Origin: Thermincola carboxydiphila
Lineage (GTDB): Bacteria; Bacillota; Thermincolia; Thermincolales; UBA2595
NCBI GenBank assembly: GCA_016841045.1
Contig: JAENZX010000014.1
Coordinates: 1-64,000, forward strand
Direction of reading: 5' to 3'
DNA: 64,000 bases
Shown: positions 1 to 64,000 of the stretch, piece by piece
How positions within the stretch are numbered: the stretch's first letter is position 1
How the letters are laid out: the number at the start of each line of letters is the position of its first letter
Translations under genes and position numbers: made by a program
The notes under the pieces: generated by a model
The model's input: the letters and a program-made list of their open reading frames with translations, nothing else
Database searches by the model: none
Told to the model about the DNA's origin: nothing

Positions 1-68
1 GTATAGTAGCTGACCTATTCCAGGTAGTACCTGTACTGACTGAAGAGTTCAAAAAAGCTTTGGCCTAG
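1..68 (+). CDS. etfA: Electron transfer flavoprotein alpha subunit, C-terminal end (partial)
   Basis: Only the last 21 codons are present, read from position 3 to the TAG at 66-68. The residues VADLFQVVPVLTEEFKK match the usual end of EtfA, where the FAD-binding C-terminal domain closes with a D-L-F-x-V-V-P-x-L-T-E-x-x-K pattern. EtfA and EtfB form the heterodimer that carries electrons from acyl-CoA or similar dehydrogenases. The start and most of the gene lie left of the window, so the identification rests on this short tail only. Confidence 0.7.
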   Translation, partial: IVADLFQVVPVLTEEFKKALA

Positions 69-120
69 AAAGAACGGTTGTAAAGCAGAAAAAAAGTTGA
101 ATACTAAGAGGGGGGTCCGA

Positions 121-1071
121 TTGGTAACTTTTGAGGTTTTATCTATTCCGGCCCCCTTTTTGCTTGGGCCGGTTAATGTGTATCTGATAAAGAGTGACCC
201 GGTTACGTTAATTGACTGTGGCCCGAATTATTCTGAGACTAAAGCTGCTTTAATTAAGCAGCTTTCTTCCCATGGACTTGGGCTTGAGAATATTAAGCAG
301 ATAATAATTACCCATGCACATTCTGACCACTATGGCATGGCAGCCGAAATACAGCGTGTTACCGGAGCCATAGTGTACATGCATAATAAAGAAATTTCCA
401 AAACCCGGTTTCGTTTAGACTACCAAAAAAATCTTATTTCATACCTTGCTTATGCAGGGACTCCTGATGTATATTGTAAAAAGCAAGAAAGATTCTTTAA
501 TTCGGGAATTGTAGAGCCGCCGGAAGAAATAACCGCGGTTGAGGATGGCCATATTTTTACCTTTGACGGAGTACAACTCGAGGGGATTTTGACACCGGGC
601 CACTCAGCAGGGCACCTTTCTCTGTTTGAAAGAAATGATGGTTTGCTTTTTGCCGGGGATACTGTCTTAGAAAAGTTAAGGCAGAAGCCTTTGTTGGAGC
701 CTTTGCCTGAGCATCCATTACAAAGGGAGAAGAACTTATTGCAATATATAGATTCCCTGAACTGCTTAAAACAGCTAGATATCAAATGCATTTTGCCTGG
801 TCACGGGGATCCAATTCTTAATGTTGCTGAGGTTTTGCATCGATTGGATGTTAATATCCAGGAACGTAAAGAAGAAATCAAAAGAGCTGCATACTATCTT
901 AAGGTGTTTACACCCTATGAGTTAGTAACGCAAATTTTTGCAAAGCGGGAGAGTCCATTGGAATTAAGCATGGCCGTTTCGGAAGTACTTGGCTATCTTG
1001 ATTTACTTGAGGCTGAGGGGAAGGTAGTGCAACAGCAAGGTACCGTTTGTTTAACGTATTCATGTATATAA
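121..1071 (+). CDS. MBL-fold metallo-hydrolase
   Basis: A 316-residue metallo-beta-lactamase-fold protein. The Zn-binding HAHSDH motif lies about 90 residues in, followed by the conserved GHSAGH, AGDTV and LPGHGD motifs that supply the remaining metal ligands. A helical C-terminal tail of about 70 residues follows, as in many glyoxalase-II-like hydrolases. A TTG at 97 is possible, but TTG at 121 sits behind a G-rich ribosome site (about 109-115) and gives the family-typical start LVTFEVLSIPAPFLLGPVNV, so I chose it. It lies just downstream of etfA, an arrangement that suggests co-transcription and perhaps thioester or lactone hydrolysis linked to acyl-CoA metabolism. The substrate cannot be told from sequence. 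Confidence 0.85.
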   Translation: MVTFEVLSIPAPFLLGPVNVYLIKSDPVTLIDCGPNYSETKAALIKQLSSHGLGLENIKQIIITHAHSDHYGMAAEIQRVTGAIVYMHNKEISKTRFRLDYQKNLISYLAYAGTPDVYCKKQERFFNSGIVEPPEEITAVEDGHIFTFDGVQLEGILTPGHSAGHLSLFERNDGLLFAGDTVLEKLRQKPLLEPLPEHPLQREKNLLQYIDSLNCLKQLDIKCILPGHGDPILNVAEVLHRLDVNIQERKEEIKRAAYYLKVFTPYELVTQIFAKRESPLELSMAVSEVLGYLDLLEAEGKVVQQQGTVCLTYSCI

Positions 1072-1119
1072 TCGTAATTTTTGAACACAGTAGTGTAACA
1101 AGTAAAGGGTGAATAATCT

Positions 1120-1497
1120 ATGGCTGTATCTCATCGAAATGTTGCGCTAATGGGCTTGGCGGCAGGTGGCTTGATAGCTCTTGTAAGTTATATTGTTGGA
1201 AACTCAGGATTTGCTTTTGGTTTACTGTTCAGCTTACCACTGGCTCTTTTAAACTTTAAAGCCATAGACAAGATACTGCAGTTTGCTTTTGGTTTTTCAA
1301 TGCCTGAGATTGTCAAGGTTGTTGCCTTTGTCTTATATCATTTAAGATTTGCTGTTTTAGTTATAATACTATTTTTAGTTATACCAAAGACAGGTTTTAG
1401 TTTTGGTATCGGCACTTTTTTTGGCTTTTTAATCGCCAAGATAGCTCTGGGAGGGGAAATCATAAGGAAGAAGGATGATGGTTCCGGGTTAGGCTGA
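1120..1497 (+). CDS. Small membrane protein resembling ATP synthase subunit I
   Basis: A 125-residue protein with four hydrophobic segments and a short charged tail (IIRKKDDGSG). The pattern of two Gly-rich helices around an S-L-P-L-A-L-L-N-F turn resembles the ATP synthase I chain (AtpI) family. No ATP synthase genes adjoin it, so the function is unproven. The start ATG follows AAAGGGTGA. It lies 48 bases after the MBL gene and before a clear terminator, so it probably ends that transcription unit. Confidence 0.55.
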   Translation: MAVSHRNVALMGLAAGGLIALVSYIVGNSGFAFGLLFSLPLALLNFKAIDKILQFAFGFSMPEIVKVVAFVLYHLRFAVLVIILFLVIPKTGFSFGIGTFFGFLIAKIALGGEIIRKKDDGSGLG

Positions 1498-1521
1498 TTC
1501 TTGACCAAAATAAACAGAAGG

Positions 1522-1560
1522 GCACTTTATTGATTCAACAATAAAGTGCGCTTTTTATTT
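1522..1560 (+). terminator. Rho-independent terminator
   Basis: An 11-bp perfect stem (GCACTTTATTG / CAATAAAGTGC) with a 6-base loop, followed by GCTTTTTATTTT. It closes the etfA-MBL-AtpI-like unit. Confidence 0.9.
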
Positions 1561-1626
1561 TCGGGCTTATTCAATGCTAATTTAATCGGCACCAGGGAAG
1601 TAGGTGTTTCAAATGTTGAAAATAGT

Positions 1627-1677
1627 CGGTAAAAGTTGGTAAAAGTGTTGACAAAAGAAACCAGGTTACGGGATAAT
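1627..1677 (+). promoter_or_regulatory. SigA-type promoter of the agr-like locus with a tandem repeat
   Basis: TTGACA at 1648-1653 and GATAAT at 1672-1677 are separated by 18 bases, a near-consensus vegetative promoter. Directly upstream GGTAAAAGT occurs twice in tandem (about 1628-1647) and touches the -35 box, so it may be a regulator site. A leader of roughly 120 bases rich in ACCAAA follows before agrD. Confidence 0.6.
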
Positions 1678-1801
1678 TAATAATATACCAGAACGTACCA
1701 AACAAATGCAAACCAAAAACATACCAAATACACCAAAAAATGTTTTAGAAAAGTTCCAAAAGAAATACCGGGGAGAAATAAAAAATAAGGGGGTGAAAGA
1801 T

Positions 1802-1951
1802 GTGAAAAAAATGATGGTTAAGATTTTCAGCACCGCTGCTCTCATTGCTGTAGCAAATTTTGTTATCAATGTTTTCGGAAGCATTCAACAGGCGGGAGCC
1901 TGCGGATGGCTTGGTGGTGAAATTGAAATGCCCAAGTCTCTTATTAAGTAA
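1802..1951 (+). CDS. agrD: AgrD-like cyclic lactone autoinducer precursor
   Basis: A 49-residue peptide starting at GTG 1802 behind AAGGGGGTGAAAG; an upstream ATG at 1706 has no ribosome site. It has an amphipathic leader (MKKMMVKIFSTAALIAVANF), then Cys34 and the stretch CGWLGGEIEMPKSL. The spacing Cys-x9-Pro and the tail GEIEMPKSL match staphylococcal AgrD (Cys-x4-DEVEVPKEL), so the predicted product is a thiolactone whose ring is Cys34-Gly-Trp-Leu-Gly38. In known systems AgrB removes the C-terminal tail and closes the ring; AgrB is two genes downstream. The family assignment is firm; the exact N-terminal end of the signal is not predictable. Confidence 0.85.
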   Translation: MKKMMVKIFSTAALIAVANFVINVFGSIQQAGACGWLGGEIEMPKSLIK

Positions 1952-1980
1952 TTTGACAACAGTGGAGGGAGCAAAGGAAA

Positions 1981-2454
1981 ATGGAACATCCTATAGTGAT
2001 AGTAAACTTAATTATTCAGAACTACCTAATGTCCTGGTTTATGGCGGGTTACATTTTCCGGCTCTCCCCAGGTATTAAACATCTACAATTTGGTCTATTT
2101 GGAGGTTTACTGGTTTATGCAACCAGAAGTTTGGTTCGCTTGGCAGGTCTTCCTATTGGAATAAATACATTAATTACTTTAATCTTATCTATTCCGATTT
2201 ATAAAGCTATTTTTAAGATTAAGAACTGGAAGGAACCATCCTTAATAAGCGTGTTAGCATATATAATGGTTTTATTTATCGAGATTTTAACTTCTAAGTT
2301 TAGCCTTAACTTATTTCATACAACACCTGATCTAGTGCTAAGTAATCCCACTCTTCACTTTAAGCTGCTTGCTCTTCAAAACCTTTGGATTTTCCTTTTT
2401 GCAATATTAATCATTGGTATTAATATGCTTTTGGGGATAAGGAAGGAGAAATAA
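1981..2454 (+). CDS. Membrane protein of the agr-like locus (possible stand-alone sensor domain)
   Basis: A 157-residue protein made almost entirely of about five hydrophobic segments, with no catalytic motif. It has no His/Cys protease pair, so it is not AgrB. In length and layout it looks like the N-terminal membrane domain of AgrC-type sensor kinases without any cytoplasmic kinase part. It begins 29 bases after agrD and abuts agrB (stop 2452-2454, next start 2455), so it belongs to the locus. A role as autoinducer receptor or exporter partner is inference from position. Confidence 0.55.
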   Translation: MEHPIVIVNLIIQNYLMSWFMAGYIFRLSPGIKHLQFGLFGGLLVYATRSLVRLAGLPIGINTLITLILSIPIYKAIFKIKNWKEPSLISVLAYIMVLFIEILTSKFSLNLFHTTPDLVLSNPTLHFKLLALQNLWIFLFAILIIGINMLLGIRKEK

Positions 2455-3048
2455 TTGGACATAGATGAATTTGCCTTAATACTTGCTAATGGGGATACAG
2501 GACAAGCAGAGATAAAGTCCTATTATATAAAAAGTATGTTGCATACCGCCAGTACATTTACGGCAATTGCAACAGCAAGTTATTTTTTAGATGTTCTTCA
2601 ATACGCATTAGTAATTATTCTAACATTAAGACTCTTTAGAACAAAAACCGGTGGATGTCATAGTAAATCAATTACCTTGTGTAAAGTTATGTCTTTTTTG
2701 ATTTTAGTAGGACTATCCTTGTTGGTTCCTGTAATTAAAATATCAAACGCTGCCATTACAATATGGACCGGATGCATTGCCTTGTTTGGGTTATATATGA
2801 TTTATAAAGTAGTTCCAATAGATACCCCACAAAGACCTATTATCAGCATGGAATTCCGCAGGAAACTCAAAATCGAAGCTTATATTTTTTTTCTGATTTT
2901 AATAGCAAGTGTTTATCTATTCTGTATTTATGATTATTTAAGATGGGGCTACGCAGTACTTTTAGCTTTATCTCTACAGCTGTTTTTAATGACAAAATTA
3001 GGCTTCTGGGTAGTTAATAGGGTTGACAATATCTTCAGTGTGCGGTAA
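2455..3048 (+). CDS. agrB: AgrB-like peptide-processing membrane protease
   Basis: A 197-residue polytopic membrane protein of normal AgrB length. The segment RTKTGGCHSKSITLC contains His69 and Cys76 seven residues apart, the spacing of the catalytic pair in AgrB (His77/Cys84 in S. aureus), after the family GG-x-H turn. About six hydrophobic helices surround it. AgrB cleaves the AgrD tail and forms the thiolactone. The TTG start follows the stop of the preceding gene without a gap, behind GGAAGGAGA. An extra Cys68 beside the catalytic His is unusual. Confidence 0.82.
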   Translation: MDIDEFALILANGDTGQAEIKSYYIKSMLHTASTFTAIATASYFLDVLQYALVIILTLRLFRTKTGGCHSKSITLCKVMSFLILVGLSLLVPVIKISNAAITIWTGCIALFGLYMIYKVVPIDTPQRPIISMEFRRKLKIEAYIFFLILIASVYLFCIYDYLRWGYAVLLALSLQLFLMTKLGFWVVNRVDNIFSVR

Positions 3049-3149
3049 ACCAGCTTTCGTGAAATGAATAAATGAATTAAAGGTATAGTCAATTAATCAA
3101 TAGAAGAAAAACTGTGTTGTTTTTATATTAAAGTAAGGCGGGGATTTTA

Positions 3150-3983
3150 ATGAAAAAAGAAATGAAAGAATACTTAAATTCTAGTATGCTTATTATTTCA
3201 ATTTGTTTTCTGTTGCTTTTTTGGCTAATTTTATTTAGTAGTGACTATTTTTATGGTCAAAGATTGGTAGTACATTTGACAGGAACGATACCATTGGCTA
3301 TTGTCGCAGGTGTTATTTTTATGATTATAATAAAACATTTAGTTAGCAAGGCAAAAACAGAACAATATCTTGAAGATACTATCAGGTCAAATCGCATTCA
3401 TGAAGCAGAAAAGAAAGAGTTTTTGGCAAAACTGCAGCAATTTGAAGGTTTAGCAGACTTATACTATGATATCAGAGCTAAATTAGATGCGTCACAAATC
3501 TACGAAGTCCCAATTCTGGGAGCCTATTTGCTGGAGAAAAAAGTCCTGCTCCAGTATGAGCAGGGAATAAAAGTAGAGTTTGAGTTAGGCGGGAACTTTA
3601 CGATCTTAAAACAAATTGAATCGGAAGACTTAATCAAGATTATTAATGATTCGATATCAAGAATCATAAAGATGCAAGAGGAATTTGGTAATAAAACGGA
3701 TCAGCTTCATTTTATAACATACGAAGAAGCAGACAGCTTTATAATTGATTTGTTTACCTTCATAGACTACAATTCTGCTCCCGGCAGAGATGCAGAAACA
3801 GTTTTCAACATTAACAATGAACAATTCATCTGGAATATGAAAAAAAGTTTTAATAAGTATAAAGCAGATATTGATGTCATTATTCCTGAAGAGGGAAAAG
3901 ATGAACGTAACTTTACGTCTCTTATCCGAATTAAATTTCCCCAGAAGGTAAAGGGTGAGGCTGTCTACAAACAAATAGGCTGA
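3150..3983 (+). CDS. Degenerate AgrC/Spo0B-type histidine-kinase-like protein
   Basis: 277 residues: two N-terminal membrane helices (about 12-32 and 42-62), a short coiled coil (65-100), then a soluble domain. The stretch VPILGAYLLEKKVLLQYEQG resembles the start of the ATPase part of CitA/AgrC-type kinases, and DLIKIINDSISRIIKM occupies the N-box position, but the N-box Asn and the acceptor-His region are not recognisable and no DxGxG or GxGxG box is present. I read it as a pseudokinase of the agr locus. ATG start behind AAGGCGGGG. No response regulator follows; the next gene is convergent. Confidence 0.5.
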   Translation: MKKEMKEYLNSSMLIISICFLLLFWLILFSSDYFYGQRLVVHLTGTIPLAIVAGVIFMIIIKHLVSKAKTEQYLEDTIRSNRIHEAEKKEFLAKLQQFEGLADLYYDIRAKLDASQIYEVPILGAYLLEKKVLLQYEQGIKVEFELGGNFTILKQIESEDLIKIINDSISRIIKMQEEFGNKTDQLHFITYEEADSFIIDLFTFIDYNSAPGRDAETVFNINNEQFIWNMKKSFNKYKADIDVIIPEEGKDERNFTSLIRIKFPQKVKGEAVYKQIG

Positions 3984-4020
3984 TTATTTGTGAATTACTA
4001 AGCCGTTGAAGACGGTATAC

Positions 4021-4046
4021 GGCAAGGTCCATCCTTGCCCTTTTTT
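4021..4046 (+). terminator. Terminator of the agr-like locus
   Basis: Stem GGCAAGG / CCTTGCC with a 5-base loop followed by CTTTTTT. It closes the agr-like unit just before the convergent HTH gene. Confidence 0.8.
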
Positions 4047-4067
4047 AAATTAATAGAAGATATATTA

Positions 4068-4310
4068 CTAATGTTTTGTTTCACCGCTACTGTAGGAGAA
4101 GAGTTCATTTAAACTGTAACCCTTACATACTTTGAGCACACCCTCAATAAATTTTCTGCCCGGATTTTGTTTATCTTTAAGAACCCTGAATAGATGTGAT
4201 CGGTCAATACCCATTTCAGAGGATACTGCCGACATGCAGATTTTTTCGCCTTTGTAATTTTCGCTTAATGCCTTAATAAATAATTCTTTATTTAGTACAA
4301 GTTTAGACAT
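4068..4310 (-). CDS. Small helix-turn-helix regulator (XRE-like)
   Basis: An 80-residue protein whose centre (KICMSAVSSEMGIDRSHLFRVL) has the spacing of an XRE-type helix-turn-helix, with a following helix and a short charged tail. No ligand or oligomerisation domain is present. ATG start behind AAGGAGGGCGTCAC. It is divergent to the S24-type repressor at 4476, and the shared intergenic region holds two perfect inverted repeats, so cross- or autoregulation is likely. The target is not known. Confidence 0.65.
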   Translation of the reverse strand: MSKLVLNKELFIKALSENYKGEKICMSAVSSEMGIDRSHLFRVLKDKQNPGRKFIEGVLKVCKGYSLNELFSYSSGETKH

Positions 4311-4368
4311 GTGACGCCCTCCTTACAACTTAATCTTTTCTTCCATTTTATAACATTTGGTGACAAAA

Positions 4369-4387
4369 GTAAACAGCTAATGTTTAC
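4369..4387. promoter_or_regulatory. Inverted repeat GTAAACA-N5-TGTTTAC
   Basis: A perfect 7-bp inverted repeat between the divergent regulator genes. Read leftward it overlaps a possible -35 element (GTTTAC) that lies 16 bases from TATAAA, so it is well placed as an operator for the leftward small HTH gene. Confidence 0.5.
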
Positions 4388-4413
4388 AAATTAAAACAAT
4401 GATTCAACTTTTT

Positions 4414-4442
4414 TTGTTGCCGAAAGTCAACACCCGCAACAA
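4414..4442. promoter_or_regulatory. Inverted repeat TTGTTGC-N15-GCAACAA
   Basis: A second perfect 7-bp inverted repeat, 34 bases before the start of the S24-type repressor. Its position suggests an operator for the rightward promoter; a clear -35/-10 pair was not found. Confidence 0.4.
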
Positions 4443-4475
4443 TATTAAAACTACATCAATTGGGAGTTGTTGATT

Positions 4476-5114
4476 ATGGGCTTTGGAATATATTTGAAGG
4501 GGTTAATAGATAAACGAGGATATTCTTATAGACAACTTGGAATGCTCTCGGGGATTAACCATACTTATATCTCAAAAATAGTCAGTGAAAAGATGGGACC
4601 GCCTTCGCCGGAGATACTCAAGAAACTTTCAAAGCCTTTGGAAGTTCCTTATGAGGAACTTATGGAAATGGCTGACTATATAGATATTAAGACGACCTAT
4701 AAAACGGAGCCAGTTCAAATGGTTTCGGAAGAGAAAATAGCTAAAGTTCCAATTTACGGAGTTATACAATCTGGAGAACCGCATTATTCCGCCGCGGAGA
4801 TTGAAGGCTATGAGTATATTGCAGAAAAAGAGGTAAGGTACGGAGAATATTTTTACCTTCGTATAACTGAAGATAGTATGCTCGGAAGCCGTATTTATCC
4901 TGGGGATCTGGTATACGTGCGGAAGCAAAAAAACATTGAAAACGGAGATATTGCCGTAGTATTGGTTGGCGAAAAGGCCACTCTCAGAAGAGTGTTTAAA
5001 GCTGATGGTAAAGTCATTCTACAACCGGATAATCCAAAATATGAACCCCAAATATACACTGAGGGAGATATCAAGATACTTGGTAAAGTGCTTCATGTTA
5101 AGTTTAAGCCGTAA
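4476..5114 (+). CDS. HTH/S24 peptidase repressor (CI/LexA-like fold)
   Basis: 212 residues: an N-terminal XRE helix-turn-helix (about 4-62; YRQLGMLSGINHTYISKIV), a linker, and a C-terminal S24 domain with the catalytic Ser in EDSMLGS (Ser134) and Lys in EKATLRR (Lys167). The cleavage-site region reads YGVIQSGEP, so the scissile pair would be Ser-Gly instead of the usual Ala-Gly. Such repressors cut themselves on a RecA/DNA-damage signal or act as non-cleaving S24 regulators. The XRE HTH separates it from LexA proper, which has a winged helix. ATG 4476 follows GGGAG by 9 bases, better than TTG 4467. No phage genes surround it. Confidence 0.85.
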   Translation: MGFGIYLKGLIDKRGYSYRQLGMLSGINHTYISKIVSEKMGPPSPEILKKLSKPLEVPYEELMEMADYIDIKTTYKTEPVQMVSEEKIAKVPIYGVIQSGEPHYSAAEIEGYEYIAEKEVRYGEYFYLRITEDSMLGSRIYPGDLVYVRKQKNIENGDIAVVLVGEKATLRRVFKADGKVILQPDNPKYEPQIYTEGDIKILGKVLHVKFKP

Positions 5115-5135
5115 TTCTTCGATACTATGAAATAA

Positions 5136-5159
5136 GGGTTCAGCAATTTTGCTGAACCC
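5136..5159. terminator. Hairpin between convergent genes
   Basis: Stem GGGTTCAGC / GCTGAACCC with a 6-base loop between the S24 repressor and the convergent cyclophilin gene. It has no strong T-run on either side, so terminator activity is only probable. Confidence 0.5.
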
Positions 5160-5166
5160 TCGCCCA

Positions 5167-5952
5167 TTATTCGCCTATTTTTACCGGCTCTTCATATTTT
5201 ATTCCGAATGTTTCTACTGTAACTTTCTTCATTTTCTGTTCGTCACGCGGTCTATCATTATCATCTCTGGGTGTATTAACAATTTTATCAGCAACTTCTA
5301 TTCCTTCAATTACCTTACCAAAAGCTGCATAATTTCCGTCTAAGTGAGGAGCTTCCTTGACCATGATAAAAAATTGGGAACCGGCAGAATCCGGCATGAC
5401 TGACCTTGCCATGGAAATTACACCGCGTTCATGTATGAGGTTGTTGGGGAAGCCATTTGCAGCAAATTCCCCTTTAATACTATAACCAGGGCTTCCAATC
5501 CCGGTTCCCTGGGGGTCTCCCCCTTGAATCATAAAACCGGGAATTACTCTATGGAATATTAAACCGTTGTAGAAACCTTTTTGAACCAGTGATATAAAGT
5601 TGTTAACGGTATTGGGAGCAAATGTGGGATACAGTTCTAATTTGATTTTACCGCCATTTGCCATTTCAATGGTCACAACTGGGTTCTTGCCGGTTTTAGC
5701 AGTTTCGTTGGAGTTTTCGTCCTTTTTGTTTTCAGGGGCTTTTGGTGCAGCCGATTTATCTTGAGTCGCTTGGTTAGAATTGGATCCTGTTGGTTGGGAA
5801 CTGTCTGAAGCTTTGGTTTCTGTTGATTCCGAATACGTGTTTTGTGTTGATTCAGACGATGTCGTCGTCGGAGTCGTCTTTTCAGTGCTGCTGCATGCTA
5901 TCCCCGTAAGTAATAAAAGGGCACTCAGCAGTACAATAATCAATTTTTTCAT
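5167..5952 (-). CDS. Cyclophilin-type peptidyl-prolyl isomerase lipoprotein
   Basis: 261 residues. The N terminus is a lipoprotein signal with lipobox TGIAC (Cys20), then a Ser/Thr/Gln-rich linker of about 65 residues, then a cyclophilin domain from about residue 92. Hallmarks are FHRVIPGFMIQGGDPQGTG, SQFFI and the LDGNYAAFGKVIEG segment. It should catalyse prolyl cis-trans isomerisation on the outer face of the membrane, helping secreted proteins fold. ATG start behind GAGGTC. It is monocistronic. Confidence 0.92.
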   Translation of the reverse strand: MKKLIIVLLSALLLLTGIACSSTEKTTPTTTSSESTQNTYSESTETKASDSSQPTGSNSNQATQDKSAAPKAPENKKDENSNETAKTGKNPVVTIEMANGGKIKLELYPTFAPNTVNNFISLVQKGFYNGLIFHRVIPGFMIQGGDPQGTGIGSPGYSIKGEFAANGFPNNLIHERGVISMARSVMPDSAGSQFFIMVKEAPHLDGNYAAFGKVIEGIEVADKIVNTPRDDNDRPRDEQKMKKVTVETFGIKYEEPVKIGE

Positions 5953-6058
5953 CCAATGACCTCACTTTCATTTACATAATAATCCCTTTTTATTATAAGA
6001 CGGTTGTCCCTATAGTTCAAGAAAAAAGGACTCGCCGCTTGGTCGAGTTCCTGTTTGT

Positions 6059-6427
6059 CTAATTATTAGTATTAAGCAATTTGTAATTAATAAAAGTATA
6101 ATAAGTTCCGAACAAAAGCCCTGCAATTGAAAAGCCCAGAGGTATTTCAAAAGTGCTGCCTTCAGTTGGAGAAGCTATAGCTGTAGCAATTATCCACCCT
6201 GCTATGTTATAAATAATATATGATAGTGGGGACAAGATGCTGATTTTTTGCCGCTGAAATACTATAAGAGTTGAAATGCAGATAGGAACCCATAGGACCT
6301 CAAGCATTGCAACGCCCATATTAAAGTCTAGTGGTAGTCCTTTATCCATGACAAGAAGGATACCATCAACAGTTTGTAAAAAACCTAGAATAATGCCGCC
6401 AAATACGTAAAATTTTATAAAATTCAT
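6059..6427 (-). CDS. Unknown four-helix membrane protein
   Basis: 122 residues with four hydrophobic segments (about 5-28, 40-60, 66-88, 95-114) and short polar loops; no family recognised. ATG start behind GAGGGGGTTAAAT supports expression. It stands alone between the cyclophilin and ferredoxin genes. Confidence 0.6.
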   Translation of the reverse strand: MNFIKFYVFGGIILGFLQTVDGILLVMDKGLPLDFNMGVAMLEVLWVPICISTLIVFQRQKISILSPLSYIIYNIAGWIIATAIASPTEGSTFEIPLGFSIAGLLFGTYYTFINYKLLNTNN

Positions 6428-6500
6428 ATTTAACCCCCTCAGTTTAGTATATATTGAAAAAGCAACAGCGTAAATCCCCGATTTAGTGTTATAAGCTCAG

Positions 6501-7298
6501 TTAATAAGTGATTCGGTCTAACAGTGTTATAGCATCAACTGGGCAGGTGTTTCGGCATACACCACACCCAAAGCATTTATTTATATTTATGTAACATTTT
6601 GAATTGTCCACTGAAAATTCTATTGCACCGAACTGGCATATTTTTCTACAGGCTCGACATCCTGTACATTGCATAGGGTCAATTACGGCTACATATTCTC
6701 CTTTGAACATGACATTCATTAAATCATTTGTTATCTGAATACGGTAGGCAAGACAGTCATGGTCACAGTTACATATAGCCCCGATATACGGGGTCTTAAA
6801 AGTCCAGATTGAATGAACGAGTCCTTTTTTATCAAATTCCCTGAGAAGCTCCCGAGCCTTAACAGGGGTAAGAGTTTCAAGAGAAGACTGCAGGTCTGGG
6901 TAGTCTCCAAAAAGACCGATTGGGTCTATCCCGAGAACTAAACAGTATCTTGCACTGTCTCGCCCGGTAGTTACCTTCCGGCAAACACAAGGTATGCGTG
7001 TAATCGATTGTACCATATCTACTATCTTTTCAGCATCTTCAAGAGGTACAACCTGACCAAAATGCAGCTTTTTCATCCTGTTGGTGCCCAACTTCCGGAT
7101 AAATCGGTAAGCTATTGGTACTTTTCTTTTAGCCAGTTCCAGTCTGGCCAAAGTTGGTTTAGCCGTACGCTGTATATTTGGCAAAAAATTCTTTATATAT
7201 TCCTCCCGGTTCTCCAGAGACAATAGCTCTCTTGAGTAATGTTCCATAACTTCATACCACTTTTTACCCTCACCATGTTTAACACAAAATTCGCACAT
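6501..7298 (-). CDS. Two-[4Fe-4S] ferredoxin-type protein with extra Cys motifs
   Basis: 265 residues from ATG 7298 (ribosome site GGAGAG); a longer reading to 7463 would run through the upstream terminator and lacks a site. The C terminus has two classic 4Fe-4S motifs, CTGCRACRKIC and CFGCGVCRNTC, each followed by a short partner loop. Upstream are further Cys groups: CEFC at the N terminus, CVCRKVT...RYC and CNCDHDC, which may hold another cluster or a metal. It looks like a cytoplasmic electron carrier or oxidoreductase subunit; partner unknown. It is next to citrate synthase but separated from it by a terminator. Confidence 0.8.
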   Translation of the reverse strand: MCEFCVKHGEGKKWYEVMEHYSRELLSLENREEYIKNFLPNIQRTAKPTLARLELAKRKVPIAYRFIRKLGTNRMKKLHFGQVVPLEDAEKIVDMVQSITRIPCVCRKVTTGRDSARYCLVLGIDPIGLFGDYPDLQSSLETLTPVKARELLREFDKKGLVHSIWTFKTPYIGAICNCDHDCLAYRIQITNDLMNVMFKGEYVAVIDPMQCTGCRACRKICQFGAIEFSVDNSKCYININKCFGCGVCRNTCPVDAITLLDRITY

Positions 7299-7408
7299 AT
7301 CAACTCTCCGTCTGCCTGTAACTGAATCTTTCGAAATGTTTTTCAAATATATTATACACCAAAATAAGCCATAAATAGATTCATTCATAAACATCATTTT
7401 GGCTCGAA

Positions 7409-7444
7409 AGAAAAAAACTGACTCACTTAAGTTATGAGCCAGTT
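7409..7444 (-). terminator. Terminator of the citrate synthase gene
   Basis: On the minus strand AACTGGCTCA pairs with TGAGTCAGTT (one mismatch) and is followed by TTTTTTTCTTTC, a standard intrinsic terminator 45 bases after the citrate synthase stop. Confidence 0.8.
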
Positions 7445-7488
7445 TCTCCAGGTATCTTTTCACTACCCACTAACCACTATTCACTATT

Positions 7489-8844
7489 TCATCGATCTGC
7501 CAGTGGAATATAATTTTTGCTTGTCACAACACTCTTATATGCAGGTCTTATAATTGTCTTTACGCTTGCCAATTCTTCGATTCTATGGGCGCACCACCCT
7601 GCGATTCGAGAGACCGCAAAGAGGGGGGTACACAACTCAAGAGGTATTTCCAGCATTTTGTAAACAAAACCTGAAAAGAAATCTACATTGATGCAAAGAG
7701 GTTTGTCAGATTGTTTAACTCTTGCAAACACTTTTGGAGCTAGTTCTTCTATGGCACAGTAAAGGTCGAATTCTTTCTCGTGATTCTTTTCCTTGGCGAG
7801 CTCCCGGGCCTTATCTTTTAACAGGACTGCTCTGGGGTCTGACAAGGTATAGATTGCGTGGCCAAGACCATAAATGAGACCTGACCTGTCATAGGCTTCA
7901 CAGCACAAGATTTTTTCTAGATAAAACTCTATTTCTTCATGATCTTTCCAATCTGAGATATTGGACTTGATTTCTTCCATCATTTCCAACACTTTAATGT
8001 TTGCTCCTCCGTGCTTAGGTCCTCTTAAGGACCCTATGGCTGCGGCAATAGCAGAGTAGGTATCAGTTCCTGAGGAGGAAACTACCCGGGCGGCAAAAGC
8101 TGAGTTATTTCCTCCACCGTGTTCGGCATGCAATACCAGTGATAGATCCAGAAGTTCAGCTTCAGTCCTGCTGTAGATTCCATCCGGCCTGGTCATTAGA
8201 AGAAAATTCTCTGCAGCTCCGAGTTCAGGTCTGGGCTTATGAATGAACATACTCTCATTTTTATGGTAATATGATAGCGCCTGGTAGCCATAGGCAACCA
8301 TAGTGGGAAATTTGGCAATCAGTTCAATACACTGTCTCAGAACATTTTTTATACTGGTATCATCAGGATTTTCATCATAGCTGTAAGAGGCAAGCACACT
8401 TCTGGCCAGCTTGTTCATGATATCTTTGCTGGGCGCTTTCAAAATCATATCCCTCATAAAACCTTCAGGAAGTATTCTGTGTTGTCCAAGCATTTGGCTG
8501 AACTTTGCAAGTTGTTCCTGGTTGGGAAGTTCTCCAAACAAAAGAAGGTAGCAAGTTTCTTCAAAGCCAAATCGGTTTTCTTTCTTAAACCCGTTAACAA
8601 GGTTAGTCACATTAATTCCTCTGTATTTAAGTCTTCCATCAACAGGAATTTTTTCACCTTCATCAATAATGTAACCGTGAACTTCACCTATTTCCGTCAA
8701 ACCGACTAAGACCCCAGTTCCATTACTGTTTCTAAGTCCACGCTTTACATCGTAGATTGAATAGAACTCAGGGTTTATTTTATTATTTTGATCTGCCAAA
8801 ATTGCAAGCTCGTCTATAAATTCTGCTTGATCTTTGTCCGTCAA
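7489..8844 (-). CDS. gltA: Citrate synthase
   Basis: 451 residues. The active-site blocks are all present: LHAEHGGGNNS (first catalytic His region), GLGHAIYTLSDPR (second His) and NVDFFSG (catalytic Asp). It condenses acetyl-CoA and oxaloacetate into citrate. The N-terminal extension of about 70 residues is typical of the longer clostridial/2-methylcitrate-synthase-like branch, so propionyl-CoA use cannot be excluded. TTG start behind GGAGGTGACTTTTA. No aconitase or isocitrate dehydrogenase lies nearby. Confidence 0.93.
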   Translation of the reverse strand: MTDKDQAEFIDELAILADQNNKINPEFYSIYDVKRGLRNSNGTGVLVGLTEIGEVHGYIIDEGEKIPVDGRLKYRGINVTNLVNGFKKENRFGFEETCYLLLFGELPNQEQLAKFSQMLGQHRILPEGFMRDMILKAPSKDIMNKLARSVLASYSYDENPDDTSIKNVLRQCIELIAKFPTMVAYGYQALSYYHKNESMFIHKPRPELGAAENFLLMTRPDGIYSRTEAELLDLSLVLHAEHGGGNNSAFAARVVSSSGTDTYSAIAAAIGSLRGPKHGGANIKVLEMMEEIKSNISDWKDHEEIEFYLEKILCCEAYDRSGLIYGLGHAIYTLSDPRAVLLKDKARELAKEKNHEKEFDLYCAIEELAPKVFARVKQSDKPLCINVDFFSGFVYKMLEIPLELCTPLFAVSRIAGWCAHRIEELASVKTIIRPAYKSVVTSKNYIPLADR

Positions 8845-9079
8845 TAAAAGTCACCTCCATAGAAACTATACGTAATATTTAAGTGTAATCTGGCAGCAAT
8901 ATTTAGAAAGAGTCAATTATAATAAATTCTGCCTAATTTCCGGTTGTCCTGCTTTAAATTGCTATATAATTAATGGAATTTTTTTTATATTAGTATTTAT
9001 TTTTTTTAGTGTTTGGGTTAAAGTGAAATATGGATAAAATAACACCAATTCAAAAAAAGACCAGTCAGGGATGATTTGT

Positions 9080-11032
9080 ATGAAAAATTATGGTTTTGTC
9101 AAATTTGCCGCAGCTTCACCTAAGCTCAGAGTAGCAGACCCGGAATACAACGCAGAGCAGATAGAAGCGTCGATAAAAAAAGCTCATATACAGAAAGCAG
9201 CCGTGGCAGTTTTTCCTGAACTTTGTATTACCGGTTATACCTGTGGAGACCTATTTGGTCAGCAAGTTTTGTTGGATAAGGCCGTTGACTGCCTGGACAG
9301 GCTTGTGCGAAATACAAATACTATTGATGTTGTGACAATCGTGGGTATGCCGCTTAGGATCCAACAAAAACTCTATAATTGTGCTGTTGTATTCCAGCGT
9401 GGGAACATCTTGGGTGTGGTGCCCAAAATGTATCCTGCAAATTACAAGGAATTCTATGAAAAAAGGTGGTTCACTTCTGGGCATAATATTAGTCAGAAGC
9501 TTTCCGAGATAACCTTGTTAGGTCAGATTGTTCCTTTTGGAAACCTTATTTTTGAAAGCGAAGATTCTGCATTCAGCCTTGGCATAGAGATTTGTGAAGA
9601 TCTATGGGTTGTGGTTCCCCCCAGTTCATTTATGGCACTTCATGGAGCCACTGTTATTGCAAACCTCTCTGCCAGTAATGAACTTGTAAGCAAGTCCGAT
9701 TATCGGAGGGAACTGGTAGTACAGCAGAGCGCGCGGTGCATGTGCGGATACATATACACCTCAGCAGGGGTCCACGAGTCTACCACTGATACAGTATTTA
9801 GCAGTGACTGCATAATAGCGGAAAATGGAAATGTTATCACCTCCTCACCAAGGTTTGACAGGGACGGCACCCTGACCTTTGGTGAAGTGGATATAGAACG
9901 ATTAACTACAGAAAGATTAACTAACAAAACCTTTGCGGATAATTATGATTATGAAGGCTGCAACAGGAAATACCGAAGAGTACGGGTGCAGTACGAAAAT
10001 CATTACAGCGTGGTGACTGACGAGTTTAAGAGAACCTTTTCTCCATTTCCCTTTGTACCTGATAACCCCGAAACTAAGAACAGAAGATGTGAGGAAATAT
10101 TTCAGATTCAGGTTGCCGGTCTTGCCAAAAGAATGGAACATACCGGCTTAAAACGTGCTGTTATTGGTATTTCCGGAGGGCTTGATTCTACTCTTGCACT
10201 GCTGGTTACAGTCAGGGCATATGCGCTTCTCGGCCTGCCCCCCGAGAACATCCTCGGCATAACAATGCCCGGTTTTGGCACTACTAATGCAACATATAAT
10301 AACGCTGTTCAGTTGATGAATTCATTTGGTGTAACCGTAAGGGATATAGATATCAAACCGGCTTGCTTTCAGCATTTTAATGATATAGGCCATGACCCAG
10401 CACAACACAATATCACCTACGAAAATGTCCAGGCACGTGAGCGGACTCAGATTTTGATGGATATAGCCAATAAAGAAGGTGGCCTCGTTATCGGTACAGG
10501 GGACTTATCTGAGCTGGCCCTGGGTTGGAGCACCTACAATGGGGATCATATGTCTATGTATGCTGTTAACTGCGGAGTACCCAAGACTCTGGTCAGGTTT
10601 CTTGTGCAGTGGGTTGCCGACAATATCGTAGACAGCAGTGCAAAGGAAGTTTTGGACAGGATAATAGAAACTCCTATTAGCCCGGAGCTTTTGCCACCGG
10701 GTGATGATGATAAGATAAAACAGAAGACGGAAGATGTAATTGGGCCCTATGAGCTTCATGATTTTTTCCTCTATTATGCAATAAGAGCTGCTATGCTGCC
10801 AGCCAAGGTGTTGTTCCTGGCTCAGAGAGCATTTGGAGACAAATACAGCAGGGATGAGATTAAAAAGTGGCTGGAAATGTTCTACCGACGGTTTTTTACA
10901 CAACAGTTTAAGCGGTCCTGCTTGCCGGACGGGCCTAAGGTCGGCACCATTGGACTATCACCTAGAGGTGACTGGCGGATGCCCAGTGACGCGGAAGTAA
11001 GGCTGTGGCTGGATGAGTTGAAGGGATTATGA
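9080..11032 (+). CDS. nadE: Glutamine-dependent NAD+ synthetase
   Basis: 650 residues with two domains. The N-terminal nitrilase-like glutaminase (to about 300) has the Glu-Lys-Cys triad in FPELCITGY, MYPANYKEFYEKRWF and EICEDLW. The C-terminal synthetase has the pyrophosphate loop SGGLDSTLAL at about 365 and STYNGDHMSMY. It amidates nicotinic-acid adenine dinucleotide using ATP and ammonia channelled from glutamine. This is the long class of NadE. ATG 9080 lies 9 bases after CAGGG, better than ATG 9071 inside the site. Confidence 0.96.
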   Translation: MKNYGFVKFAAASPKLRVADPEYNAEQIEASIKKAHIQKAAVAVFPELCITGYTCGDLFGQQVLLDKAVDCLDRLVRNTNTIDVVTIVGMPLRIQQKLYNCAVVFQRGNILGVVPKMYPANYKEFYEKRWFTSGHNISQKLSEITLLGQIVPFGNLIFESEDSAFSLGIEICEDLWVVVPPSSFMALHGATVIANLSASNELVSKSDYRRELVVQQSARCMCGYIYTSAGVHESTTDTVFSSDCIIAENGNVITSSPRFDRDGTLTFGEVDIERLTTERLTNKTFADNYDYEGCNRKYRRVRVQYENHYSVVTDEFKRTFSPFPFVPDNPETKNRRCEEIFQIQVAGLAKRMEHTGLKRAVIGISGGLDSTLALLVTVRAYALLGLPPENILGITMPGFGTTNATYNNAVQLMNSFGVTVRDIDIKPACFQHFNDIGHDPAQHNITYENVQARERTQILMDIANKEGGLVIGTGDLSELALGWSTYNGDHMSMYAVNCGVPKTLVRFLVQWVADNIVDSSAKEVLDRIIETPISPELLPPGDDDKIKQKTEDVIGPYELHDFFLYYAIRAAMLPAKVLFLAQRAFGDKYSRDEIKKWLEMFYRRFFTQQFKRSCLPDGPKVGTIGLSPRGDWRMPSDAEVRLWLDELKGL

Positions 11033-11077
11033 CGAGTGGGTTAAGGTCTTAAAAACACGTTTCAGGAGGACAAAGGT

Positions 11078-11503
11078 TTGAAAGATATCGAAGAGTTTCC
11101 GGTGCAGGTCAGGTTCCCGGTGGCCTGGGGAGAGATGGATGGTTTCTATCATGTCAATAACGTACAATACTTCCGTTATTTTGAAAATGCCAGGGCTAAA
11201 TATTTTGATGAAGTCGGATTTTGGGAAATGCACTTAAAGACCGGAATAGCCCCTGTGATGGCTGAAACTAAGTGCAAATATCTGCAGTCCATTTCATATC
11301 CGGACAATCTTGTTGTTGGCACCAGAGTGAGTCACGTGGGGAAGACCAGCTTTATAATGGAGTATATAATAGTCAGTGAAAAGTTAGGTGTTGCAGCTAC
11401 AGGGGAAGGTGTCCTGGTTATGGTTGACTTTAATACATCACAGAAAGTAAGTGTGCCGGATGACATAAGAGCTGCCATCAAAAAGATTGAAAAACGGGAC
11501 TGA
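11078..11503 (+). CDS. Hotdog-fold acyl-CoA thioesterase (4HBT family)
   Basis: 141 residues, a single hotdog domain. The signature WGEMDGFYHVNNVQYFRYFENAR carries the catalytic Asp of 4-hydroxybenzoyl-CoA thioesterase/YbgC-type enzymes. It should hydrolyse an acyl-CoA in the cytoplasm; the chain is not predictable. TTG start behind AGGAGG, 45 bases after nadE, so probably co-transcribed, and followed by a terminator. Confidence 0.85.
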   Translation: MKDIEEFPVQVRFPVAWGEMDGFYHVNNVQYFRYFENARAKYFDEVGFWEMHLKTGIAPVMAETKCKYLQSISYPDNLVVGTRVSHVGKTSFIMEYIIVSEKLGVAATGEGVLVMVDFNTSQKVSVPDDIRAAIKKIEKRD

Positions 11504-11536
11504 AAACATAAGATTTTTCAGTGATAAGGTAACGAA

Positions 11537-11565
11537 GCTGGTTCTAAGTATAGAACCGGCTTTTT
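11537..11565 (+). terminator. Terminator after the thioesterase gene
   Basis: Stem GCTGGTTCTA / TAGAACCGGC with a 4-base loop followed by TTTTTATT. Confidence 0.9.
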
Positions 11566-11578
11566 ATTCATAAAAAAC

Positions 11579-11704
11579 TTTACATGAGTAAAATATATGT
11601 ATTGAATATCACTTTTTTTGTGATATAATAATTTACAGAGGTAAACTATTTACAGAGGTAAAATATTTACCAGGGTAAAATGTTGACAGAGGTAAAATAT
11701 TTGC
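11579..11704. promoter_or_regulatory. Array of five TTTAC-N4-GTAAA palindromes (probable MarR operators)
   Basis: Boxes at 11579-11592, 11632-11645, 11649-11662, 11666-11679 and 11683-11696 (the last reads TTGAC), plus a half site TTTGC at 11700. The last four repeat every 17 bases. The first lies upstream of the -35 box and the second begins just after the -10 box. The array precedes the marR gene, so autoregulation and control of the heme genes is the natural reading. Confidence 0.75.
11602..11629 (+). promoter_or_regulatory. Promoter of the marR-hem operon
   Basis: TTGAAT (11602-11607) and TATAAT (11624-11629) with a 16-base spacer. The predicted start point falls inside the second TTTAC-N4-GTAAA palindrome, so binding there would block transcription. 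Confidence 0.6.
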
Positions 11705-11782
11705 TTGCATTTAATGTTATTAGGTTGTGTGTGTATTACGCCGGGATAATTGTAAAAAACTAAAACAGGCGGGTGAACCATA

Positions 11783-12196
11783 ATGCTACCTTACCAGGAA
11801 TTTAGTGAACTCTTTCCGCAGATTATGGTATTTATGGGCCCTAAGATTTACGGAGAATCCGAGGTGACTGCCCAACAGTTCAGGGTACTGCGTATAATCG
11901 GACATGGCCCTGTTACCCTGGGTGAGCTCTCAGGTTCCATAAACAGTAAACTGTCTGCTGCTGCCAGGCTTTTGCGTAGGCTTGAAAATAAAGGCTGGAT
12001 TGTAAAAAAACAGGATGAACATGACAGAAGGGTTTTTTGGGTTGAACTTACGCCTCAGGGCAGGGAACTGATGGAGACTATGGAAAGACGCCGGGAAAAG
12101 GTTATCAAGGAAATGTTTGATAAACTGTCTGAAGAGGAGCAGGCTACAATTATTAAAGGAGTGAACCTGATTCTCAAATCCTTAACCAAGGATTAA
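11783..12196 (+). CDS. MarR-family regulator of the heme operon
   Basis: 137 residues with a winged helix-turn-helix: the recognition helix lies in INSKLSAAARLLRRLENKGWI, and the wing has DEHDRRVFWVELT, the D-x-R-x-x motif of MarR proteins. Dimerisation helices flank it. ATG start behind the GGCGGGTGA ribosome site. It is the first gene of an operon with hemE, hemH and hemY and sits behind an array of palindromes, so it probably senses heme, a porphyrin or a redox signal. The ligand is inference. Confidence 0.88.
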   Translation: MLPYQEFSELFPQIMVFMGPKIYGESEVTAQQFRVLRIIGHGPVTLGELSGSINSKLSAAARLLRRLENKGWIVKKQDEHDRRVFWVELTPQGRELMETMERRREKVIKEMFDKLSEEEQATIIKGVNLILKSLTKD

Positions 12197-12228
12197 TTTT
12201 ACAAACAACTATGTGAGGGGGACCAAAA

Positions 12229-13260
12229 ATGTTTAATGACCGTTTTCTGAAAGCATGTAGAAGAGAAGAAGTTGACTATACTCCCGTTTGGCTTATGCGG
12301 CAGGCTGGCCGCTATATGCCGGAGTACATGGAGATCAGGAACAAATCTGATTTCCTAACAATGTGTAAGACTCCTGAAATCGCATGTGAGGTTACTCTTC
12401 AGCCTGTGAACAGGCTTGGGGTAGATGCCGCAATTTTATTTGCCGATATTTTGCTGCCCCTTGACGGGATGGGGATTAACCTTGCCTTTGCCAAAAATGA
12501 AGGGCCGGTTATCTCTAACCCTGTAAGGACTGCAAAGGATGTTGAAAATATCCGCGTGATTGACGCTGAGGAAGCTACTCCTTATGTGATGGAAGCTATT
12601 AAGCTCCTAAGAAAAGAACTTGAAGGAAGAGTGCCTTTAATTGGTTTCTCCGGCGCCCCGTTTACAATCGCCAGTTATATCATAGAGGGCGGCGGATCAA
12701 AAGAATATAAAAACTGTAAGACAATGATGTTCAGGGCTCCTGAAGTATGGCATTCCTTAATGGAGAAGATATCTGAAGTTCTTCTGAGATATCTGAAGGC
12801 TCAAATCAAAGCAGGGGCTCAGGCGGTTCAGATGTTTGACTCTTGGGTTGGGGCTTTGGCACCGGTTGATTATGCCACTTATGTCCTGCCATACTCCAAA
12901 TACGTTCTTGATGGACTAAAGGATGAGGGTGTACCGGTAATCCATTTTGCTAACAATGCTTCATCCATGCTGGAACTGGTGGCTGAGGCCGGCGGAGATG
13001 TTATAGGCCTGGACTGGAGAATAAACCTTGATGTGGCATGGAAACGAATCGGTTATGACAGGGCAGTTCAGGGAAACCTCGATCCTTTTACCCTATTTGG
13101 TACTCCTAAAGTTATCGAGGAAAAAGTAAAACGAATTCTTGCAATGGCAGAAAACCGTCCAGGTCATATTTTCAACCTGGGACATGGTATTAATAAAGAA
13201 ACTCCTGTTGAAAATGTTATAGCCTTGGTTGAGGCAGTTCATAAGTACAGCCGTCGATAG
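12229..13260 (+). CDS. hemE: Uroporphyrinogen decarboxylase
   Basis: 343 residues, the usual length. The N-terminal signature VWLMRQAGRYMPEY and the block ILFADILLPLDGMG with the catalytic Asp are present, as are GFSGAPFTIASYIIEG and a C-terminal FNLGHGI. It removes four carboxyl groups from uroporphyrinogen III to give coproporphyrinogen III. ATG start behind GTGAGGGGG. Second gene of the marR-hemE-hemH-hemY operon. Confidence 0.97.
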   Translation: MFNDRFLKACRREEVDYTPVWLMRQAGRYMPEYMEIRNKSDFLTMCKTPEIACEVTLQPVNRLGVDAAILFADILLPLDGMGINLAFAKNEGPVISNPVRTAKDVENIRVIDAEEATPYVMEAIKLLRKELEGRVPLIGFSGAPFTIASYIIEGGGSKEYKNCKTMMFRAPEVWHSLMEKISEVLLRYLKAQIKAGAQAVQMFDSWVGALAPVDYATYVLPYSKYVLDGLKDEGVPVIHFANNASSMLELVAEAGGDVIGLDWRINLDVAWKRIGYDRAVQGNLDPFTLFGTPKVIEEKVKRILAMAENRPGHIFNLGHGINKETPVENVIALVEAVHKYSRR

Positions 13261-13273
13261 GAGGCAGGGAAAT

Positions 13274-14191
13274 ATGGATTCCAATCTTATAGGAATACTA
13301 TTACTTGCTTTTGGCGGAGCCGACTCTCCGGAAGCAATTGAACCTTTTATGAAAAACCTTATGGGGGGCAGGGTGCCGCCGCCCCCTCTGGTTGACAAAA
13401 TTAAAGGACGTTATGCATTGATTGGAGGCAAGTCACCCCTGCCGGAAATTACTGCTAAACAAGCACAAAAGCTGCAGGAACTTCTCAATTCAGAAGGTGG
13501 CAATTTCGCAGCCGGTGTCGGGATGCGGTACTGGCATCCGTATATCAGCGAGGGTCTGGAACAGCTGCTCAATAAAGGTGTCACCACAGTTATTGGGGTA
13601 AGTCTTGCTCCTTTCTATTCAGAGGTAAGTTCAGGGGCATATCATGCGGAGCTTGAGCGGGCTGCTGCCGCGGTTGAAGGGAAAATTATCAATATCCGAA
13701 TGACCGAATCACTGTATAATAACCCTCTTTATATTGATGCACTTGCAGAAAAGGTAAAAGAAGGGCTGGCTAAATTTCAAAATCCAGCTGATATACCTGT
13801 TATTTTTAGTGCTCATTCCATACCGGTTTCGTATATTGAGAACGGTGACCCATACGCTGAGCAATTCAAATTTACGGCAGCCCGGGTAGCGGAAAGCCTT
13901 GGTCTGAAGAACTGGTATGCTGCTTACCAGAGTAAAGGCGGTGGCGGGGGTCAGTGGTTAGAGCCCACAGTGGAAACTGTTATGGATGAGATAAAAAGTA
14001 AGGGCCATATAGGTGTATTGGTGGCTTCCATTGGTTTTGTATCTGACCATATTGAGACTCTTTACGATGTAGATATTGCCCAGAAAAGCTACGCTGCCGA
14101 AATCGGACTTAAGTTCAGCCGGGCAGGTTCACTTAATAACTCTGATTTATTTATCAAAGCACTGGCATCGGCGGTGAAAGAGAAATTATAA
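13274..14191 (+). CDS. hemH: Ferrochelatase (coproporphyrin type likely)
   Basis: 305 residues from ATG 13274 behind AGGAGGC, 13 bases after hemE. The catalytic histidine lies in VIFSAHSIP; GVGMRYWHPYI and the C-terminal GFVSDHIETLYD complete the family pattern. Between hemE and a hemY-type oxidase, Gram-positive style, it probably inserts iron into coproporphyrin III rather than protoporphyrin IX. The third enzyme of that route, HemQ, is not in the window. Confidence 0.95.
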   Translation: MDSNLIGILLLAFGGADSPEAIEPFMKNLMGGRVPPPPLVDKIKGRYALIGGKSPLPEITAKQAQKLQELLNSEGGNFAAGVGMRYWHPYISEGLEQLLNKGVTTVIGVSLAPFYSEVSSGAYHAELERAAAAVEGKIINIRMTESLYNNPLYIDALAEKVKEGLAKFQNPADIPVIFSAHSIPVSYIENGDPYAEQFKFTAARVAESLGLKNWYAAYQSKGGGGGQWLEPTVETVMDEIKSKGHIGVLVASIGFVSDHIETLYDVDIAQKSYAAEIGLKFSRAGSLNNSDLFIKALASAVKEKL

Positions 14192-14210
14192 ATTCGATGA
14201 GGTGATCGGA

Positions 14211-15635
14211 ATGAAAAAGGTTGTAGTCATCGGGGGAGGTATCACCGGTTTATCAGCCGCTTACGCCCTTCACCAGGCGCGTCAGTCAGGGCAGGATGTT
14301 GATTATGTATTAATTGAAAAAGACGAGAGACTAGGCGGCAAAATTTTAACTGAAAAAATTGACGGCTACGTCGTTGAGGGGGGCCCCGACTGTTTTTTAG
14401 CTGAGAAACCCTGGGCTATACAGATGGCTGAAAAGATTGGCATTATAGATGAAATAATACCCAGTAATGAGGCAAGCAAAAGGACTTATGTATTTGCAGA
14501 CCGTAAACTTCACCAACTTCCTGACGGGCTTATGGGTCTGGTGCCGACAAAAATTGTCCCCTTTGCTCTAAGTCCGCTTATTTCCTGGCCGGGAAAGATT
14601 CGGATGGCCATGGATTGGTTTATTCCAAAAAAAACCACAAATGAAGATGAGACTTTGGGTAGTTTTGTTAAAAGAAGGTTAGGGCAGGAAGCCCTTGACA
14701 AGATAGCTGAGCCGTTAATAGGTGGAATTCACGCAGGCGACCCGGATCAAATGAGTCTTGTCGCCAGCTTCCCAAGGTTCATTCAGATGGAACAGAAGCA
14801 CGGCAGTCTGCTCAAGGCAATGCTGTCAGCACGCAAAAATGCACCCAAACCAAAGCCGCCGGAGCCGGGTAAATTAAAGAAAACCTTTTTCATGACTTTT
14901 AAGGAGGGTATGGGGCAGCTGACTGATGCTGTAGCAGCCAAGCTGGACAATTCAAAGATTTTGACAGGAAAAATTGTGACTTCGGTTAGTAAAAAGCAAG
15001 ATGGTAGATATCAGGTGAGTATTAAAGACGGGGAACCCATTGAAGCTGATTCAGTTATTATCACTGCTCCCGCACATTTGGCAGCAGAAATCGTAGACGG
15101 GCTTGATAAAGTTATGGCTGAAAATCTGGCCGGTATTCCCCAGGCTACTTCGGCAACCGTTAACCTTGCCTTTAAACGCTCTGATGTTCATAAATCAATT
15201 GAAGCCTTCGGCTTTATTGTCCCTATATCTGAGAAGAGAAAGATTAAAGCTGGCACTTATAGTTCCACCAAATGGGACTTTAGGACCCCAAGTGACGATT
15301 ATGTTCTGATACGGGCTTTTGTAGGCGGCGCTATGAACCAAGAATTGGTATTCCAGGATGATGAGTCCATGCTTAATATGGTTCTAAGCGAGCTTAAGGA
15401 CATTATAGGAATTACTGCCAAGCCGGTTATGCATAAGATTTACCGCTGGGTTAAAGGGATGCCTCAATATACTATAGGGCACCTTGAGAGGATAAAAAAC
15501 ATTGAAGACAGGCAGGCAGCTAACCCTGGAATATACATTGTTGGAGGTTCCTATAGAGGTGTAGGTGTCCCGGATTGTATAAATGTTGGAACTCAGGCTG
15601 CGGAGCAGGCGCTGGCATATATGAAACTTAAATAA
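14211..15635 (+). CDS. hemY: HemY-type coproporphyrinogen/protoporphyrinogen oxidase
   Basis: 474 residues. An N-terminal FAD-binding motif (VVVIGGGITGLSAAYAL ... EKDERLGGKI), GPDCFLAEKPW, and a C-terminal GIYIVGGSYRGVGVPDCI that contacts FAD mark the HemY family. In Gram-positive bacteria this enzyme oxidises coproporphyrinogen III to coproporphyrin III. It is a soluble flavoprotein that normally uses oxygen. ATG 14211 follows GATGAGGTGAT, better than GTG 14202 inside that site. Last gene of the operon. Confidence 0.93.
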   Translation: MKKVVVIGGGITGLSAAYALHQARQSGQDVDYVLIEKDERLGGKILTEKIDGYVVEGGPDCFLAEKPWAIQMAEKIGIIDEIIPSNEASKRTYVFADRKLHQLPDGLMGLVPTKIVPFALSPLISWPGKIRMAMDWFIPKKTTNEDETLGSFVKRRLGQEALDKIAEPLIGGIHAGDPDQMSLVASFPRFIQMEQKHGSLLKAMLSARKNAPKPKPPEPGKLKKTFFMTFKEGMGQLTDAVAAKLDNSKILTGKIVTSVSKKQDGRYQVSIKDGEPIEADSVIITAPAHLAAEIVDGLDKVMAENLAGIPQATSATVNLAFKRSDVHKSIEAFGFIVPISEKRKIKAGTYSSTKWDFRTPSDDYVLIRAFVGGAMNQELVFQDDESMLNMVLSELKDIIGITAKPVMHKIYRWVKGMPQYTIGHLERIKNIEDRQAANPGIYIVGGSYRGVGVPDCINVGTQAAEQALAYMKLK

Positions 15636-15647
15636 GAATGCTTTAAA

Positions 15648-15676
15648 AAGGAATCCGGCTGCGGATTCCTTTTTTG
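15648..15676 (+). terminator. Terminator of the heme operon
   Basis: Stem AAGGAATCCG / CGGATTCCTT with a 4-base loop followed by a T-run. Confidence 0.92.
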
Positions 15677-15692
15677 ATAAATATTCTTAAAA

Positions 15693-15735
15693 TGTGAGTA
15701 AAGTCACATACTAGCTGTTTGTTTTATGGAATAAT
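15693..15735 (+). promoter_or_regulatory. CRP/FNR-superfamily-like site TGTGA-N6-TCACA with a downstream -10
   Basis: An exact TGTGA-N6-TCACA palindrome at 15693-15708, centred at 15700.5. AATAAT at 15730-15735 is a plausible -10 box and no good -35 box is present. A start near 15742 would put the palindrome centre about 41.5 bases upstream, the position of a class II activator. Confidence 0.55.
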
Positions 15736-15755
15736 AAGTTAAAGGGGTGGTTGAC

Positions 15756-16052
15756 ATGGCTTTTAATATTGCGATAAAAATAATGCTTTCATTAACTATC
15801 GGTTTTGTTTTTTGGTTCTGGGCTTTTCTTGTTTTTATGGTTTATGCCTTTATGCCTATAACTAAGACAGCAAACTCCATAATTTTTGCAGTTCTGGCTC
15901 CTTTAATTTACCTGACCGCTTCAAACTGGCTGATAAGCAAAATTTTTAAGGACACGGGGTTAAAGAGTAGGTTAATTAATTTAGGTATAACAATTGGAAC
16001 AATGATAGTTGCTATTGTTGCAATTGATTTAATCAGCAAACTTGCCAGATAA
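15756..16052 (+). CDS. Small unknown membrane protein
   Basis: 98 residues with three hydrophobic helices (about 8-30, 40-60, 75-95). No family recognised. ATG 15756 follows AAAGGGGTGG. It is flanked by terminators on both sides, so it forms its own unit under the CRP-like site. Function unknown. Confidence 0.65.
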   Translation: MAFNIAIKIMLSLTIGFVFWFWAFLVFMVYAFMPITKTANSIIFAVLAPLIYLTASNWLISKIFKDTGLKSRLINLGITIGTMIVAIVAIDLISKLAR

Positions 16053-16073
16053 ATTAAAAGTCTCTTTATTTCT

Positions 16074-16095
16074 CCGCGGACGCCGCGGTTTTTTA
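16074..16095 (+). terminator. Short GC-rich terminator
   Basis: CCGCGG / CCGCGG stem with a 3-base loop followed by TTTTTTATT. Confidence 0.85.
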
Positions 16096-16231
16096 TTATT
16101 AAAATAAAAGATATAATTTTATAATATTTGATGACGTGCCGGTTTGGTGTTCAGGTATATTGTATTATGACCTTTTTTGGCAGGAATCAAAAACAGCTGC
16201 ATTGAATGGCAAGGTAAGGGAGGAGGATTTT

Positions 16232-17575
16232 ATGACACATCCACTGGAACTTATCCAACCCAGTTCACTTAAGAATCTTAATAAGTATTTACAGAGCCTG
16301 ATAAAAGGCCGCTTATGGCTTAAAATTCTAATAGCAATGGTTTTTGGGCTGGGAACCGGTGTTTTATTGGGACCTTCCACGGGTTTTATCACAACAGATA
16401 TGTCGGAAATCATAGGTAACTGGCTTGCTTTACCAGGTCATCTATTTTTGGGACTGATACAGATGATTGTCGTTCCCCTTGTTTTTGCATCAGTAATCAG
16501 GGGCTTGGCCGCCGGTGAGGATATGGAACAACTTCGTAAACTGGGCTCCCGTTTGGTGATATATTTTATCTTTACTACCGTTATAGCGATAACTATAGGA
16601 ATCGTTATCGCTTTAGTAATCCAGCCGGGACAATTTATTGATCAATCCCTGTTTAATTCATCTGTCCAGTCGACTCCAGTCCCCGCCTTGAGCGAATCAG
16701 GGGAACCTGTTAACATTAATCACCTGCCAGAACTCATTACAAACATTCTGCCTGAGAACCCTCTTAGTTCGATGGTCAAGGAAGAAATGCTGCAGGTTGT
16801 TTTGTTTGCCGTTGTTTTGGGGATGGCTCTTGTAGCCATGCCTTCGGGCCAGTCAAAGCCCCTGCTGGACCTCATGGGTTCTATTCAGGAAGTATGTATG
16901 ACCGTGGTTCGCTGGGCTATGCTTCTGGCTCCTGTCGCAGTATTTGGTCTGCTGGCTCAGATTGCTATGAAAGTCGGTTTAGATGCATTGTTTGGCATGG
17001 CAGTTTATGTAGGGACGGTTTTTCTTGGTTTAGTAATACTATTAATTTTTTACCTTATGATAGTGGTTTTCGTAGTCCGTAAATCACCCTGGTGGTTTCT
17101 ACAGCAAGTATGGAATGTACAGTTACTGGCTTTTTCGACGTCAAGTTCCGCTGCCGTTATGCCCCTTTCAATTAAAACAGCAGAAGAAAATCTAAAGGTA
17201 AGGCCTTCTATATCTCAGTTCCTTATACCGCTTGGTGCGACTATCAACATGGATGGCACTGCTCTGTATCAGGGTGTAGCCACTGTATTTTTGGCCCAGG
17301 TATTTGGTGTGCAGCTGACAGCTGCTTCGTTACTGCTGGTTATTGTAACTGCTGTTGGTGCTTCAATTGGTTCACCGGCAACTCCGGGTGTGGGAATCGT
17401 AATACTTTCTATGGTATTGAGCAGTGTCGGAATTCCGTCAGGCGGCATAGCACTGATTATTGGTGTGGACAGGATTCTGGACATGAGCCGGACTGCAATT
17501 AATGTTACCGGTGATCTTACAGCTACCATGGTCTTGGACAATTTGGTCGGCGGCAAAAAGCCGGTCGAAAATTAA
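16232..17575 (+). CDS. Dicarboxylate/glutamate:cation symporter (DAACS family)
   Basis: 447 residues with about eight membrane helices and two re-entrant loops. The serine-rich loop FSTSSSAAVMPLS, the helix motif GATINMDGTALYQG and DRILDMSRTAINVTGD are the substrate- and cation-binding hallmarks of GltP/GltT/DctA. It imports glutamate, aspartate or a C4-dicarboxylate with sodium or protons. ATG 16232 follows GGGAGGAGG; the reading frame to 16136 upstream has no site. Single-gene unit. Confidence 0.94.
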   Translation: MTHPLELIQPSSLKNLNKYLQSLIKGRLWLKILIAMVFGLGTGVLLGPSTGFITTDMSEIIGNWLALPGHLFLGLIQMIVVPLVFASVIRGLAAGEDMEQLRKLGSRLVIYFIFTTVIAITIGIVIALVIQPGQFIDQSLFNSSVQSTPVPALSESGEPVNINHLPELITNILPENPLSSMVKEEMLQVVLFAVVLGMALVAMPSGQSKPLLDLMGSIQEVCMTVVRWAMLLAPVAVFGLLAQIAMKVGLDALFGMAVYVGTVFLGLVILLIFYLMIVVFVVRKSPWWFLQQVWNVQLLAFSTSSSAAVMPLSIKTAEENLKVRPSISQFLIPLGATINMDGTALYQGVATVFLAQVFGVQLTAASLLLVIVTAVGASIGSPATPGVGIVILSMVLSSVGIPSGGIALIIGVDRILDMSRTAINVTGDLTATMVLDNLVGGKKPVEN

Positions 17576-17608
17576 TTATTACAGCTTTTTTGGAGATATG
17601 AAAAGGAT

Positions 17609-17641
17609 AAGCAGGATTCTAATTGACTCTGAATCCTGCTT
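17609..17641. terminator. Bidirectional hairpin between convergent genes
   Basis: An 11-bp perfect stem AAGCAGGATTC / GAATCCTGCTT with an 11-base loop. Its right arm includes the stop codon of the leftward helicase gene. The T-run is weak on both sides. Confidence 0.55.
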
Positions 17642-19001
17642 ATAATTTTGCCATTATTTCATATAGTTCTTCTTCATTGTCAGTAAGGATATTTTCCAAA
17701 TCGCCTATGCACTCTTTGAACAGACTTATTTTTTCTCCTAACACGGAGAAGATTTTCTCTTCAATGGTGTCTTTCATTACAAAATTATAGATATATACAT
17801 CATTTGATTGTTGGCCTATCCGGTCAATTCGACCGATTCTTTGTTCCACCTTCATGGGGTTCCACGGAAGATCAAAGTTTACGATTACATCACAGTACTG
17901 AAAGTTAAGCCCCTGAGAACCTGAGTCAGTACAAATCATAACAGGAACATCACGTTTTTCAAAGAGGTCTTTTATCCATTCTTTCTGATTTCTACGAAGC
18001 ATGCCGTTAAAAACTAAAAATTTGACGTTTTGTTCATGAAGGTATCTTGCTATATAGAATTGAGTTTGGATATATTCAGTGAAAATGAGTATTTTACCAT
18101 TATGATTCTTGAGAATTGAGTCTAAATATTTGATTTTTGGCGATAGTTCGCATTCTTCCAGCATTGGAAGAAGCTCATTTTCTCCTTTCTTCTGCAGAGT
18201 GTCATATAATGCAGACAGGCTGCTGCAGAATTCTTTGCAGAGAGTAAATGCCAGGAAGGTTCCGGGATAATCTTTGATTTTCCTGTAAATCTCCCTTTCA
18301 AGGTCAGACATTTCTACCTCAACAAGCTTTATGTTCCTGTCAATGTTTTTAACCCCAAGCTCTTTGGTCATATTCCTGATCATTACATCATGAAGCTTAT
18401 CCCTTAAATCACTGATTGCAGCCTTAGGATTTAGCTGGTGTTGACTAAGGAAATTATCATAATCTGAATACACATCAGGTTTTAAGAGGGATATCAGGTT
18501 AAATACTTCCTCAACTTTGTTTTGGAGCGGTGTGGCAGTTAAAAGAATCAGCCCGTTTGTTTTTATTTGGGAAACAAAAACCCAGTTTTCTGTTTTTCGG
18601 TTTTTCAGTTTGTGAGCCTCATCAATTACTACCAAATCATAAGCCCCGTCTAAAATCATAGCACGGTGTTCATCTCTTTTTGCTTTATCGATGGACCCGA
18701 TGACAAGCTGTCCAGGCCAGGCGTAGGGGCCTTTTCTGCTGACCCAGAAATTGATACCAAACTTCTCATGAAGTTCTGACCACCATTGCTGGACAAGGGA
18801 AGCCGGAGTTAATACCAAGATTCGGGCCTGGGGATTGACAGATAAAAGCTCTTTGATAACTAATCCCGCTTCAATGGTCTTACCCAAACCAACTTCATCG
18901 GCTATAAGCGCCCGGCATTCCATTTCCTGAATGATTTTTTTTGCTGTATTAACTTGGTAATCGTGAGGAGTAAACGGCAATTCCGGAAGGCAGGCTAACA
19001 A
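17640..19001 (-). CDS. SNF2-family helicase/translocase, compact form
   Basis: 453 residues. Helicase motifs in order: DEVGLGKTIEAG (I), LVLTPASLVQQWW (Ia), DEAHKLKN (II), LLTATPLQNK (III), FTEYIQTQF (IV), GSQGLNFQ (V) and QRIGRIDRIGQ (VI). It is an SNF2-type dsDNA translocase with almost nothing outside the motor, shorter than most bacterial members such as RapA. Role unknown; remodelling of protein-DNA complexes is the family function. TTG 19001 lies about 9 bases after AGGAGG; GTG 19010 overlaps that site. No restriction or defence genes adjoin it. Confidence 0.88.
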   Translation of the reverse strand: MLACLPELPFTPHDYQVNTAKKIIQEMECRALIADEVGLGKTIEAGLVIKELLSVNPQARILVLTPASLVQQWWSELHEKFGINFWVSRKGPYAWPGQLVIGSIDKAKRDEHRAMILDGAYDLVVIDEAHKLKNRKTENWVFVSQIKTNGLILLTATPLQNKVEEVFNLISLLKPDVYSDYDNFLSQHQLNPKAAISDLRDKLHDVMIRNMTKELGVKNIDRNIKLVEVEMSDLEREIYRKIKDYPGTFLAFTLCKEFCSSLSALYDTLQKKGENELLPMLEECELSPKIKYLDSILKNHNGKILIFTEYIQTQFYIARYLHEQNVKFLVFNGMLRRNQKEWIKDLFEKRDVPVMICTDSGSQGLNFQYCDVIVNFDLPWNPMKVEQRIGRIDRIGQQSNDVYIYNFVMKDTIEEKIFSVLGEKISLFKECIGDLENILTDNEEELYEIMAKL

Positions 19002-19164
19002 AGAAAGCACCTCCTTATTGTCCGGTATTAGTATGCCTTATTCTTTCACGGACAATAGGAGGTAAGTTGTGGCTTGTTTGTACAAAAAATCCGCTGCTAA
19101 GTAAAATTAACTATTTTTATTGTTATTTAAAAGGGTTTTTTACGGTGTTTTTTGAAATAACTAA

Positions 19165-19215
19165 AATGGCTATACTAAGTTAATGGCTATACTGAATAAA
19201 TGGCTATACTGAATA
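19165..19215 (+). repeat. Three 17-bp tandem repeats, AATGGCTATACTGAATA type
   Basis: Units at 19165-19181, 19182-19198 and 19199-19215; the last two are identical, the first differs in its last five bases. Each contains TATACT, a -10-like hexamer, but no matching -35 boxes were found. The array ends 29 bases before the radical SAM gene. Confidence 0.8.
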
Positions 19216-19244
19216 AGTTGATCAATTAGTGCCGGGGTGAAACA

Positions 19245-20204
19245 GTGAAAGAACAACGTCCCAGATATAAAGAGTATTCGACTTTCCTTAAAGAAAAATA
19301 CGGCGAAAAAGTTTATAAACTTCCTGTCAACCTGCCCGGAAGTTGTCCGAACCGTGACGGAACCGTTGCCACGGGAGGTTGTATATTTTGTGATGAGGAA
19401 GGAGCCGGTTTTGAGTGTCTTCCCAGTACTATGGATGTGGCAGGACAGATTAAAACCAATAAGGAATTTTTTATCAGAAGATTTAACGGCAGAAAATTTT
19501 TTGCTTACTTTCAAGCATTTACAAATACATATCGTGATATATCCTTCTTTGAAGAAGCAGTTAAGGAAGCAGTCTCTGACCCTGATATTATAGGAGTTTC
19601 AATCTCCACCAGACCTGACTGTATAAATGAAAAATATCTTGATGTGCTGCAGAAGGTCAAATCAGAAAAAGGTGTTGATATAACTGTCGAGCTTGGACTC
19701 CAGACAGTGAATTATCATACCCTGAAAAAAATAAACCGGGGACATACTCTGGCTGAGTTTATTGATGCTGCCCTAAGAATCAAAAAGCGTGGTCTGGAAC
19801 TTGTAGCACATCTTATTTTAAACCTGCCGTGGGACAATGAAGATGACGTCGTTGAGTGTTCTAAGATATGTTCGGCACTGGGTGTGGATTATGTTAAACT
19901 CCACTCCCTTTATGTGGTTAAAGGGACAGCACTGGGCGACATGTACGAGCGTGGCGAATTTGAGCTTATCTCCCTTGATGAGTACGTGGATAGGGTGGTA
20001 ATGTTTCTCGAATACCTTGACCCTTCTATAGTTATTCAGCGGCTGGTTGGAAAAGGACCACAGGGAAACCTGCACTTCTGTAACTGGAGCACCAGTTGGT
20101 GGAAGATAAAGCGAAGAATTGTGGAGGTACTAGAAGAGCGGGATGCGTGGCAGGGGACAAGGTGTGATTATTTAAATGGAAAAGCAGTAATGAAGTTTAT
20201 CTAA
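19245..20204 (+). CDS. Radical SAM protein, TIGR01212 family (YhcC/YtqA-like)
   Basis: 319 residues. The characteristic start NLPGSCPNRDGTVATGGCIFC supplies the three cluster Cys in the spacing typical of this family. ISTRPDCINEKYL, VELGLQTVN and HLILNLPW are the SAM-barrel strands. The family's chemical role is poorly defined. GTG start behind GGGGTGA, preceded by the 17-bp repeat array and followed by a strong terminator. Confidence 0.9.
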   Translation: MKEQRPRYKEYSTFLKEKYGEKVYKLPVNLPGSCPNRDGTVATGGCIFCDEEGAGFECLPSTMDVAGQIKTNKEFFIRRFNGRKFFAYFQAFTNTYRDISFFEEAVKEAVSDPDIIGVSISTRPDCINEKYLDVLQKVKSEKGVDITVELGLQTVNYHTLKKINRGHTLAEFIDAALRIKKRGLELVAHLILNLPWDNEDDVVECSKICSALGVDYVKLHSLYVVKGTALGDMYERGEFELISLDEYVDRVVMFLEYLDPSIVIQRLVGKGPQGNLHFCNWSTSWWKIKRRIVEVLEERDAWQGTRCDYLNGKAVMKFI

Positions 20205-20250
20205 TATAAAAAACACCAGTGTTGATGAACACTGGTGTTATTTTTATATT
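20205..20250. terminator. Bidirectional terminator
   Basis: A 12-bp perfect stem AACACCAGTGTT / AACACTGGTGTT with GATG loop; T-run to the right and A-run to the left serve both the radical SAM gene and the convergent gene at 20249. Confidence 0.9.
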
Positions 20251-21151
20251 AAGTGATTTCTTTTTCAAAATGTTTTCCGTTTTCGTATTCAACTTTTAGA
20301 AACACCTTAGTAAAAGATTGGCCGCTATAATTCCATTCTGTACGGAACATCTGTACACTATCATCTGGCTTAGCATCTTCTAATGTCAGCTGCTTTTTAA
20401 TCAATTGCTTTTTGCCATTGTATGCTACTAAAAAAGCCCGGGCCAATTTAGCCTGTTTGGGGTTTGAATTGCCTTGTGTCAGGAAAAGCAAATACGTCTC
20501 TCTTTCACGGTCAATCTGAACTTCTGTGGATAGAGGGGCATATATGCCTTCTGAAATTTGCGACAGTTCCAGAACCATAATTTCACTATTCTTGAGGCGT
20601 GTTCCGTCCTTGACTGTTATGTAATATTCCATTATATTTGGCCGCTCGGCCTTAATCGCTTCGGATGCAATACTGGCCTTTCTATCACCATTTTTACCAT
20701 TGAAGTACGTAATTCCAATTTTCCATTTTGGCTCCGTATCAAGTTTTTCTGTAAGCTTGACTTCGAATCTCCCGTCTCCCATAGATGAAGCCGATTGGGA
20801 AACGAATTGTGTGTCACCCTGTTTGCGGTAGTGAAAATTAACCGGAGCGCCCTCGCGATAGTCTTTAATAACCCAGGATAGTCTTACCTCGGCATTACCA
20901 TCCACTTGCTTAACATCGATAATAGTGACAGGGGTAATCCAGCGCTGTTCGGTTTCTATTGTGTTCACTGCAAGGCTTATTCGGTCAGCATTATGCTGTG
21001 TTAGTGACGAGATTCTCTGCCATTCACTGTTAAGCATGTTAAAACGATTGTTCATTTCATCTGTCAGGCTGCCTACCCTTGAGAAAAGGGCTATGTTCAG
21101 AATGAGACTTAACACCAGCAGTACAAATCCTATCCGAATTAGACGTTCCAA
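20249..21151 (-). CDS. Unknown membrane-anchored extracellular protein
   Basis: 300 residues: one N-terminal membrane helix (about 5-25), a short coiled coil (30-65), then a mainly beta-looking extracellular part with no recognised family. TTG start behind GGGAGGAAGAATAT. It lies upstream of and divergent from the Tad pilus operon. A surface or pilus-associated role would be guesswork. Confidence 0.6.
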   Translation of the reverse strand: MERLIRIGFVLLVLSLILNIALFSRVGSLTDEMNNRFNMLNSEWQRISSLTQHNADRISLAVNTIETEQRWITPVTIIDVKQVDGNAEVRLSWVIKDYREGAPVNFHYRKQGDTQFVSQSASSMGDGRFEVKLTEKLDTEPKWKIGITYFNGKNGDRKASIASEAIKAERPNIMEYYITVKDGTRLKNSEIMVLELSQISEGIYAPLSTEVQIDRERETYLLFLTQGNSNPKQAKLARAFLVAYNGKKQLIKKQLTLEDAKPDDSVQMFRTEWNYSGQSFTKVFLKVEYENGKHFEKEIT

Positions 21152-21361
21152 ATATTCTTCCTCCCTATTATAGTATTTATAAACATTTTATCAAAGATGA
21201 ACAATTTTGGGTACCCTGGTGTTAGTCCGAAGATATAAACAGAACGGAATCCTGATTTTTTTAAAAATTTTTTTCCAAAAAGAGGAAAAACAATATACAT
21301 GTCAAATAAAATCCATAAAAGTAATAAAATGGATAAAATTTTCGATTGATGGTGATAACTG

Positions 21362-22480
21362 ATGCAGAGAATGAAAATAATTTTGGCGGATCCGGACAAT
21401 GTTTATGTGGACAGGGTTGCTGATTATATTAATACCGAGTATTCTTCACGGGTGAAGCTTGTTGTCTGCACACGGCTTAATCTTTTAGAGCATTATCTGG
21501 ATAACTCATTTGATGAATTTGATTTTTTGCTTGTCCATCCTGATTTTTATACACCTGGCAGCCCGCTATATAAAAATATTAAATTTATTATACAGTTGAC
21601 AGATGATTTAAATTGTACCTGTCCGGAGAAAAGCGGTAATTATTTATATAAGTACCAACCCGGCGATAAAATGGTAAATGAGTTATTAAGATTTTATTCA
21701 GAAAAGACGGAGAGGCTTCCCGGCAGCTCAGGAGGTATTAGAAATACAAAAATAATATCGGTTTTTTCACCTGCCGGCGGGGTGGGAAAAACTTCGATTG
21801 CCTTAGCTCTGGCTGCTAGTCTTAGCAAGAGACAGATGGAAGTTCTTTTTCTCGGTATGGAGTCTTTTAATTCTGTGCCTTCTATTTTGGAGCTTAATGG
21901 ACGCGATGGTTTTACAAAAGTACTTCTGACCCTGCATGAAAACCCGCAGTTGATTTCAGTCAGGGTTGAGATGAATAAAACTAAAGAGAATAACTTTAGT
22001 TTTCATATATTAGAGCCTCCGGAGTGCTTTTTGGAGCTTACAGAACTGGAAGAGGAACAATTTGAACTTTTATTAGCTAAAATAAAACAAGCCTGCAAAT
22101 ACGATGTTGTGGTCATTGATACAGATTCGTCCTTTGGTAATAATCTAATTACACTCCTTGATAACAGTGACAAAGCAGTAATGGTTGGCACTTTTGAAGA
22201 ACCATGCAGATATAAAATTGAAGCATTTACGAATCAGCTTAGAATGCTTGAGGCTGAGGAAACTAAAAGTATCTTAAACAAAACTGTTTTGCTGATCAAT
22301 AAGGTGGAGGGAAATGCAAGTCTTGATATTCCTGGGCCAGAATTGGCCAATTCCTGTAAGGTTCCATATGTTGCTAACCTTTGGACCTCAGGGAGCCGGA
22401 GTAAACTCAAATTTGACCCAAATCAGGAACTGGCAGATAATCTAAAAAAATTAACCCAAATATTGGGATGTGGTGACTAA
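21362..22480 (+). CDS. tadZ: TadZ/CpaE-like pilus localisation ATPase
   Basis: 372 residues. An N-terminal pseudo-receiver-like domain (about 1-110; IILADPDNVYVDRVADYI) precedes a MinD/ParA-type ATPase with deviant Walker A SPAGGVGKTS at about 140 and Walker B VVVIDTDSSF. In Tad systems TadZ places the secretion machine in the cell. ATG 21362 follows GGTGAT. First gene of the Tad operon; its end overlaps the reading frame of tadA. Confidence 0.85.
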   Translation: MQRMKIILADPDNVYVDRVADYINTEYSSRVKLVVCTRLNLLEHYLDNSFDEFDFLLVHPDFYTPGSPLYKNIKFIIQLTDDLNCTCPEKSGNYLYKYQPGDKMVNELLRFYSEKTERLPGSSGGIRNTKIISVFSPAGGVGKTSIALALAASLSKRQMEVLFLGMESFNSVPSILELNGRDGFTKVLLTLHENPQLISVRVEMNKTKENNFSFHILEPPECFLELTELEEEQFELLLAKIKQACKYDVVVIDTDSSFGNNLITLLDNSDKAVMVGTFEEPCRYKIEAFTNQLRMLEAEETKSILNKTVLLINKVEGNASLDIPGPELANSCKVPYVANLWTSGSRSKLKFDPNQELADNLKKLTQILGCGD

Positions 22481-22514
22481 CTGGAATAAGAATCATGTTA
22501 ATGGGAGAAATAAC

Positions 22515-23750
22515 ATGGATTACGATGCTATTGAAAATATAGTCAAAGCGGTACGGGATGAGGCCGGTGCTCAGTTAAATCTTGGAAAGGATCCGGATGA
22601 TGAAGAGATAAAAGAACTTATTACGCGGATAGTTATTGAAAAAGGGAAGCAATACTTTCTCAGCCTTGCAGTTAAAAAACATATAATTACTAAAGCTTTT
22701 AACTCTATGAGGAGGCTTGATGTTTTACAGCCTCTCCTGGAAGACGAAACAGTAACGGAAATTATGGTAAATGCCCCTGATGAAATATTTATTGAGAGGG
22801 ACGGTAAGACTTCAAAACTTGATATAAAATTTGAGAGCAGTGACAGGCTGTTGAATGTTATTCAGTCAGTCGTATCAAAAGTAAACCGAGTAGTCAACGA
22901 AGCGGTACCTGTTGTTGACGCCAGGCTCCATGATGGTTCCAGAGTGAATGTGGTTCTCCCTCCTGTAGCTTTAAAAGGACCAACAATTACCATTAGAAAG
23001 TTCGCTAAGAGTACCCTTACCATGAATGATCTGATTAGATATGATTCATTAACTAAAGAAGCTGTAGATTTTTTAGATAAAGCAGTAAGGGCTAAATACA
23101 ATATTTTTGTCTGCGGGGGGACGGGCTCAGGCAAAACCACATTTTTAAATGCCCTTTCCTTTTCCATTCCGGACAATGAGCGGGTCATTACAATAGAAGA
23201 TTCTGCAGAATTACAGATAAAAAATATAAAGAATCTAGTCAGTTTAGAAACAAGAAACCCTAACACGGAGGGCAGAGGGGAAATAACGGTAAGAGATTTG
23301 ATTAAAACTTCACTCCGGATGAGGCCGGACAGGATTATCGTAGGAGAAGTGCGCGGAGCTGAAGCCCTGGACATGCTGCAGGCCATGAACACTGGGCACG
23401 ACGGCTCTCTTTCTACGGGTCATGCCAATACTACAAGAGATATGTTAAGCAGAATCGAGACGATGGTTTTAAGTGCTGCTAATCTTCCCGTAGAAGTAAT
23501 TCGTAAAAACATTAGCGCTGCTTTGGATTTGATTATTCATGTGGCCAGGTTAAGGGACGGGTCCAGAAAAGTCTTGGAGATATCGGAGATAACAGGTATC
23601 CAAAACGGCGAGATCGTCTTGAACACACTGTTTAAGTTTGAGGAGTGCGGCGACGATAACGGAAAAGTACTGGGGAAACTAAAGAAAACCGGCAACAAAA
23701 TAATAAATATTCTGAAGTCAGGAATGGCCGGGATTAAATTTGAAAATTGA
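22515..23750 (+). CDS. tadA: TadA/CpaF secretion ATPase
   Basis: 411 residues. Walker A is GGTGSGKTTFLNAL, followed by ITIEDSAELQI (Asp box), RMRPDRIIVGEVRGAEALDML (Walker B) and a His-box near GHDGSLSTGHAN. It is the hexameric motor that drives pilin assembly. ATG 22515 follows GGGAGAAATAAC; GTG 22470 lies inside the end of tadZ and has no site. Confidence 0.95.
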   Translation: MDYDAIENIVKAVRDEAGAQLNLGKDPDDEEIKELITRIVIEKGKQYFLSLAVKKHIITKAFNSMRRLDVLQPLLEDETVTEIMVNAPDEIFIERDGKTSKLDIKFESSDRLLNVIQSVVSKVNRVVNEAVPVVDARLHDGSRVNVVLPPVALKGPTITIRKFAKSTLTMNDLIRYDSLTKEAVDFLDKAVRAKYNIFVCGGTGSGKTTFLNALSFSIPDNERVITIEDSAELQIKNIKNLVSLETRNPNTEGRGEITVRDLIKTSLRMRPDRIIVGEVRGAEALDMLQAMNTGHDGSLSTGHANTTRDMLSRIETMVLSAANLPVEVIRKNISAALDLIIHVARLRDGSRKVLEISEITGIQNGEIVLNTLFKFEECGDDNGKVLGKLKKTGNKIINILKSGMAGIKFEN

Positions 23751-23764
23751 CAGAGGTGTCCTCT

Positions 23765-24511
23765 ATGGTGACTGATTACCGCAGATATGAAATGAACTAT
23801 TGGGAAAAGGGCTGGTATATTTTACTGGCAGCAGCTTTTTTATTTACGATAGGGATAATATTTTTCAGTAATATCCTTATTGCCCTCATAATTTCTCTAG
23901 GTTCGTTATGGTATCCGCGATACAAAAGTTTGGAACTGACAAAAAAGCAGCAGCAAGAGCTTAACCTGCAGTTTCGGGATGCATTATATTCCGTCGCTTC
24001 GGCCTTAAACGTCGGTCTTTCGCTGGAGAATGCTTTTAGAGCAGCATATAAAGACCTGCAGATAATATATAACGATGAAAATACCTATATCCTAAAAGAA
24101 CTTATGTTGATAACCCGGAGGCTAGAAATTAATGAGCCCATTGAAGCATGTCTGACAGAGTTGGCCGTACGGTCAGGACTGGATGATATCTACAGCTTTG
24201 TGGATACCGTTATAATATGTAAACACTGCGGAGGTAATTTAGTTGAAGTAGCGAAAAACAGCTCGAACATTATAAGGGATAAGATAGACATTTGTAATGA
24301 GATTGAAGTATCTCTGGCAAGACAAAAGTACGAACAAAAAATATTAAATGCCATGCCGATAGTCTTCATTGGGTTAATGAAATTTGGCGGAGGAGGCTAC
24401 ATGGATCCTCTCTATACTTCATATAAGGGGTATCTGTTAATGGCAGCAGCCCTCACAATTCTTGCTGTTTCCTATATAATCTCCAGAAAAATATTTGACT
24501 TTAAGGTGTGA
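23765..24511 (+). CDS. tadB: TadB-like pilus inner-membrane platform protein
   Basis: 248 residues with paired N-terminal and C-terminal membrane helices around a cytoplasmic T2SSF helical domain (FRDALYSVASALNVGLSLENAFRAA). It should bind TadA and form the membrane platform. ATG 23765 after GAGGTG. Overlaps the tadC reading region by a few bases. Confidence 0.85.
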   Translation: MVTDYRRYEMNYWEKGWYILLAAAFLFTIGIIFFSNILIALIISLGSLWYPRYKSLELTKKQQQELNLQFRDALYSVASALNVGLSLENAFRAAYKDLQIIYNDENTYILKELMLITRRLEINEPIEACLTELAVRSGLDDIYSFVDTVIICKHCGGNLVEVAKNSSNIIRDKIDICNEIEVSLARQKYEQKILNAMPIVFIGLMKFGGGGYMDPLYTSYKGYLLMAAALTILAVSYIISRKIFDFKV

Positions 24512-24516
24512 AACTG

Positions 24517-25401
24517 ATGACAGTCATATTTGCAGTCTTTAAACCAATATTAGTTCTGTTATTTACAGCATTTTTAACAATAATCAGTTTTGTTGGGTGG
24601 AAAAAGGCAGAGTATTTAATGTCAGCTGTCCGGATATATGATTTCAAACTTTCTTTTCTGATGCCCGCCGGTCTTTTATTAACCGCCAAATTGGTGCTAA
24701 GATTTTACAATCCCAATACTAATCCCAGGCTTAGAAACTTAATTTCCAAGCTTTACGGCGCTTCATCGATGGATGATTTTCTGATGGTACATACGATACA
24801 GAAGACTGTTCTGGTGACAGCATTACTTTTTTTTGCTGCAGCATTGTCACTAGCCATAGAGGTAGATTATGTCTTTATAATTTTTGTCCTGACTCTCGCT
24901 ATCCTGTCACTAATATGGGCTGACAGAAATCTTGATTTCAAACTTAAACTTAGAAACCAAAAAATACTTATTGAGCTTCCGGAGTTCATAAATAAAGTTG
25001 CGTTACTGGTTAATGCCGGTCTTACGTTTAATGCAGCAGTTAATAAGATTGTCACTGAAAAGGCTGATTCTGAGCCGCTATATAAGGAGTTAAACTTTGT
25101 CGTAAGGGAAATTAAAAACGGGAGTGGCATAAACAAGGCATACGAGGATTTTGCATTGAGGTGCAGAATTCCGGAAGTCACCAGATTTGTAGCAGCTGTT
25201 GTACAGAATATAAACAGGGGCAGCAGTGACTTTGTTTTGGCGCTTAAATTGATAGCCCAGGAGACATGGGAGAAGCGAAAAGATGTTGCAAAGACACAAG
25301 GGGAAGAAGCCTCTTCCAAGCTTGTATTTCCAATGGTGATGATATTTATTGCTGTTGCAATAATTGTTTTAGCCCCTGCTGTGATGACAATGAGTATGTA
25401 A
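24517..25401 (+). CDS. tadC: TadC-like pilus inner-membrane platform protein
   Basis: 294 residues, T2SSF domain with LPEFINKVALLVNAGLTFNA and a C-terminal pair of membrane segments ending in MIFIAVAIIVLAPAVMTMSM. Paralogue and partner of TadB. ATG 24517 follows AAGGTG; GTG 24508 overlaps the ribosome site. Confidence 0.85.
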   Translation: MTVIFAVFKPILVLLFTAFLTIISFVGWKKAEYLMSAVRIYDFKLSFLMPAGLLLTAKLVLRFYNPNTNPRLRNLISKLYGASSMDDFLMVHTIQKTVLVTALLFFAAALSLAIEVDYVFIIFVLTLAILSLIWADRNLDFKLKLRNQKILIELPEFINKVALLVNAGLTFNAAVNKIVTEKADSEPLYKELNFVVREIKNGSGINKAYEDFALRCRIPEVTRFVAAVVQNINRGSSDFVLALKLIAQETWEKRKDVAKTQGEEASSKLVFPMVMIFIAVAIIVLAPAVMTMSM

Positions 25402-25414
25402 GGAGGTGACAAAT

Positions 25415-25621
25415 TTGAAAGATATTTTGGTTAACTTTTTAAAAGATGAAGAGGGCCTGGAAACAATTGAAATGGTGATTATTCTTGTGGTCCTAGTGGG
25501 TATTGCCTTTGCCTTCAGGAAAACCCTGCTAAACTGGTATACAAAATTTATTACCGAGTCTGTAAGCACACAGTCTGTTGGTGTTCCGGTCTCTCCAACG
25601 GCACCAGGCACAAGTCAATAA
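25415..25621 (+). CDS. flp: Flp-like pilin
   Basis: 68 residues from TTG 25415 behind AGGAGGTGA. It has a short basic leader, a processing site in DEEG/LETIE (Gly before the cut, Glu at +5) and a hydrophobic helix VIILVVLVGIAFAF, then a polar tail ending in a Pro/Ser/Thr stretch. This is the type IVb pilin pattern; it would be cut by the TadV peptidase encoded at the end of the operon. The tail after the helix is longer than in many Flp proteins. Confidence 0.82.
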   Translation: MKDILVNFLKDEEGLETIEMVIILVVLVGIAFAFRKTLLNWYTKFITESVSTQSVGVPVSPTAPGTSQ

Positions 25622-25642
25622 AATGCGTTATGGGAGTGATAG

Positions 25643-26395
25643 TTGACGAAAAGCAAGATTTTTAATTCCAGAGGAAGTTCTACTTTGGAATTAACTATAA
25701 TCTTTCCACTTATCCTTTTTCTACTGCTGGCAGTTATTTTTTTTGCAAAGTCTATTTACCACAAAATGACGTTATTGGAAGCTGTTGTTTATACTGCCAA
25801 AGAGAGTGCAGCTACCTGGAGTAACAGCGGAAAAGACCTGGAAACGGGCGCTATAAGCGGTAATTATAGTGATAGTTTATACTGGCGGATATTTGATGAT
25901 CATAAAGGTGCATTATTAGTTCAAAAGAAAGTTGGCAAAGCTGACAGTTTTGCTAATAAATCACTCTTGGAAAGTCAGCTGGGGGAAACAGAAATCGGTC
26001 GTATTGTAACCAGCTATAACCGGGGCTTGGCACAAAGGTCCGTTTCTGCAAAAATAGAAAGCATGATATTAAAAGCGACTGCAACAGCAGAAATCTCTGA
26101 ACCCGCAGAATTTATCAGAAACTATTTGTTGGGAAAAGAGTACATGCAGGAACTGCTCAATCATCTTAATAATCTTGGGCAGGGGGAGGTTCCTAAGGTT
26201 AAAGGGCCGTTGGTTGCCAGCCGGAAGAGTAATGTTTACGGTCAGAAGATTTATCATTTCCCTGGATGTAAGCACATAAGCAAAATAAAACAGGAAAACA
26301 TGATTGAATTTAGGTCAGAGGATGAGGCTGCCAAAGGCGGGTTTAACTTATGCATAGATTGCGCAAAATCACTACTTGGTGGACAAGGGAAGTGA
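25643..26395 (+). CDS. tadE: TadE-like pseudopilin with a Cys/His C-terminal domain
   Basis: 250 residues. The N terminus SSTLELTIIFPLILFLLLAVIFF is the TadE signature with the +5 Glu. The last 50 residues carry IYHFPGCKHISKI and, after FRSEDEAA, CIDCAK: His205, Cys209, Cys237 and Cys240. This order resembles the small metal-binding motif found in the Ada zinc domain and in some nuclease tails (YH-x-P-x-C ... F-x-S-x-x-E-A ... C-x-x-C). A metal site on a pilus protein is unusual. TTG start after GGGAGTGAT; ends over the tadG start. Confidence 0.75.
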   Translation: MTKSKIFNSRGSSTLELTIIFPLILFLLLAVIFFAKSIYHKMTLLEAVVYTAKESAATWSNSGKDLETGAISGNYSDSLYWRIFDDHKGALLVQKKVGKADSFANKSLLESQLGETEIGRIVTSYNRGLAQRSVSAKIESMILKATATAEISEPAEFIRNYLLGKEYMQELLNHLNNLGQGEVPKVKGPLVASRKSNVYGQKIYHFPGCKHISKIKQENMIEFRSEDEAAKGGFNLCIDCAKSLLGGQGK

Positions 26396-28251
26396 ATAGT
26401 GGTGAAAAAGGTTCCATAACAATTTTCATATCAATTGTTTTTTTTATCATGATAGTTCTGACAGGTCTTTTTATCGATTTGGCCAGGGTAAAGACAGCAC
26501 AAAATCAACTGCGAAGAGCGGTTAATGCTTCTGCGCGTTCAGTAATGGCTGATTATAATGCTAAGTTACGTAGTACTTACGGGATTTTTGGCACCGGCGG
26601 GCGGGATTTTAACCGGGATTTCAATAAGTATATGTTGGCTAATCTATCTGTATCTCAGCAGCAGGATTTAAATTTGTTGGACATCCGTTATGTGGCAGGA
26701 AACATCATTGTTTTCCGTCCCATAAGTAGTAATGAAGTTGTAAAACAACAAATTCTTGAAACAATGAAATACAAAGCGCCCGTAGAAATAGGCAGGGAGC
26801 TTATCAACAAATTCATGCAGCTTAGAAATGCTGCTGCATTTTTTGACCAAAGCAACGAAAATAGGAAAAGCTTTAATAGAATCAATGAAAAAACAAAGAC
26901 CCTGCATGAAAATAATCAGAACATTAAAGAGTATGGAGCTGATTTAGAAGATGCAAAGGCAGAATTGAAAACTGTCAAAGGTAAGTTGAAATCAGAACAG
27001 GAGCCAAAGCGGATTAAGAAGTTGGTAAAACAAAGGAAACAGTTAGAAAGCCGTATCAAGCGGCTGCGTCATGATATTGAGGGTGAGCTGCATAAAGCAC
27101 AACGGACAGAACTGGAAATACAATTGGAACTAAAAACAATGAAAGACCGCCGCAGTCCGGACGTCTATAAAAGTAATGAACAGCAAACAAACCAGTCAAG
27201 TGTCAGTTCTCTGGGAACCGAAGTCAGCAATGAAACCCGCAATCAACTGGAAGCCCTTGAAAAGAGTTTGCAGGGTGTAAAGGCTGAAATTGCTACAACA
27301 AAAGAAGCATTAAAGAAAGAAATCAAAAGCAATGGAGTTGAACACTACATTTTTTCTGTAATGGGCATAGATTCAGCTTCTAAGGCTTATCAAGAAATTA
27401 AAGGCTATTGGAGCAAAACTGTTAAACCGACGCCTAACGAATCCCAAGTCAGTAAGAATTCTCTGGAGCTTCGCAGAAAATACCCCGAGGTAAGCCGACA
27501 CTTTAACGTAATCCCGGTTTCCAGAAGTGTTGCAGCTTTTGAAAGCTCGGATGCTGGAAAAGCTGACAATATTGCGGAATTTTTTAGAAAGGTTTTTGGG
27601 GTCATAAATGTTAAAGAAAATCTTATCAGTGCCAGAGATGAAATGTATATCAACGAATACATTTTAACTTATTTTTCATATTTGACATCAGGTGCCAAGG
27701 GCGATGTCTCATACCCCTATACCAAAACAGAGGCTGAATATATTTGTTTTGGTAAAAATGCTATGTCCCGCGCTCTTGCCGAACTCTATGTTACCCGATT
27801 TACCCTGGACAGTATCGGTTATTTTGCTTTTTCAAAAGGCATTCCCGAATTAACGCTGCGGACAATATTTTCTCTTGTTACGGGAGCTATTCAGGCCTCC
27901 GTTGATACTGTCAAACTGGCTGCCCTTAATGAGCCTGTTCCTATTGTTTCAGTCCAGCCTGACAATCCCCTTGAAAATATTACCCTTACCTATAAAGATC
28001 ATCTAAGGTTGTTTCTGCTTCTTAATTCCGACGAGAAAACGAAACTGGATAGAATCAAGGAATTGATTAAGTTAAGAATTTCCATTGAACCCCGTAAAAT
28101 ATATACCTATACAGCAGGTACTGCAACGATTTCCATCAGAATGTGGTTTCTGCCAATGATCGGTTTAAAGGACTTGGAGAAGGGCCCCTTTGGTACAAGG
28201 GTGAGTAATGGGCGCTGTTATATTACGAAAGAGGTAGAATTCGGATATTAA
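26392..28251 (+). CDS. tadG: TadG-like pilus protein with a long coiled coil
   Basis: 619 residues from GTG 26392, which overlaps the stop of tadE; AAGGGA lies just upstream. N terminus GSITIFISIVFFIMIVLTGLFIDLAR is the TadG/Flp-type membrane segment, followed by an extracellular part. Residues about 150-310 are highly charged coiled coil. The remainder (to TISIRMWFLPMIGLKD) is of unknown fold. An ATG at 26350 is possible but would lie inside tadE. Confidence 0.7.
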   Translation: MNSGEKGSITIFISIVFFIMIVLTGLFIDLARVKTAQNQLRRAVNASARSVMADYNAKLRSTYGIFGTGGRDFNRDFNKYMLANLSVSQQQDLNLLDIRYVAGNIIVFRPISSNEVVKQQILETMKYKAPVEIGRELINKFMQLRNAAAFFDQSNENRKSFNRINEKTKTLHENNQNIKEYGADLEDAKAELKTVKGKLKSEQEPKRIKKLVKQRKQLESRIKRLRHDIEGELHKAQRTELEIQLELKTMKDRRSPDVYKSNEQQTNQSSVSSLGTEVSNETRNQLEALEKSLQGVKAEIATTKEALKKEIKSNGVEHYIFSVMGIDSASKAYQEIKGYWSKTVKPTPNESQVSKNSLELRRKYPEVSRHFNVIPVSRSVAAFESSDAGKADNIAEFFRKVFGVINVKENLISARDEMYINEYILTYFSYLTSGAKGDVSYPYTKTEAEYICFGKNAMSRALAELYVTRFTLDSIGYFAFSKGIPELTLRTIFSLVTGAIQASVDTVKLAALNEPVPIVSVQPDNPLENITLTYKDHLRLFLLLNSDEKTKLDRIKELIKLRISIEPRKIYTYTAGTATISIRMWFLPMIGLKDLEKGPFGTRVSNGRCYITKEVEFGY

Positions 28252-28333
28252 ATTTTAACTCGAATATTAATTTTAGATTCGGTTAATAAATTCGGTTCTC
28301 AAGAAATCAGAGTAGTTAGACAGGGTGATTGTT

Positions 28334-28984
28334 GTGAGCAGCTTAGGCAGCAAACTAAACAGCAGTTTAAGAAATAATTTAAAAGGAAACCGGGGCAGTT
28401 TTACTTTGGAAGCCACAATTGCAGTCCCTTTTTTTCTGTTATTACTGGTTTTCCTGGTAAACTTTATTGCCGTAGCGGCAGTTTATGTAGCTATGGACCA
28501 TGCAGTAAGTGAAACAGCAAAAGTAATTGCGGGTTCTGCTTTTCCTCTTCGAGACTTAAAGTTATCTATTCCCAGCTTAACTGCCAAACCTGCCAATGCC
28601 GGCAAAGGAGCTGCTTCTGCTCCGGTTTCACCCGGCACACTGGCAGTTGGCATGGGAATCGAAATAATCAATGATATTTTGAAGAAAGCTTCAGAAAAAG
28701 GTACCGGTATTATACTAGACTCTGTAGGGAAAGAAATTGTAAGCAAATTACTTAAAGAATACTACCCTCTAAAGACATTGGGCAATAAGGATTACGAGCT
28801 GGTTGAAGTGAGAGTGCTTACCGAAAGGAAAAATAATGTACCAGGCTTAACCAATATCGACCTTAAGCCTGAGGATATAACGATTGTGGTTGTATATAAA
28901 GTCAAAATGCCATTTCCCATTGTTAACTTAAAGGAATTTACCCTTTCAAATATTGCTGTGGAGCGGGCCTGGACCGATGGATAG
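28334..28984 (+). CDS. Second TadE-like pilus protein
   Basis: 216 residues. RGSFTLEATIAVPFFLLLLVFLVNF is again the TadE-type start with the Glu after the processing Gly region. The C-terminal part is soluble and unrecognised. GTG 28334 follows AGGGTGAT; its stop overlaps the start of the peptidase gene. Confidence 0.72.
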   Translation: MSSLGSKLNSSLRNNLKGNRGSFTLEATIAVPFFLLLLVFLVNFIAVAAVYVAMDHAVSETAKVIAGSAFPLRDLKLSIPSLTAKPANAGKGAASAPVSPGTLAVGMGIEIINDILKKASEKGTGIILDSVGKEIVSKLLKEYYPLKTLGNKDYELVEVRVLTERKNNVPGLTNIDLKPEDITIVVVYKVKMPFPIVNLKEFTLSNIAVERAWTDG

Positions 28985-29507
28985 TGAAAATATGGTTTTA
29001 ACAGTAAGATATGTGCTTCTCCTTATTGTCTTGGCTATGTCTTTATATTTTGATATAAAGGAAAATAAAATTAAGAATTTCATTACAATGCCCGCAGCCT
29101 TAGCAGGCTTATTACTCAATTTTTATGAGTGTGGTTTAAGTGGTCTGATGTCATCCTTTCAAGGATTAATGATGCCTCTGACTGCTTTAATGATATTCTA
29201 TCTTATTAATGTAATGGGAGCAGGGGATATAAAACTCTTTGCAGCTATGGGAGCAATTATGGGGCTGACTTTTGTAGGCTACAGTATTTTATTCTCCCTC
29301 TGTATTGGAGCAATGATTTCCGTTTTACTTTTGATTTGGCGCCGACAGTTTTCGCAGAAAATGAAAAGAGTCTATTATTACTTTTTGACCTGTTTTCTTT
29401 TACGCAGGTTTGTTCCATATTCTGACCGCGGCAATAATGATTCCAAGTTTCCCTTTTCTATAGCCATTGTGCCGGCTGTTTTGATATATCTGTTTTTACA
29501 AGGGTAA
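28977..29507 (+). CDS. tadV: TadV/CpaA-type prepilin peptidase
   Basis: 176 residues, several membrane helices. Two aspartates expected for an A24 peptidase are visible: FDIKENKIKN near the N terminus and GAGDIKLFAAMG in the middle (GxGD). It cuts Flp and TadE leaders. The start is uncertain: ATG 28977 overlaps the previous gene, ATG 28992 is an alternative with GGATAG upstream. Confidence 0.85.
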   Translation: MDSENMVLTVRYVLLLIVLAMSLYFDIKENKIKNFITMPAALAGLLLNFYECGLSGLMSSFQGLMMPLTALMIFYLINVMGAGDIKLFAAMGAIMGLTFVGYSILFSLCIGAMISVLLLIWRRQFSQKMKRVYYYFLTCFLLRRFVPYSDRGNNDSKFPFSIAIVPAVLIYLFLQG

Positions 29508-29540
29508 ACACAAAAGCATATTAAGAAACGGGAGGTAACC

Positions 29541-30872
29541 GTGGAAAAGGACATTTTCGGATTTAGAATAGATTTTGAAGTTGATTCGGGTAAAAGTTTT
29601 CTGGTACTCACAGAAAATGGACTTAGCAGGCGTGACATTGTGGGATTCCAGGTTGAAATGATAGCAAAAAACAGAATTCCTGGAGTTGCTGGGTTGAATA
29701 TAAGGGAGAGGGACCTGGAAGTCAGATTTTACTATGATATTAGTGGACTTATTAGTTTGTCTAATTTTTTTAAGCGACAAAAAGTAACCAAAGCTGATTT
29801 TGTTAAAATATTACAAAATATTATGGGTACTTTCACCGGTTGTAAAAATTTTTTGCTGAACGAAAAATGTTTTATTATTAGTGAAAATCTAATTTTTATA
29901 AATCCGGATTCCCTGGAAGTTTTTCTTATCTATATTCCCTGCAGCAGGAATGCAGAAATTGTTGATCTATTCAAAGCTTTTATTGTAAATCTGGTTGTTA
30001 ATACCGCTAACATTGAAACTAATGACAACTTTGTGCAAAAACTTTTAGGATTAATAAAAGAAGAACATCTGTGTATTTCGGAATTAAATACTGCTATCAG
30101 AAAGGTAGAAGGAACCTCCCCGCCCAACAAAATAATACAGAAAAATCCTGAAAATGGCTGGCAGGAGTCAAATAGCGCTATAACACCGGAGTCTCTTCAA
30201 GCTCAAGAGGACCATCCCTTGGCAAATCATAAGAAGGTAGTTAATTTTGTTCCTGCAATTTTGGTCTTATTAGCTATTCTTGCTGCGGCTGGAATAAAAA
30301 TCAATCAAATACTTGTAAAGGTTGATACAGCATCAATGGTTGTGGAGTATTTCCAGAGCATTGGTACTGCAGTGGCAGCAATTCTGCTGCTTGCAGGCAC
30401 TATAATTTACTGGAGATTTAGGAAAAAAGGTAGTAGTCCAGATGAAATATATCCTACACCAGTCCAAATAAATATCAGTCAGCGGGAAACGGCTGTAACT
30501 ACGGAGGATAGTGTAGAAAATAAAACTATTCCTGTGAACATAGATGAAACGGTAGTTTTAAGCAGCAAACAGCAGCCTGTATTAGTAGGAATCGGAGAAG
30601 AAGACAGTATAGTTATCAGCAAGCCTGATTTTGTAGTAGGACGCAACCTTGATACATGTGACTATGCAATCCACAATAAAAGTATAGGCCGTGCGCATGC
30701 CCGTATCCAAAGCACTGACGGTAAATTTTATATTTTTGATCTGGATTCTAAAAACGGTACTTTTATAAACGGGAACCGGCTTATTAGCAACAAACGGTAT
30801 GAATTGAAGCCTAACGATAAGATATCTTTTGCCAATATACAGTTCTGTTTTAAGCTGGAGTATATCATCTAA
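29541..30872 (+). CDS. FHA-domain protein (DUF6382-like N terminus)
   Basis: 443 residues. An N-terminal domain of about 175 residues (GFRIDFEVDSGKSF...) resembles the DUF6382 family, followed by a linker, two membrane helices (about 233-253 and 275-295) and a C-terminal FHA domain with VVGRNLDTCDYAI, SIGRAHARI and SKNGTFING. FHA domains bind phosphothreonine, so it may couple phosphorylation to pilus function. GTG start after GGGAGGTAACC. Last gene of the Tad operon. Confidence 0.82.
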   Translation: MEKDIFGFRIDFEVDSGKSFLVLTENGLSRRDIVGFQVEMIAKNRIPGVAGLNIRERDLEVRFYYDISGLISLSNFFKRQKVTKADFVKILQNIMGTFTGCKNFLLNEKCFIISENLIFINPDSLEVFLIYIPCSRNAEIVDLFKAFIVNLVVNTANIETNDNFVQKLLGLIKEEHLCISELNTAIRKVEGTSPPNKIIQKNPENGWQESNSAITPESLQAQEDHPLANHKKVVNFVPAILVLLAILAAAGIKINQILVKVDTASMVVEYFQSIGTAVAAILLLAGTIIYWRFRKKGSSPDEIYPTPVQINISQRETAVTTEDSVENKTIPVNIDETVVLSSKQQPVLVGIGEEDSIVISKPDFVVGRNLDTCDYAIHNKSIGRAHARIQSTDGKFYIFDLDSKNGTFINGNRLISNKRYELKPNDKISFANIQFCFKLEYII

Positions 30873-30967
30873 AAAATAATCAGCAGCAACCCCGTAAATT
30901 TTTTCAGAGACCTCGTATGTTATTATCAGCGGACATGATTTGGTTCGATTAAGGAGGTCTTGTGATT

Positions 30968-31999
30968 ATGAAAAAGTGGAGTAAGATTCTAGCAGTAGTA
31001 CTGGTCTTGTTGTTATCAGTTGTATCCCCAATTGCTGTTTTTGCTGATGACCGGTCGGATGAATCTGTTGGGGACAACACAGTACAAGTCAGCATTGAAA
31101 CAGATTCCGATGAAGATGGTAACATTGACGAAGAACAGGATGAAGAAAACGATGCAGATGAGGAAATAGACGAAGAACAGAATGAAGAAAACGATGTAGA
31201 TGAGGAAATAGAAGAAGATGAGGATGAAGAAAACGATGCGGACGAAGAAGTAGACGAAGACAAGGACGAAGAAAAAGATTTGGATGAAGATAAGAACGAG
31301 GCTTTGGAAGAACAGGGAGAAGACCAGGAAGAGAAACTTTGGGAAACTGCCAAAAATGCTCTTGAACAGGAAAAGGATGCAATAGAAGACCTTAAAGATC
31401 AGGTTGAAGAACAAATTGAAGAATTGGAAAAGCAGTGTGAAGAAGCAGAAAGAAGTGAGAATCCAGCTCTAGTGGATAGCCTGAAAAAACAGATAGCTGA
31501 GCTTAAAGCTCAAAAAGATGCTTATAAAGCACAAATGAAGAGCAAGATTGAGCAAATGAAAGAAGTAATGAAAAAGAACTATTCTACGGAAGAATTAGAA
31601 GCACTTAAGGCTGTTTCAGCTAAACTGGATAGTATCCCCAACGTCACCGTGCTGCCAGTAGAAAATGTTTTGGTCTCAAACGCTGATGTTAAATTTGATA
31701 CACCTCCTGTTATTAAAGAAGGCCGGACCCTTATCCCGGTAAGGGCAATTTCTGAGGCAACGGGGGCTTTGGTGGAGTGGAATGCGGAAGAAAAGAAGGT
31801 AACAATTACAAAAGGTGAACAGGAAATTATATTAATTCCTGGAGAAAACAAGGTATATGTTAACAACACCTCAGTTGTGATAGATGTTCCGGCCCAGGTG
31901 ATGAACAGCCGTACTATGGTACCTCTTCGATTTATCTCAGAGAATCTGGGCTTAACCGTTGAATGGGATTCAGAAACACAAAGTATTGAGATTAAGTAA
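30968..31999 (+). CDS. Secreted copper-amine-oxidase-N domain protein with acidic repeat
   Basis: 343 residues: signal peptide (to about 29, VFADD), an Asp/Glu-rich repeat region (about 55-120), a coiled coil (about 125-215) and a C-terminal copper amine oxidase N-terminal-like (stalk) domain with GRTLIPVRAISEATGA and SRTMVPLRFISENLG. These domains are common in clostridial surface proteins and need not bind copper. ATG 30968 follows AAGGAGGTC. The acidic part is built from 42-bp repeats. Confidence 0.85.
   Translation: MKKWSKILAVVLVLLLSVVSPIAVFADDRSDESVGDNTVQVSIETDSDEDGNIDEEQDEENDADEEIDEEQNEENDVDEEIEEDEDEENDADEEVDEDKDEEKDLDEDKNEALEEQGEDQEEKLWETAKNALEQEKDAIEDLKDQVEEQIEELEKQCEEAERSENPALVDSLKKQIAELKAQKDAYKAQMKSKIEQMKEVMKKNYSTEELEALKAVSAKLDSIPNVTVLPVENVLVSNADVKFDTPPVIKEGRTLIPVRAISEATGALVEWNAEEKKVTITKGEQEIILIPGENKVYVNNTSVVIDVPAQVMNSRTMVPLRFISENLGLTVEWDSETQSIEIK
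31139..31291 (+). repeat. In-frame 42-bp acidic repeats
   Basis: Three 42-bp units (31139, 31181, 31223) and a degenerate fourth (31265) encode DEENDADEEIDEEQ-type 14-residue repeats inside the secreted protein. Confidence 0.8.
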
Positions 32000-32024
32000 T
32001 TATTTAATGGGCTGACTCTAATAG

Positions 32025-32068
32025 GCGAACAGTCACTATGTAATATATAGTGGCTGTTCGCTTTTATT
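32025..32068 (+). terminator. Terminator after the secreted protein gene
   Basis: A 15-bp stem (GCGAACAGTCACTAT / ATAGTGGCTGTTCGC, one G-T pair) followed by TTTTATTT. Confidence 0.9.
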
Positions 32069-32101
32069 TAAGCCTCTAAAAATAAAAAAAATGAAGTTTA
32101 T

Positions 32102-32155
32102 TTGTCAGGTAGTTGACAATGTGAAAAAGATTATATAAGATAGTACAAATTGTCA
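32102..32155 (+). promoter_or_regulatory. Promoter and inverted repeat upstream of IMP dehydrogenase
   Basis: TTGACA (32113-32118) and TAAGAT (32136-32141), 17-base spacer. A perfect TTGTCA-N6-TGACAA repeat (32102-32119) covers the -35 box, and a further TTGTCA half site lies at 32150-32155. This is a plausible operator. Confidence 0.5.
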
Positions 32156-32182
32156 CGTTAAAAAATTAGGAGGTAGATCGAA

Positions 32183-33676
32183 TTGGCGTATTACTACAAT
32201 GATGTTTCCCGGACTTTTAGTGAATATTTATTGGTTCCTAATTTAACAAGGACTGATTGCTTACCGGGTAATATTGACCTAAAAACTCCGTTAGTTAAAT
32301 ATAAAAGAGGTGAAGAACCCTCTCTGGCATTAAACATACCTTTTGTATCTGCAATAATGCAATCTGTTTCCGATGATAAACTGGCGATAGCTTTAGCCAG
32401 GTGTGGTGGACTGTCCTTTATATATTGTTCGCAGCCTATTCACCAGCAGGCGGAAATGATAAAAAGAGTCAAAAGATTTAAAGCAGGCTTTGTGATTAGT
32501 GATTCAAGCCTTACTCCGGAACACACTTTAAAAGATGTCATCGAACTTAGAGAAAAAACCGGACATTCAACTATAGCTATTACTGAAGACGGCACCCCTG
32601 CAACGAGATTAATGGGGATTGTTACAAGCAGAGACTACAGAATCAGCAGAGATCCTGAAAGTAAAAAAGTAAAAGAATTTATGACCCCTTTCTCTAAGCT
32701 TATTGTGGGGAAAGAGGGAATTAGCTTAAGTGAAGCTAATGATATCATATGGGACCATAAACTAAACTGCCTGCCGATTATAGATAACAACCAAAATCTG
32801 TTATATCTGGTGTTTAGAAAAGATTATGATGAGCATAAGATGAATCCTAATGAATTATTGGATTTGGAAAAAAGATTTTTAGTTGGAGCAGGAATTAATA
32901 CCAGGGATTACAAGGAAAGAGTACCTGAATTAGTGAAAGCCGGAGCAGATATATTGTGTATTGATTCGTCAGATGGCTACAGCGAATGGCAGAAAAATAC
33001 CATTGAGTATATCAAGCAGGAATATAGCGGCGTTAAAGTTGGCGGTGGAAATGTTGTTGATAAAGAAGGGTTTATGTATCTAGTTGATGCCGGTGCTGAT
33101 TTTGTGAAAGTGGGGATAGGCGGAGGGTCTATCTGTATAACCCGGGAACAAAAGGGAATCGGGCGGGGGCAGGCTTCGGCCGTTATTGAAGTTGCCAAAG
33201 CCAGAGACGAATATTATGAAAAAACCGGTATATATGTACCAATATGTTCTGACGGGGGAATTGTATATGATTACCATATGGTCTTAGCATTGGCCATGGG
33301 AGCAGACTTTATTATGATGGGCAGGTATTTTGCGCGGTTTGATGAAAGTCCTGGTAAAAAAATTAAACTAGGTAATAGTTATGTGAAAGAATATTGGGGC
33401 GAAGGTTCTGACCGGGCACGAAACTGGCAGCGATATGATCTGGGAGAAGGAGCAAAACTTCATTTCGAAGAAGGAGTAGACAGCTACGTCCCTTATGCGG
33501 GAAGATTGCAGGGTAATTTAGAAGTCACTCTAAATAAAATCAAATCTACCATGTGCAGCTGTGGAGCTATAACTATCGAAGAGCTGCAAAAAAATGCCAG
33601 GATTTCCCTAGTCTCTTCAACCAGTATAGTTGAAGGTGGAGCTCATGATGTTATTTTAAAGGAAAACAATTTTTAA
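32183..33676 (+). CDS. guaB: IMP dehydrogenase, divergent Tritrichomonas-type
   Basis: 497 residues, oxidising IMP to XMP with NAD+, the committed step to GMP. The catalytic Cys is Cys318 in [20 protein letters not shown], with Arg381 in GRYFARF and the flap Arg417-Tyr418 in NWQRYDL. Two CBS modules lie at about 105-225. The wording of these blocks is that of Tritrichomonas foetus IMPDH (Cys319, Arg382, Arg418-Tyr419), far closer than to ordinary bacterial GuaB, as far as I recall the sequence. TTG start behind AGGAGG. Confidence 0.93.
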
Positions 33677-33741
33677 TTAGTGTTCTATAAATTTGTTTCT
33701 AATTAATGTTGTATATAAAAAACTTATATAAATATTTATAT

Positions 33742-33780
33742 AAACCCTTTGGCGGTCAAAATGTCAAAGGGTTTGAATTT
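33742..33780 (+). terminator. Probable terminator after IMP dehydrogenase
   Basis: Stem AAACCCTTTG / CAAAGGGTTT (33742-33751 / 33765-33774) with a 13-base loop followed by GAATTTT; the T-run is short. Confidence 0.65.
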
Positions 33781-33816
33781 TAGCTCGAACCAAAATACAC
33801 GAACCAAAATACAGCA

Positions 33817-33863
33817 TTGTAAAAAAAAATCAACGTGATATAATAATTGCTATGACAATTATT
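33817..33863 (+). promoter_or_regulatory. Promoter and MarR-type operator of the marR-MFS pair
   Basis: TTGTAA (33817-33822) and TATAAT (33839-33844), 16-base spacer. The 8-bp inverted repeat AATAATTG-N6-CAATTATT (33842-33863) overlaps the -10 box and the start point, the classic place for a self-repressing MarR. Confidence 0.65.
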
Positions 33864-33891
33864 GCTGTGTTAAGGAATGGGGTGAAATGAT

Positions 33892-34320
33892 ATGGAATTT
33901 TCTTTGGATGACTCCCTCGGGTTCATTATTTATCAAACCCACCTGAGGCTTAAAAATAATCTGAACCATTCTTTTAAGCCCTTTGATATGACCACTGAAC
34001 AATGGGGTATCTTAAACAGGCTTTGGGAAAAAGATGGGGTATCCCAGAGAGATTTATCCGAAAAAACCCATAAAGACCAGCCTAATGTAACACGGATTTT
34101 AGATAAACTTGAACAGAAGGGTTTAATAAGACGTGAGCCCAATCCCGATGATCGGCGCGCCTTTTCTATCTATTTAACTGAGGAAGGCTGGAATTTGAAA
34201 AACCAATTGATACCTATTGCAGTTAACTGTCTTGAAAAAGCGCTGAAGGGATTTACCCCTAACGAAATTCAAGTCCTAAAGGCTTCCCTAAAACAGATTT
34301 ACAATAATCTTGAACCGTAA
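33892..34320 (+). CDS. MarR-family regulator
   Basis: 142 residues with a MarR winged helix: VSQRDLSEKTHKDQPNVTRILDKLEQKGLI and wing DDRRAFSIYLT. ATG start after GGGGTGA. It directly precedes an MFS drug-efflux-type transporter and has a palindromic site over its promoter, so it most likely represses both genes until a toxic ligand binds. Confidence 0.9.
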   Translation: MEFSLDDSLGFIIYQTHLRLKNNLNHSFKPFDMTTEQWGILNRLWEKDGVSQRDLSEKTHKDQPNVTRILDKLEQKGLIRREPNPDDRRAFSIYLTEEGWNLKNQLIPIAVNCLEKALKGFTPNEIQVLKASLKQIYNNLEP

Positions 34321-34350
34321 TATATTAATGCCTTAACAGGAGGACAGAAT

Positions 34351-35811
34351 ATGAACTCACAATCTGCCAACAAATCCGCAGCACTTCACGAACATCTCTC
34401 AAAGAAAAGAAGATCACAAATTCTTGCAGTGATAGCAATCGGTACTTTTATGGCCCCTCTTGACTCCAGTGTTGTAAACATTGCACTACCAAGCATAACA
34501 AAATCGCTTAACACCACATTTGGTGTGGTAGAATGGGTAGTAATGTCATACTTGTTGATTATAAGCAGTCTTCTGCTCACTTTTGGGCGGATGGGTGACA
34601 TGTATGGACACAAGAGGATCTATATCACGGGGTTTGGGATATTTACTGTTGGTTCGGTGCTTTGTGGTCTGGCTCCTAATATTGCTGCTCTTATAGCTTT
34701 CAGGGTAACTCAGGCAGTAGGAGCAGGAATGATGATGTCCATGGGGCCTGCCATCGTTACTAATATTACACCACCACAGGAACGGGGGAGAGCTCTTGGG
34801 GTTACTGCTGTCGCAGTCTCTGTTGCCCTTGCCACCGGGCCCATACTGGGAGGGTTTTTGACTGCCAGATTTGGATGGCCCAGTATTTTTTTCATTAACA
34901 TACCCGTAGGAATTCTGGCTATTTTCCTGTCTCAAAGGGTTATCCCGGAGACGAAAGGACACGAAACTCAACCCTTCGACATCAGGGGAGCAGTTCTGTT
35001 TTTTATTGCTCTGATAGGTATCCTGCTTCCTCTCAGCTACACAGAAAAATTGGGCTGGGGTAATCCCTATCTTATGGCAGGGCTTTTTGCCGGACTGGCA
35101 TTACTTATACTGTTTGTATTAGTGGAAAACAGGATTAAGTACCCTATGGTTGATATGTCCCTGTTTAAAAACAAATTGTTTTCAATGGCTAATTTATCCG
35201 CGCTTTTCAATTATATAGCTCTTTTCTCAACAGTAATTATCATGCCTTTTTACCTTCAGCAGTTAAGAGGACTTCCGCCGGATCAGGCCGGTCTGCTCAT
35301 GATTCCGATGCCTCTGGCGACTATGATTGTAGCGCCCATAAGTGGGGCAATTTCTGATCGGATCGATTCCCGCTATCTCAGCTCCTTTGGTATGGCTGTT
35401 GTTAGTTTGGCAATGTGGATGTTGAGTAATTTAAAGGTCGACTCACCCCAAATAAATATTATCCTTGCATTGTTGCTTTTAGGCTTGGGGTCGGGTTTGT
35501 TTCAAACACCAAATAACAGTGCAATAATGGGCGCTGTACCACCCAACAGAAGGGGAATAGCTTCCGGGCTGTTGGCAAGTATGAGGAATGTCGGTATGGT
35601 ACTTGGTGTAGCCATATCCGGGGCAGTGTTCAGCAGTAGGTTGGCCAGTCTTACCAAGGGGTTAGCGGTTAAGGGGCTTACAGGTACCGAGCTGAAGGTT
35701 CAGGCCTTCACCGGAGCAATGGACCTGGTGTTTACGGTATCTGCTGCTATCGCGGCTGTTGCTATATTTACATCTCTGATTCGGGGACCAGTTACAAAGC
35801 CTAAGGTCTAA
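34351..35811 (+). CDS. MFS efflux transporter (DHA2/EmrB type)
   Basis: 486 residues with about 14 membrane helices. LDSSVVNIALPSI is the DHA2 motif D1, GRMGDMYGHKRI is motif A and LGVTAVAVSVALATGPILGG is motif C of antiporters. It should export lipophilic compounds in exchange for protons. ATG start after AGGAGG, 30 bases from marR. Substrate unknown. Confidence 0.9.
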   Translation: MNSQSANKSAALHEHLSKKRRSQILAVIAIGTFMAPLDSSVVNIALPSITKSLNTTFGVVEWVVMSYLLIISSLLLTFGRMGDMYGHKRIYITGFGIFTVGSVLCGLAPNIAALIAFRVTQAVGAGMMMSMGPAIVTNITPPQERGRALGVTAVAVSVALATGPILGGFLTARFGWPSIFFINIPVGILAIFLSQRVIPETKGHETQPFDIRGAVLFFIALIGILLPLSYTEKLGWGNPYLMAGLFAGLALLILFVLVENRIKYPMVDMSLFKNKLFSMANLSALFNYIALFSTVIIMPFYLQQLRGLPPDQAGLLMIPMPLATMIVAPISGAISDRIDSRYLSSFGMAVVSLAMWMLSNLKVDSPQINIILALLLLGLGSGLFQTPNNSAIMGAVPPNRRGIASGLLASMRNVGMVLGVAISGAVFSSRLASLTKGLAVKGLTGTELKVQAFTGAMDLVFTVSAAIAAVAIFTSLIRGPVTKPKV

Positions 35812-35831
35812 CGTACACCAAAGCATCCCAT

Positions 35832-36037
35832 AAGTGAAGTTAAGGGGCAACATACCTGAAACTTAGCACAAAAATAGGAAATGGCAGATATTTTCCGGAA
35901 GGACGAGTTCTGACATCCGCTTGTCGGCGACCCGCGTATGCGGGAGCCGGTAACAAGCTGAGTTGTTGCCGTCCTGAAGGAATTTATCTGCCATTTCCCT
36001 ACTTCGTGGTCAAATTTAGGGCTGCCCCTTTTCACTT
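35832..36037. other. Giant imperfect hairpin (about 206 bp), possible structured RNA or fold-back element
   Basis: From outside inward: AAGTGAA(GTT)AAGGGGCA pairs with TGCCCCTTTTCACTT; GGAAATGGCAGATA (35878-35891) with TATCTGCCATTTCC (35985-35998); GGACG with CGTCC; GCTTGT-CGGC with GCCG-(GTA)-ACAAGC; CCCGC-GTAT-GCGGG forms the tip at 35931-35944. All pairs share one centre near 35936. It fills the space between convergent genes and ends at the stop codon of the methyltransferase. Too large and too interrupted for a simple terminator; no second copy was seen in the window. Confidence 0.7.
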
Positions 36038-36747
36038 TATCTTTTATGGGCAAGTATTTCTACTCTATAGGTAGTCATAAACATGGAGCTGTACAGGTAT
36101 AATCTTCGCAAGGTTGGTGTAAGAGAGTCAATGTAAGAGAATATCTCGTCCCGTTTTTCCTGAGGAGTTTCCATACAGTCAAACCATTGAGGCAGTTCAT
36201 ATTCCTCCCTGTAAAGTTCAGTATGTTCAAGTTCCAGAGGCAATTCCTTAAGAAGCTGTTCCCATTGGCGCAGCGAGTAGGAACACTTATGGGAAGGGTC
36301 CCTTAATAGTTCAATATGGTTGATCACTGTCTCAGTCAGATTTCCGTCTACTACTGAGCAGTCCAGAATATACATTTTGCCGCCTGGCTTTAAAACCCTG
36401 GTCATTTCTGATAACGCGGTTCTTATATCTGTGAAATGATGTGGGGCAAACCTTGTGGTCACTACGTCAAAAGATTCATCAGGGAAATCCATCTTGTGGA
36501 CATCCATAAGAATAAATTCAATATCAGTTATTCCCCTGCTTTGAGCCAATTCCCGGGCCTCTTTAAGCATTTCCGGGTTAGTATCAATGGCAGTAACTCT
36601 TTCAGCATGTTCCGCTAATTTTACAGCAGTATGTCCACCATCTGTGGCAACGTCCAACGCTGTATTTACATCATTTCCAAGCATATCAATCATTCTCTGC
36701 AGCTCAACAGGATTATCATGAGTTGAGCTTTCCTTGTGCTTGTCCAT
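36037..36747 (-). CDS. Class I SAM-dependent methyltransferase (UbiE-like)
   Basis: 236 residues. Motif I reads LDVATDGGHTAVKLAE, slightly different from the usual DxGCGTG, followed by VTAIDTNPEM, FILMDVHKMDFPDESFDVVTTRFAPHHF and VLKPGGKMYILD. Small-molecule substrate unknown. ATG start after GGGGGTAGG. Single gene, ending at the giant hairpin. Confidence 0.85.
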   Translation of the reverse strand: MDKHKESSTHDNPVELQRMIDMLGNDVNTALDVATDGGHTAVKLAEHAERVTAIDTNPEMLKEARELAQSRGITDIEFILMDVHKMDFPDESFDVVTTRFAPHHFTDIRTALSEMTRVLKPGGKMYILDCSVVDGNLTETVINHIELLRDPSHKCSYSLRQWEQLLKELPLELEHTELYREEYELPQWFDCMETPQEKRDEIFSYIDSLTPTLRRLYLYSSMFMTTYRVEILAHKR

Positions 36748-36810
36748 TTCCTACCCCCTAAAAAACTATTACTGCTATTGTAACACAAACTAACTTACAA
36801 CTGGAAATAA

Positions 36811-36843
36811 AAGTGCCCCATATTTTATGAAAATGGGGCACTT
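36811..36843 (-). terminator. Terminator of the tandem P-loop gene
   Basis: Stem AAGTGCCCCAT / ATGGGGCACTT, 11-base loop; on the minus strand it is followed by TTATTT. It lies 10 bases after the stop of the gene at 36853. Confidence 0.75.
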
Positions 36844-36852
36844 AACCATTGT

Positions 36853-37980
36853 CTAGCTATTTTTCACCATTTTCGCATATTTGAGGACTCTCGCCAGAAT
36901 TTCCTCCTTTTTTGCGTTAATTGCGGCAAAGTCCATAGCTGGCACATAATATGTCTCTAATATGTCATGTTCCGCTTTGGCTCTGCTGATGCGACTGGCA
37001 GCCCTGTTGAGAGTGGCATCAAAACGTTCTTGGCATTCCTTGATTTCATCGGCAAATGGAGTAAGTAATTGTTTATCCAAATACGTAGTAAGATTGAATT
37101 CTTTTAAGGTCTTGAGCCCCTCTAGACACTGGGGATTGAAGTTTACTGGGGCTGAAATGTTAACAACTGCGGCTGAAATTTCGGGAATTACCACTCCATC
37201 AATGCTCTCGGGGGATAATGGGCGGTGGTATACTTCTGTATACAGGCCATACAACTGTGCCTTTTTGGCTATATTCTCCAAAAGTGTTGCTTTACCTGTG
37301 CCTGGTTCTCCTTTGACAGTATAAAGTGTTGTGACATCTTGCAGGATGGAATCAAGGTGTGTTTGTGGTCCGTTTGGTGTTATCGCCGTGGCAAATAAGT
37401 GGCGCGATTTAGGTGTCTCCGAGAAATTTGGGGTTAATGCACCAAACAGTTCTTGCGAGATGGTTGCGGTATCTTTGTTCACTTGACCGAAGTTCATGGC
37501 AGGGGTGATATAACTTTTCCATTCATTAATAATTAGCCCGGCTTCCTTCAGACTAAAATATGCCATGGCAAACAGTTTACCAACTTTACGATTGGTGGCT
37601 AAAATCGCCTCCTTGTTTTTTACCATCAGGTCCTCATTCCAAAATTCTCCGAGGTTGACGACTTCGTCCACTGCTCCCGGGTTTTTGGGGTCCACGATGT
37701 GGGGGGCAGTTCCGTCAAGAAGTACTACCCCTATTGATGGGATGCAGACCCCGTCCAGTGATCCATTATCAGATGAGCAGCAGTGATATTCTACATCATA
37801 ACCTTTTGCCAGCATTGTTTCGCCAATGGAACGCATAAGCGTTGATTTGCCTACCCCTGGTCCCCCTTTGATGCAGAAAATACGGGTTGCGTCAGGAGCA
37901 ATGATATTGTCATAGTAAGAGAAAAATCCTTGTGATGTATTCCCGCCCGGGAAAAATTTTCTCAGTTTGCCTTGTGTCAA
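36853..37980 (-). CDS. Tandem-duplicated P-loop ATPase of unknown role (PRK06851-like)
   Basis: 375 residues in two similar halves. Half one has Walker A GGPGVGKST (39-47), then SLDGVCIPSIGVVLLDGTAPHIVDP and YITPAMNF. Half two has GEPGTGKAT (224-232), SIDGVVIPEISAAVVNISAPVNFNP and YYVPAMDF. In the second loop Ala replaces the Ser/Thr that binds magnesium, so it may not hydrolyse ATP. Adjacent cysteines (HCC) in half one are absent from half two. TTG start after GGAGGG. A conserved Firmicute protein, as I recall, without a known function. Confidence 0.75.
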   Translation of the reverse strand: MTQGKLRKFFPGGNTSQGFFSYYDNIIAPDATRIFCIKGGPGVGKSTLMRSIGETMLAKGYDVEYHCCSSDNGSLDGVCIPSIGVVLLDGTAPHIVDPKNPGAVDEVVNLGEFWNEDLMVKNKEAILATNRKVGKLFAMAYFSLKEAGLIINEWKSYITPAMNFGQVNKDTATISQELFGALTPNFSETPKSRHLFATAITPNGPQTHLDSILQDVTTLYTVKGEPGTGKATLLENIAKKAQLYGLYTEVYHRPLSPESIDGVVIPEISAAVVNISAPVNFNPQCLEGLKTLKEFNLTTYLDKQLLTPFADEIKECQERFDATLNRAASRISRAKAEHDILETYYVPAMDFAAINAKKEEILARVLKYAKMVKNS

Positions 37981-38001
37981 GTTTGTCGCCCTCCTTACTA
38001 T

Positions 38002-38110
38002 TTAACATCGGGGAAGCCCCGTGTTAATCAAACAAAAAGACCTCGTGAGTATATATTCCAACGGGTTGACCATGTTGAATCTGGTTACGAGGTACCGCCT
38101 CCTGGCGGTA
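38002..38110 (-). promoter_or_regulatory. Structured leader region of the P-loop gene (candidate attenuator)
   Basis: Three hairpins precede the leftward gene: TACCGCC-AGGA-GGCGGTA (38093-38110), ACCTCGT...ACGAGGT enclosing 40 bases and followed on the minus strand by CTTTTTGTTT (38030-38093), and TTAACACGGGG-CTT-CCCCGATGTTAA (38002-38026, one bulge) next to the ribosome site. The middle one followed by a T-run looks like a leader terminator. No known riboswitch class was matched. Confidence 0.4.
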
Positions 38111-38314
38111 TATAATTGGCAAGCTTTAAGAGCGGCGGGAAACGTCAAGATGGTATATCATATGAAGTTTAATTAGATATTGATACAAGAGTTATAAAGA
38201 TTGAACTATTAATAAAAATATACAAATATCTTTGTTAAATCAGCAAAAACCACGGCAGTCTAAGAAAAACATTTTTCTTTCGACAAATTTCGCGGGATTT
38301 CGACAAGCAAAATT

Positions 38315-38323
38315 TGGTATAAT
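38315..38323 (+). promoter_or_regulatory. Extended -10 promoter of the polysaccharide operon
   Basis: TGGTATAAT, a perfect extended -10 element, with a second TATAAT at 38333-38338. No good -35 box is visible. It lies upstream of ATG 38376 and inside the longer reading frame that begins at 38232, which argues for the later start. Confidence 0.5.
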
Positions 38324-38375
38324 TGACAAGTCTATAATCTGCATAAAGTCCAATAAAAGGAGAATAGCCCATCAG

Positions 38376-40730
38376 ATGGTTAAACAAAAACAATATAATA
38401 GTCAGCTATTGAATGTAAACCTGCGGGTATTTGTTGTAATAGGGTTAACATTTCTCTTATTTTACCCGCCATTTCTTAGAGGACTGTTCTTTGCTCCTGA
38501 GTTACTGATTACACATATGTTTACGGCGGTTCTTTTTGCCATTTGCTGGTATGATAAACTGCTTCATAGAGACGTGACGTTTCTCAAAGGTTCCCTTGAT
38601 TATTCGGCCTTAGCCTTTGTTATCGTATACGTCCTTTCTTTATATGGGGCAGTAAATATGCGTGGGGCGATAGGGGAGTTACTGAAGGTTATAAATTATT
38701 TTATGGTTTATTGGATAACAGCACAGACGGTGAAGAGCGAGAGAGATATAAAGATTTTGTACAGAAGTATATTTTTTAGTGCTGTGGGAGTGGCTTGTGT
38801 TGGTATTGGAGCTGCAGCGGGTTTGGTGGATTATCCGGGTGCTGTTGTAGAAGGTAAGATTTATTCTACTCTACAATATCCCAACACTACTGCAACTTTA
38901 TTGGCGCTAGGAACTTTTTTGGGATTTGGGCTGCTAAATGCTAGTCATTCAAGACTGGGGAAAGTATTGTACGCTAGTGGAAATATGTTAATGATGGCAG
39001 TTATTGTTGCTTCAGGTTCAAGAGGCAGTTGGATGCTTTATCCCTTGGTGTTAGCACTTTTTGTTATTGGGCTTCCCAGGAAAAGACGTTTTTCAACTTT
39101 CTATAGTTTAGCTATTACCTTAGGGATTGGCCTCCAGTTGGCAAGAGTTCTTCAACTGAGAAATCTGGGTGGAACTGATCATGGGGTATTCAAATATCTT
39201 GTCTTATGGGTAATTATCACTGCGGCGGCTCAATGGGTTTATGATGGTATTATCAGGTGGTTAGATGAACGGGAAGTTCGCGCAAATATCCGCAAATTAC
39301 TTGCAGCAGGGGTAATTGCTTATGCGTTAATTTTAGGTATTGTTTATATAGAACATACAACGCAGGCAGTACCGTCGGTAGTTGCCCAATTTGTGCCCTC
39401 TGGTACATTAGAAAGGGCGGGCACCATTAATAATCAAGATACGAGTATTGTTGCCAGAATCGATTTCACTATGGCTGCTCTTAAAATGGCGTCGGATTAT
39501 CCTGTTAATGGGTTAGGCGGAGAAGGATGGAATGCTCTTTATCATAGGTACATGCCTTATTTAAAGTATTCATCTGAAACGCATAACTATCCCGCAAAGG
39601 TTCTTGTAGAGACTGGGTTTATTGGTCTTTTGATTTTATTTGTTATTTGGTTCTTTTGGACTAAGGGGATATATAAATTGTGGAGAACTGAATTGGAGGA
39701 TGACAGTTGGGTCTTGATATGGGCAGCGGCTATGGCTGGCACAGTCTTACTGGTTCATAGTATGTACGACTTTGATTTATCTCTGGGGGCTATGGGAATT
39801 ATTCTGTGGACTTTATGTGGAGTTATAAGAGCTGCTGAAAATGTTTATATATCCACGAAGGAACCCACTAAATGTACCAGAAAACGTGTCATGACTGCTC
39901 TTGTGGGAGGAACCTTAGGAGCTTCTTTACTGTTTATGTCGGCTATCATTCTTTTTATGGCTGGCGAAAACGGAGCCGACGGAGCTAGGGCAATGATTAA
40001 TCGGAACTGGGTTGAGGCAGAAAAGAGGCTGCTAAAAGCAGTGCAACTTGATCCTTTTAGTGCCAGTTATTCGGCTGATTTAGCCCAGGTATATGCTATA
40101 AAATGGATGGCCAGCAACGATAGCAATCAAATGGCTTTATCGGCTAGATATGCTGAAAAGGCAGTGCGAAATGAGCCATACAATTTTGGGGTGAGGCTGC
40201 GTTTATTGATGATAGCCTTGGTAACTGGAAATGTAGAGCGGGCTGTTAAAGATGCAGAAAGCTTGGTAGCACAAAATCCGTTGGATGTACACAACTTTGA
40301 AATACTAGGGAAAATTTATATCGCTTCAGGACGTTATTATAGCGATAAAGGACAAAAGGATAAAGCGGAATTGTACTGGCGACGTGCAGGAGATATTAAG
40401 CGTCAGCTTGATATTAAGATTAGAAACGTTAATAAAATAAGAGGATGGGATGGAGATTTGCTACAGATTACCCCAGTAGTTAATCTTTATATGGGGGAGG
40501 CAGCTTACCTATTGGGTGATTTTGCTAGGGCAGATGTTTTGTTGAACGGACTTACTGTCGGCGACAAAAAGGTACCAGACCAATTAGTTGGAGAGGCACT
40601 ACTTTATCGGTATGCAACAAAAGCGAAACAAGGTGATATGGAATATGCCCAAGCGGAAATAAAAAAGTTAGCTGCAATACACCCAGGCATCGATTCCGAG
40701 TTTGATAAACTCTTATTGATAAGGAAATAA
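38376..40730 (+). CDS. O-antigen ligase/polymerase-like protein with C-terminal TPR region
   Basis: 784 residues: about 12 membrane helices with a Wzy_C-type periplasmic loop (around LGGEGWNALYHRYMPYLKYSSETHNYPAKVLVETG, His in SETHN), followed after the last helix by a TPR-like soluble part (about 540-784). Proteins of this layout join or polymerise surface polysaccharide. ATG 38376 follows AAAGGAG at a long spacing of 13; a longer frame reaches 38232 but would start before the promoter. First gene of the operon. Confidence 0.82.
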   Translation: MVKQKQYNSQLLNVNLRVFVVIGLTFLLFYPPFLRGLFFAPELLITHMFTAVLFAICWYDKLLHRDVTFLKGSLDYSALAFVIVYVLSLYGAVNMRGAIGELLKVINYFMVYWITAQTVKSERDIKILYRSIFFSAVGVACVGIGAAAGLVDYPGAVVEGKIYSTLQYPNTTATLLALGTFLGFGLLNASHSRLGKVLYASGNMLMMAVIVASGSRGSWMLYPLVLALFVIGLPRKRRFSTFYSLAITLGIGLQLARVLQLRNLGGTDHGVFKYLVLWVIITAAAQWVYDGIIRWLDEREVRANIRKLLAAGVIAYALILGIVYIEHTTQAVPSVVAQFVPSGTLERAGTINNQDTSIVARIDFTMAALKMASDYPVNGLGGEGWNALYHRYMPYLKYSSETHNYPAKVLVETGFIGLLILFVIWFFWTKGIYKLWRTELEDDSWVLIWAAAMAGTVLLVHSMYDFDLSLGAMGIILWTLCGVIRAAENVYISTKEPTKCTRKRVMTALVGGTLGASLLFMSAIILFMAGENGADGARAMINRNWVEAEKRLLKAVQLDPFSASYSADLAQVYAIKWMASNDSNQMALSARYAEKAVRNEPYNFGVRLRLLMIALVTGNVERAVKDAESLVAQNPLDVHNFEILGKIYIASGRYYSDKGQKDKAELYWRRAGDIKRQLDIKIRNVNKIRGWDGDLLQITPVVNLYMGEAAYLLGDFARADVLLNGLTVGDKKVPDQLVGEALLYRYATKAKQGDMEYAQAEIKKLAAIHPGIDSEFDKLLLIRK

Positions 40731-40772
40731 GGAAGTCAAAATTTTATATAAGTATGGGGGGCCATTAATAAG

Positions 40773-42107
40773 GTGAGTGACGGGATAGTTGGCGATGAGG
40801 ACAGACTGGACTATGAAGGCTTTGATCTAAAAGTATATATTAATATGATCCAAAAGTGGAAGTGGCTAGTAATTGGGATAACAGCGTTGGCGGTTGTCAC
40901 AAGTGTATTATTTAGCTTTTTTGTATTATCTCCTGTTTATCTTAGTAAGGCGGTAATCATGGTAAAAGAATACCAGGATCCCAAAACTATTCAAGGTGGA
41001 AACCAGAAGGACGATTTGGAATCAGTGGTTGGGTCACTTTCTCGTTTACCCCAAATGACTATTAAAACTTACGTGGGGCAATTGGAGAATGAAGCTCTGC
41101 TGAGAAGGGTAATAGATTTATTGAAGCTAGATAAGCTTATTTATAGTCCCAAAACTGTGGCAGATTTAATTGATGTTAATGCAATACCTGATACTAATCT
41201 AATTGAAGTATCGGTTAAAAACAATGATCCTCAATTAGCGGCGACGATAGCGAACACGTTAGCAGAACAATTTGTGGAGTTTGTCGGAACAGAAAATGAG
41301 AAGCAGTTGGTTAGTTCGTCAGCTTTTCTCACCAAACAATTAGCCAAAAAGGAAAATGAACTAAAAACTGCTGTAGATAAACTGAATAAACACCGCAGTC
41401 AGGAACGAAATTTAGTTTATTTGGAACAGGAAGTTGCAAACAAGAACCAAAATTTGTCAACTAATCAATTTCAATTACTTCAGGTAGAAGCAGACTACCG
41501 TCAGGCGGTAGCTGGAAAATCCACTGCTGAACAAAAATTATCTAGTATTCCGGAAAAGATTCGCTTGAAAAGAATGGACCCGGCATCAGGTCAATCAGTA
41601 GAGGTAGAAGAAATTAACCCTGCCTATTCTGAATTGTCCCAGTTGATTACTGTTAAAACTGTTGAGATAGCAGGCCTAGAAGCAAAGAAACAAGGTATTC
41701 AGGAGGCGGTGGACCGTCTTCAGACGGACTTAAAAAGTCTACAGGTTGAATTGCACCGCACCCGGCAAATTGATGATCAACTGCAGGAAGAAGTTAGTCA
41801 AATAAAGCAAACTAGGGATGTATTGGCTGATAAACTGACCCAGATACAAATAGCTAAGTCTATGGACCTTGGACGGAATAGCTTACAAATTGTAACACCG
41901 GCATTTGCTCAGGACAAACCTGTAAGCCCTAAGAAAACGCTTAATATGGCTATAGCATTTACCTTGGGGTTAATGTTTTCGGCAGTTATTGCCTTTGTCT
42001 TGGAGCTCATGAACAATACCATTAACAAATCTGAAGACATAGAACAGTATTTAGGCCTTCCTATACTAGGTATAATACCTCTGGCGAAGGCAGAAGACAT
42101 GGAATGA
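40773..42107 (+). CDS. Wzz-type polysaccharide chain-length/co-polymerase protein
   Basis: 444 residues: membrane helices at about 30-52 and 393-415 with a long extracytoplasmic coiled-coil part between. N-terminal Wzz motif and the Pro-rich stretch before the second helix (AQDKPVSPKKTLN) fit. It pairs with the BY-kinase encoded next, 14 bases downstream. GTG start. Confidence 0.9.
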   Translation: MSDGIVGDEDRLDYEGFDLKVYINMIQKWKWLVIGITALAVVTSVLFSFFVLSPVYLSKAVIMVKEYQDPKTIQGGNQKDDLESVVGSLSRLPQMTIKTYVGQLENEALLRRVIDLLKLDKLIYSPKTVADLIDVNAIPDTNLIEVSVKNNDPQLAATIANTLAEQFVEFVGTENEKQLVSSSAFLTKQLAKKENELKTAVDKLNKHRSQERNLVYLEQEVANKNQNLSTNQFQLLQVEADYRQAVAGKSTAEQKLSSIPEKIRLKRMDPASGQSVEVEEINPAYSELSQLITVKTVEIAGLEAKKQGIQEAVDRLQTDLKSLQVELHRTRQIDDQLQEEVSQIKQTRDVLADKLTQIQIAKSMDLGRNSLQIVTPAFAQDKPVSPKKTLNMAIAFTLGLMFSAVIAFVLELMNNTINKSEDIEQYLGLPILGIIPLAKAEDME

Positions 42108-42121
42108 AGGGATGAAGACTG

Positions 42122-42826
42122 TTGGGAACGAACGAAAAGCGACATTTGATAACTTCTAAAAAGCCAAAATCCCCTATCGCTGAGGCTTACAGAACCTTAA
42201 GAACTAATATACATTTTTCTGCCATGGACACTAAATATAAGACAATAATGGTTACCAGTGCTGGGCCAGGAGAAGGTAAATCTACCACCATGGCTAATCT
42301 AGGCGTAGCTATGGCACAAGCAGATGCTCGTGTTTTAATCATAGATTGTGATCTTAGAAAACCTGTTCAGCATAAAATCTTTGAAATTCCTAATCAAGCT
42401 GGTCTCACCAATGTATTAGTTGAACATGTTGCTGTTGAAGATGCCATATTGCCTACCAAAATACAAAACCTTTCTCTACTTACTAGTGGGCCAATTCCAC
42501 CGAACCCCTCGGAGTTGTTGGGCTCTGAACAGATGAAACATGTTCTCGAATGCCTAAAGGATAGATTCGACACTGTATTAGTTGATTGCCCTCCTGTAGT
42601 GGCTGTAACTGATGCAGCAGTAATTGCATCCCGGGTAGACGGGGTAATTCTTGTACTTAGATCGGGAGTAGCCAAAATTGATATGGCCAAACAAGCCAAG
42701 GATTTGATAATAAGAGCCAATGGAAAGTTTATCGGGTCAGTTCTTTATGGAGTCAACTTCTCATTGGAAGATTATCATTATTACTATTATTACGGTAAAA
42801 CTGAAAGCCGGAAAAGAAATGCTTGA
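42122..42826 (+). CDS. CpsD/CapB-type tyrosine kinase (BY-kinase)
   Basis: 234 residues. Walker A SAGPGEGKST, Walker A' LIIDCDLRKP and Walker B VLVDCPPV are all present, and the C terminus has a tyrosine cluster YHYYYYYGK, the autophosphorylation site. It drives polymerisation and export control with the Wzz protein. TTG start. Overlaps the phosphatase gene by 8 bases. Confidence 0.95.
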   Translation: MGTNEKRHLITSKKPKSPIAEAYRTLRTNIHFSAMDTKYKTIMVTSAGPGEGKSTTMANLGVAMAQADARVLIIDCDLRKPVQHKIFEIPNQAGLTNVLVEHVAVEDAILPTKIQNLSLLTSGPIPPNPSELLGSEQMKHVLECLKDRFDTVLVDCPPVVAVTDAAVIASRVDGVILVLRSGVAKIDMAKQAKDLIIRANGKFIGSVLYGVNFSLEDYHYYYYYGKTESRKRNA

Positions 42827-43631
42827 CTTTCATTCGCATATATTGCCTGGCTTAGATGACGGGGCGCCGGACATGGAAACCGCAATTGAAATGGCTAGGT
42901 TGGCTGTTGCGGACGGAATAACCATGATGATTGCTACTCCACATTATTTAGAGAAAAGTATGGAGAATCATAGATGTTTGATACTCAAATGTGTCAAAGA
43001 TTTTCAGAAAGTGCTTAATAATGAGGGGATTCCTCTTGAAATTATCCCAGGTTGCGAAGTGTATTTAAGCCCGAATACCTCGTACCTATTAAAAAAGGGC
43101 GAGTTAATGACGATAAACGATGGTGGAAAGTATTTATTGGTTGAATTCCCTATGCAAAGCATTCCTAATTACTCAGAAGAAGTTCTCTTTAATTTAAAGG
43201 TACAGGGGGTAACACCTGTAATTGCCCATCCAGAAAGATATCTGCAGTTGGGAAGGGATTATAAACTGGTGTTGAATTTAATAGAGAAGGGTTGCTTGCT
43301 ACAAATAAACAGCGGTAGCATTACAGGTTTATATGGTGAGAGGGTTAAAGAAAATGCTCGTATTTTAATCGAAAATAATTTGATACACTTAATAGGTTCT
43401 GATGCTCATTCCGCAAGAGGTAGAAGCCCTAAAATCAGGGAGGCTATTGACATAATCGAAAGAGTTAAAACGGGAAAGAAGAAAGAAATCTTACTGAATG
43501 GGATGAAGATTCACAATGGACAAGAGGTTGATCCGGAGATTCCTAGAGAAATTCAGGGGAGAAGGATAGGTGTCTGGGAAAAAATTAAAAAAATAATTAG
43601 ACTACGGAGCAATAGTTACTTTGACTCTTAA
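42819..43631 (+). CDS. CpsB-type PHP-domain tyrosine phosphatase
   Basis: 270 residues. DFHSHILPGLDDGAPD at the N terminus, ATPHY, EVYLSP, VIAHPERY and GSDAHSARGR are the metal-binding blocks of the PHP family. It should dephosphorylate the BY-kinase. ATG 42819 overlaps the kinase stop (ATGCTTGA). Together with the two previous genes it forms the standard Wzz-kinase-phosphatase control set. Confidence 0.93.
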   Translation: MLDFHSHILPGLDDGAPDMETAIEMARLAVADGITMMIATPHYLEKSMENHRCLILKCVKDFQKVLNNEGIPLEIIPGCEVYLSPNTSYLLKKGELMTINDGGKYLLVEFPMQSIPNYSEEVLFNLKVQGVTPVIAHPERYLQLGRDYKLVLNLIEKGCLLQINSGSITGLYGERVKENARILIENNLIHLIGSDAHSARGRSPKIREAIDIIERVKTGKKKEILLNGMKIHNGQEVDPEIPREIQGRRIGVWEKIKKIIRLRSNSYFDS

Positions 43632-43985
43632 GGTGTACGTTTCGATATGAAATGGAGAGATTTCGGTGAATTTTCGGAACATTATTATTTTCTTGGATAC
43701 TTTTACGTATTAACACCTTTGCATCAATAGTTTTTAGACATTAGATGAGTTAATATTTACCCAACTTTAGACCCTGGCGCATAGAAATACTTCCCGATTG
43801 AGGTAGCATAGAATAATGATAGTTTAAATTTCAATTAAACTTCGTTTAGCTCAGAATTAATCCTCTCCTAAATCTCGTATTTTTTCCATTTGGTTGTTTT
43901 ATACGATTAATAATCAGATAATCGTTTTCAACGGCTAATTCACATGAAGTATTTTAAATGTTTAAAGTAAAAAGGGGGAGGACCA
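43632..43985. other. 354-bp gap inside the polysaccharide cluster
   Basis: A/T-rich, with stop codons in every frame and only a very short frame near 43656 (MKWRDFGEF...). No clear promoter or terminator. It may be a gene remnant or an internal promoter region between the control genes and the biosynthetic genes. AAAAAGGGGGAGGACC at its end is the ribosome site of the next gene. Confidence 0.4.
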
Positions 43986-44672
43986 TTGTCCTGTTTAGTA
44001 GTTGTTGCACATCCTGATGATGAAGTTTTAGGTGCTGGTGGGACCATATTAAAACTCACAGAAGCAGGATATGAAGTAAATGTTTGCATGTTATCGGGTG
44101 AGGTTGCTGCTAGATACAAAAGATCAACTCTAGAGCAATTAAATCAGGATATTGGCGAGATTACAGACTTATTGGGAGTTAAAACAATAATCAAGGGTTC
44201 TTTTCCCAATATAGAACTTAATACAGTCAAACATTTGGACCTAGTGCAGTTTATTGAAAAAGCAATTGTGGAGACTAACGCGAATGTGATTATTACACAT
44301 CATCCTGCCGATTTAAATAATGATCATTATCATACTTCAATTGCCTGTCAGGCTGCGTCTAGATTATTTCAAAGAAGATTGGATGTTGCTCCTTTGAAAG
44401 AATTACTGTTTATGGAAGTTCCTTCAGCCACGGAGTGGGGGCTTAATTCCAGCAATAGACAATTCACACCAAATATTTATGTTGAGTTGGGTGAAGAAAG
44501 AATTAATAAAAAAATTGAAGCTTTGCAAGTGTACAAAGGAGTAATGAGAGAATATCCCCATCCTCGGAGTGATGTAGCAGTAAAAGGATTGGCAGCATAT
44601 CGCGGTGGGCAGGCTGGAATGGTTTACGCAGAAGCATTTGAATGTGTTTTTAGGAGAGACATTAGTTTTTAA
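43986..44672 (+). CDS. PIG-L/LmbE-family deacetylase
   Basis: 228 residues. VVAHPDDEVLGAGGT carries the zinc-binding H-x-x-D-D; HHPADLNNDHYHTS supplies the other ligand His. It removes acetyl groups from an amino sugar, here probably on a polysaccharide intermediate. TTG start after GGGGGAGG. First of the biosynthetic genes. Confidence 0.9.
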   Translation: MSCLVVVAHPDDEVLGAGGTILKLTEAGYEVNVCMLSGEVAARYKRSTLEQLNQDIGEITDLLGVKTIIKGSFPNIELNTVKHLDLVQFIEKAIVETNANVIITHHPADLNNDHYHTSIACQAASRLFQRRLDVAPLKELLFMEVPSATEWGLNSSNRQFTPNIYVELGEERINKKIEALQVYKGVMREYPHPRSDVAVKGLAAYRGGQAGMVYAEAFECVFRRDISF

Positions 44673-44697
44673 AAAATTGATAACGGAGAGTCTCTGA

Positions 44698-45315
44698 ATG
44701 TATAAAAAATATATAAAACGACTCTTAAGCGTCATAGTTTCATTCCTTGGTATCCTGGCTTTGCTCCCATTTATGATTATAATAGCCATTGCTATTCGAC
44801 TAAATAGCAAAGGAAGTGCAATATTTAGACAGAAAAGACTTGGCATATATCAAAATGAATTTACAGTGTATAAGTTCCGTACAATGGTTGAAAATGCCTA
44901 TGATATTGCGGGAGCAGCATCTTATGAAGGTGATCCAAGAATAACTACGGTGGGTGCATTCCTGAGAAAAACAAGTTTAGATGAGACGCCGCAATTGTTA
45001 AATGTTCTGAAGGGCGAGATGAGTATTATAGGCCCACGTCCAATACTTAAGGAAGAATTTGACCCATTTCAATCGAATCCGTTTTTTGCAAAACGGTTCG
45101 ATGTTCGACCCGGTCTTTTTTGTACAGTAGATGTTGATTACAGGGCAACGGCGCCGCGGGAAGTTCAATTTCAAATGGATGCACGGTACGTTGAAGATAT
45201 GTCTTTAAAATTGGATATTGTGGTATTCTTTAAAACACTTATAACGGTATTAAAACGAGAAAACGTTTATAAAGATGGAAAACCACTACCGATGAAAAAC
45301 GAAAAAAAAAATTAA
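44698..45315 (+). CDS. Initiating phosphoglycosyltransferase (WcaJ/PglC type)
   Basis: 205 residues, one N-terminal membrane helix then the bacterial sugar transferase domain: FRQKRLGIYQNEFTVYKFRTMVE, GDPRITTVGAFLRKTSLDETPQLLNVLKGEMSIIGPRPI. It transfers a sugar phosphate to undecaprenyl phosphate, starting the repeat unit. ATG after GGAGAG. Confidence 0.93.
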   Translation: MYKKYIKRLLSVIVSFLGILALLPFMIIIAIAIRLNSKGSAIFRQKRLGIYQNEFTVYKFRTMVENAYDIAGAASYEGDPRITTVGAFLRKTSLDETPQLLNVLKGEMSIIGPRPILKEEFDPFQSNPFFAKRFDVRPGLFCTVDVDYRATAPREVQFQMDARYVEDMSLKLDIVVFFKTLITVLKRENVYKDGKPLPMKNEKKN

Positions 45316-45396
45316 CCGTGAAATGGTAATAATGCAATAATATGAGTTCAAGCAAAAGAAATTATAAGTAACAATATTAAACCATGGAGATAAGAT

Positions 45397-46080
45397 ATGA
45401 TTGTATCTATACATCAACCGGACTATATACCGTACCTTGGATATTTCTATAAAATTTACCAGTCGGAAATATTTGTGTTTCTAGATGATGTACAGTTTTC
45501 TAACGACAATATGCATCATTGGAATAGAATAAAAACTTCACAAGGTGAGTGTAGATTAAAAATACCAGTGACTTATTCTTTCGGAGATAACATTAATATG
45601 GTTCGAACTAAAGACGAACTTAAGTGGAAGACCAAACATCTTAAGACAATTGAAATGAATTATAAAAAGTCAAAGTATTTCCCGGAAATATTTCCTTGCT
45701 ATAAGAAATTAATATTAGAACAGTATCCGAGTCTAGCTGAGATGAACATTAATATCATCCAATTCATTTGTGAGGGCTATGGTTTCAAACCGCAATTTAT
45801 CCGCGCATCAGACCTCAACATAACTTCAGCTAAAGAAAAAAGGGTAATTGATATATGCTTGGCTCTAGGAGGAACTACATATATTTCTGGTAATGGGGCA
45901 AGGGTTTATCAAGCAGATGAGCATTTTAAGACTAAAGGTATTCACTTACAATACACAGACTATCAGCCGTTTGAGTATAAACAGCTTTGGGGTGAGTTCA
46001 TGCCAAATTTATCGGTGTTAGATTATATTTTCAACTGTGGTTTTAATAATCCTTTCGTACGTCTGAATCGTTTTTTATAA
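45397..46080 (+). CDS. WbqC-like family protein
   Basis: 227 residues beginning MIVSIHQPDYIPYLGYFYKIYQSE, the hallmark of the WbqC family found in surface polysaccharide loci, and FISG/TYISGNGARVYQ near the C terminus. The family is thought to act in sugar modification; no reaction is shown by the sequence. Confidence 0.88.
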   Translation: MIVSIHQPDYIPYLGYFYKIYQSEIFVFLDDVQFSNDNMHHWNRIKTSQGECRLKIPVTYSFGDNINMVRTKDELKWKTKHLKTIEMNYKKSKYFPEIFPCYKKLILEQYPSLAEMNINIIQFICEGYGFKPQFIRASDLNITSAKEKRVIDICLALGGTTYISGNGARVYQADEHFKTKGIHLQYTDYQPFEYKQLWGEFMPNLSVLDYIFNCGFNNPFVRLNRFL

Positions 46081-46101
46081 TTTAAAAGAGGTATAAGAGC
46101 T

Positions 46102-46992
46102 ATGAGTAAAATAAGTGTAATAATACCTACATTCAAGCGATCCGATTTTATTGATCGTGCTATCGACTCTGTGCTTTTACAGACTTATAAAGATATTGAA
46201 GTAATAGTAGTAGATGATAATGGCGATTCACCACAAAGACAATCTACAAAAAATAAATTAGCCAAATATGAGGGTGATATAAGGATCAGTTACATACAGA
46301 ATGAAAGGAATCTCGGAGGCGCTTTAGCCCGCAACGTTGGAATTGAGGCTGCGGTTGGTGACTTTGTTACTTTTCTGGATGATGATGATGTTTATTTGCC
46401 TGATAAATTAAAAGTTCAGTATGAAGAGATGGTTAAGAACAATTGGGACATGTCTTTCATGGATTCTCAGACTTATGATAGCAAAAACAAATTAATAGAT
46501 TATACAAAACATAAAATAAGGAAAAACCCAGATTATAATGAATTGATGGTAGCTCATTTAATGAATCATCTTACCCCGACTGACACTTATATGTACAAAA
46601 CCGAAAAAATCAGAGAAATCGGTGGCTTTGATAATGTCTCATCAACACAAGAATTCCTGTTAATGCTGAAATCTATTAATGCCGGTCTGAAAATTGGTTA
46701 TATCCCGCAGTCACATGTTATTTTATATGTTCACGAAGGTGAAAGAATTTCAACGAGCAAGAAAAAGGTTATTGATGAACGCACGTTGTTGATGATAAAA
46801 AAGAAATACTTCGGATTACTAAGTAAACAACAAAGAAACCAAGTTCTCTGCAGACATTACAGTGTGGTTTTTTATATAGAGTTCAGAAGAAAAAATTATG
46901 TATCAGCACTTTGGCAGGCAATTTTAGCTGTTTATTCGTCCCCGAGGGGCGCATGGCAATTATTTAATGAGAAGAAACGAATGATTATGTAA
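46102..46992 (+). CDS. Glycosyltransferase family 2
   Basis: 296 residues. ISVIIPTFKRSDFIDRAIDSVLLQTYKDIEVIVVDD and FLDDDDVYL (DxD-type metal site) are the GT-A fold marks. Adds one sugar of the repeat unit; donor unknown. ATG after AGAGG. Confidence 0.92.
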   Translation: MSKISVIIPTFKRSDFIDRAIDSVLLQTYKDIEVIVVDDNGDSPQRQSTKNKLAKYEGDIRISYIQNERNLGGALARNVGIEAAVGDFVTFLDDDDVYLPDKLKVQYEEMVKNNWDMSFMDSQTYDSKNKLIDYTKHKIRKNPDYNELMVAHLMNHLTPTDTYMYKTEKIREIGGFDNVSSTQEFLLMLKSINAGLKIGYIPQSHVILYVHEGERISTSKKKVIDERTLLMIKKKYFGLLSKQQRNQVLCRHYSVVFYIEFRRKNYVSALWQAILAVYSSPRGAWQLFNEKKRMIM

Positions 46993-47022
46993 AAAAATAG
47001 TTCCGTGACAGGAGGAACAATA

Positions 47023-48174
47023 TTGAAAATAATGATGATTGATCCGTGGGGCACTGGTAATCATGCCTATTACTTGACTGGGTTATGTAAATATATATCG
47101 AAATATGTAGAACTTACTTTAGTCACTAACTGTTATTTCCATAATAAAAATTATACAGATTATACGATAATACCCATTTTTTTCAAAAAGTCAGAGAATA
47201 TGAAGCAAAGTAAACTCAGAAAGGTTATACGGGGCATTGAATATATTTGGGCATATGGAAGAGTAATCAAAGAATTAAAAAAAAATCGATATGATATCGT
47301 TCATATTCAGTGGCTTTTGCAATATAAGACGGATATTTACTTTCTAAAAAAGATAAAGAAATATTGCAAAAAGATTGTGTATACAGCGCATAACGTTTTA
47401 CCGCACATAAATGGTACTGAATACATCAGTGATTTGAGAGTTATATACAATCTTGTTGATAAAATAGTATTACATGGTGAGGGCACCAAGAAAGAATTTG
47501 AAAGCTTATTTTGTCAGTTTGAGGATAAGGTTATAATTCAAAGACATGGCACTTATTTAAACCAAAAAACTGAATATGATACAGGGAGTATTAATATGAA
47601 AATTGTAGCCAAAGTAGATAAATGTCGTAAAATATTTATTTTCTTTGGAAATATCTTTTTCAACAAAGGCGTGGATAGAATTGCAGAGATATGGCTGCAT
47701 CACTTCAAAAAAAATCACGACCAACTTCTTATAATTGCGGGAAAAAAGAATGGAGAATACAAAGAATTAGATTTGTTAGAAGAGGAAATTAAAAATTGTG
47801 AAAACATCATGTATATTGATAGATACGTAGAAGATAATTTGCTTAACTATTTGATTGATAAGTCAGACATAATCATACTGCCATACAGGCATGCAAGCAT
47901 GAGCGGGGTTATTTTTACAGCAGCTGAATTTAAGAAGACGGTACTTTGTACAAATACAGGTGCCATATCAGAATATATAGTTGCTGGTGAGAATAGCTTC
48001 GTTGTTGAAAATGATGATGAGAAAATTTATGAGAAACTCAAGTTTATCTCTAATCAAATAAGTAAAGAGATACTTAAGGATATGGGAATTAAGCTTCATG
48101 ATTACATTGAGCTTAATTACTCGTGGGCCAGTATTGGGGAGAAACTGGTTAAAGATGCCTATGTAAACGACTAA
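47023..48174 (+). CDS. Glycosyltransferase family 4
   Basis: 383 residues. Typical GT-B folding with a C-terminal nucleotide-binding half containing FIFFGNIFFNKGVDRI and YRHASMSGVIFTAAEFKK (a form of the E-x7-E region). TTG 47023 follows AGGAGG; GTG 47005 lies before that site. Confidence 0.85.
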   Translation: MKIMMIDPWGTGNHAYYLTGLCKYISKYVELTLVTNCYFHNKNYTDYTIIPIFFKKSENMKQSKLRKVIRGIEYIWAYGRVIKELKKNRYDIVHIQWLLQYKTDIYFLKKIKKYCKKIVYTAHNVLPHINGTEYISDLRVIYNLVDKIVLHGEGTKKEFESLFCQFEDKVIIQRHGTYLNQKTEYDTGSINMKIVAKVDKCRKIFIFFGNIFFNKGVDRIAEIWLHHFKKNHDQLLIIAGKKNGEYKELDLLEEEIKNCENIMYIDRYVEDNLLNYLIDKSDIIILPYRHASMSGVIFTAAEFKKTVLCTNTGAISEYIVAGENSFVVENDDEKIYEKLKFISNQISKEILKDMGIKLHDYIELNYSWASIGEKLVKDAYVND

Positions 48175-48216
48175 TATAGTGTCAATAGTAAAGTCTAAGA
48201 TTGTGAGGGCCTAATA

Positions 48217-49119
48217 TTGGAAGTGAAAGTATCGATAATCATTCCTTCATATGACCGTCCTAATACATTGAGACAAGTTATAGATTCTTATTTATGCCAG
48301 GAAGGGGTTGAAGAATTAATTGTCATAGATGATGGCAGCCCTAAGGATTACTCAGAGACTAACCAGTACATAAAGAATCGACTAAGAGACACACATATTA
48401 CTTACAATTACCATAAAAATGACAGGAATATGGGTGCAGGGTATTGTAGAAATTTAGGTATTTCATTGGCAAATGGGAACTACATTCTTTGGGGTGAAGA
48501 CGATGCTTTTCTTTCAGAAGGATATCTTAGGACTCTCATTGCAAAAATATCGGATAAAGCCATTATGTGTGGTTGTATATACTACGGAATTGTACCGTGG
48601 ATGCAGGATAATATATTGCAGAATTTAATAAAAGATCAGCAAAATTCCGATAAGCCGGTTTTTGATATGAAGTTGTTTGAAGGATACTATCGAAAAGTTG
48701 TAAATAAGGATATTGAAGTTCCATTTGCTCATGCTCTGATTCTAGTTCCTAAAGATGCTTATGCAGGGATCAAATATTTCGAGCATTACAGGATAAATGG
48801 TTATAGAGAAGAATCTGATGCACAAGTGCAGATGGTCAAGAACGGTTTTAGAATTATTTTTACATCTGATACTGAGTGTTACCACTTTCCAAGTTCCGAA
48901 ACAGAAAGCGGTGGGCAACACAAAAGTGGCCTAATAAAGCAGGAACTATATAAGATTATCAATACTGCTATATTTTATGACCGTCATTATAATTTTTTAA
49001 AAGTTAAGTACAATTTGAAATCTACAAAATTCAAAATGAAGTTGGATTTTGCTATAAACAGTGCCGCTTGCATTTGGTCGAGAGCAGTTAAAAAGATTAA
49101 AAGGAACATGAGATTATGA
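48217..49119 (+). CDS. Glycosyltransferase family 2
   Basis: 300 residues. VSIIIPSYDRPNTLRQVIDSYLCQ, ELIVIDDGSP and LWGEDDAFL mark GT-A. TTG start. The last four bases overlap the next start (ATGA). Confidence 0.88.
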   Translation: MEVKVSIIIPSYDRPNTLRQVIDSYLCQEGVEELIVIDDGSPKDYSETNQYIKNRLRDTHITYNYHKNDRNMGAGYCRNLGISLANGNYILWGEDDAFLSEGYLRTLIAKISDKAIMCGCIYYGIVPWMQDNILQNLIKDQQNSDKPVFDMKLFEGYYRKVVNKDIEVPFAHALILVPKDAYAGIKYFEHYRINGYREESDAQVQMVKNGFRIIFTSDTECYHFPSSETESGGQHKSGLIKQELYKIINTAIFYDRHYNFLKVKYNLKSTKFKMKLDFAINSAACIWSRAVKKIKRNMRL

Positions 49120-50303
49120 AATTGCTGTATGTAACTTTTGAAGCGCCAAGTGAATTTTCTGGTGGTGGCCTAGTAGTCAAACAATCAATAATGTCTCTTT
49201 CGAGACATTATAAAATTGACTACTTGGGTCCTGATATTCCAGACAAAGAAGCAATCTTAAGCATCAATTCTATAGAAACTCTACAACCTAACTCTAACTT
49301 TATATTAAGGGGAATGAATTTACTTAAAGGAATTACGACTGGCTATTATGATAGCTGGATGCAGAAAAAAGAAAAGATTAACTGGTCAGAGTATAGTGTA
49401 GTATACTTAGAATTTTCAAGATACGATTTTGTTGCGAAATACGTCAAACAAAAGAATAAACGATTAATTGTTCGAGTTCACAATGTTGAGCACGACTATT
49501 ATTACAATATTAAACGTTCTAAGAAGAATATTCAATCTAACCTCCGGTTTAATTTTATTCGAAAGCAAGAGCCTGATTGTCTACGCTACGCAGATGTTAT
49601 AGTTTGCCTTACACAAAAAGATAGAGACAGACTTATGAAATTATATCCTGAAAGCTTATTAAACAGCCGGTTTGAAATTATTCCAGTTTGCGTAAAGCAA
49701 TCCATAGAGTGTTTAGAAGATTTAGTTAAACCTGTTAGAGTGGTAAATCAAGAACCGTACTTCTTAGTTACTGGCTCATTTTGGTATGGGCCAAATGCAG
49801 ATGGAGTTATATGGTTTATAAAAAATGTTTGGAGTAGACTCCAACAGAACAGTTTATTGATGCAAAATAATTACAACCTTGTAATAGCGGGTGCCAGGCC
49901 AAATGAGACGATTAAAAAGCTGGTTAATGAATATAAGAATGTTAAATTAGTGGATACACCACAGGATATAGTTCCATATTTTAAAGAAGCTGCGGTATAT
50001 ATAGCTCCAATATTTTCTGGGGCAGGGATGAAAGTCAAAGTTGCGGAAGCTATGTCTTATGGATTGCCAATTATAGGAACTTCTCATGCGTTCATGGGAT
50101 ACGACATTGAAAGTGAAACGACTGGATTTATAGCTGATAATGAAGAACAGTGTATTTCAGCAATAAATAAATACTTAGAAAAAAGCCCGAATGAAAAGGC
50201 CAAAATGAAAGAGAAGATATTTAACAAATACTTAGAAAATTACAGCATGATGAGTAGTTCTAATTCTTTCTCTGGAATAATTAATTCGCTATGGCAGGTA
50301 TAA
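49116..50303 (+). CDS. Glycosyltransferase family 4
   Basis: 395 residues. N-terminal APSEFSGGGLVVKQSIMSL, RVHNVEHDYYYN, and C-terminal YIAPIFSGAGMKVKVAEAMSYGLPIIGT with the E-x7-E pair. GT-B fold retaining enzyme. Translationally coupled to the previous gene. Confidence 0.9.
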   Translation: MKLLYVTFEAPSEFSGGGLVVKQSIMSLSRHYKIDYLGPDIPDKEAILSINSIETLQPNSNFILRGMNLLKGITTGYYDSWMQKKEKINWSEYSVVYLEFSRYDFVAKYVKQKNKRLIVRVHNVEHDYYYNIKRSKKNIQSNLRFNFIRKQEPDCLRYADVIVCLTQKDRDRLMKLYPESLLNSRFEIIPVCVKQSIECLEDLVKPVRVVNQEPYFLVTGSFWYGPNADGVIWFIKNVWSRLQQNSLLMQNNYNLVIAGARPNETIKKLVNEYKNVKLVDTPQDIVPYFKEAAVYIAPIFSGAGMKVKVAEAMSYGLPIIGTSHAFMGYDIESETTGFIADNEEQCISAINKYLEKSPNEKAKMKEKIFNKYLENYSMMSSSNSFSGIINSLWQV

Positions 50304-50307
50304 ATTG

Positions 50308-51534
50308 ATGATAAAGGAGTCAAAAATTAAACTTTATCTTTATTTGCTATGTGTTGCAGTACTAGCGTTAATGCCTGCATCAATATCAACAGCTTTCACG
50401 TTGACGTTTGGTTATAGAGTAATAAGATTAAACATAGTTTTGGTGTCTATTATATTATTTAGTATTGGTTTTATTGAAATCGGGTCAAGAACTAGATGGC
50501 TTCGATATGAAATATTTTACCTCATTTTTTGCTTTTTTGTGTTTATGATAGGTTTAATTAAAGTTATTGGTCATATAGAAATTGCTGCAATTTATTCCGT
50601 AATTGAAGCGATGGGCGTTTTATTGATTCCTTTTATCATTTATAAAAGGTTAAGTGGGTTAGAACAAAACAGGGCTCTTGTTTCTAAAGTTATTGTAGGT
50701 GTTGGCAATTTAGTAGCACTCCAATTCTGGATTTATGCAGTGTCATATTCTTTTCTTGCTAAGTTGATGAATTGGGAAGAGGTTGCTGCTGAAAGAGCTT
50801 CAACGACTGTAGGAGATACGACGACGAGCAGCCTGTTTTTATTTTGCGTAATGGTTATTAGTTTTTATAATATGAAGACTACCAAAAATTTATTTTACAA
50901 GACATCCACTGTGTTGATCTTAACAGCAATCCTCTTATCGCAAACAAGATCTGCTATTATCTTGACTATATTGTTTGCTTTATACGTTATTTTTACCTCA
51001 AGTATTAAGTCATTGAGGCGCTATATAATAATTTTTTGTTTAGCGCTTCTGGTTATGTATGTTAGTAGTCCTCAAACTTATCATGTAATATTTGAAAGAT
51101 TCTTTACGGAAAAAAGTTCAGGAAGTGACTTTGAGAGAGCATTACTTTTGAAAAATGGGTTAAATGCATTTATTAAGTCACCAATTTTAGGCACTGGGAT
51201 TGGGCTGGGAGTTAAACGCCTTATTGATTTAAATTACTTACCGACACAAATTCCGAATCCACATAATCAGCATGTTGCACTTTTAGTGGAAACCGGTATT
51301 TTCGGGTATTTTTTATACGGGATATTTATAGTGGCTATATTTGCTTTTTTTAGACAAAAGGTAAAAGAAAACAATTACTTACTTGTGGCGTTAATGATGT
51401 TATATGCTTTGGGATTTATGTTCGAGCCATTGGTCACGGTTGATATTAGAGCAGCTATGAGTTTTTGGCTGGTATTACTTGAACTTAATTTGATGTCAAA
51501 AAAAGCAACTGTAGCAATTAGCAATAGTAAATAG
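50308..51534 (+). CDS. Wzy-like O-antigen/polysaccharide polymerase
   Basis: 408 residues with about ten membrane helices. The Wzy_C signature appears near GTGIGLGVKRLIDL...NPHNQHVALLVETGIFGYFLYG with the conserved His. It would join lipid-linked repeat units. ATG 50308 four bases after the previous stop. This is the second protein of this superfamily in the cluster, the first being the TPR fusion at 38376. Confidence 0.82.
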   Translation: MIKESKIKLYLYLLCVAVLALMPASISTAFTLTFGYRVIRLNIVLVSIILFSIGFIEIGSRTRWLRYEIFYLIFCFFVFMIGLIKVIGHIEIAAIYSVIEAMGVLLIPFIIYKRLSGLEQNRALVSKVIVGVGNLVALQFWIYAVSYSFLAKLMNWEEVAAERASTTVGDTTTSSLFLFCVMVISFYNMKTTKNLFYKTSTVLILTAILLSQTRSAIILTILFALYVIFTSSIKSLRRYIIIFCLALLVMYVSSPQTYHVIFERFFTEKSSGSDFERALLLKNGLNAFIKSPILGTGIGLGVKRLIDLNYLPTQIPNPHNQHVALLVETGIFGYFLYGIFIVAIFAFFRQKVKENNYLLVALMMLYALGFMFEPLVTVDIRAAMSFWLVLLELNLMSKKATVAISNSK

Positions 51535-51580
51535 GAACAACAATGGTGATTTGAAGAAACTAACCGATGAAGGTGATAAT

Positions 51581-52765
51581 ATGCTCAACAAGATTTTATT
51601 GTACACACATGGCGGCAGCCAGAATCATGGATGTGAAGCAATAGTGAGGTCAACACTTCAAGTGTTAAAAAACTACAAGGAATTTAACATAACTTTAAGC
51701 ACTAAAAGTAAAAAGGAAGATGAACAATATGGATTAGACAAAATAAATGGTTTAATAATTGTTGAAGAAGATAAACAAAAAAAATTTTCGTTCAGAAACA
51801 TTATAAGAAAGTGTAATCAAATACTGGGAACCGGAAACGATGACGCTATATTTTTAAAGTTTCGTAGTAATGTGAATACGGTGCTTGCTAATAAGATTGC
51901 TATGTCAATTGGTGGTGACAATTATTGTTATAATGGCTATGAGAAATCACTATCAATGTATAATTGCTTCTTTAACAATAGGAATATAAAGACTGTGTTG
52001 TGGGGCTGCTCCATAGAGCCCTGTTTACTGGAACGAAAAGAAATTATTGAGGATATGAAACGATATAGTTTAATAACCACTAGAGAGAGTATTACATATG
52101 AAGCTTTAATGGCTGCCGGAATTTCCACAAATACTAAACTTTATCCAGACCCAGCCTTTACTTTACCCAAAGTAGAAATAAATTTACCAGAAGACTTTTT
52201 GGAAGGAAAAATAATCGGGATTAACGTTAGCCCGTTAGTACAGAGTTTAGATAAGGGAAATGACATTACCTATAAAAATTATAATTATCTTATTAAATAC
52301 ATTATTTCCAACACTGAAAATAATGTTGCTTTAATCCCGCATGTAGTTTGGAACGAAAATAACGATTTGGAACCGCTAACTCAATTGTTTAAGGAATTTA
52401 AGGATACAGGTCGGGTACTTTTAATACAAGATTACAATTGTATGGAGTTAAAAGGTTTTATATCACGTTGCCGCATGTTTATAGGGGCAAGGACTCATGC
52501 CACAATTGCTGCTTATTCGACTTGCGTGCCGACATTGGTTGTGGGCTATTCTGTTAAAGCAAAAGGGATTGCAAAGGATATATTTGGAAGCTATGAGAAC
52601 TACGTGTTTCCAGTCCAATCGCTCAAGAACGAGGATGACCTAACTAAAGCCTTTATTTGGCTTTGTGAGCACGAACATAAAATCAGGAAGCATTTGAATA
52701 ATTTGATGCCTGAGTATATTGAAAAAGCATGGCTAGCTGGAGCAGAAGTTATAAAATTATTATAA
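51581..52765 (+). CDS. Polysaccharide pyruvyl transferase
   Basis: 394 residues, PS_pyruv_trans fold: YTHGGSQNHGCEAIVR at the N terminus, SIGGDNYCY, ESITYEAL, GARTHATIAAYSTCVPTLVVGYSVKAKG at the C terminus. It places a pyruvate ketal on a sugar of the polymer. ATG 51581 after AAGGTGAT. The neighbouring FrhB-like gene is a common companion of this family. Confidence 0.9.
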   Translation: MLNKILLYTHGGSQNHGCEAIVRSTLQVLKNYKEFNITLSTKSKKEDEQYGLDKINGLIIVEEDKQKKFSFRNIIRKCNQILGTGNDDAIFLKFRSNVNTVLANKIAMSIGGDNYCYNGYEKSLSMYNCFFNNRNIKTVLWGCSIEPCLLERKEIIEDMKRYSLITTRESITYEALMAAGISTNTKLYPDPAFTLPKVEINLPEDFLEGKIIGINVSPLVQSLDKGNDITYKNYNYLIKYIISNTENNVALIPHVVWNENNDLEPLTQLFKEFKDTGRVLLIQDYNCMELKGFISRCRMFIGARTHATIAAYSTCVPTLVVGYSVKAKGIAKDIFGSYENYVFPVQSLKNEDDLTKAFIWLCEHEHKIRKHLNNLMPEYIEKAWLAGAEVIKLL

Positions 52766-52780
52766 GAGTTGGGAGAATAA

Positions 52781-54316
52781 GTGTTAAAAGAAAAAGTATC
52801 ACAACTTAACCAACAAAAAGCGGGTGTAATTTTATCGTATAGTTCAATGATATTAGGCTATGGGATTGCCATTGTATATACACCTCTTATGCTTCGTCTC
52901 TTGGGACAAAGTGAATACGGGCTTTATAATTTAGTAGCATCCGTAGTAAGTTATTTAGGTTTGCTGAACTTTGGTTTCGGTAGTGCCTATATAAGATATT
53001 ATTCACGTTACAAAGTAAATAATGAACAAACAAATATTGACAAATTAAACGGTATGTTCTTAATTGTTTTTTCAATTATTGGACTTATAGCGCTTGGGGC
53101 TGGGACAATACTCGTTCTAAATACAGAAACTATTCTTGGTAATAAGTTATCCATGGGTGAGATTTCCACGGCTAAGATATTAATGGCTACTATGATATTT
53201 AACATCGTTATATCATTTCCAGTCACAGTTTTCACTTCCCATATTACTGCAAATGAAAGGTATGTTTTTCAAAAGGCTGTCCAGCTTTTTAAAGTCCTTG
53301 TTAACCCAATTATTGTAGTACCCGTGTTATTGTTTGGGTATAAATCTGTTGGAATGGTAATGGCTACCACAATAATTAGCATTTTTGCCGAAATATGTAA
53401 TGTGGTCTATTGCTTCAAAAAGCTTAAAATAAGTTTTATGTTTAAGCAGTTTGATTTTATTTTAATGAAAGAAATTACAATTTTTTCATCATTTATATTT
53501 ATTAATATCATTATTGACCAGATTAACTGGAATGTAGACAAATTCATCTTAGGTAGATTTCACGGTACAGTTGCTGTGGCAATATACGGATTGGCGGCAC
53601 AACTTAATGGATACTATCTGTCTTTATCTACTGCAATATCTAGTGTTTTTATACCACAAGTAAATAGAATGGTGGCATTAAATAATGATAGTGATCAATT
53701 AACAGATTTGTTTACCAGAGTTGGGCGGATCCAGTTTATACTACTTTCTCTTATTTGTTCTGCGATTGTATTTTTCGGTCGGCCTTTTATACACCTTTGG
53801 GCCGGGAGCGATTATAGTGATTCCTATATTATTATGTTGATATTAGTGATTCCTGTAACGGTCCCCTTGATACAAAACTTGGGAATTGAAATTCAAAAGG
53901 CCAAGAATATGCATCAATTTCGTTCTTTGGTCTATTTTTTAATAGCACTGGGTAATGTGGGTTTAAGTATTCCTTTGGGAAAGTTATATGGCGGAGTCGG
54001 TTGTGCAATAGGAACAGCAATTTCTTTGTTATTTGGAAATGTTTTAATCATGAATTGGTTTTATCATAATAAAATTGGGCTAGATATGAAATATTTCTGG
54101 AAGCAGATCTTGGTGTTTGTTCCTTCGTTGTTACCACCGATTGTAGTCGGAATATTTTTATTATCAATGGATTTTCATAGCATCATTTTGTTACTATTAG
54201 GCGGCATAGCTTATACAATAGTATTTAGCTTTTCTCTATGGTTCTTAGGAATGAATCAGTATGAGAAAGATTTGATATGTAAACCTTTTGCAAAGATATT
54301 AAGAAAACTAGCCTAA
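52781..54316 (+). CDS. Wzx-like polysaccharide flippase
   Basis: 511 residues with about 12-14 membrane helices and the MATE/Wzx starting pattern LGQSEYGLYNLVASVVSYLGLLNFGFGSAYIRY. It flips lipid-linked repeat units across the membrane. GTG start after GGGAGAATAA. Confidence 0.93.
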   Translation: MLKEKVSQLNQQKAGVILSYSSMILGYGIAIVYTPLMLRLLGQSEYGLYNLVASVVSYLGLLNFGFGSAYIRYYSRYKVNNEQTNIDKLNGMFLIVFSIIGLIALGAGTILVLNTETILGNKLSMGEISTAKILMATMIFNIVISFPVTVFTSHITANERYVFQKAVQLFKVLVNPIIVVPVLLFGYKSVGMVMATTIISIFAEICNVVYCFKKLKISFMFKQFDFILMKEITIFSSFIFINIIIDQINWNVDKFILGRFHGTVAVAIYGLAAQLNGYYLSLSTAISSVFIPQVNRMVALNNDSDQLTDLFTRVGRIQFILLSLICSAIVFFGRPFIHLWAGSDYSDSYIIMLILVIPVTVPLIQNLGIEIQKAKNMHQFRSLVYFLIALGNVGLSIPLGKLYGGVGCAIGTAISLLFGNVLIMNWFYHNKIGLDMKYFWKQILVFVPSLLPPIVVGIFLLSMDFHSIILLLLGGIAYTIVFSFSLWFLGMNQYEKDLICKPFAKILRKLA

Positions 54317-54325
54317 TCAACAGAA

Positions 54326-55540
54326 ATGTTGGTCGACTTTGTGGTCTGTGGGGTGAATCCAATCATTACAAGGACTGAAAAAAAGTACTGCACTGGATGC
54401 CATGCTTGTTTATGTAGTTGCCCAGAAAATTGTATTTCAATGGTTAATGATACTGAAGGCTTTTGGTATCCGCATATTTGCGCAGAAAAATGTATAGACT
54501 GCGGTATTTGCGAGAGAGTCTGTCCTGTCCTGAATAAAGTAAAACCACATTCTCATGAACCAAAAGCCTATGCTTGTTATACAAAAGACGAGGCAGTCAG
54601 AGAGAACAGTTCATCTGGGGGAGTGTTTACTGTAATAGCAGAGTCGGTGATTGATTCCGGCGGTGTAGTATTCGGTGCAATCATTGATGAACATTTTAGC
54701 GTTATGCATAGTTGCGTAGAGAATAAAGAACAGTTAGCAAGATTTCGCGGTTCAAAATACGTGCAGAGTAGGATTCACATTACTTATAAGGAAGCACAAA
54801 GTTTTTTAAAACAGGGCCGACAAGTATTGTTTTCGGGAACACCTTGTCAGATCGAGGGTTTGAAATCTTATTTGAGAAAAGAATATGAAAATTTAATTTG
54901 CCTCGATATAATCTGTCATGGAGTTCCAAGTCCTCTGGTTTGGAAAAAGTATATCAAGTTCAAAGAAACTGCGATGGAATCCAAAGCTATTGCTGCTTCC
55001 TTCAGAGATAAAACGGAAGGTTGGAAGAAATTTTCTCTTGTTATAAAGTATGATAACGATAAAGAATACAGAGCAAATATGTTAAAAGATACCTATTTAC
55101 AGGGCTTTCTGAAAAATGTCTACTTAAGACCTTCCTGTTATAATTGTTCTTTCAAAACTGAACACAGACGGTCCGACATCACTCTAGCGGATTTTTGGGG
55201 AATTGGGAAAATTGTTCCTGAGATGGATGATGACAAGGGAACCTCCTTGCTGATAATTCATTCAGACAAAGGACAACAGGCATTTGTTAGGACGAAGCAT
55301 AATATGACTGCAATGGAAGTGGATTTTAAGAAAGCTATAAGCTTTAATTCGGCGATGATTAAATCGGTAAGATTGAATCCTTATAGACAATGCTTTTTTT
55401 CAGAGATGGATGATGCCAACATTGAGGTGCTTATAAAGAAATATTGTAGAGATACAACTTTGATGCTTGCTAAAAAGAGACTAAAAGCTGCTATAAATTA
55501 TGTTGCAAATTATTTTATTAAATCACTGAGGTCTTTTTGA
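54326..55540 (+). CDS. FrhB-like Fe-S protein (coenzyme F420 hydrogenase beta-subunit family)
   Basis: 404 residues. An N-terminal double ferredoxin domain ([24 protein letters not shown]) is followed by the FrhB N- and C-terminal domains with [23 protein letters not shown] and [16 protein letters not shown]. Family members in polysaccharide clusters often sit beside pyruvyl transferases; a redox sugar modification is likely but undefined. The start is uncertain: no ribosome site before ATG 54326; GTG 54353 is an alternative. Confidence 0.85.
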
Positions 55541-55577
55541 AAGCAAAATAACTGTTACTAGGAGGCATTTTATTATT

Positions 55578-56744
55578 ATGAAAATAACCATAGCAGGTAT
55601 GGGCTACGTTGGTTTATCAAACGCTGTTCTACTAGCCCAGCATAATGAAGTAACAGCTCTTGATATCATTCAAGAAAAAGTCGATATGGTCAATAGAAAA
55701 GAGTCTCCAATAATAGATAAAGAAATACAACAATTCTTAACAACCAAGAAATTAAATCTAACAGCAACCACAGACAATTATAAAGCGTATAAAGATGCTG
55801 AGTTTGTTATTATAGCAACACCTACCGATTATGATCCTGATAAAAACTATTTCAACACCAGGACTGTAGAGAGTGTTATTGCAACAGTACTTGCTATAAA
55901 TCCTGATGCAGTGATGGTTATTAAATCAACTGTACCAGTAGGATATACCCAACAAGTAAAAGAGATGTTTGATACAGACAACGTTATTTTCTCACCGGAG
56001 TTTTTAAGGGAAGGACAAGCTCTTTATGATAATTTATATCCGTCAAGAATAATTGTAGGAGAAAAATCAGAAAGAGCAGAGAAGTTTGCAAACCTTTTGA
56101 TCCATGGAGCACTAAAAAAAGATATTCCGGTACTTTACACAGACCCAACAGAAGCAGAGGCAATTAAATTATTTGCAAATACATATCTGGCCTTGCGGGT
56201 TGCTTTTTTCAATGAATTAGATACTTATGCGGAAGTCAGGGAATTAAACACCAAACAAATTATAGAAGGGGTTTGCTTAGATCCGCGAATAGGAAGTCAC
56301 TACAATAATCCTTCCTTTGGGTATGGTGGATATTGCCTGCCAAAAGATACAAAGCAGCTAAGGGCAAATTATCATGATGTTCCCAATAACATAGTTGGGG
56401 CAATAGTAGATGCAAACAGAACAAGAAAAGATCATATAGCTGATATGATAATAAAAAACAATCCTAAGACTGTTGGGATATATAGGTTAACAATGAAGAC
56501 AGATTCTGATAACTTTAGAGCTTCATCAATACAGGGTGTAATGAAGCGAATTAAGGGCAAAGGGGTAGAAGTTGTAGTATATGAACCTGCATTAAAAGAA
56601 GATAATTTTTATAACTCAAGGGTTATGAGAGATGTAGATGAATTTAAGAAAATTTCAGATGTAATAGTTGCAAACAGAATGTTTGAGGATCTAAATGATG
56701 TTGAGGAAAAAGTATACACAAGAGATTTATATAACAGAGACTAA
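55578..56744 (+). CDS. ugd: UDP-glucose/UDP-sugar 6-dehydrogenase
   Basis: 388 residues, the short class. Rossmann motif [34 protein letters not shown], and the catalytic Cys in [16 protein letters not shown]. It makes UDP-glucuronate or a related uronate. ATG after AGGAGG. Confidence 0.94.
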
Positions 56745-56801
56745 CAGATAGTATAGTCTGGGTTAATTGGGCTACCGTATCGGGGCGGAGGGGTTAAGAA
56801 C

Positions 56802-58733
56802 ATGAACTACCATTTAAGATTATTCTTATTAGAGCTAATAGACTCTATCATCATCACGATTGCAGTCTTATTAGCCTACCTACTCAGGTTTGATTTCCAC
56901 ATACAACCGCGTTATCTGACTGTAATTCCCTATGTTATCATTATGAATATTATTCTTACTCTTCCCGCTTTTGTTAGGTTTAAAATATACCGTAGGGTAT
57001 GGCAGTATGCCAGTATTGGAGAACTTGTTTCCTTGTTTAAAGCCATAACCCTTTCACAAATACTTTTCTTCATAATTCATTCCATTGTTCAATCCAATTT
57101 TCCTCAACATATAGTTCCCCGGTCTATATTTCTATTGTCCTGGATGTTAATTATCCTTGGAGTTGGTAGTTCGCGCTTCGCCTGGAGAATGTTTCGGGAT
57201 TCATATATGAAAATACAGCCTCACCATCGAAGAACCCTGATTGTTGGGGCTGGAAAAGCAGGTGTTTTGATTGCAAAAGAGCTAAAGCACTCAGCTGACT
57301 CAGAACTATATCCTGTTGCCTTCATTGATGATGACGAAACTAAATGGAAGTTGGAAGTTATGGGGCTTCCGGTGCTGGGAGGCAGGGAGCGAATTCCATT
57401 TGTTTTCCAAGAGTATGCAATTGAAAAAATTATCATTTCAATGCCTTCAGCATCAAGGGATGAAATAGCAAAAATTATAGATGTCTGTAAAACCACTAAG
57501 GCAAAAATTAAAATATTACCCCGTGTATCAGACCTTATAAACAAGAAAATATCAATAAGTACTATTCGGGAAGTTAGTGTGGAAGACTTACTGGGCAGGG
57601 AGCCTGTTGAGGTTGACCTGGAAGGAATAGCAAATTATGTTACTGACCAGGTGGTACTAGTTACAGGAGCGGGTGGTTCAATTGGGTCTGAACTCTGTCG
57701 CCAAATTGCCCCTTTTAATCCTAAAAAGTTATTGCTGCTGGGGCATGGTGAAAACAGTATTTATGAGATAGAAGTCGAGTTGAGGAAGACATTTCCCACC
57801 TTAAAACTTGATACAGTAATAGCAGACGTTCGAGACCAGCAGAGAATTAAGGGGGTTTTTAGTACATACCGCCCTGCGGTGGTGTTTCATGCTGCTGCTC
57901 ATAAACATGTTCCGCTTATGGAGCATAATTCTATTGAAGCAGTAAAAAACAACATTTTTGGGACAAAAAATGTTGCAGAGTGTGCTCATGAATATGGTTC
58001 ACTGCGTTTTGTAATGATTTCAACTGATAAAGCTGTAAACCCAACCAGCGTTATGGGGGCAACCAAACGAGTTGCGGAAATGATTATTCAGGACTTAAGC
58101 AGAATCAGTAAAACCAAATTTGTTTTTGTGAGGTTTGGAAACGTGCTGGGGAGCAGGGGAAGTGTCATACCCTTATTTCAGCAGCAAATTCGCGATGGCG
58201 GACCTGTTACGATAACCCATCCTGATATAGTCCGTTATTTTATGACCATTCCCGAAGCAGTTCAACTGGTAATTCAGGCTGGAGCGCTGGCCGAAGGCGG
58301 CGAAATTTTCGTTTTAGACATGGGTAAACCGGTAAAAATAGTAGATCTAGCAAAAGATTTGATTCAATTATCGGGGTTTGAGCCGTTTAAGGATATTAAA
58401 ATAGTATTTACAGGTCTTCGGCCGGGAGAAAAACTATTTGAAGAAGTTTTAACCAATGAGGAGGGTATTTCGGCAACAAAGCATAACAGGATTTTTGTAG
58501 GTAAGCATATTGATTATTCGTGGGAAAGAGTTCAATTTATGATTCGTAAGCTGGAACAGGTGGTATATAGAAAAGGTGATAGTAATCCGAACGAAATAAG
58601 GGATTTATTGAGCCAGTTAGTACCTACATATAGTTATAAGAACCAATCAGAACAAATTAATCTAGCATTTAAAGAAATAAATTTATCAAAAACTGAAGCA
58701 GCTGCTGGCTTGCACGATGATGAGAACGACTGA
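56802..58733 (+). CDS. CapD/WbpM-type nucleotide-sugar 4,6-dehydratase
   Basis: 643 residues: four membrane helices (to about 135), a CoA-binding-like Rossmann domain and an SDR domain. VTGAGGSIGSELCRQI binds NAD; STDKAVNPTSVMGATKR has the M-x3-K active site typical of this group. It forms a 4-keto-6-deoxy UDP-HexNAc for rare sugar synthesis. ATG after GGCGGAGGGG. Confidence 0.94.
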   Translation: MNYHLRLFLLELIDSIIITIAVLLAYLLRFDFHIQPRYLTVIPYVIIMNIILTLPAFVRFKIYRRVWQYASIGELVSLFKAITLSQILFFIIHSIVQSNFPQHIVPRSIFLLSWMLIILGVGSSRFAWRMFRDSYMKIQPHHRRTLIVGAGKAGVLIAKELKHSADSELYPVAFIDDDETKWKLEVMGLPVLGGRERIPFVFQEYAIEKIIISMPSASRDEIAKIIDVCKTTKAKIKILPRVSDLINKKISISTIREVSVEDLLGREPVEVDLEGIANYVTDQVVLVTGAGGSIGSELCRQIAPFNPKKLLLLGHGENSIYEIEVELRKTFPTLKLDTVIADVRDQQRIKGVFSTYRPAVVFHAAAHKHVPLMEHNSIEAVKNNIFGTKNVAECAHEYGSLRFVMISTDKAVNPTSVMGATKRVAEMIIQDLSRISKTKFVFVRFGNVLGSRGSVIPLFQQQIRDGGPVTITHPDIVRYFMTIPEAVQLVIQAGALAEGGEIFVLDMGKPVKIVDLAKDLIQLSGFEPFKDIKIVFTGLRPGEKLFEEVLTNEEGISATKHNRIFVGKHIDYSWERVQFMIRKLEQVVYRKGDSNPNEIRDLLSQLVPTYSYKNQSEQINLAFKEINLSKTEAAAGLHDDEND

Positions 58734-58765
58734 TTAGATCTGGTTCAGAACTAGGGTGAATTTCT

Positions 58766-59734
58766 TTGGCATTTTTTAAATTCTTGCCCAAACTTATTTC
58801 ATATGTACTGTTAATTGCCCTTATAAGCATAATAGCTGTTATATCACTTGTTTATTATGGCTTTCGGATAGAGCCAGGTTTCATTGCCGTTAATAGAATA
58901 AGTGTACGAATAAAGAACCTTCCTAATGAACTTGAAGGGCTTAAAATTGTCCAAGTTTCCGATTTGCATGGTAAAGAATTCTCAGAAGATAAGTTGATTA
59001 AGAAACTAAATGATCTTAAACCTGATATTGTGGCAATTACAGGAGACACTCTGGATAACAGTATAATTGATTATGACTACATTGTTCGTACGCTCAGACC
59101 AGTACAGTCCAAGTTTGGTAAGTTTTTTGTTTATGGTAACAATGAATTTGGAAGAAAACTGTCAAGAACCGAAATGGACAGAGCCTATAGCAAAGCTGAG
59201 GTAACCGTCTTAAATAACAGCAATTACAGGATAAATTATAAGGGTCAACATCTTTGGTTGATAGGAGTTGATGATCCAAATACTAATCATGATAGCCTGG
59301 ATAAAGCTTTAAAAGGAACGGATAAAGGGCCAAAGATACTTCTTTCTCATTCCCCAGAGATTATAAGTCAGGCAAGTAAAGCAGATATTGATTTGGTTTT
59401 AGCGGGTCATACCCACGGTGGACAAATTAAAATACCTGGGCTCAGTCAACATCAGGAACTACAAACTTGGTTGAATAGAATATTAAGTAAGGCAGCCCGG
59501 CTTTATAACAGAGGAATGGAATATGTGCATAAGCAGCCTTCAACAGTAAAGTTACCACAAGCTGAACTAATGTTTTCTTTTAATATGAAACCCGGTTATG
59601 AGGTTTATATTTCGGGTATGTTCAAGGTAGCAAACACCTTAATGTATGTAAATAGGGGCTTGGGAGAAACTTGGGTAGATATGCGGTTGTTTTCACCTCC
59701 TGAAATAACAGTTTTTGAGTTGACGGTAGAGTAG
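58766..59734 (+). CDS. Membrane-anchored metallophosphoesterase (YkuE-like)
   Basis: 322 residues: one N-terminal helix, then a calcineurin-type fold with VSDLHGKEFS, ITGDTLDN, GNNEFG, LLSHSP and LAGHTHGGQIKIPG. Family members hydrolyse phosphodiesters or UDP-lipids at the membrane. TTG start. Role may be in envelope turnover. Confidence 0.88.
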   Translation: MAFFKFLPKLISYVLLIALISIIAVISLVYYGFRIEPGFIAVNRISVRIKNLPNELEGLKIVQVSDLHGKEFSEDKLIKKLNDLKPDIVAITGDTLDNSIIDYDYIVRTLRPVQSKFGKFFVYGNNEFGRKLSRTEMDRAYSKAEVTVLNNSNYRINYKGQHLWLIGVDDPNTNHDSLDKALKGTDKGPKILLSHSPEIISQASKADIDLVLAGHTHGGQIKIPGLSQHQELQTWLNRILSKAARLYNRGMEYVHKQPSTVKLPQAELMFSFNMKPGYEVYISGMFKVANTLMYVNRGLGETWVDMRLFSPPEITVFELTVE

Positions 59735-59787
59735 GAAACAACGATTGGACCCTGATTTAAGCATCATGTTTTCTACCAAAATATTCC

Positions 59788-59816
59788 TTGTCCCAACAGG
59801 AAAATCCTGCTAAAAT
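59788..59816 (+). promoter_or_regulatory. Promoter of the SLH protein gene
   Basis: TTGTCC (59788-59793) and TAAAAT (59811-59816), 17-base spacer. Confidence 0.55.
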
Positions 59817-59825
59817 ATTATTATC

Positions 59826-59871
59826 TATATGTATCACCAAATACATATAACTATTCCACGAAAGGAGGTGA
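59826..59871 (+). promoter_or_regulatory. 5' hairpin and strong ribosome site of the SLH gene
   Basis: Stem TATATGTAT / ATACATATA (59826-59834 / 59841-59849) close to the predicted 5' end, then AAAGGAGGTGA at 59861-59871. A 5' hairpin before a strong site often stabilises abundant surface-protein mRNAs. Confidence 0.6.
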
Positions 59872-59878
59872 AACGAAC

Positions 59879-61705
59879 ATGTGGAACTTTACAAGAACGC
59901 GTCAAACCGCAGGGAACATTTGCCTGGTCCTGTTTACTGCATTCCTATTCACCATTTTGGTGAGCCCGTTTGCTATGGTTGGGAATGCTGAAGCGGCTGG
60001 GATGACCTTTGTGGAGAAAAACTCTGACGATCAGTGGGCTACCGCTGCAGAGAAAGATGTTTTCACCAGTGCCAGTGGGTATCAGCTGCTCGTTAACTTA
60101 GCCGTTCCTCTCAGTGATCCTAATTTTAACTCATTAAAGATCGACTTTGATTTTGACGGTGACAAGGTAATTAGCGTTTACGCTAAAGACATAGTTAATG
60201 GCAGTGTGTATGATACCACCTATGGCCAGGTCTATTCACTAGTCTATACCCTTCCGGCTGGCTTCGAGCATCCCGTTTATACCACAGTGTATGGGAAACT
60301 TTATGTCGAAGGCACATCTCTCTTGGATGTAATATTAACTATGAACCTTAAACCACCAACGATAGTAGAAACATCTGAGGGTGTTCAGCTGCAGCCTGTG
60401 TCAGAGGGAGCAGCCGAAATGCCGGCTGGAAATTCAACTGTTACTTTGGCTGAAGGTCAGAAACTTGACCTGTCTACAGCCGTTGCTGCCGCAGCAGAAG
60501 GGGGCAGTATTACGGTAGCAGGACAGTCTAAGAACCTTGCCAGCTTTACTAGCGGCCAGCTCAATAATGTTAACCTGACATCTGTTTCCATTGGTACCAA
60601 AACGATAGTTGTTGAGAAGGCGGTACAATTGAAGGCCGATGCTCCGGTGGTGTTAAAGAACTCCAGCTTAACAGGAACCCTTGCCGCGACAGAGATCAAA
60701 ATTCCGGAGGATACTACAATCCTTGCACCTGCTGGATGGGATGGTAAGGTTCAACCGCCGGTACAGATCACTTCTCCTGATACGACAGGGGCCCCAGCAG
60801 ATTATACTATTGGGGACACGGTAATCGAGGTTGGATCAAGTAACGTACCACTTATCTTTGATAAGCCGATTATCATAGTGCTTCCGGGTGTAAAAGGCAA
60901 GGTGGCTTACAAGGAGCCGAATTCTGACAGCTGGACGACAATTACTCAAGACGCCGGTGACTATGACAACCCGACTGTGCCTGCATTCCCTGGTGAAGCA
61001 TACGTTACCAATGGTACCGACACCAAGATTATCACCTGGCACGCTACTCAATTTGCTGCGTTAGAAGCTACTATCAGCGGTGACGGCAACAGCCCTGGTG
61101 GCAACAGCTCCGGTGGCGGTGGCGCTATTGTACCTAACAGCCTGTACAGCTTTAACGATATTACCAGCCATTGGGCTAAGGATGATATTCAGTTCATGGT
61201 GGATAAAGGTATCGTTAAGGGTATGACTGCTGACAGCTTCGTGCCTAATGCCAATATCACAAGAGCACAATTTGCTACCTTATTGGTGAATACTTTAGGA
61301 CTCACGGAAGTAAGACCTGAGAAAGCTACCTTTAAGGATGTAAACAATAGTGCCTGGTATTACGGTATGGTTGAGACCGCAGCAACCAACAGCTTAGTTT
61401 CAGGGTATAAGGATGGATCCTTCAAGCCTGAAGGAAAGATTACCCGTCAAGAAATGGCAGCTATGATTGCAAATGCACTCACTGCTAAGGGTAAGAGTGT
61501 TGCTTCCGGTGAAGCTGCACAACTGCTGAGCAAGTTCAACGATAAACAACAAATCGATGGATGGGCTCAGAATAGTGTAGCATTAGCTGTTAAGGAAGGC
61601 ATTATTAGCGGACGTACTGCGAGTACTTTTGTACCGAAGGCTAACGCAACCAGGGCAGAAGGAACCGTAATGCTGAAGAAGGTTCTGGAAAATCTGGGAT
61701 TATAA
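59879..61705 (+). CDS. Surface protein with three SLH domains
   Basis: 608 residues: a signal peptide (about 1-40, ending AEA), a beta-rich middle with low complexity, a Gly/Ser hinge (about 402-416) and three SLH domains (about 420-608) with ITRAQ, ITRQE and ATRAE. SLH domains bind pyruvylated secondary wall polymer, and a pyruvyl transferase lies in the cluster to the left. Probable S-layer or S-layer-associated protein. Confidence 0.9.
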   Translation: MWNFTRTRQTAGNICLVLFTAFLFTILVSPFAMVGNAEAAGMTFVEKNSDDQWATAAEKDVFTSASGYQLLVNLAVPLSDPNFNSLKIDFDFDGDKVISVYAKDIVNGSVYDTTYGQVYSLVYTLPAGFEHPVYTTVYGKLYVEGTSLLDVILTMNLKPPTIVETSEGVQLQPVSEGAAEMPAGNSTVTLAEGQKLDLSTAVAAAAEGGSITVAGQSKNLASFTSGQLNNVNLTSVSIGTKTIVVEKAVQLKADAPVVLKNSSLTGTLAATEIKIPEDTTILAPAGWDGKVQPPVQITSPDTTGAPADYTIGDTVIEVGSSNVPLIFDKPIIIVLPGVKGKVAYKEPNSDSWTTITQDAGDYDNPTVPAFPGEAYVTNGTDTKIITWHATQFAALEATISGDGNSPGGNSSGGGGAIVPNSLYSFNDITSHWAKDDIQFMVDKGIVKGMTADSFVPNANITRAQFATLLVNTLGLTEVRPEKATFKDVNNSAWYYGMVETAATNSLVSGYKDGSFKPEGKITRQEMAAMIANALTAKGKSVASGEAAQLLSKFNDKQQIDGWAQNSVALAVKEGIISGRTASTFVPKANATRAEGTVMLKKVLENLGL

Positions 61706-61721
61706 TTATTAGCACATGGGA

Positions 61722-61754
61722 GGGAGTCTCTTTTGAGGCTCTCTCTTTTTATTT
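61722..61754 (+). terminator. Terminator of the SLH gene
   Basis: GGGAGTCTC / GAGGCTCTC stem with TTTT loop followed by TCTTTTTATTT. Confidence 0.85.
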
Positions 61755-61820
61755 AGAGGGATTTCTTAGCCCACTGTGGAAAACACTAAAGAAAAATAAT
61801 ATCCAAAGGAAATTTAAAAG

Positions 61821-62408
61821 ATGAAAAGGCGACTAATCGGTTATTTATTAATCATTGGAATACTGACTTTTGGCTTAATATCGTACCGGCAGACCACACG
61901 GATTAAATCACTGCTTCCTCACTTACCTGCTCCTATAGCCAAAGAAAAGGTATTGGTAACTCCGGCTGGACAGGGGACTGAAGGCCTGATTATCAGTGAA
62001 TTGAGTGATGTATTAAATATCCGTAATCATTACATGTTTTGGGCCGAACCTCAGGATCTGAATGGTTACAACACCCTTGTTCTAGTGTTGGGCTTCAGTA
62101 AACAAGGTCTTTATTCAATTCATAAAACTCCCGAAGATGAAATCCAGAGGGTTAAATCGTTGGTTACTGCTGCACACAAAATAGGTATGCCTGTGGTAAT
62201 GCTGCATATAGGCGGTCAGGACCGCAGACGTCAGGTTGATGACCGCACCGCTGAGTTGATAGCTCCAATGCTGAGTTACATTATTGTTACACAGGATGGT
62301 GAACGGGACCGGTTTTTCACCAGACTGGCAGCCAAAAACAAAATCCCCCTGACGGTAGTCAAAGATGTTAAAGAAATCAAAGTGCCCTTTAATTCGGTGT
62401 TCAGGTAG
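61821..62408 (+). CDS. DUF6305-like membrane-anchored protein
   Basis: 195 residues: N-terminal helix (5-22), then an alpha/beta domain with VLVTPAGQGTEGLIISELSD, YNTLVLVLGFSKQGL, VVMLHIGGQDRRRQVDDRTAELIAP and IIVTQDGERDRFFTRLA. This pattern fits DUF6305 as I know it. Eight bases before a histidine kinase gene, so it may be its sensory partner. Function unknown. Confidence 0.6.
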   Translation: MKRRLIGYLLIIGILTFGLISYRQTTRIKSLLPHLPAPIAKEKVLVTPAGQGTEGLIISELSDVLNIRNHYMFWAEPQDLNGYNTLVLVLGFSKQGLYSIHKTPEDEIQRVKSLVTAAHKIGMPVVMLHIGGQDRRRQVDDRTAELIAPMLSYIIVTQDGERDRFFTRLAAKNKIPLTVVKDVKEIKVPFNSVFR

Positions 62409-62416
62409 GAGGAGCC

Positions 62417-63790
62417 ATGCGCACTATCAGTTCACGATTTATAATAAACAGTGTTTTTGCGCTGATACTGACTGGTATAAGTGCATATGAAGGCAGTTAC
62501 CGCCTGGAATCCATGAAGTTTGTCGGTTCCTTGGTCGAGGATGCCATAATAAAAGGTGATACCGGTCTTCTCGTATTAGCTGCTTTTGAATTAGTAATAG
62601 CTGATACTTTGTGGATGATTCCCGGTATCTTAAGCGGATTTCTGCTGGTGGACGTATGGAGGGAATTTCTGCCGGGGTCGTGGTGGATTAAGTACTTTCT
62701 GGTCTTGCCATGGGTGCTGGGAGTTCATCTGATAACAGCACTTCAGGGTTCAGGCTATAATATTATTGGTGTTGTATTAATTACCCTGCTTGCCATTGTA
62801 GCCATACTGGAGATGGGAGAAGTAAGACAAAGTTTCTTTCCTGTGGTTCTGGTTATATTTTCATTAACTATGTCTGTCAACTGGCTCAACATCGTTCCCG
62901 CACTTTCCAATATACCGCTCAGTCACGGTGATCTGGATGTTGGCATAAGACTTGCTGTGGAATTTTTGACCCGGGCTGATGTTCTTAATGTTGTAGGCTT
63001 GTTCTTTTCCATCTTCTTTTTCTTTACCAGCATTATTTCTACATTATTGGTAGCTGTATACCTGCGGAGAATCTCCCTTATGGAGGAAAACAGGAGAAAA
63101 GAAATCAGGCTGCAGGAAATGGAGGTACAGACCAGACAGGCCAGGGTGCTGCATGAAATGCATACTCTGGTTCATGACCTGAAAACACCGTTAATGACAA
63201 TAAGGGGACTAAATTCTCTGGTTGAAATGAACGCAGATAATGATCAGACACAGGAGTATTGTAGGAGAATAGATGCCTCGGTAGATAAAGTAAATGCCAT
63301 GATTTCGGAAATCCTTTATGACGAGGTGCGCAAAAAGATCACTGTTGAGGAACTTATTAAATACGTTAGGGCACATGTACTGGTCAAAAAAATGGGCCAG
63401 CAGGTGGCATTCGATATAGAAGACAACCTCCCGCTCTTGGAAATTAATGTTATCCGAATGAGCCGTGTGTTAATAAATATTATCGAAAATGCCTTCACAG
63501 CAACGGCAGGCGTTAGTGATGCCAGGATTAAAATAAAGGTTTACAGTGATGCGGAATGGGTTGTATTTGAAATACTAGACAATGGGAAGGGGATTTCAAA
63601 AAAAGACTTGGAAAAAGTCTGGAATTGGGGCTATAGTACCTTAAGTTCTTCCGGTTTAGGCCTGGCTTTTGTTAAACAAATTGTTGAAAACCATAAAGGA
63701 ACGGTGAATCTGGAAAGCTCCGAGAACCAGGGTACAAAAGTTACTATAAGGTTGGAAGGGGTCATGGAAAATGAAAATCCTGGTAATTGA
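62417..63790 (+). CDS. Membrane sensor histidine kinase
   Basis: 457 residues: about six membrane helices (to about 220), a coiled-coil linker, an H-box HDLKTPLMTIRGL, N-box NIIENAFTA, G1 DNGKGISKKDL and G2 GLGLAFVKQIVENHKG. Full HisKA-HATPase catalytic core. ATG after AGGAGG. Overlaps the response regulator by 20 bases. Confidence 0.92.
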   Translation: MRTISSRFIINSVFALILTGISAYEGSYRLESMKFVGSLVEDAIIKGDTGLLVLAAFELVIADTLWMIPGILSGFLLVDVWREFLPGSWWIKYFLVLPWVLGVHLITALQGSGYNIIGVVLITLLAIVAILEMGEVRQSFFPVVLVIFSLTMSVNWLNIVPALSNIPLSHGDLDVGIRLAVEFLTRADVLNVVGLFFSIFFFFTSIISTLLVAVYLRRISLMEENRRKEIRLQEMEVQTRQARVLHEMHTLVHDLKTPLMTIRGLNSLVEMNADNDQTQEYCRRIDASVDKVNAMISEILYDEVRKKITVEELIKYVRAHVLVKKMGQQVAFDIEDNLPLLEINVIRMSRVLINIIENAFTATAGVSDARIKIKVYSDAEWVVFEILDNGKGISKKDLEKVWNWGYSTLSSSGLGLAFVKQIVENHKGTVNLESSENQGTKVTIRLEGVMENENPGN

Positions 63791-64000
63791 TGACAATGAA
63801 GATATCAGGTTTACTATTAATGAAATATGTAAATATGCAGGTTGGACAGCCGTGCTGGCTATAGATGGTTATGAGGGTGTTGAATTATTTAAATCGGAGA
63901 ACCCGGACCTGGTTCTTGTTGATTATCATATGCCTAAGCTGGATGGAATGGAGACAGTGGAACAAATTAGAAATATCGATTCCGAGAATGTGCCTATAAT
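63771..64000 (+). CDS. Response regulator, N-terminal part (cut by window end)
   Basis: 76 residues visible from ATG 63771. ILVIDDNEDIRFT contains the acidic pocket and LVLVDYHMPKLDG the phospho-acceptor Asp. Ends inside the receiver domain, so the output domain is unknown. Cognate partner of the kinase. Confidence 0.92.
   Translation, partial: MKILVIDDNEDIRFTINEICKYAGWTAVLAIDGYEGVELFKSENPDLVLVDYHMPKLDGMETVEQIRNIDSENVPI

Follow-up and report, generated by a model that had tools for sequence, protein, structure and literature searches.

A variant Agr operon with a probable split receptor that ends in a putative pseudokinase

The operon described here lies in a 64,000-nucleotide stretch of DNA from Thermincola carboxydiphila (the window) and is a variant of Agr signalling with a probable split receptor that ends in a dead kinase. 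With the Agr system (AgrB-AgrD-AgrC-AgrA) it shares the AgrB peptidase, an AgrD-like precursor with its ring Cys at -5 and an AgrC-derived sensor; it differs in its two-gene receptor, its dead kinase, the lack of AgrA and the gene order agrD, M (a lone five-helix membrane protein), agrB, kinase-like gene. Our preferred reading, to which we give about an even chance, is that the AIP system works and that its split receptor terminates in a pseudokinase acting by binding another protein. The dead kinase, not the missing regulator, is the real oddity of the locus.

The operon and its peptide arm

Four genes with intact ORFs occupy window positions 1802-3983 on the + strand. An earlier sequence-only reading had described them in this order with their own promoter and terminator, and each of these elements was found:

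1522-1549, + strand: intrinsic terminator of the upstream gene, an 11-pair stem followed by a T run, which isolates the operon
1648-1677, + strand: sigma-A type promoter, TTGACA-18-GATAAT, 11/12 matches
1802-1951, + strand: agrD, cyclic peptide precursor, 49 aa (weak TIGR04223 match; Cys at -5 and PxxL tail)
1981-2454, + strand: M, lone five-helix membrane protein (lone-M profile, hhalign, model)
2455-3048, + strand: agrB, membrane peptidase, TTG start, 197 aa (PF04647; invariant residues)
3150-3983, + strand: putative 2TM pseudo-histidine kinase, 277 aa (alignments, hhalign, model)
4021-4039, + strand: intrinsic terminator of the operon, a 7-pair stem followed by CTTTTTT

The promoter is the best match between 1480 and 4480, a region in which weaker matches occur as often as they do after shuffling. 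Codon usage in all four ORFs resembles that of known genes, and shifted frames are negative. G+C content is mostly 31-36% across 1800-4200 versus about 40% in the flanks; the operon may have been acquired. The order agrD-M-agrB-kinase is absent from every other locus examined; in this respect, and for its dead kinase, the locus is unusual, whereas the split receptor is widespread and conserved.

Two kinds of repeats surround the promoter. A tandem GGTAAAAGTn repeat with an 11-base period (window 1629-1648) stands immediately 5' of the -35 box, and AACrTACCAAA occurs twice downstream of the promoter (window 1692-1728); both are possible operator sites. Directly after the operon, window 4071-5114 carries a small HTH gene on the - strand and a gene for an S24/LexA-like repressor.

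The peptide arm is readily recognised in HMM searches for AgrB, which matches PF04647 with 89.9 bits (cut-off 23) and keeps R62, G66-G67, H69 and C76, all invariant among its relatives, H69 and C76 being the catalytic pair. AgrD, which begins at a GTG preceded by a good RBS (an ATG at 1706 would open a longer frame), reaches 13.4 bits with TIGR04223, below the cut-off of 19. It has a basic start, a hydrophobic helix, the ring Cys at -5 and an acidic tail with PxxL; the predicted ring is CGWLG and the recognition tail GEIEMPKSLIK, including PKSL. Ring Cys and PKSL tail align with the corresponding positions of 64 other AgrD candidates adjoining AgrB or M. The ring residue in the resulting 65 loci, window counted, is Ser in 36, Cys in 25 and Thr in 4. 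Judged by their residues, AgrD and AgrB look intact, and a peptide is very probably made and exported.

An AgrD of a distant genome (L126:3800-3922) has a predicted ring CGWLG identical to that of the window, which could reflect chance or cross-talk. Thr, an unusual cyclisation residue, occupies the ring position (TGxxS/G) in the AgrD of L003:8521-8643, L106, L107 and L120, which are regulator-less loci.

A probable receptor in two polypeptides

Neither M nor the kinase-like protein has a confident match in Pfam or NCBIfam. A profile built from 90 lone relatives gives M 46.5 bits, and none of 2000 shuffles exceeds 14.4 bits. In hhalign comparisons it matches other split M proteins (E 3.5e-6) and the N-termini of fused AgrC proteins (E 3.6e-4), and the profile of split M matches these N-termini at E 9e-21. 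Its model has five helices (pLDDT 90.9, pTM 0.83); no PDB match was obtained by a fold search with this model or by the M sequence profile. These sequence comparisons identify M as homologous to the sensor half that forms the AgrC N-terminus. The suspicion that it could be a fragment of a broken agrC is rejected because many families conserve M as a free-standing gene with a start and a stop of its own.

Aligned end to end, M and the kinase-like protein are collinear with one fused AgrC (SPOB_a + GHKL), which bears out the proposal of a split receptor: M corresponds to the first five helices, and the 2TM protein to the last two helices and the cytoplasmic part. Unlike AgrC, the window receptor consists of two polypeptides and lacks His, N-box and G2. 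M and the pseudokinase are likely to be the two parts of a single receptor.

The protein encoded at 3150-3983 combines two helices with a long coiled coil and ends in an alpha/beta domain. At its aligned catalytic positions the phospho-acceptor His is replaced by Lys and the N-box Asn by Asp, and the G2 loop is deleted, whereas His, N-box Asn and G2 Gly are all kept in 53/53 other M-adjacent 2TM kinases. The sequence-only reading was thus right in seeing a kinase-like half without catalytic residues. The H-box region is still recognisable (KKEFLAKLQQFEGL in the window protein versus RHDFLNHLQVI.GL in kinases), the stretch KKEFLAKLQQF standing for RHDFLNHLQVI with Phe and Gln retained. Except for the active-site pieces, the modelled domain appears to retain its length and fold. 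Among about 115 loci no second M-adjacent pseudokinase of the same kind was found.

Given the weak similarity to kinases, with a best single phmmer match at E 0.2, the 3150-3983 protein might have no kinase ancestry and be an unrelated 2TM output, another swappable partner of M. M does pair with other 2TM outputs, such as the HD-GYP proteins of L141 and L161. Against this reading, which we consider improbable, the protein scores 13.1 bits with the kinase profile versus at most 6.4 in 2000 shuffles, hhalign matches it to kinases at E 4.1e-5, and the alignment is collinear with KKEFLAKLQQF at the place of RHDFLNHLQVI. When the kinase family is aligned together with the window protein, the resulting profile finds S. 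aureus AgrC (E 5e-18) and also Spo0B. The model is GHKL-like: its Foldseek matches are GHKL domains, with the S. aureus AgrC ATPase domain in the top ten of PDB, in a model built on the kinase alignment and therefore biased toward the kinase fold. Kinase homology of the window protein is weak by sequence and above chance.

The degenerate ATPase domain without ATP-binding motifs is shared with the phosphotransferase Spo0B; Spo0B, however, keeps its His and is soluble, whereas the window protein has Lys instead. DivL and the ChrS pseudokinase are also histidine-kinase-like, have no kinase activity and still signal, but they are not peptide receptors, are not split and have unrelated sensors. DivL (PMC4211667) and a pseudokinase variant of ChrS (PMC9491836) provide precedents for signalling by a dead histidine kinase.

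The searches used, which covered 60 relatives, contigs of the genome collection, viral contigs and plasmids, yielded nothing close to the pseudokinase or the window AgrB. The sole match, L005, was discarded, being short and lying in a membrane protein that resembles a permease.

Regulators and the output of the receptor

There is no response regulator gene near the operon on either strand. As noted earlier from the sequence, no AgrA-like gene follows, the next genes being the small HTH gene of the other strand and the S24/LexA-like repressor gene. The genome holds only two LytTR proteins, on contigs 55 and 62, neither near the operon. The contig 55 protein is part of a LytS-LytT pair and is for that reason ruled out as partner; the contig 62 protein adjoins a fused AgrC-like kinase. 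Spo0B and several stand-alone receiver proteins are also encoded in the genome.

The fused kinase and LytTR regulator of contig 62 (L034:5932-8029) have neither AgrB nor AgrD alongside.

On contig 30 of the same genome, L003 is a regulator-less paralogue with an intact kinase, located between a YerC-like gene and hisZ; L026, from a related genome, has the same genomic context. The M proteins closest to that of the window are those of L084, L107, L026, L094 and L098, all regulator-less loci, and most of the closest AgrBs (L120, L098, L107) come from such loci too, where the order is AgrB-AgrD-M-kinase. The window locus fits this regulator-less split class, with a lone M adjoining AgrB and LytTR absent within 2.6 kb. 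It shares with the class (L003, L026, L084, L094, L098, L107, L120, L129, L132) the closest M and AgrB and the lack of an adjacent response regulator; the class differs from it by intact kinases and the order B-D-M-kinase. The idea that relatives always carry an intact kinase/LytTR pair next to this signal does not hold, such a pair being absent from L026, L084, L094, L098, L107, L120 and L003. Other members of the window's bacterial family have fused AgrC-AgrB-AgrD-LytTR arrangements (L025, L030-L033), which are other agr loci and not the nearest relatives of the window locus. Other agrBD loci that lack a recognisable receptor or regulator have been described, agr1 of C. difficile (PMC8534292) being one of them.

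Two ways out had been proposed for the missing regulator: a signal read elsewhere or by a different mechanism. The first would place the reading of the peptide in the contig 62 fused AgrC-like kinase and its LytTR regulator, M and the pseudokinase only tuning the signal. It draws on the presence in the genome of one AgrC-like/LytTR pair without an agrBD of its own; yet this pair is unlinked to the window locus, might respond to the peptide of contig 30 or to some other ligand, and has in its sensor half the most distant M (20.8 bits). We regard this reading as unlikely and favour the second, in the form of a functional non-catalytic output, which we rate as an evenly balanced proposition.

The favoured non-catalytic mechanism would run as follows. 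AgrB would cut AgrD to yield a five-residue thiolactone peptide with the ring CGWLG. The five helices of M and the two encoded at 3150-3983, jointly equivalent to the membrane sensor of a normal AgrC, would sense the peptide. Peptide binding would alter the pseudokinase in both its coiled coil and its degenerate ATPase domain. Because the pseudokinase cannot phosphorylate itself, its output would be exerted by contact. The most natural target would be the intact M-kinase pair of L003 on contig 30, since both receptors share sensor and dimer architecture; the pseudokinase would then be a decoy or modulating partner of this kinase. We hold the paralogous kinase as a tentative candidate, and a receiver protein of the sporulation relay would be the alternative contact target.

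A different view of the same locus is that of decay: a former regulator-less D/B-M-kinase system whose kinase was inactivated under relaxed selection, with AgrB and AgrD either working or on their way out. The restriction to a single genome, with no relatives found in the collection, viral contigs or plasmids, the loss of all catalytic motifs at once and the AT-richness of the locus speak for it. They are countered by four intact ORFs with gene-like codon usage, the functional residues retained in AgrB and AgrD, the promoter and terminator, and the kinase-like domain that appears to keep its length and fold outside the active-site pieces. Decay appears to us a minority possibility, and a working system with a non-catalytic output, for which we see about one chance in two, is favoured over it. 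As an extreme case in which the output half is devoid of any kinase chemistry, the window makes pseudokinase signalling directly testable.

M and its partners across Bacillota

A profile of nine M sequences was used to survey 398 genomes of the phylum (Bacillota). It matched in 141 of them, and most of the listed matches are lone ORFs of about 150-210 aa. AgrB is present in 131/141 M-positive versus 34/257 M-negative genomes (Fisher p 2e-59). About 115 M loci were examined in two sets, the counts of the first being limited to 69 loci with full flanks. AgrB lies within 2.6 kb of lone M in 58 of these 69 fully covered loci. The partners found at the 58 M and AgrB loci are a 2TM kinase with LytTR (22), a 2TM kinase without LytTR (17), other kinases (9), a membrane GGDEF/HD-GYP protein (9) and a 2TM HD-GYP protein (1). 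No LytTR gene occurs within 2.6 kb in 36/58 of them; the regulator is absent from the window locus, as had been observed, but its absence is no peculiarity. Likewise, the expected synteny was recovered to the extent that lone M widely adjoins AgrB, often without a regulator, and not for the exact order D-M-B-kinase, found only in the window. The second set of loci gave the same pattern, plus 13 M-AgrB-GGDEF/HD-GYP loci, which brings M with GGDEF/HD-GYP proteins to over 20 loci in all.

At the M-AgrB-GGDEF/HD-GYP loci peptide signalling is apparently wired to c-di-GMP enzymes. We see it as an even prospect that M is a detachable, general Agr peptide-sensing subunit used across the phylum with swappable outputs, namely kinases accompanied by LytTR or not, large kinases, the GGDEF/HD-GYP and HD-GYP enzymes that turn over c-di-GMP, and the pseudokinase. 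On this view c-di-GMP would come under the direct control of peptide quorum sensing, which would act free of phosphorylation in the window genome. Should lone M prove to bind the peptide as one half of a split receptor, it would provide a marker for finding the receptor and output of agrBD systems in which neither receptor nor regulator is obvious, and would make the AgrC sensor a subunit testable alone. M, AgrB and AgrD repeatedly occur with c-di-GMP enzymes, which suggests that the peptide signal passes directly to a second messenger; no such route was described in the titles and abstracts of the open-access papers searched. In these same titles and abstracts we found no description of lone M, of a split AgrC or of agrBD with a GGDEF/HD-GYP gene, no name for the regulator-less split agr class, and no sensor subunit that is detachable and has swappable outputs, c-di-GMP enzymes among them.

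A ~550-aa membrane GGDEF/HD-GYP protein follows M-AgrB (with AgrD where it was looked for) in many families (L102, L113, L115, L122, L127, L128, L135, L138, L143, L150, L156, L160, L162, L165, L166, L172, L174, L175, L176, L180, L184). In the M-linked protein of L143 the GGDEF motif reads ANDEF, and its cyclase part may be inactive. A 2TM HD-GYP protein occupies the usual place of the 2TM kinase after M at L141:5046-5969 and L161, and a 2TM GGDEF/HD-GYP protein takes that place at L163.
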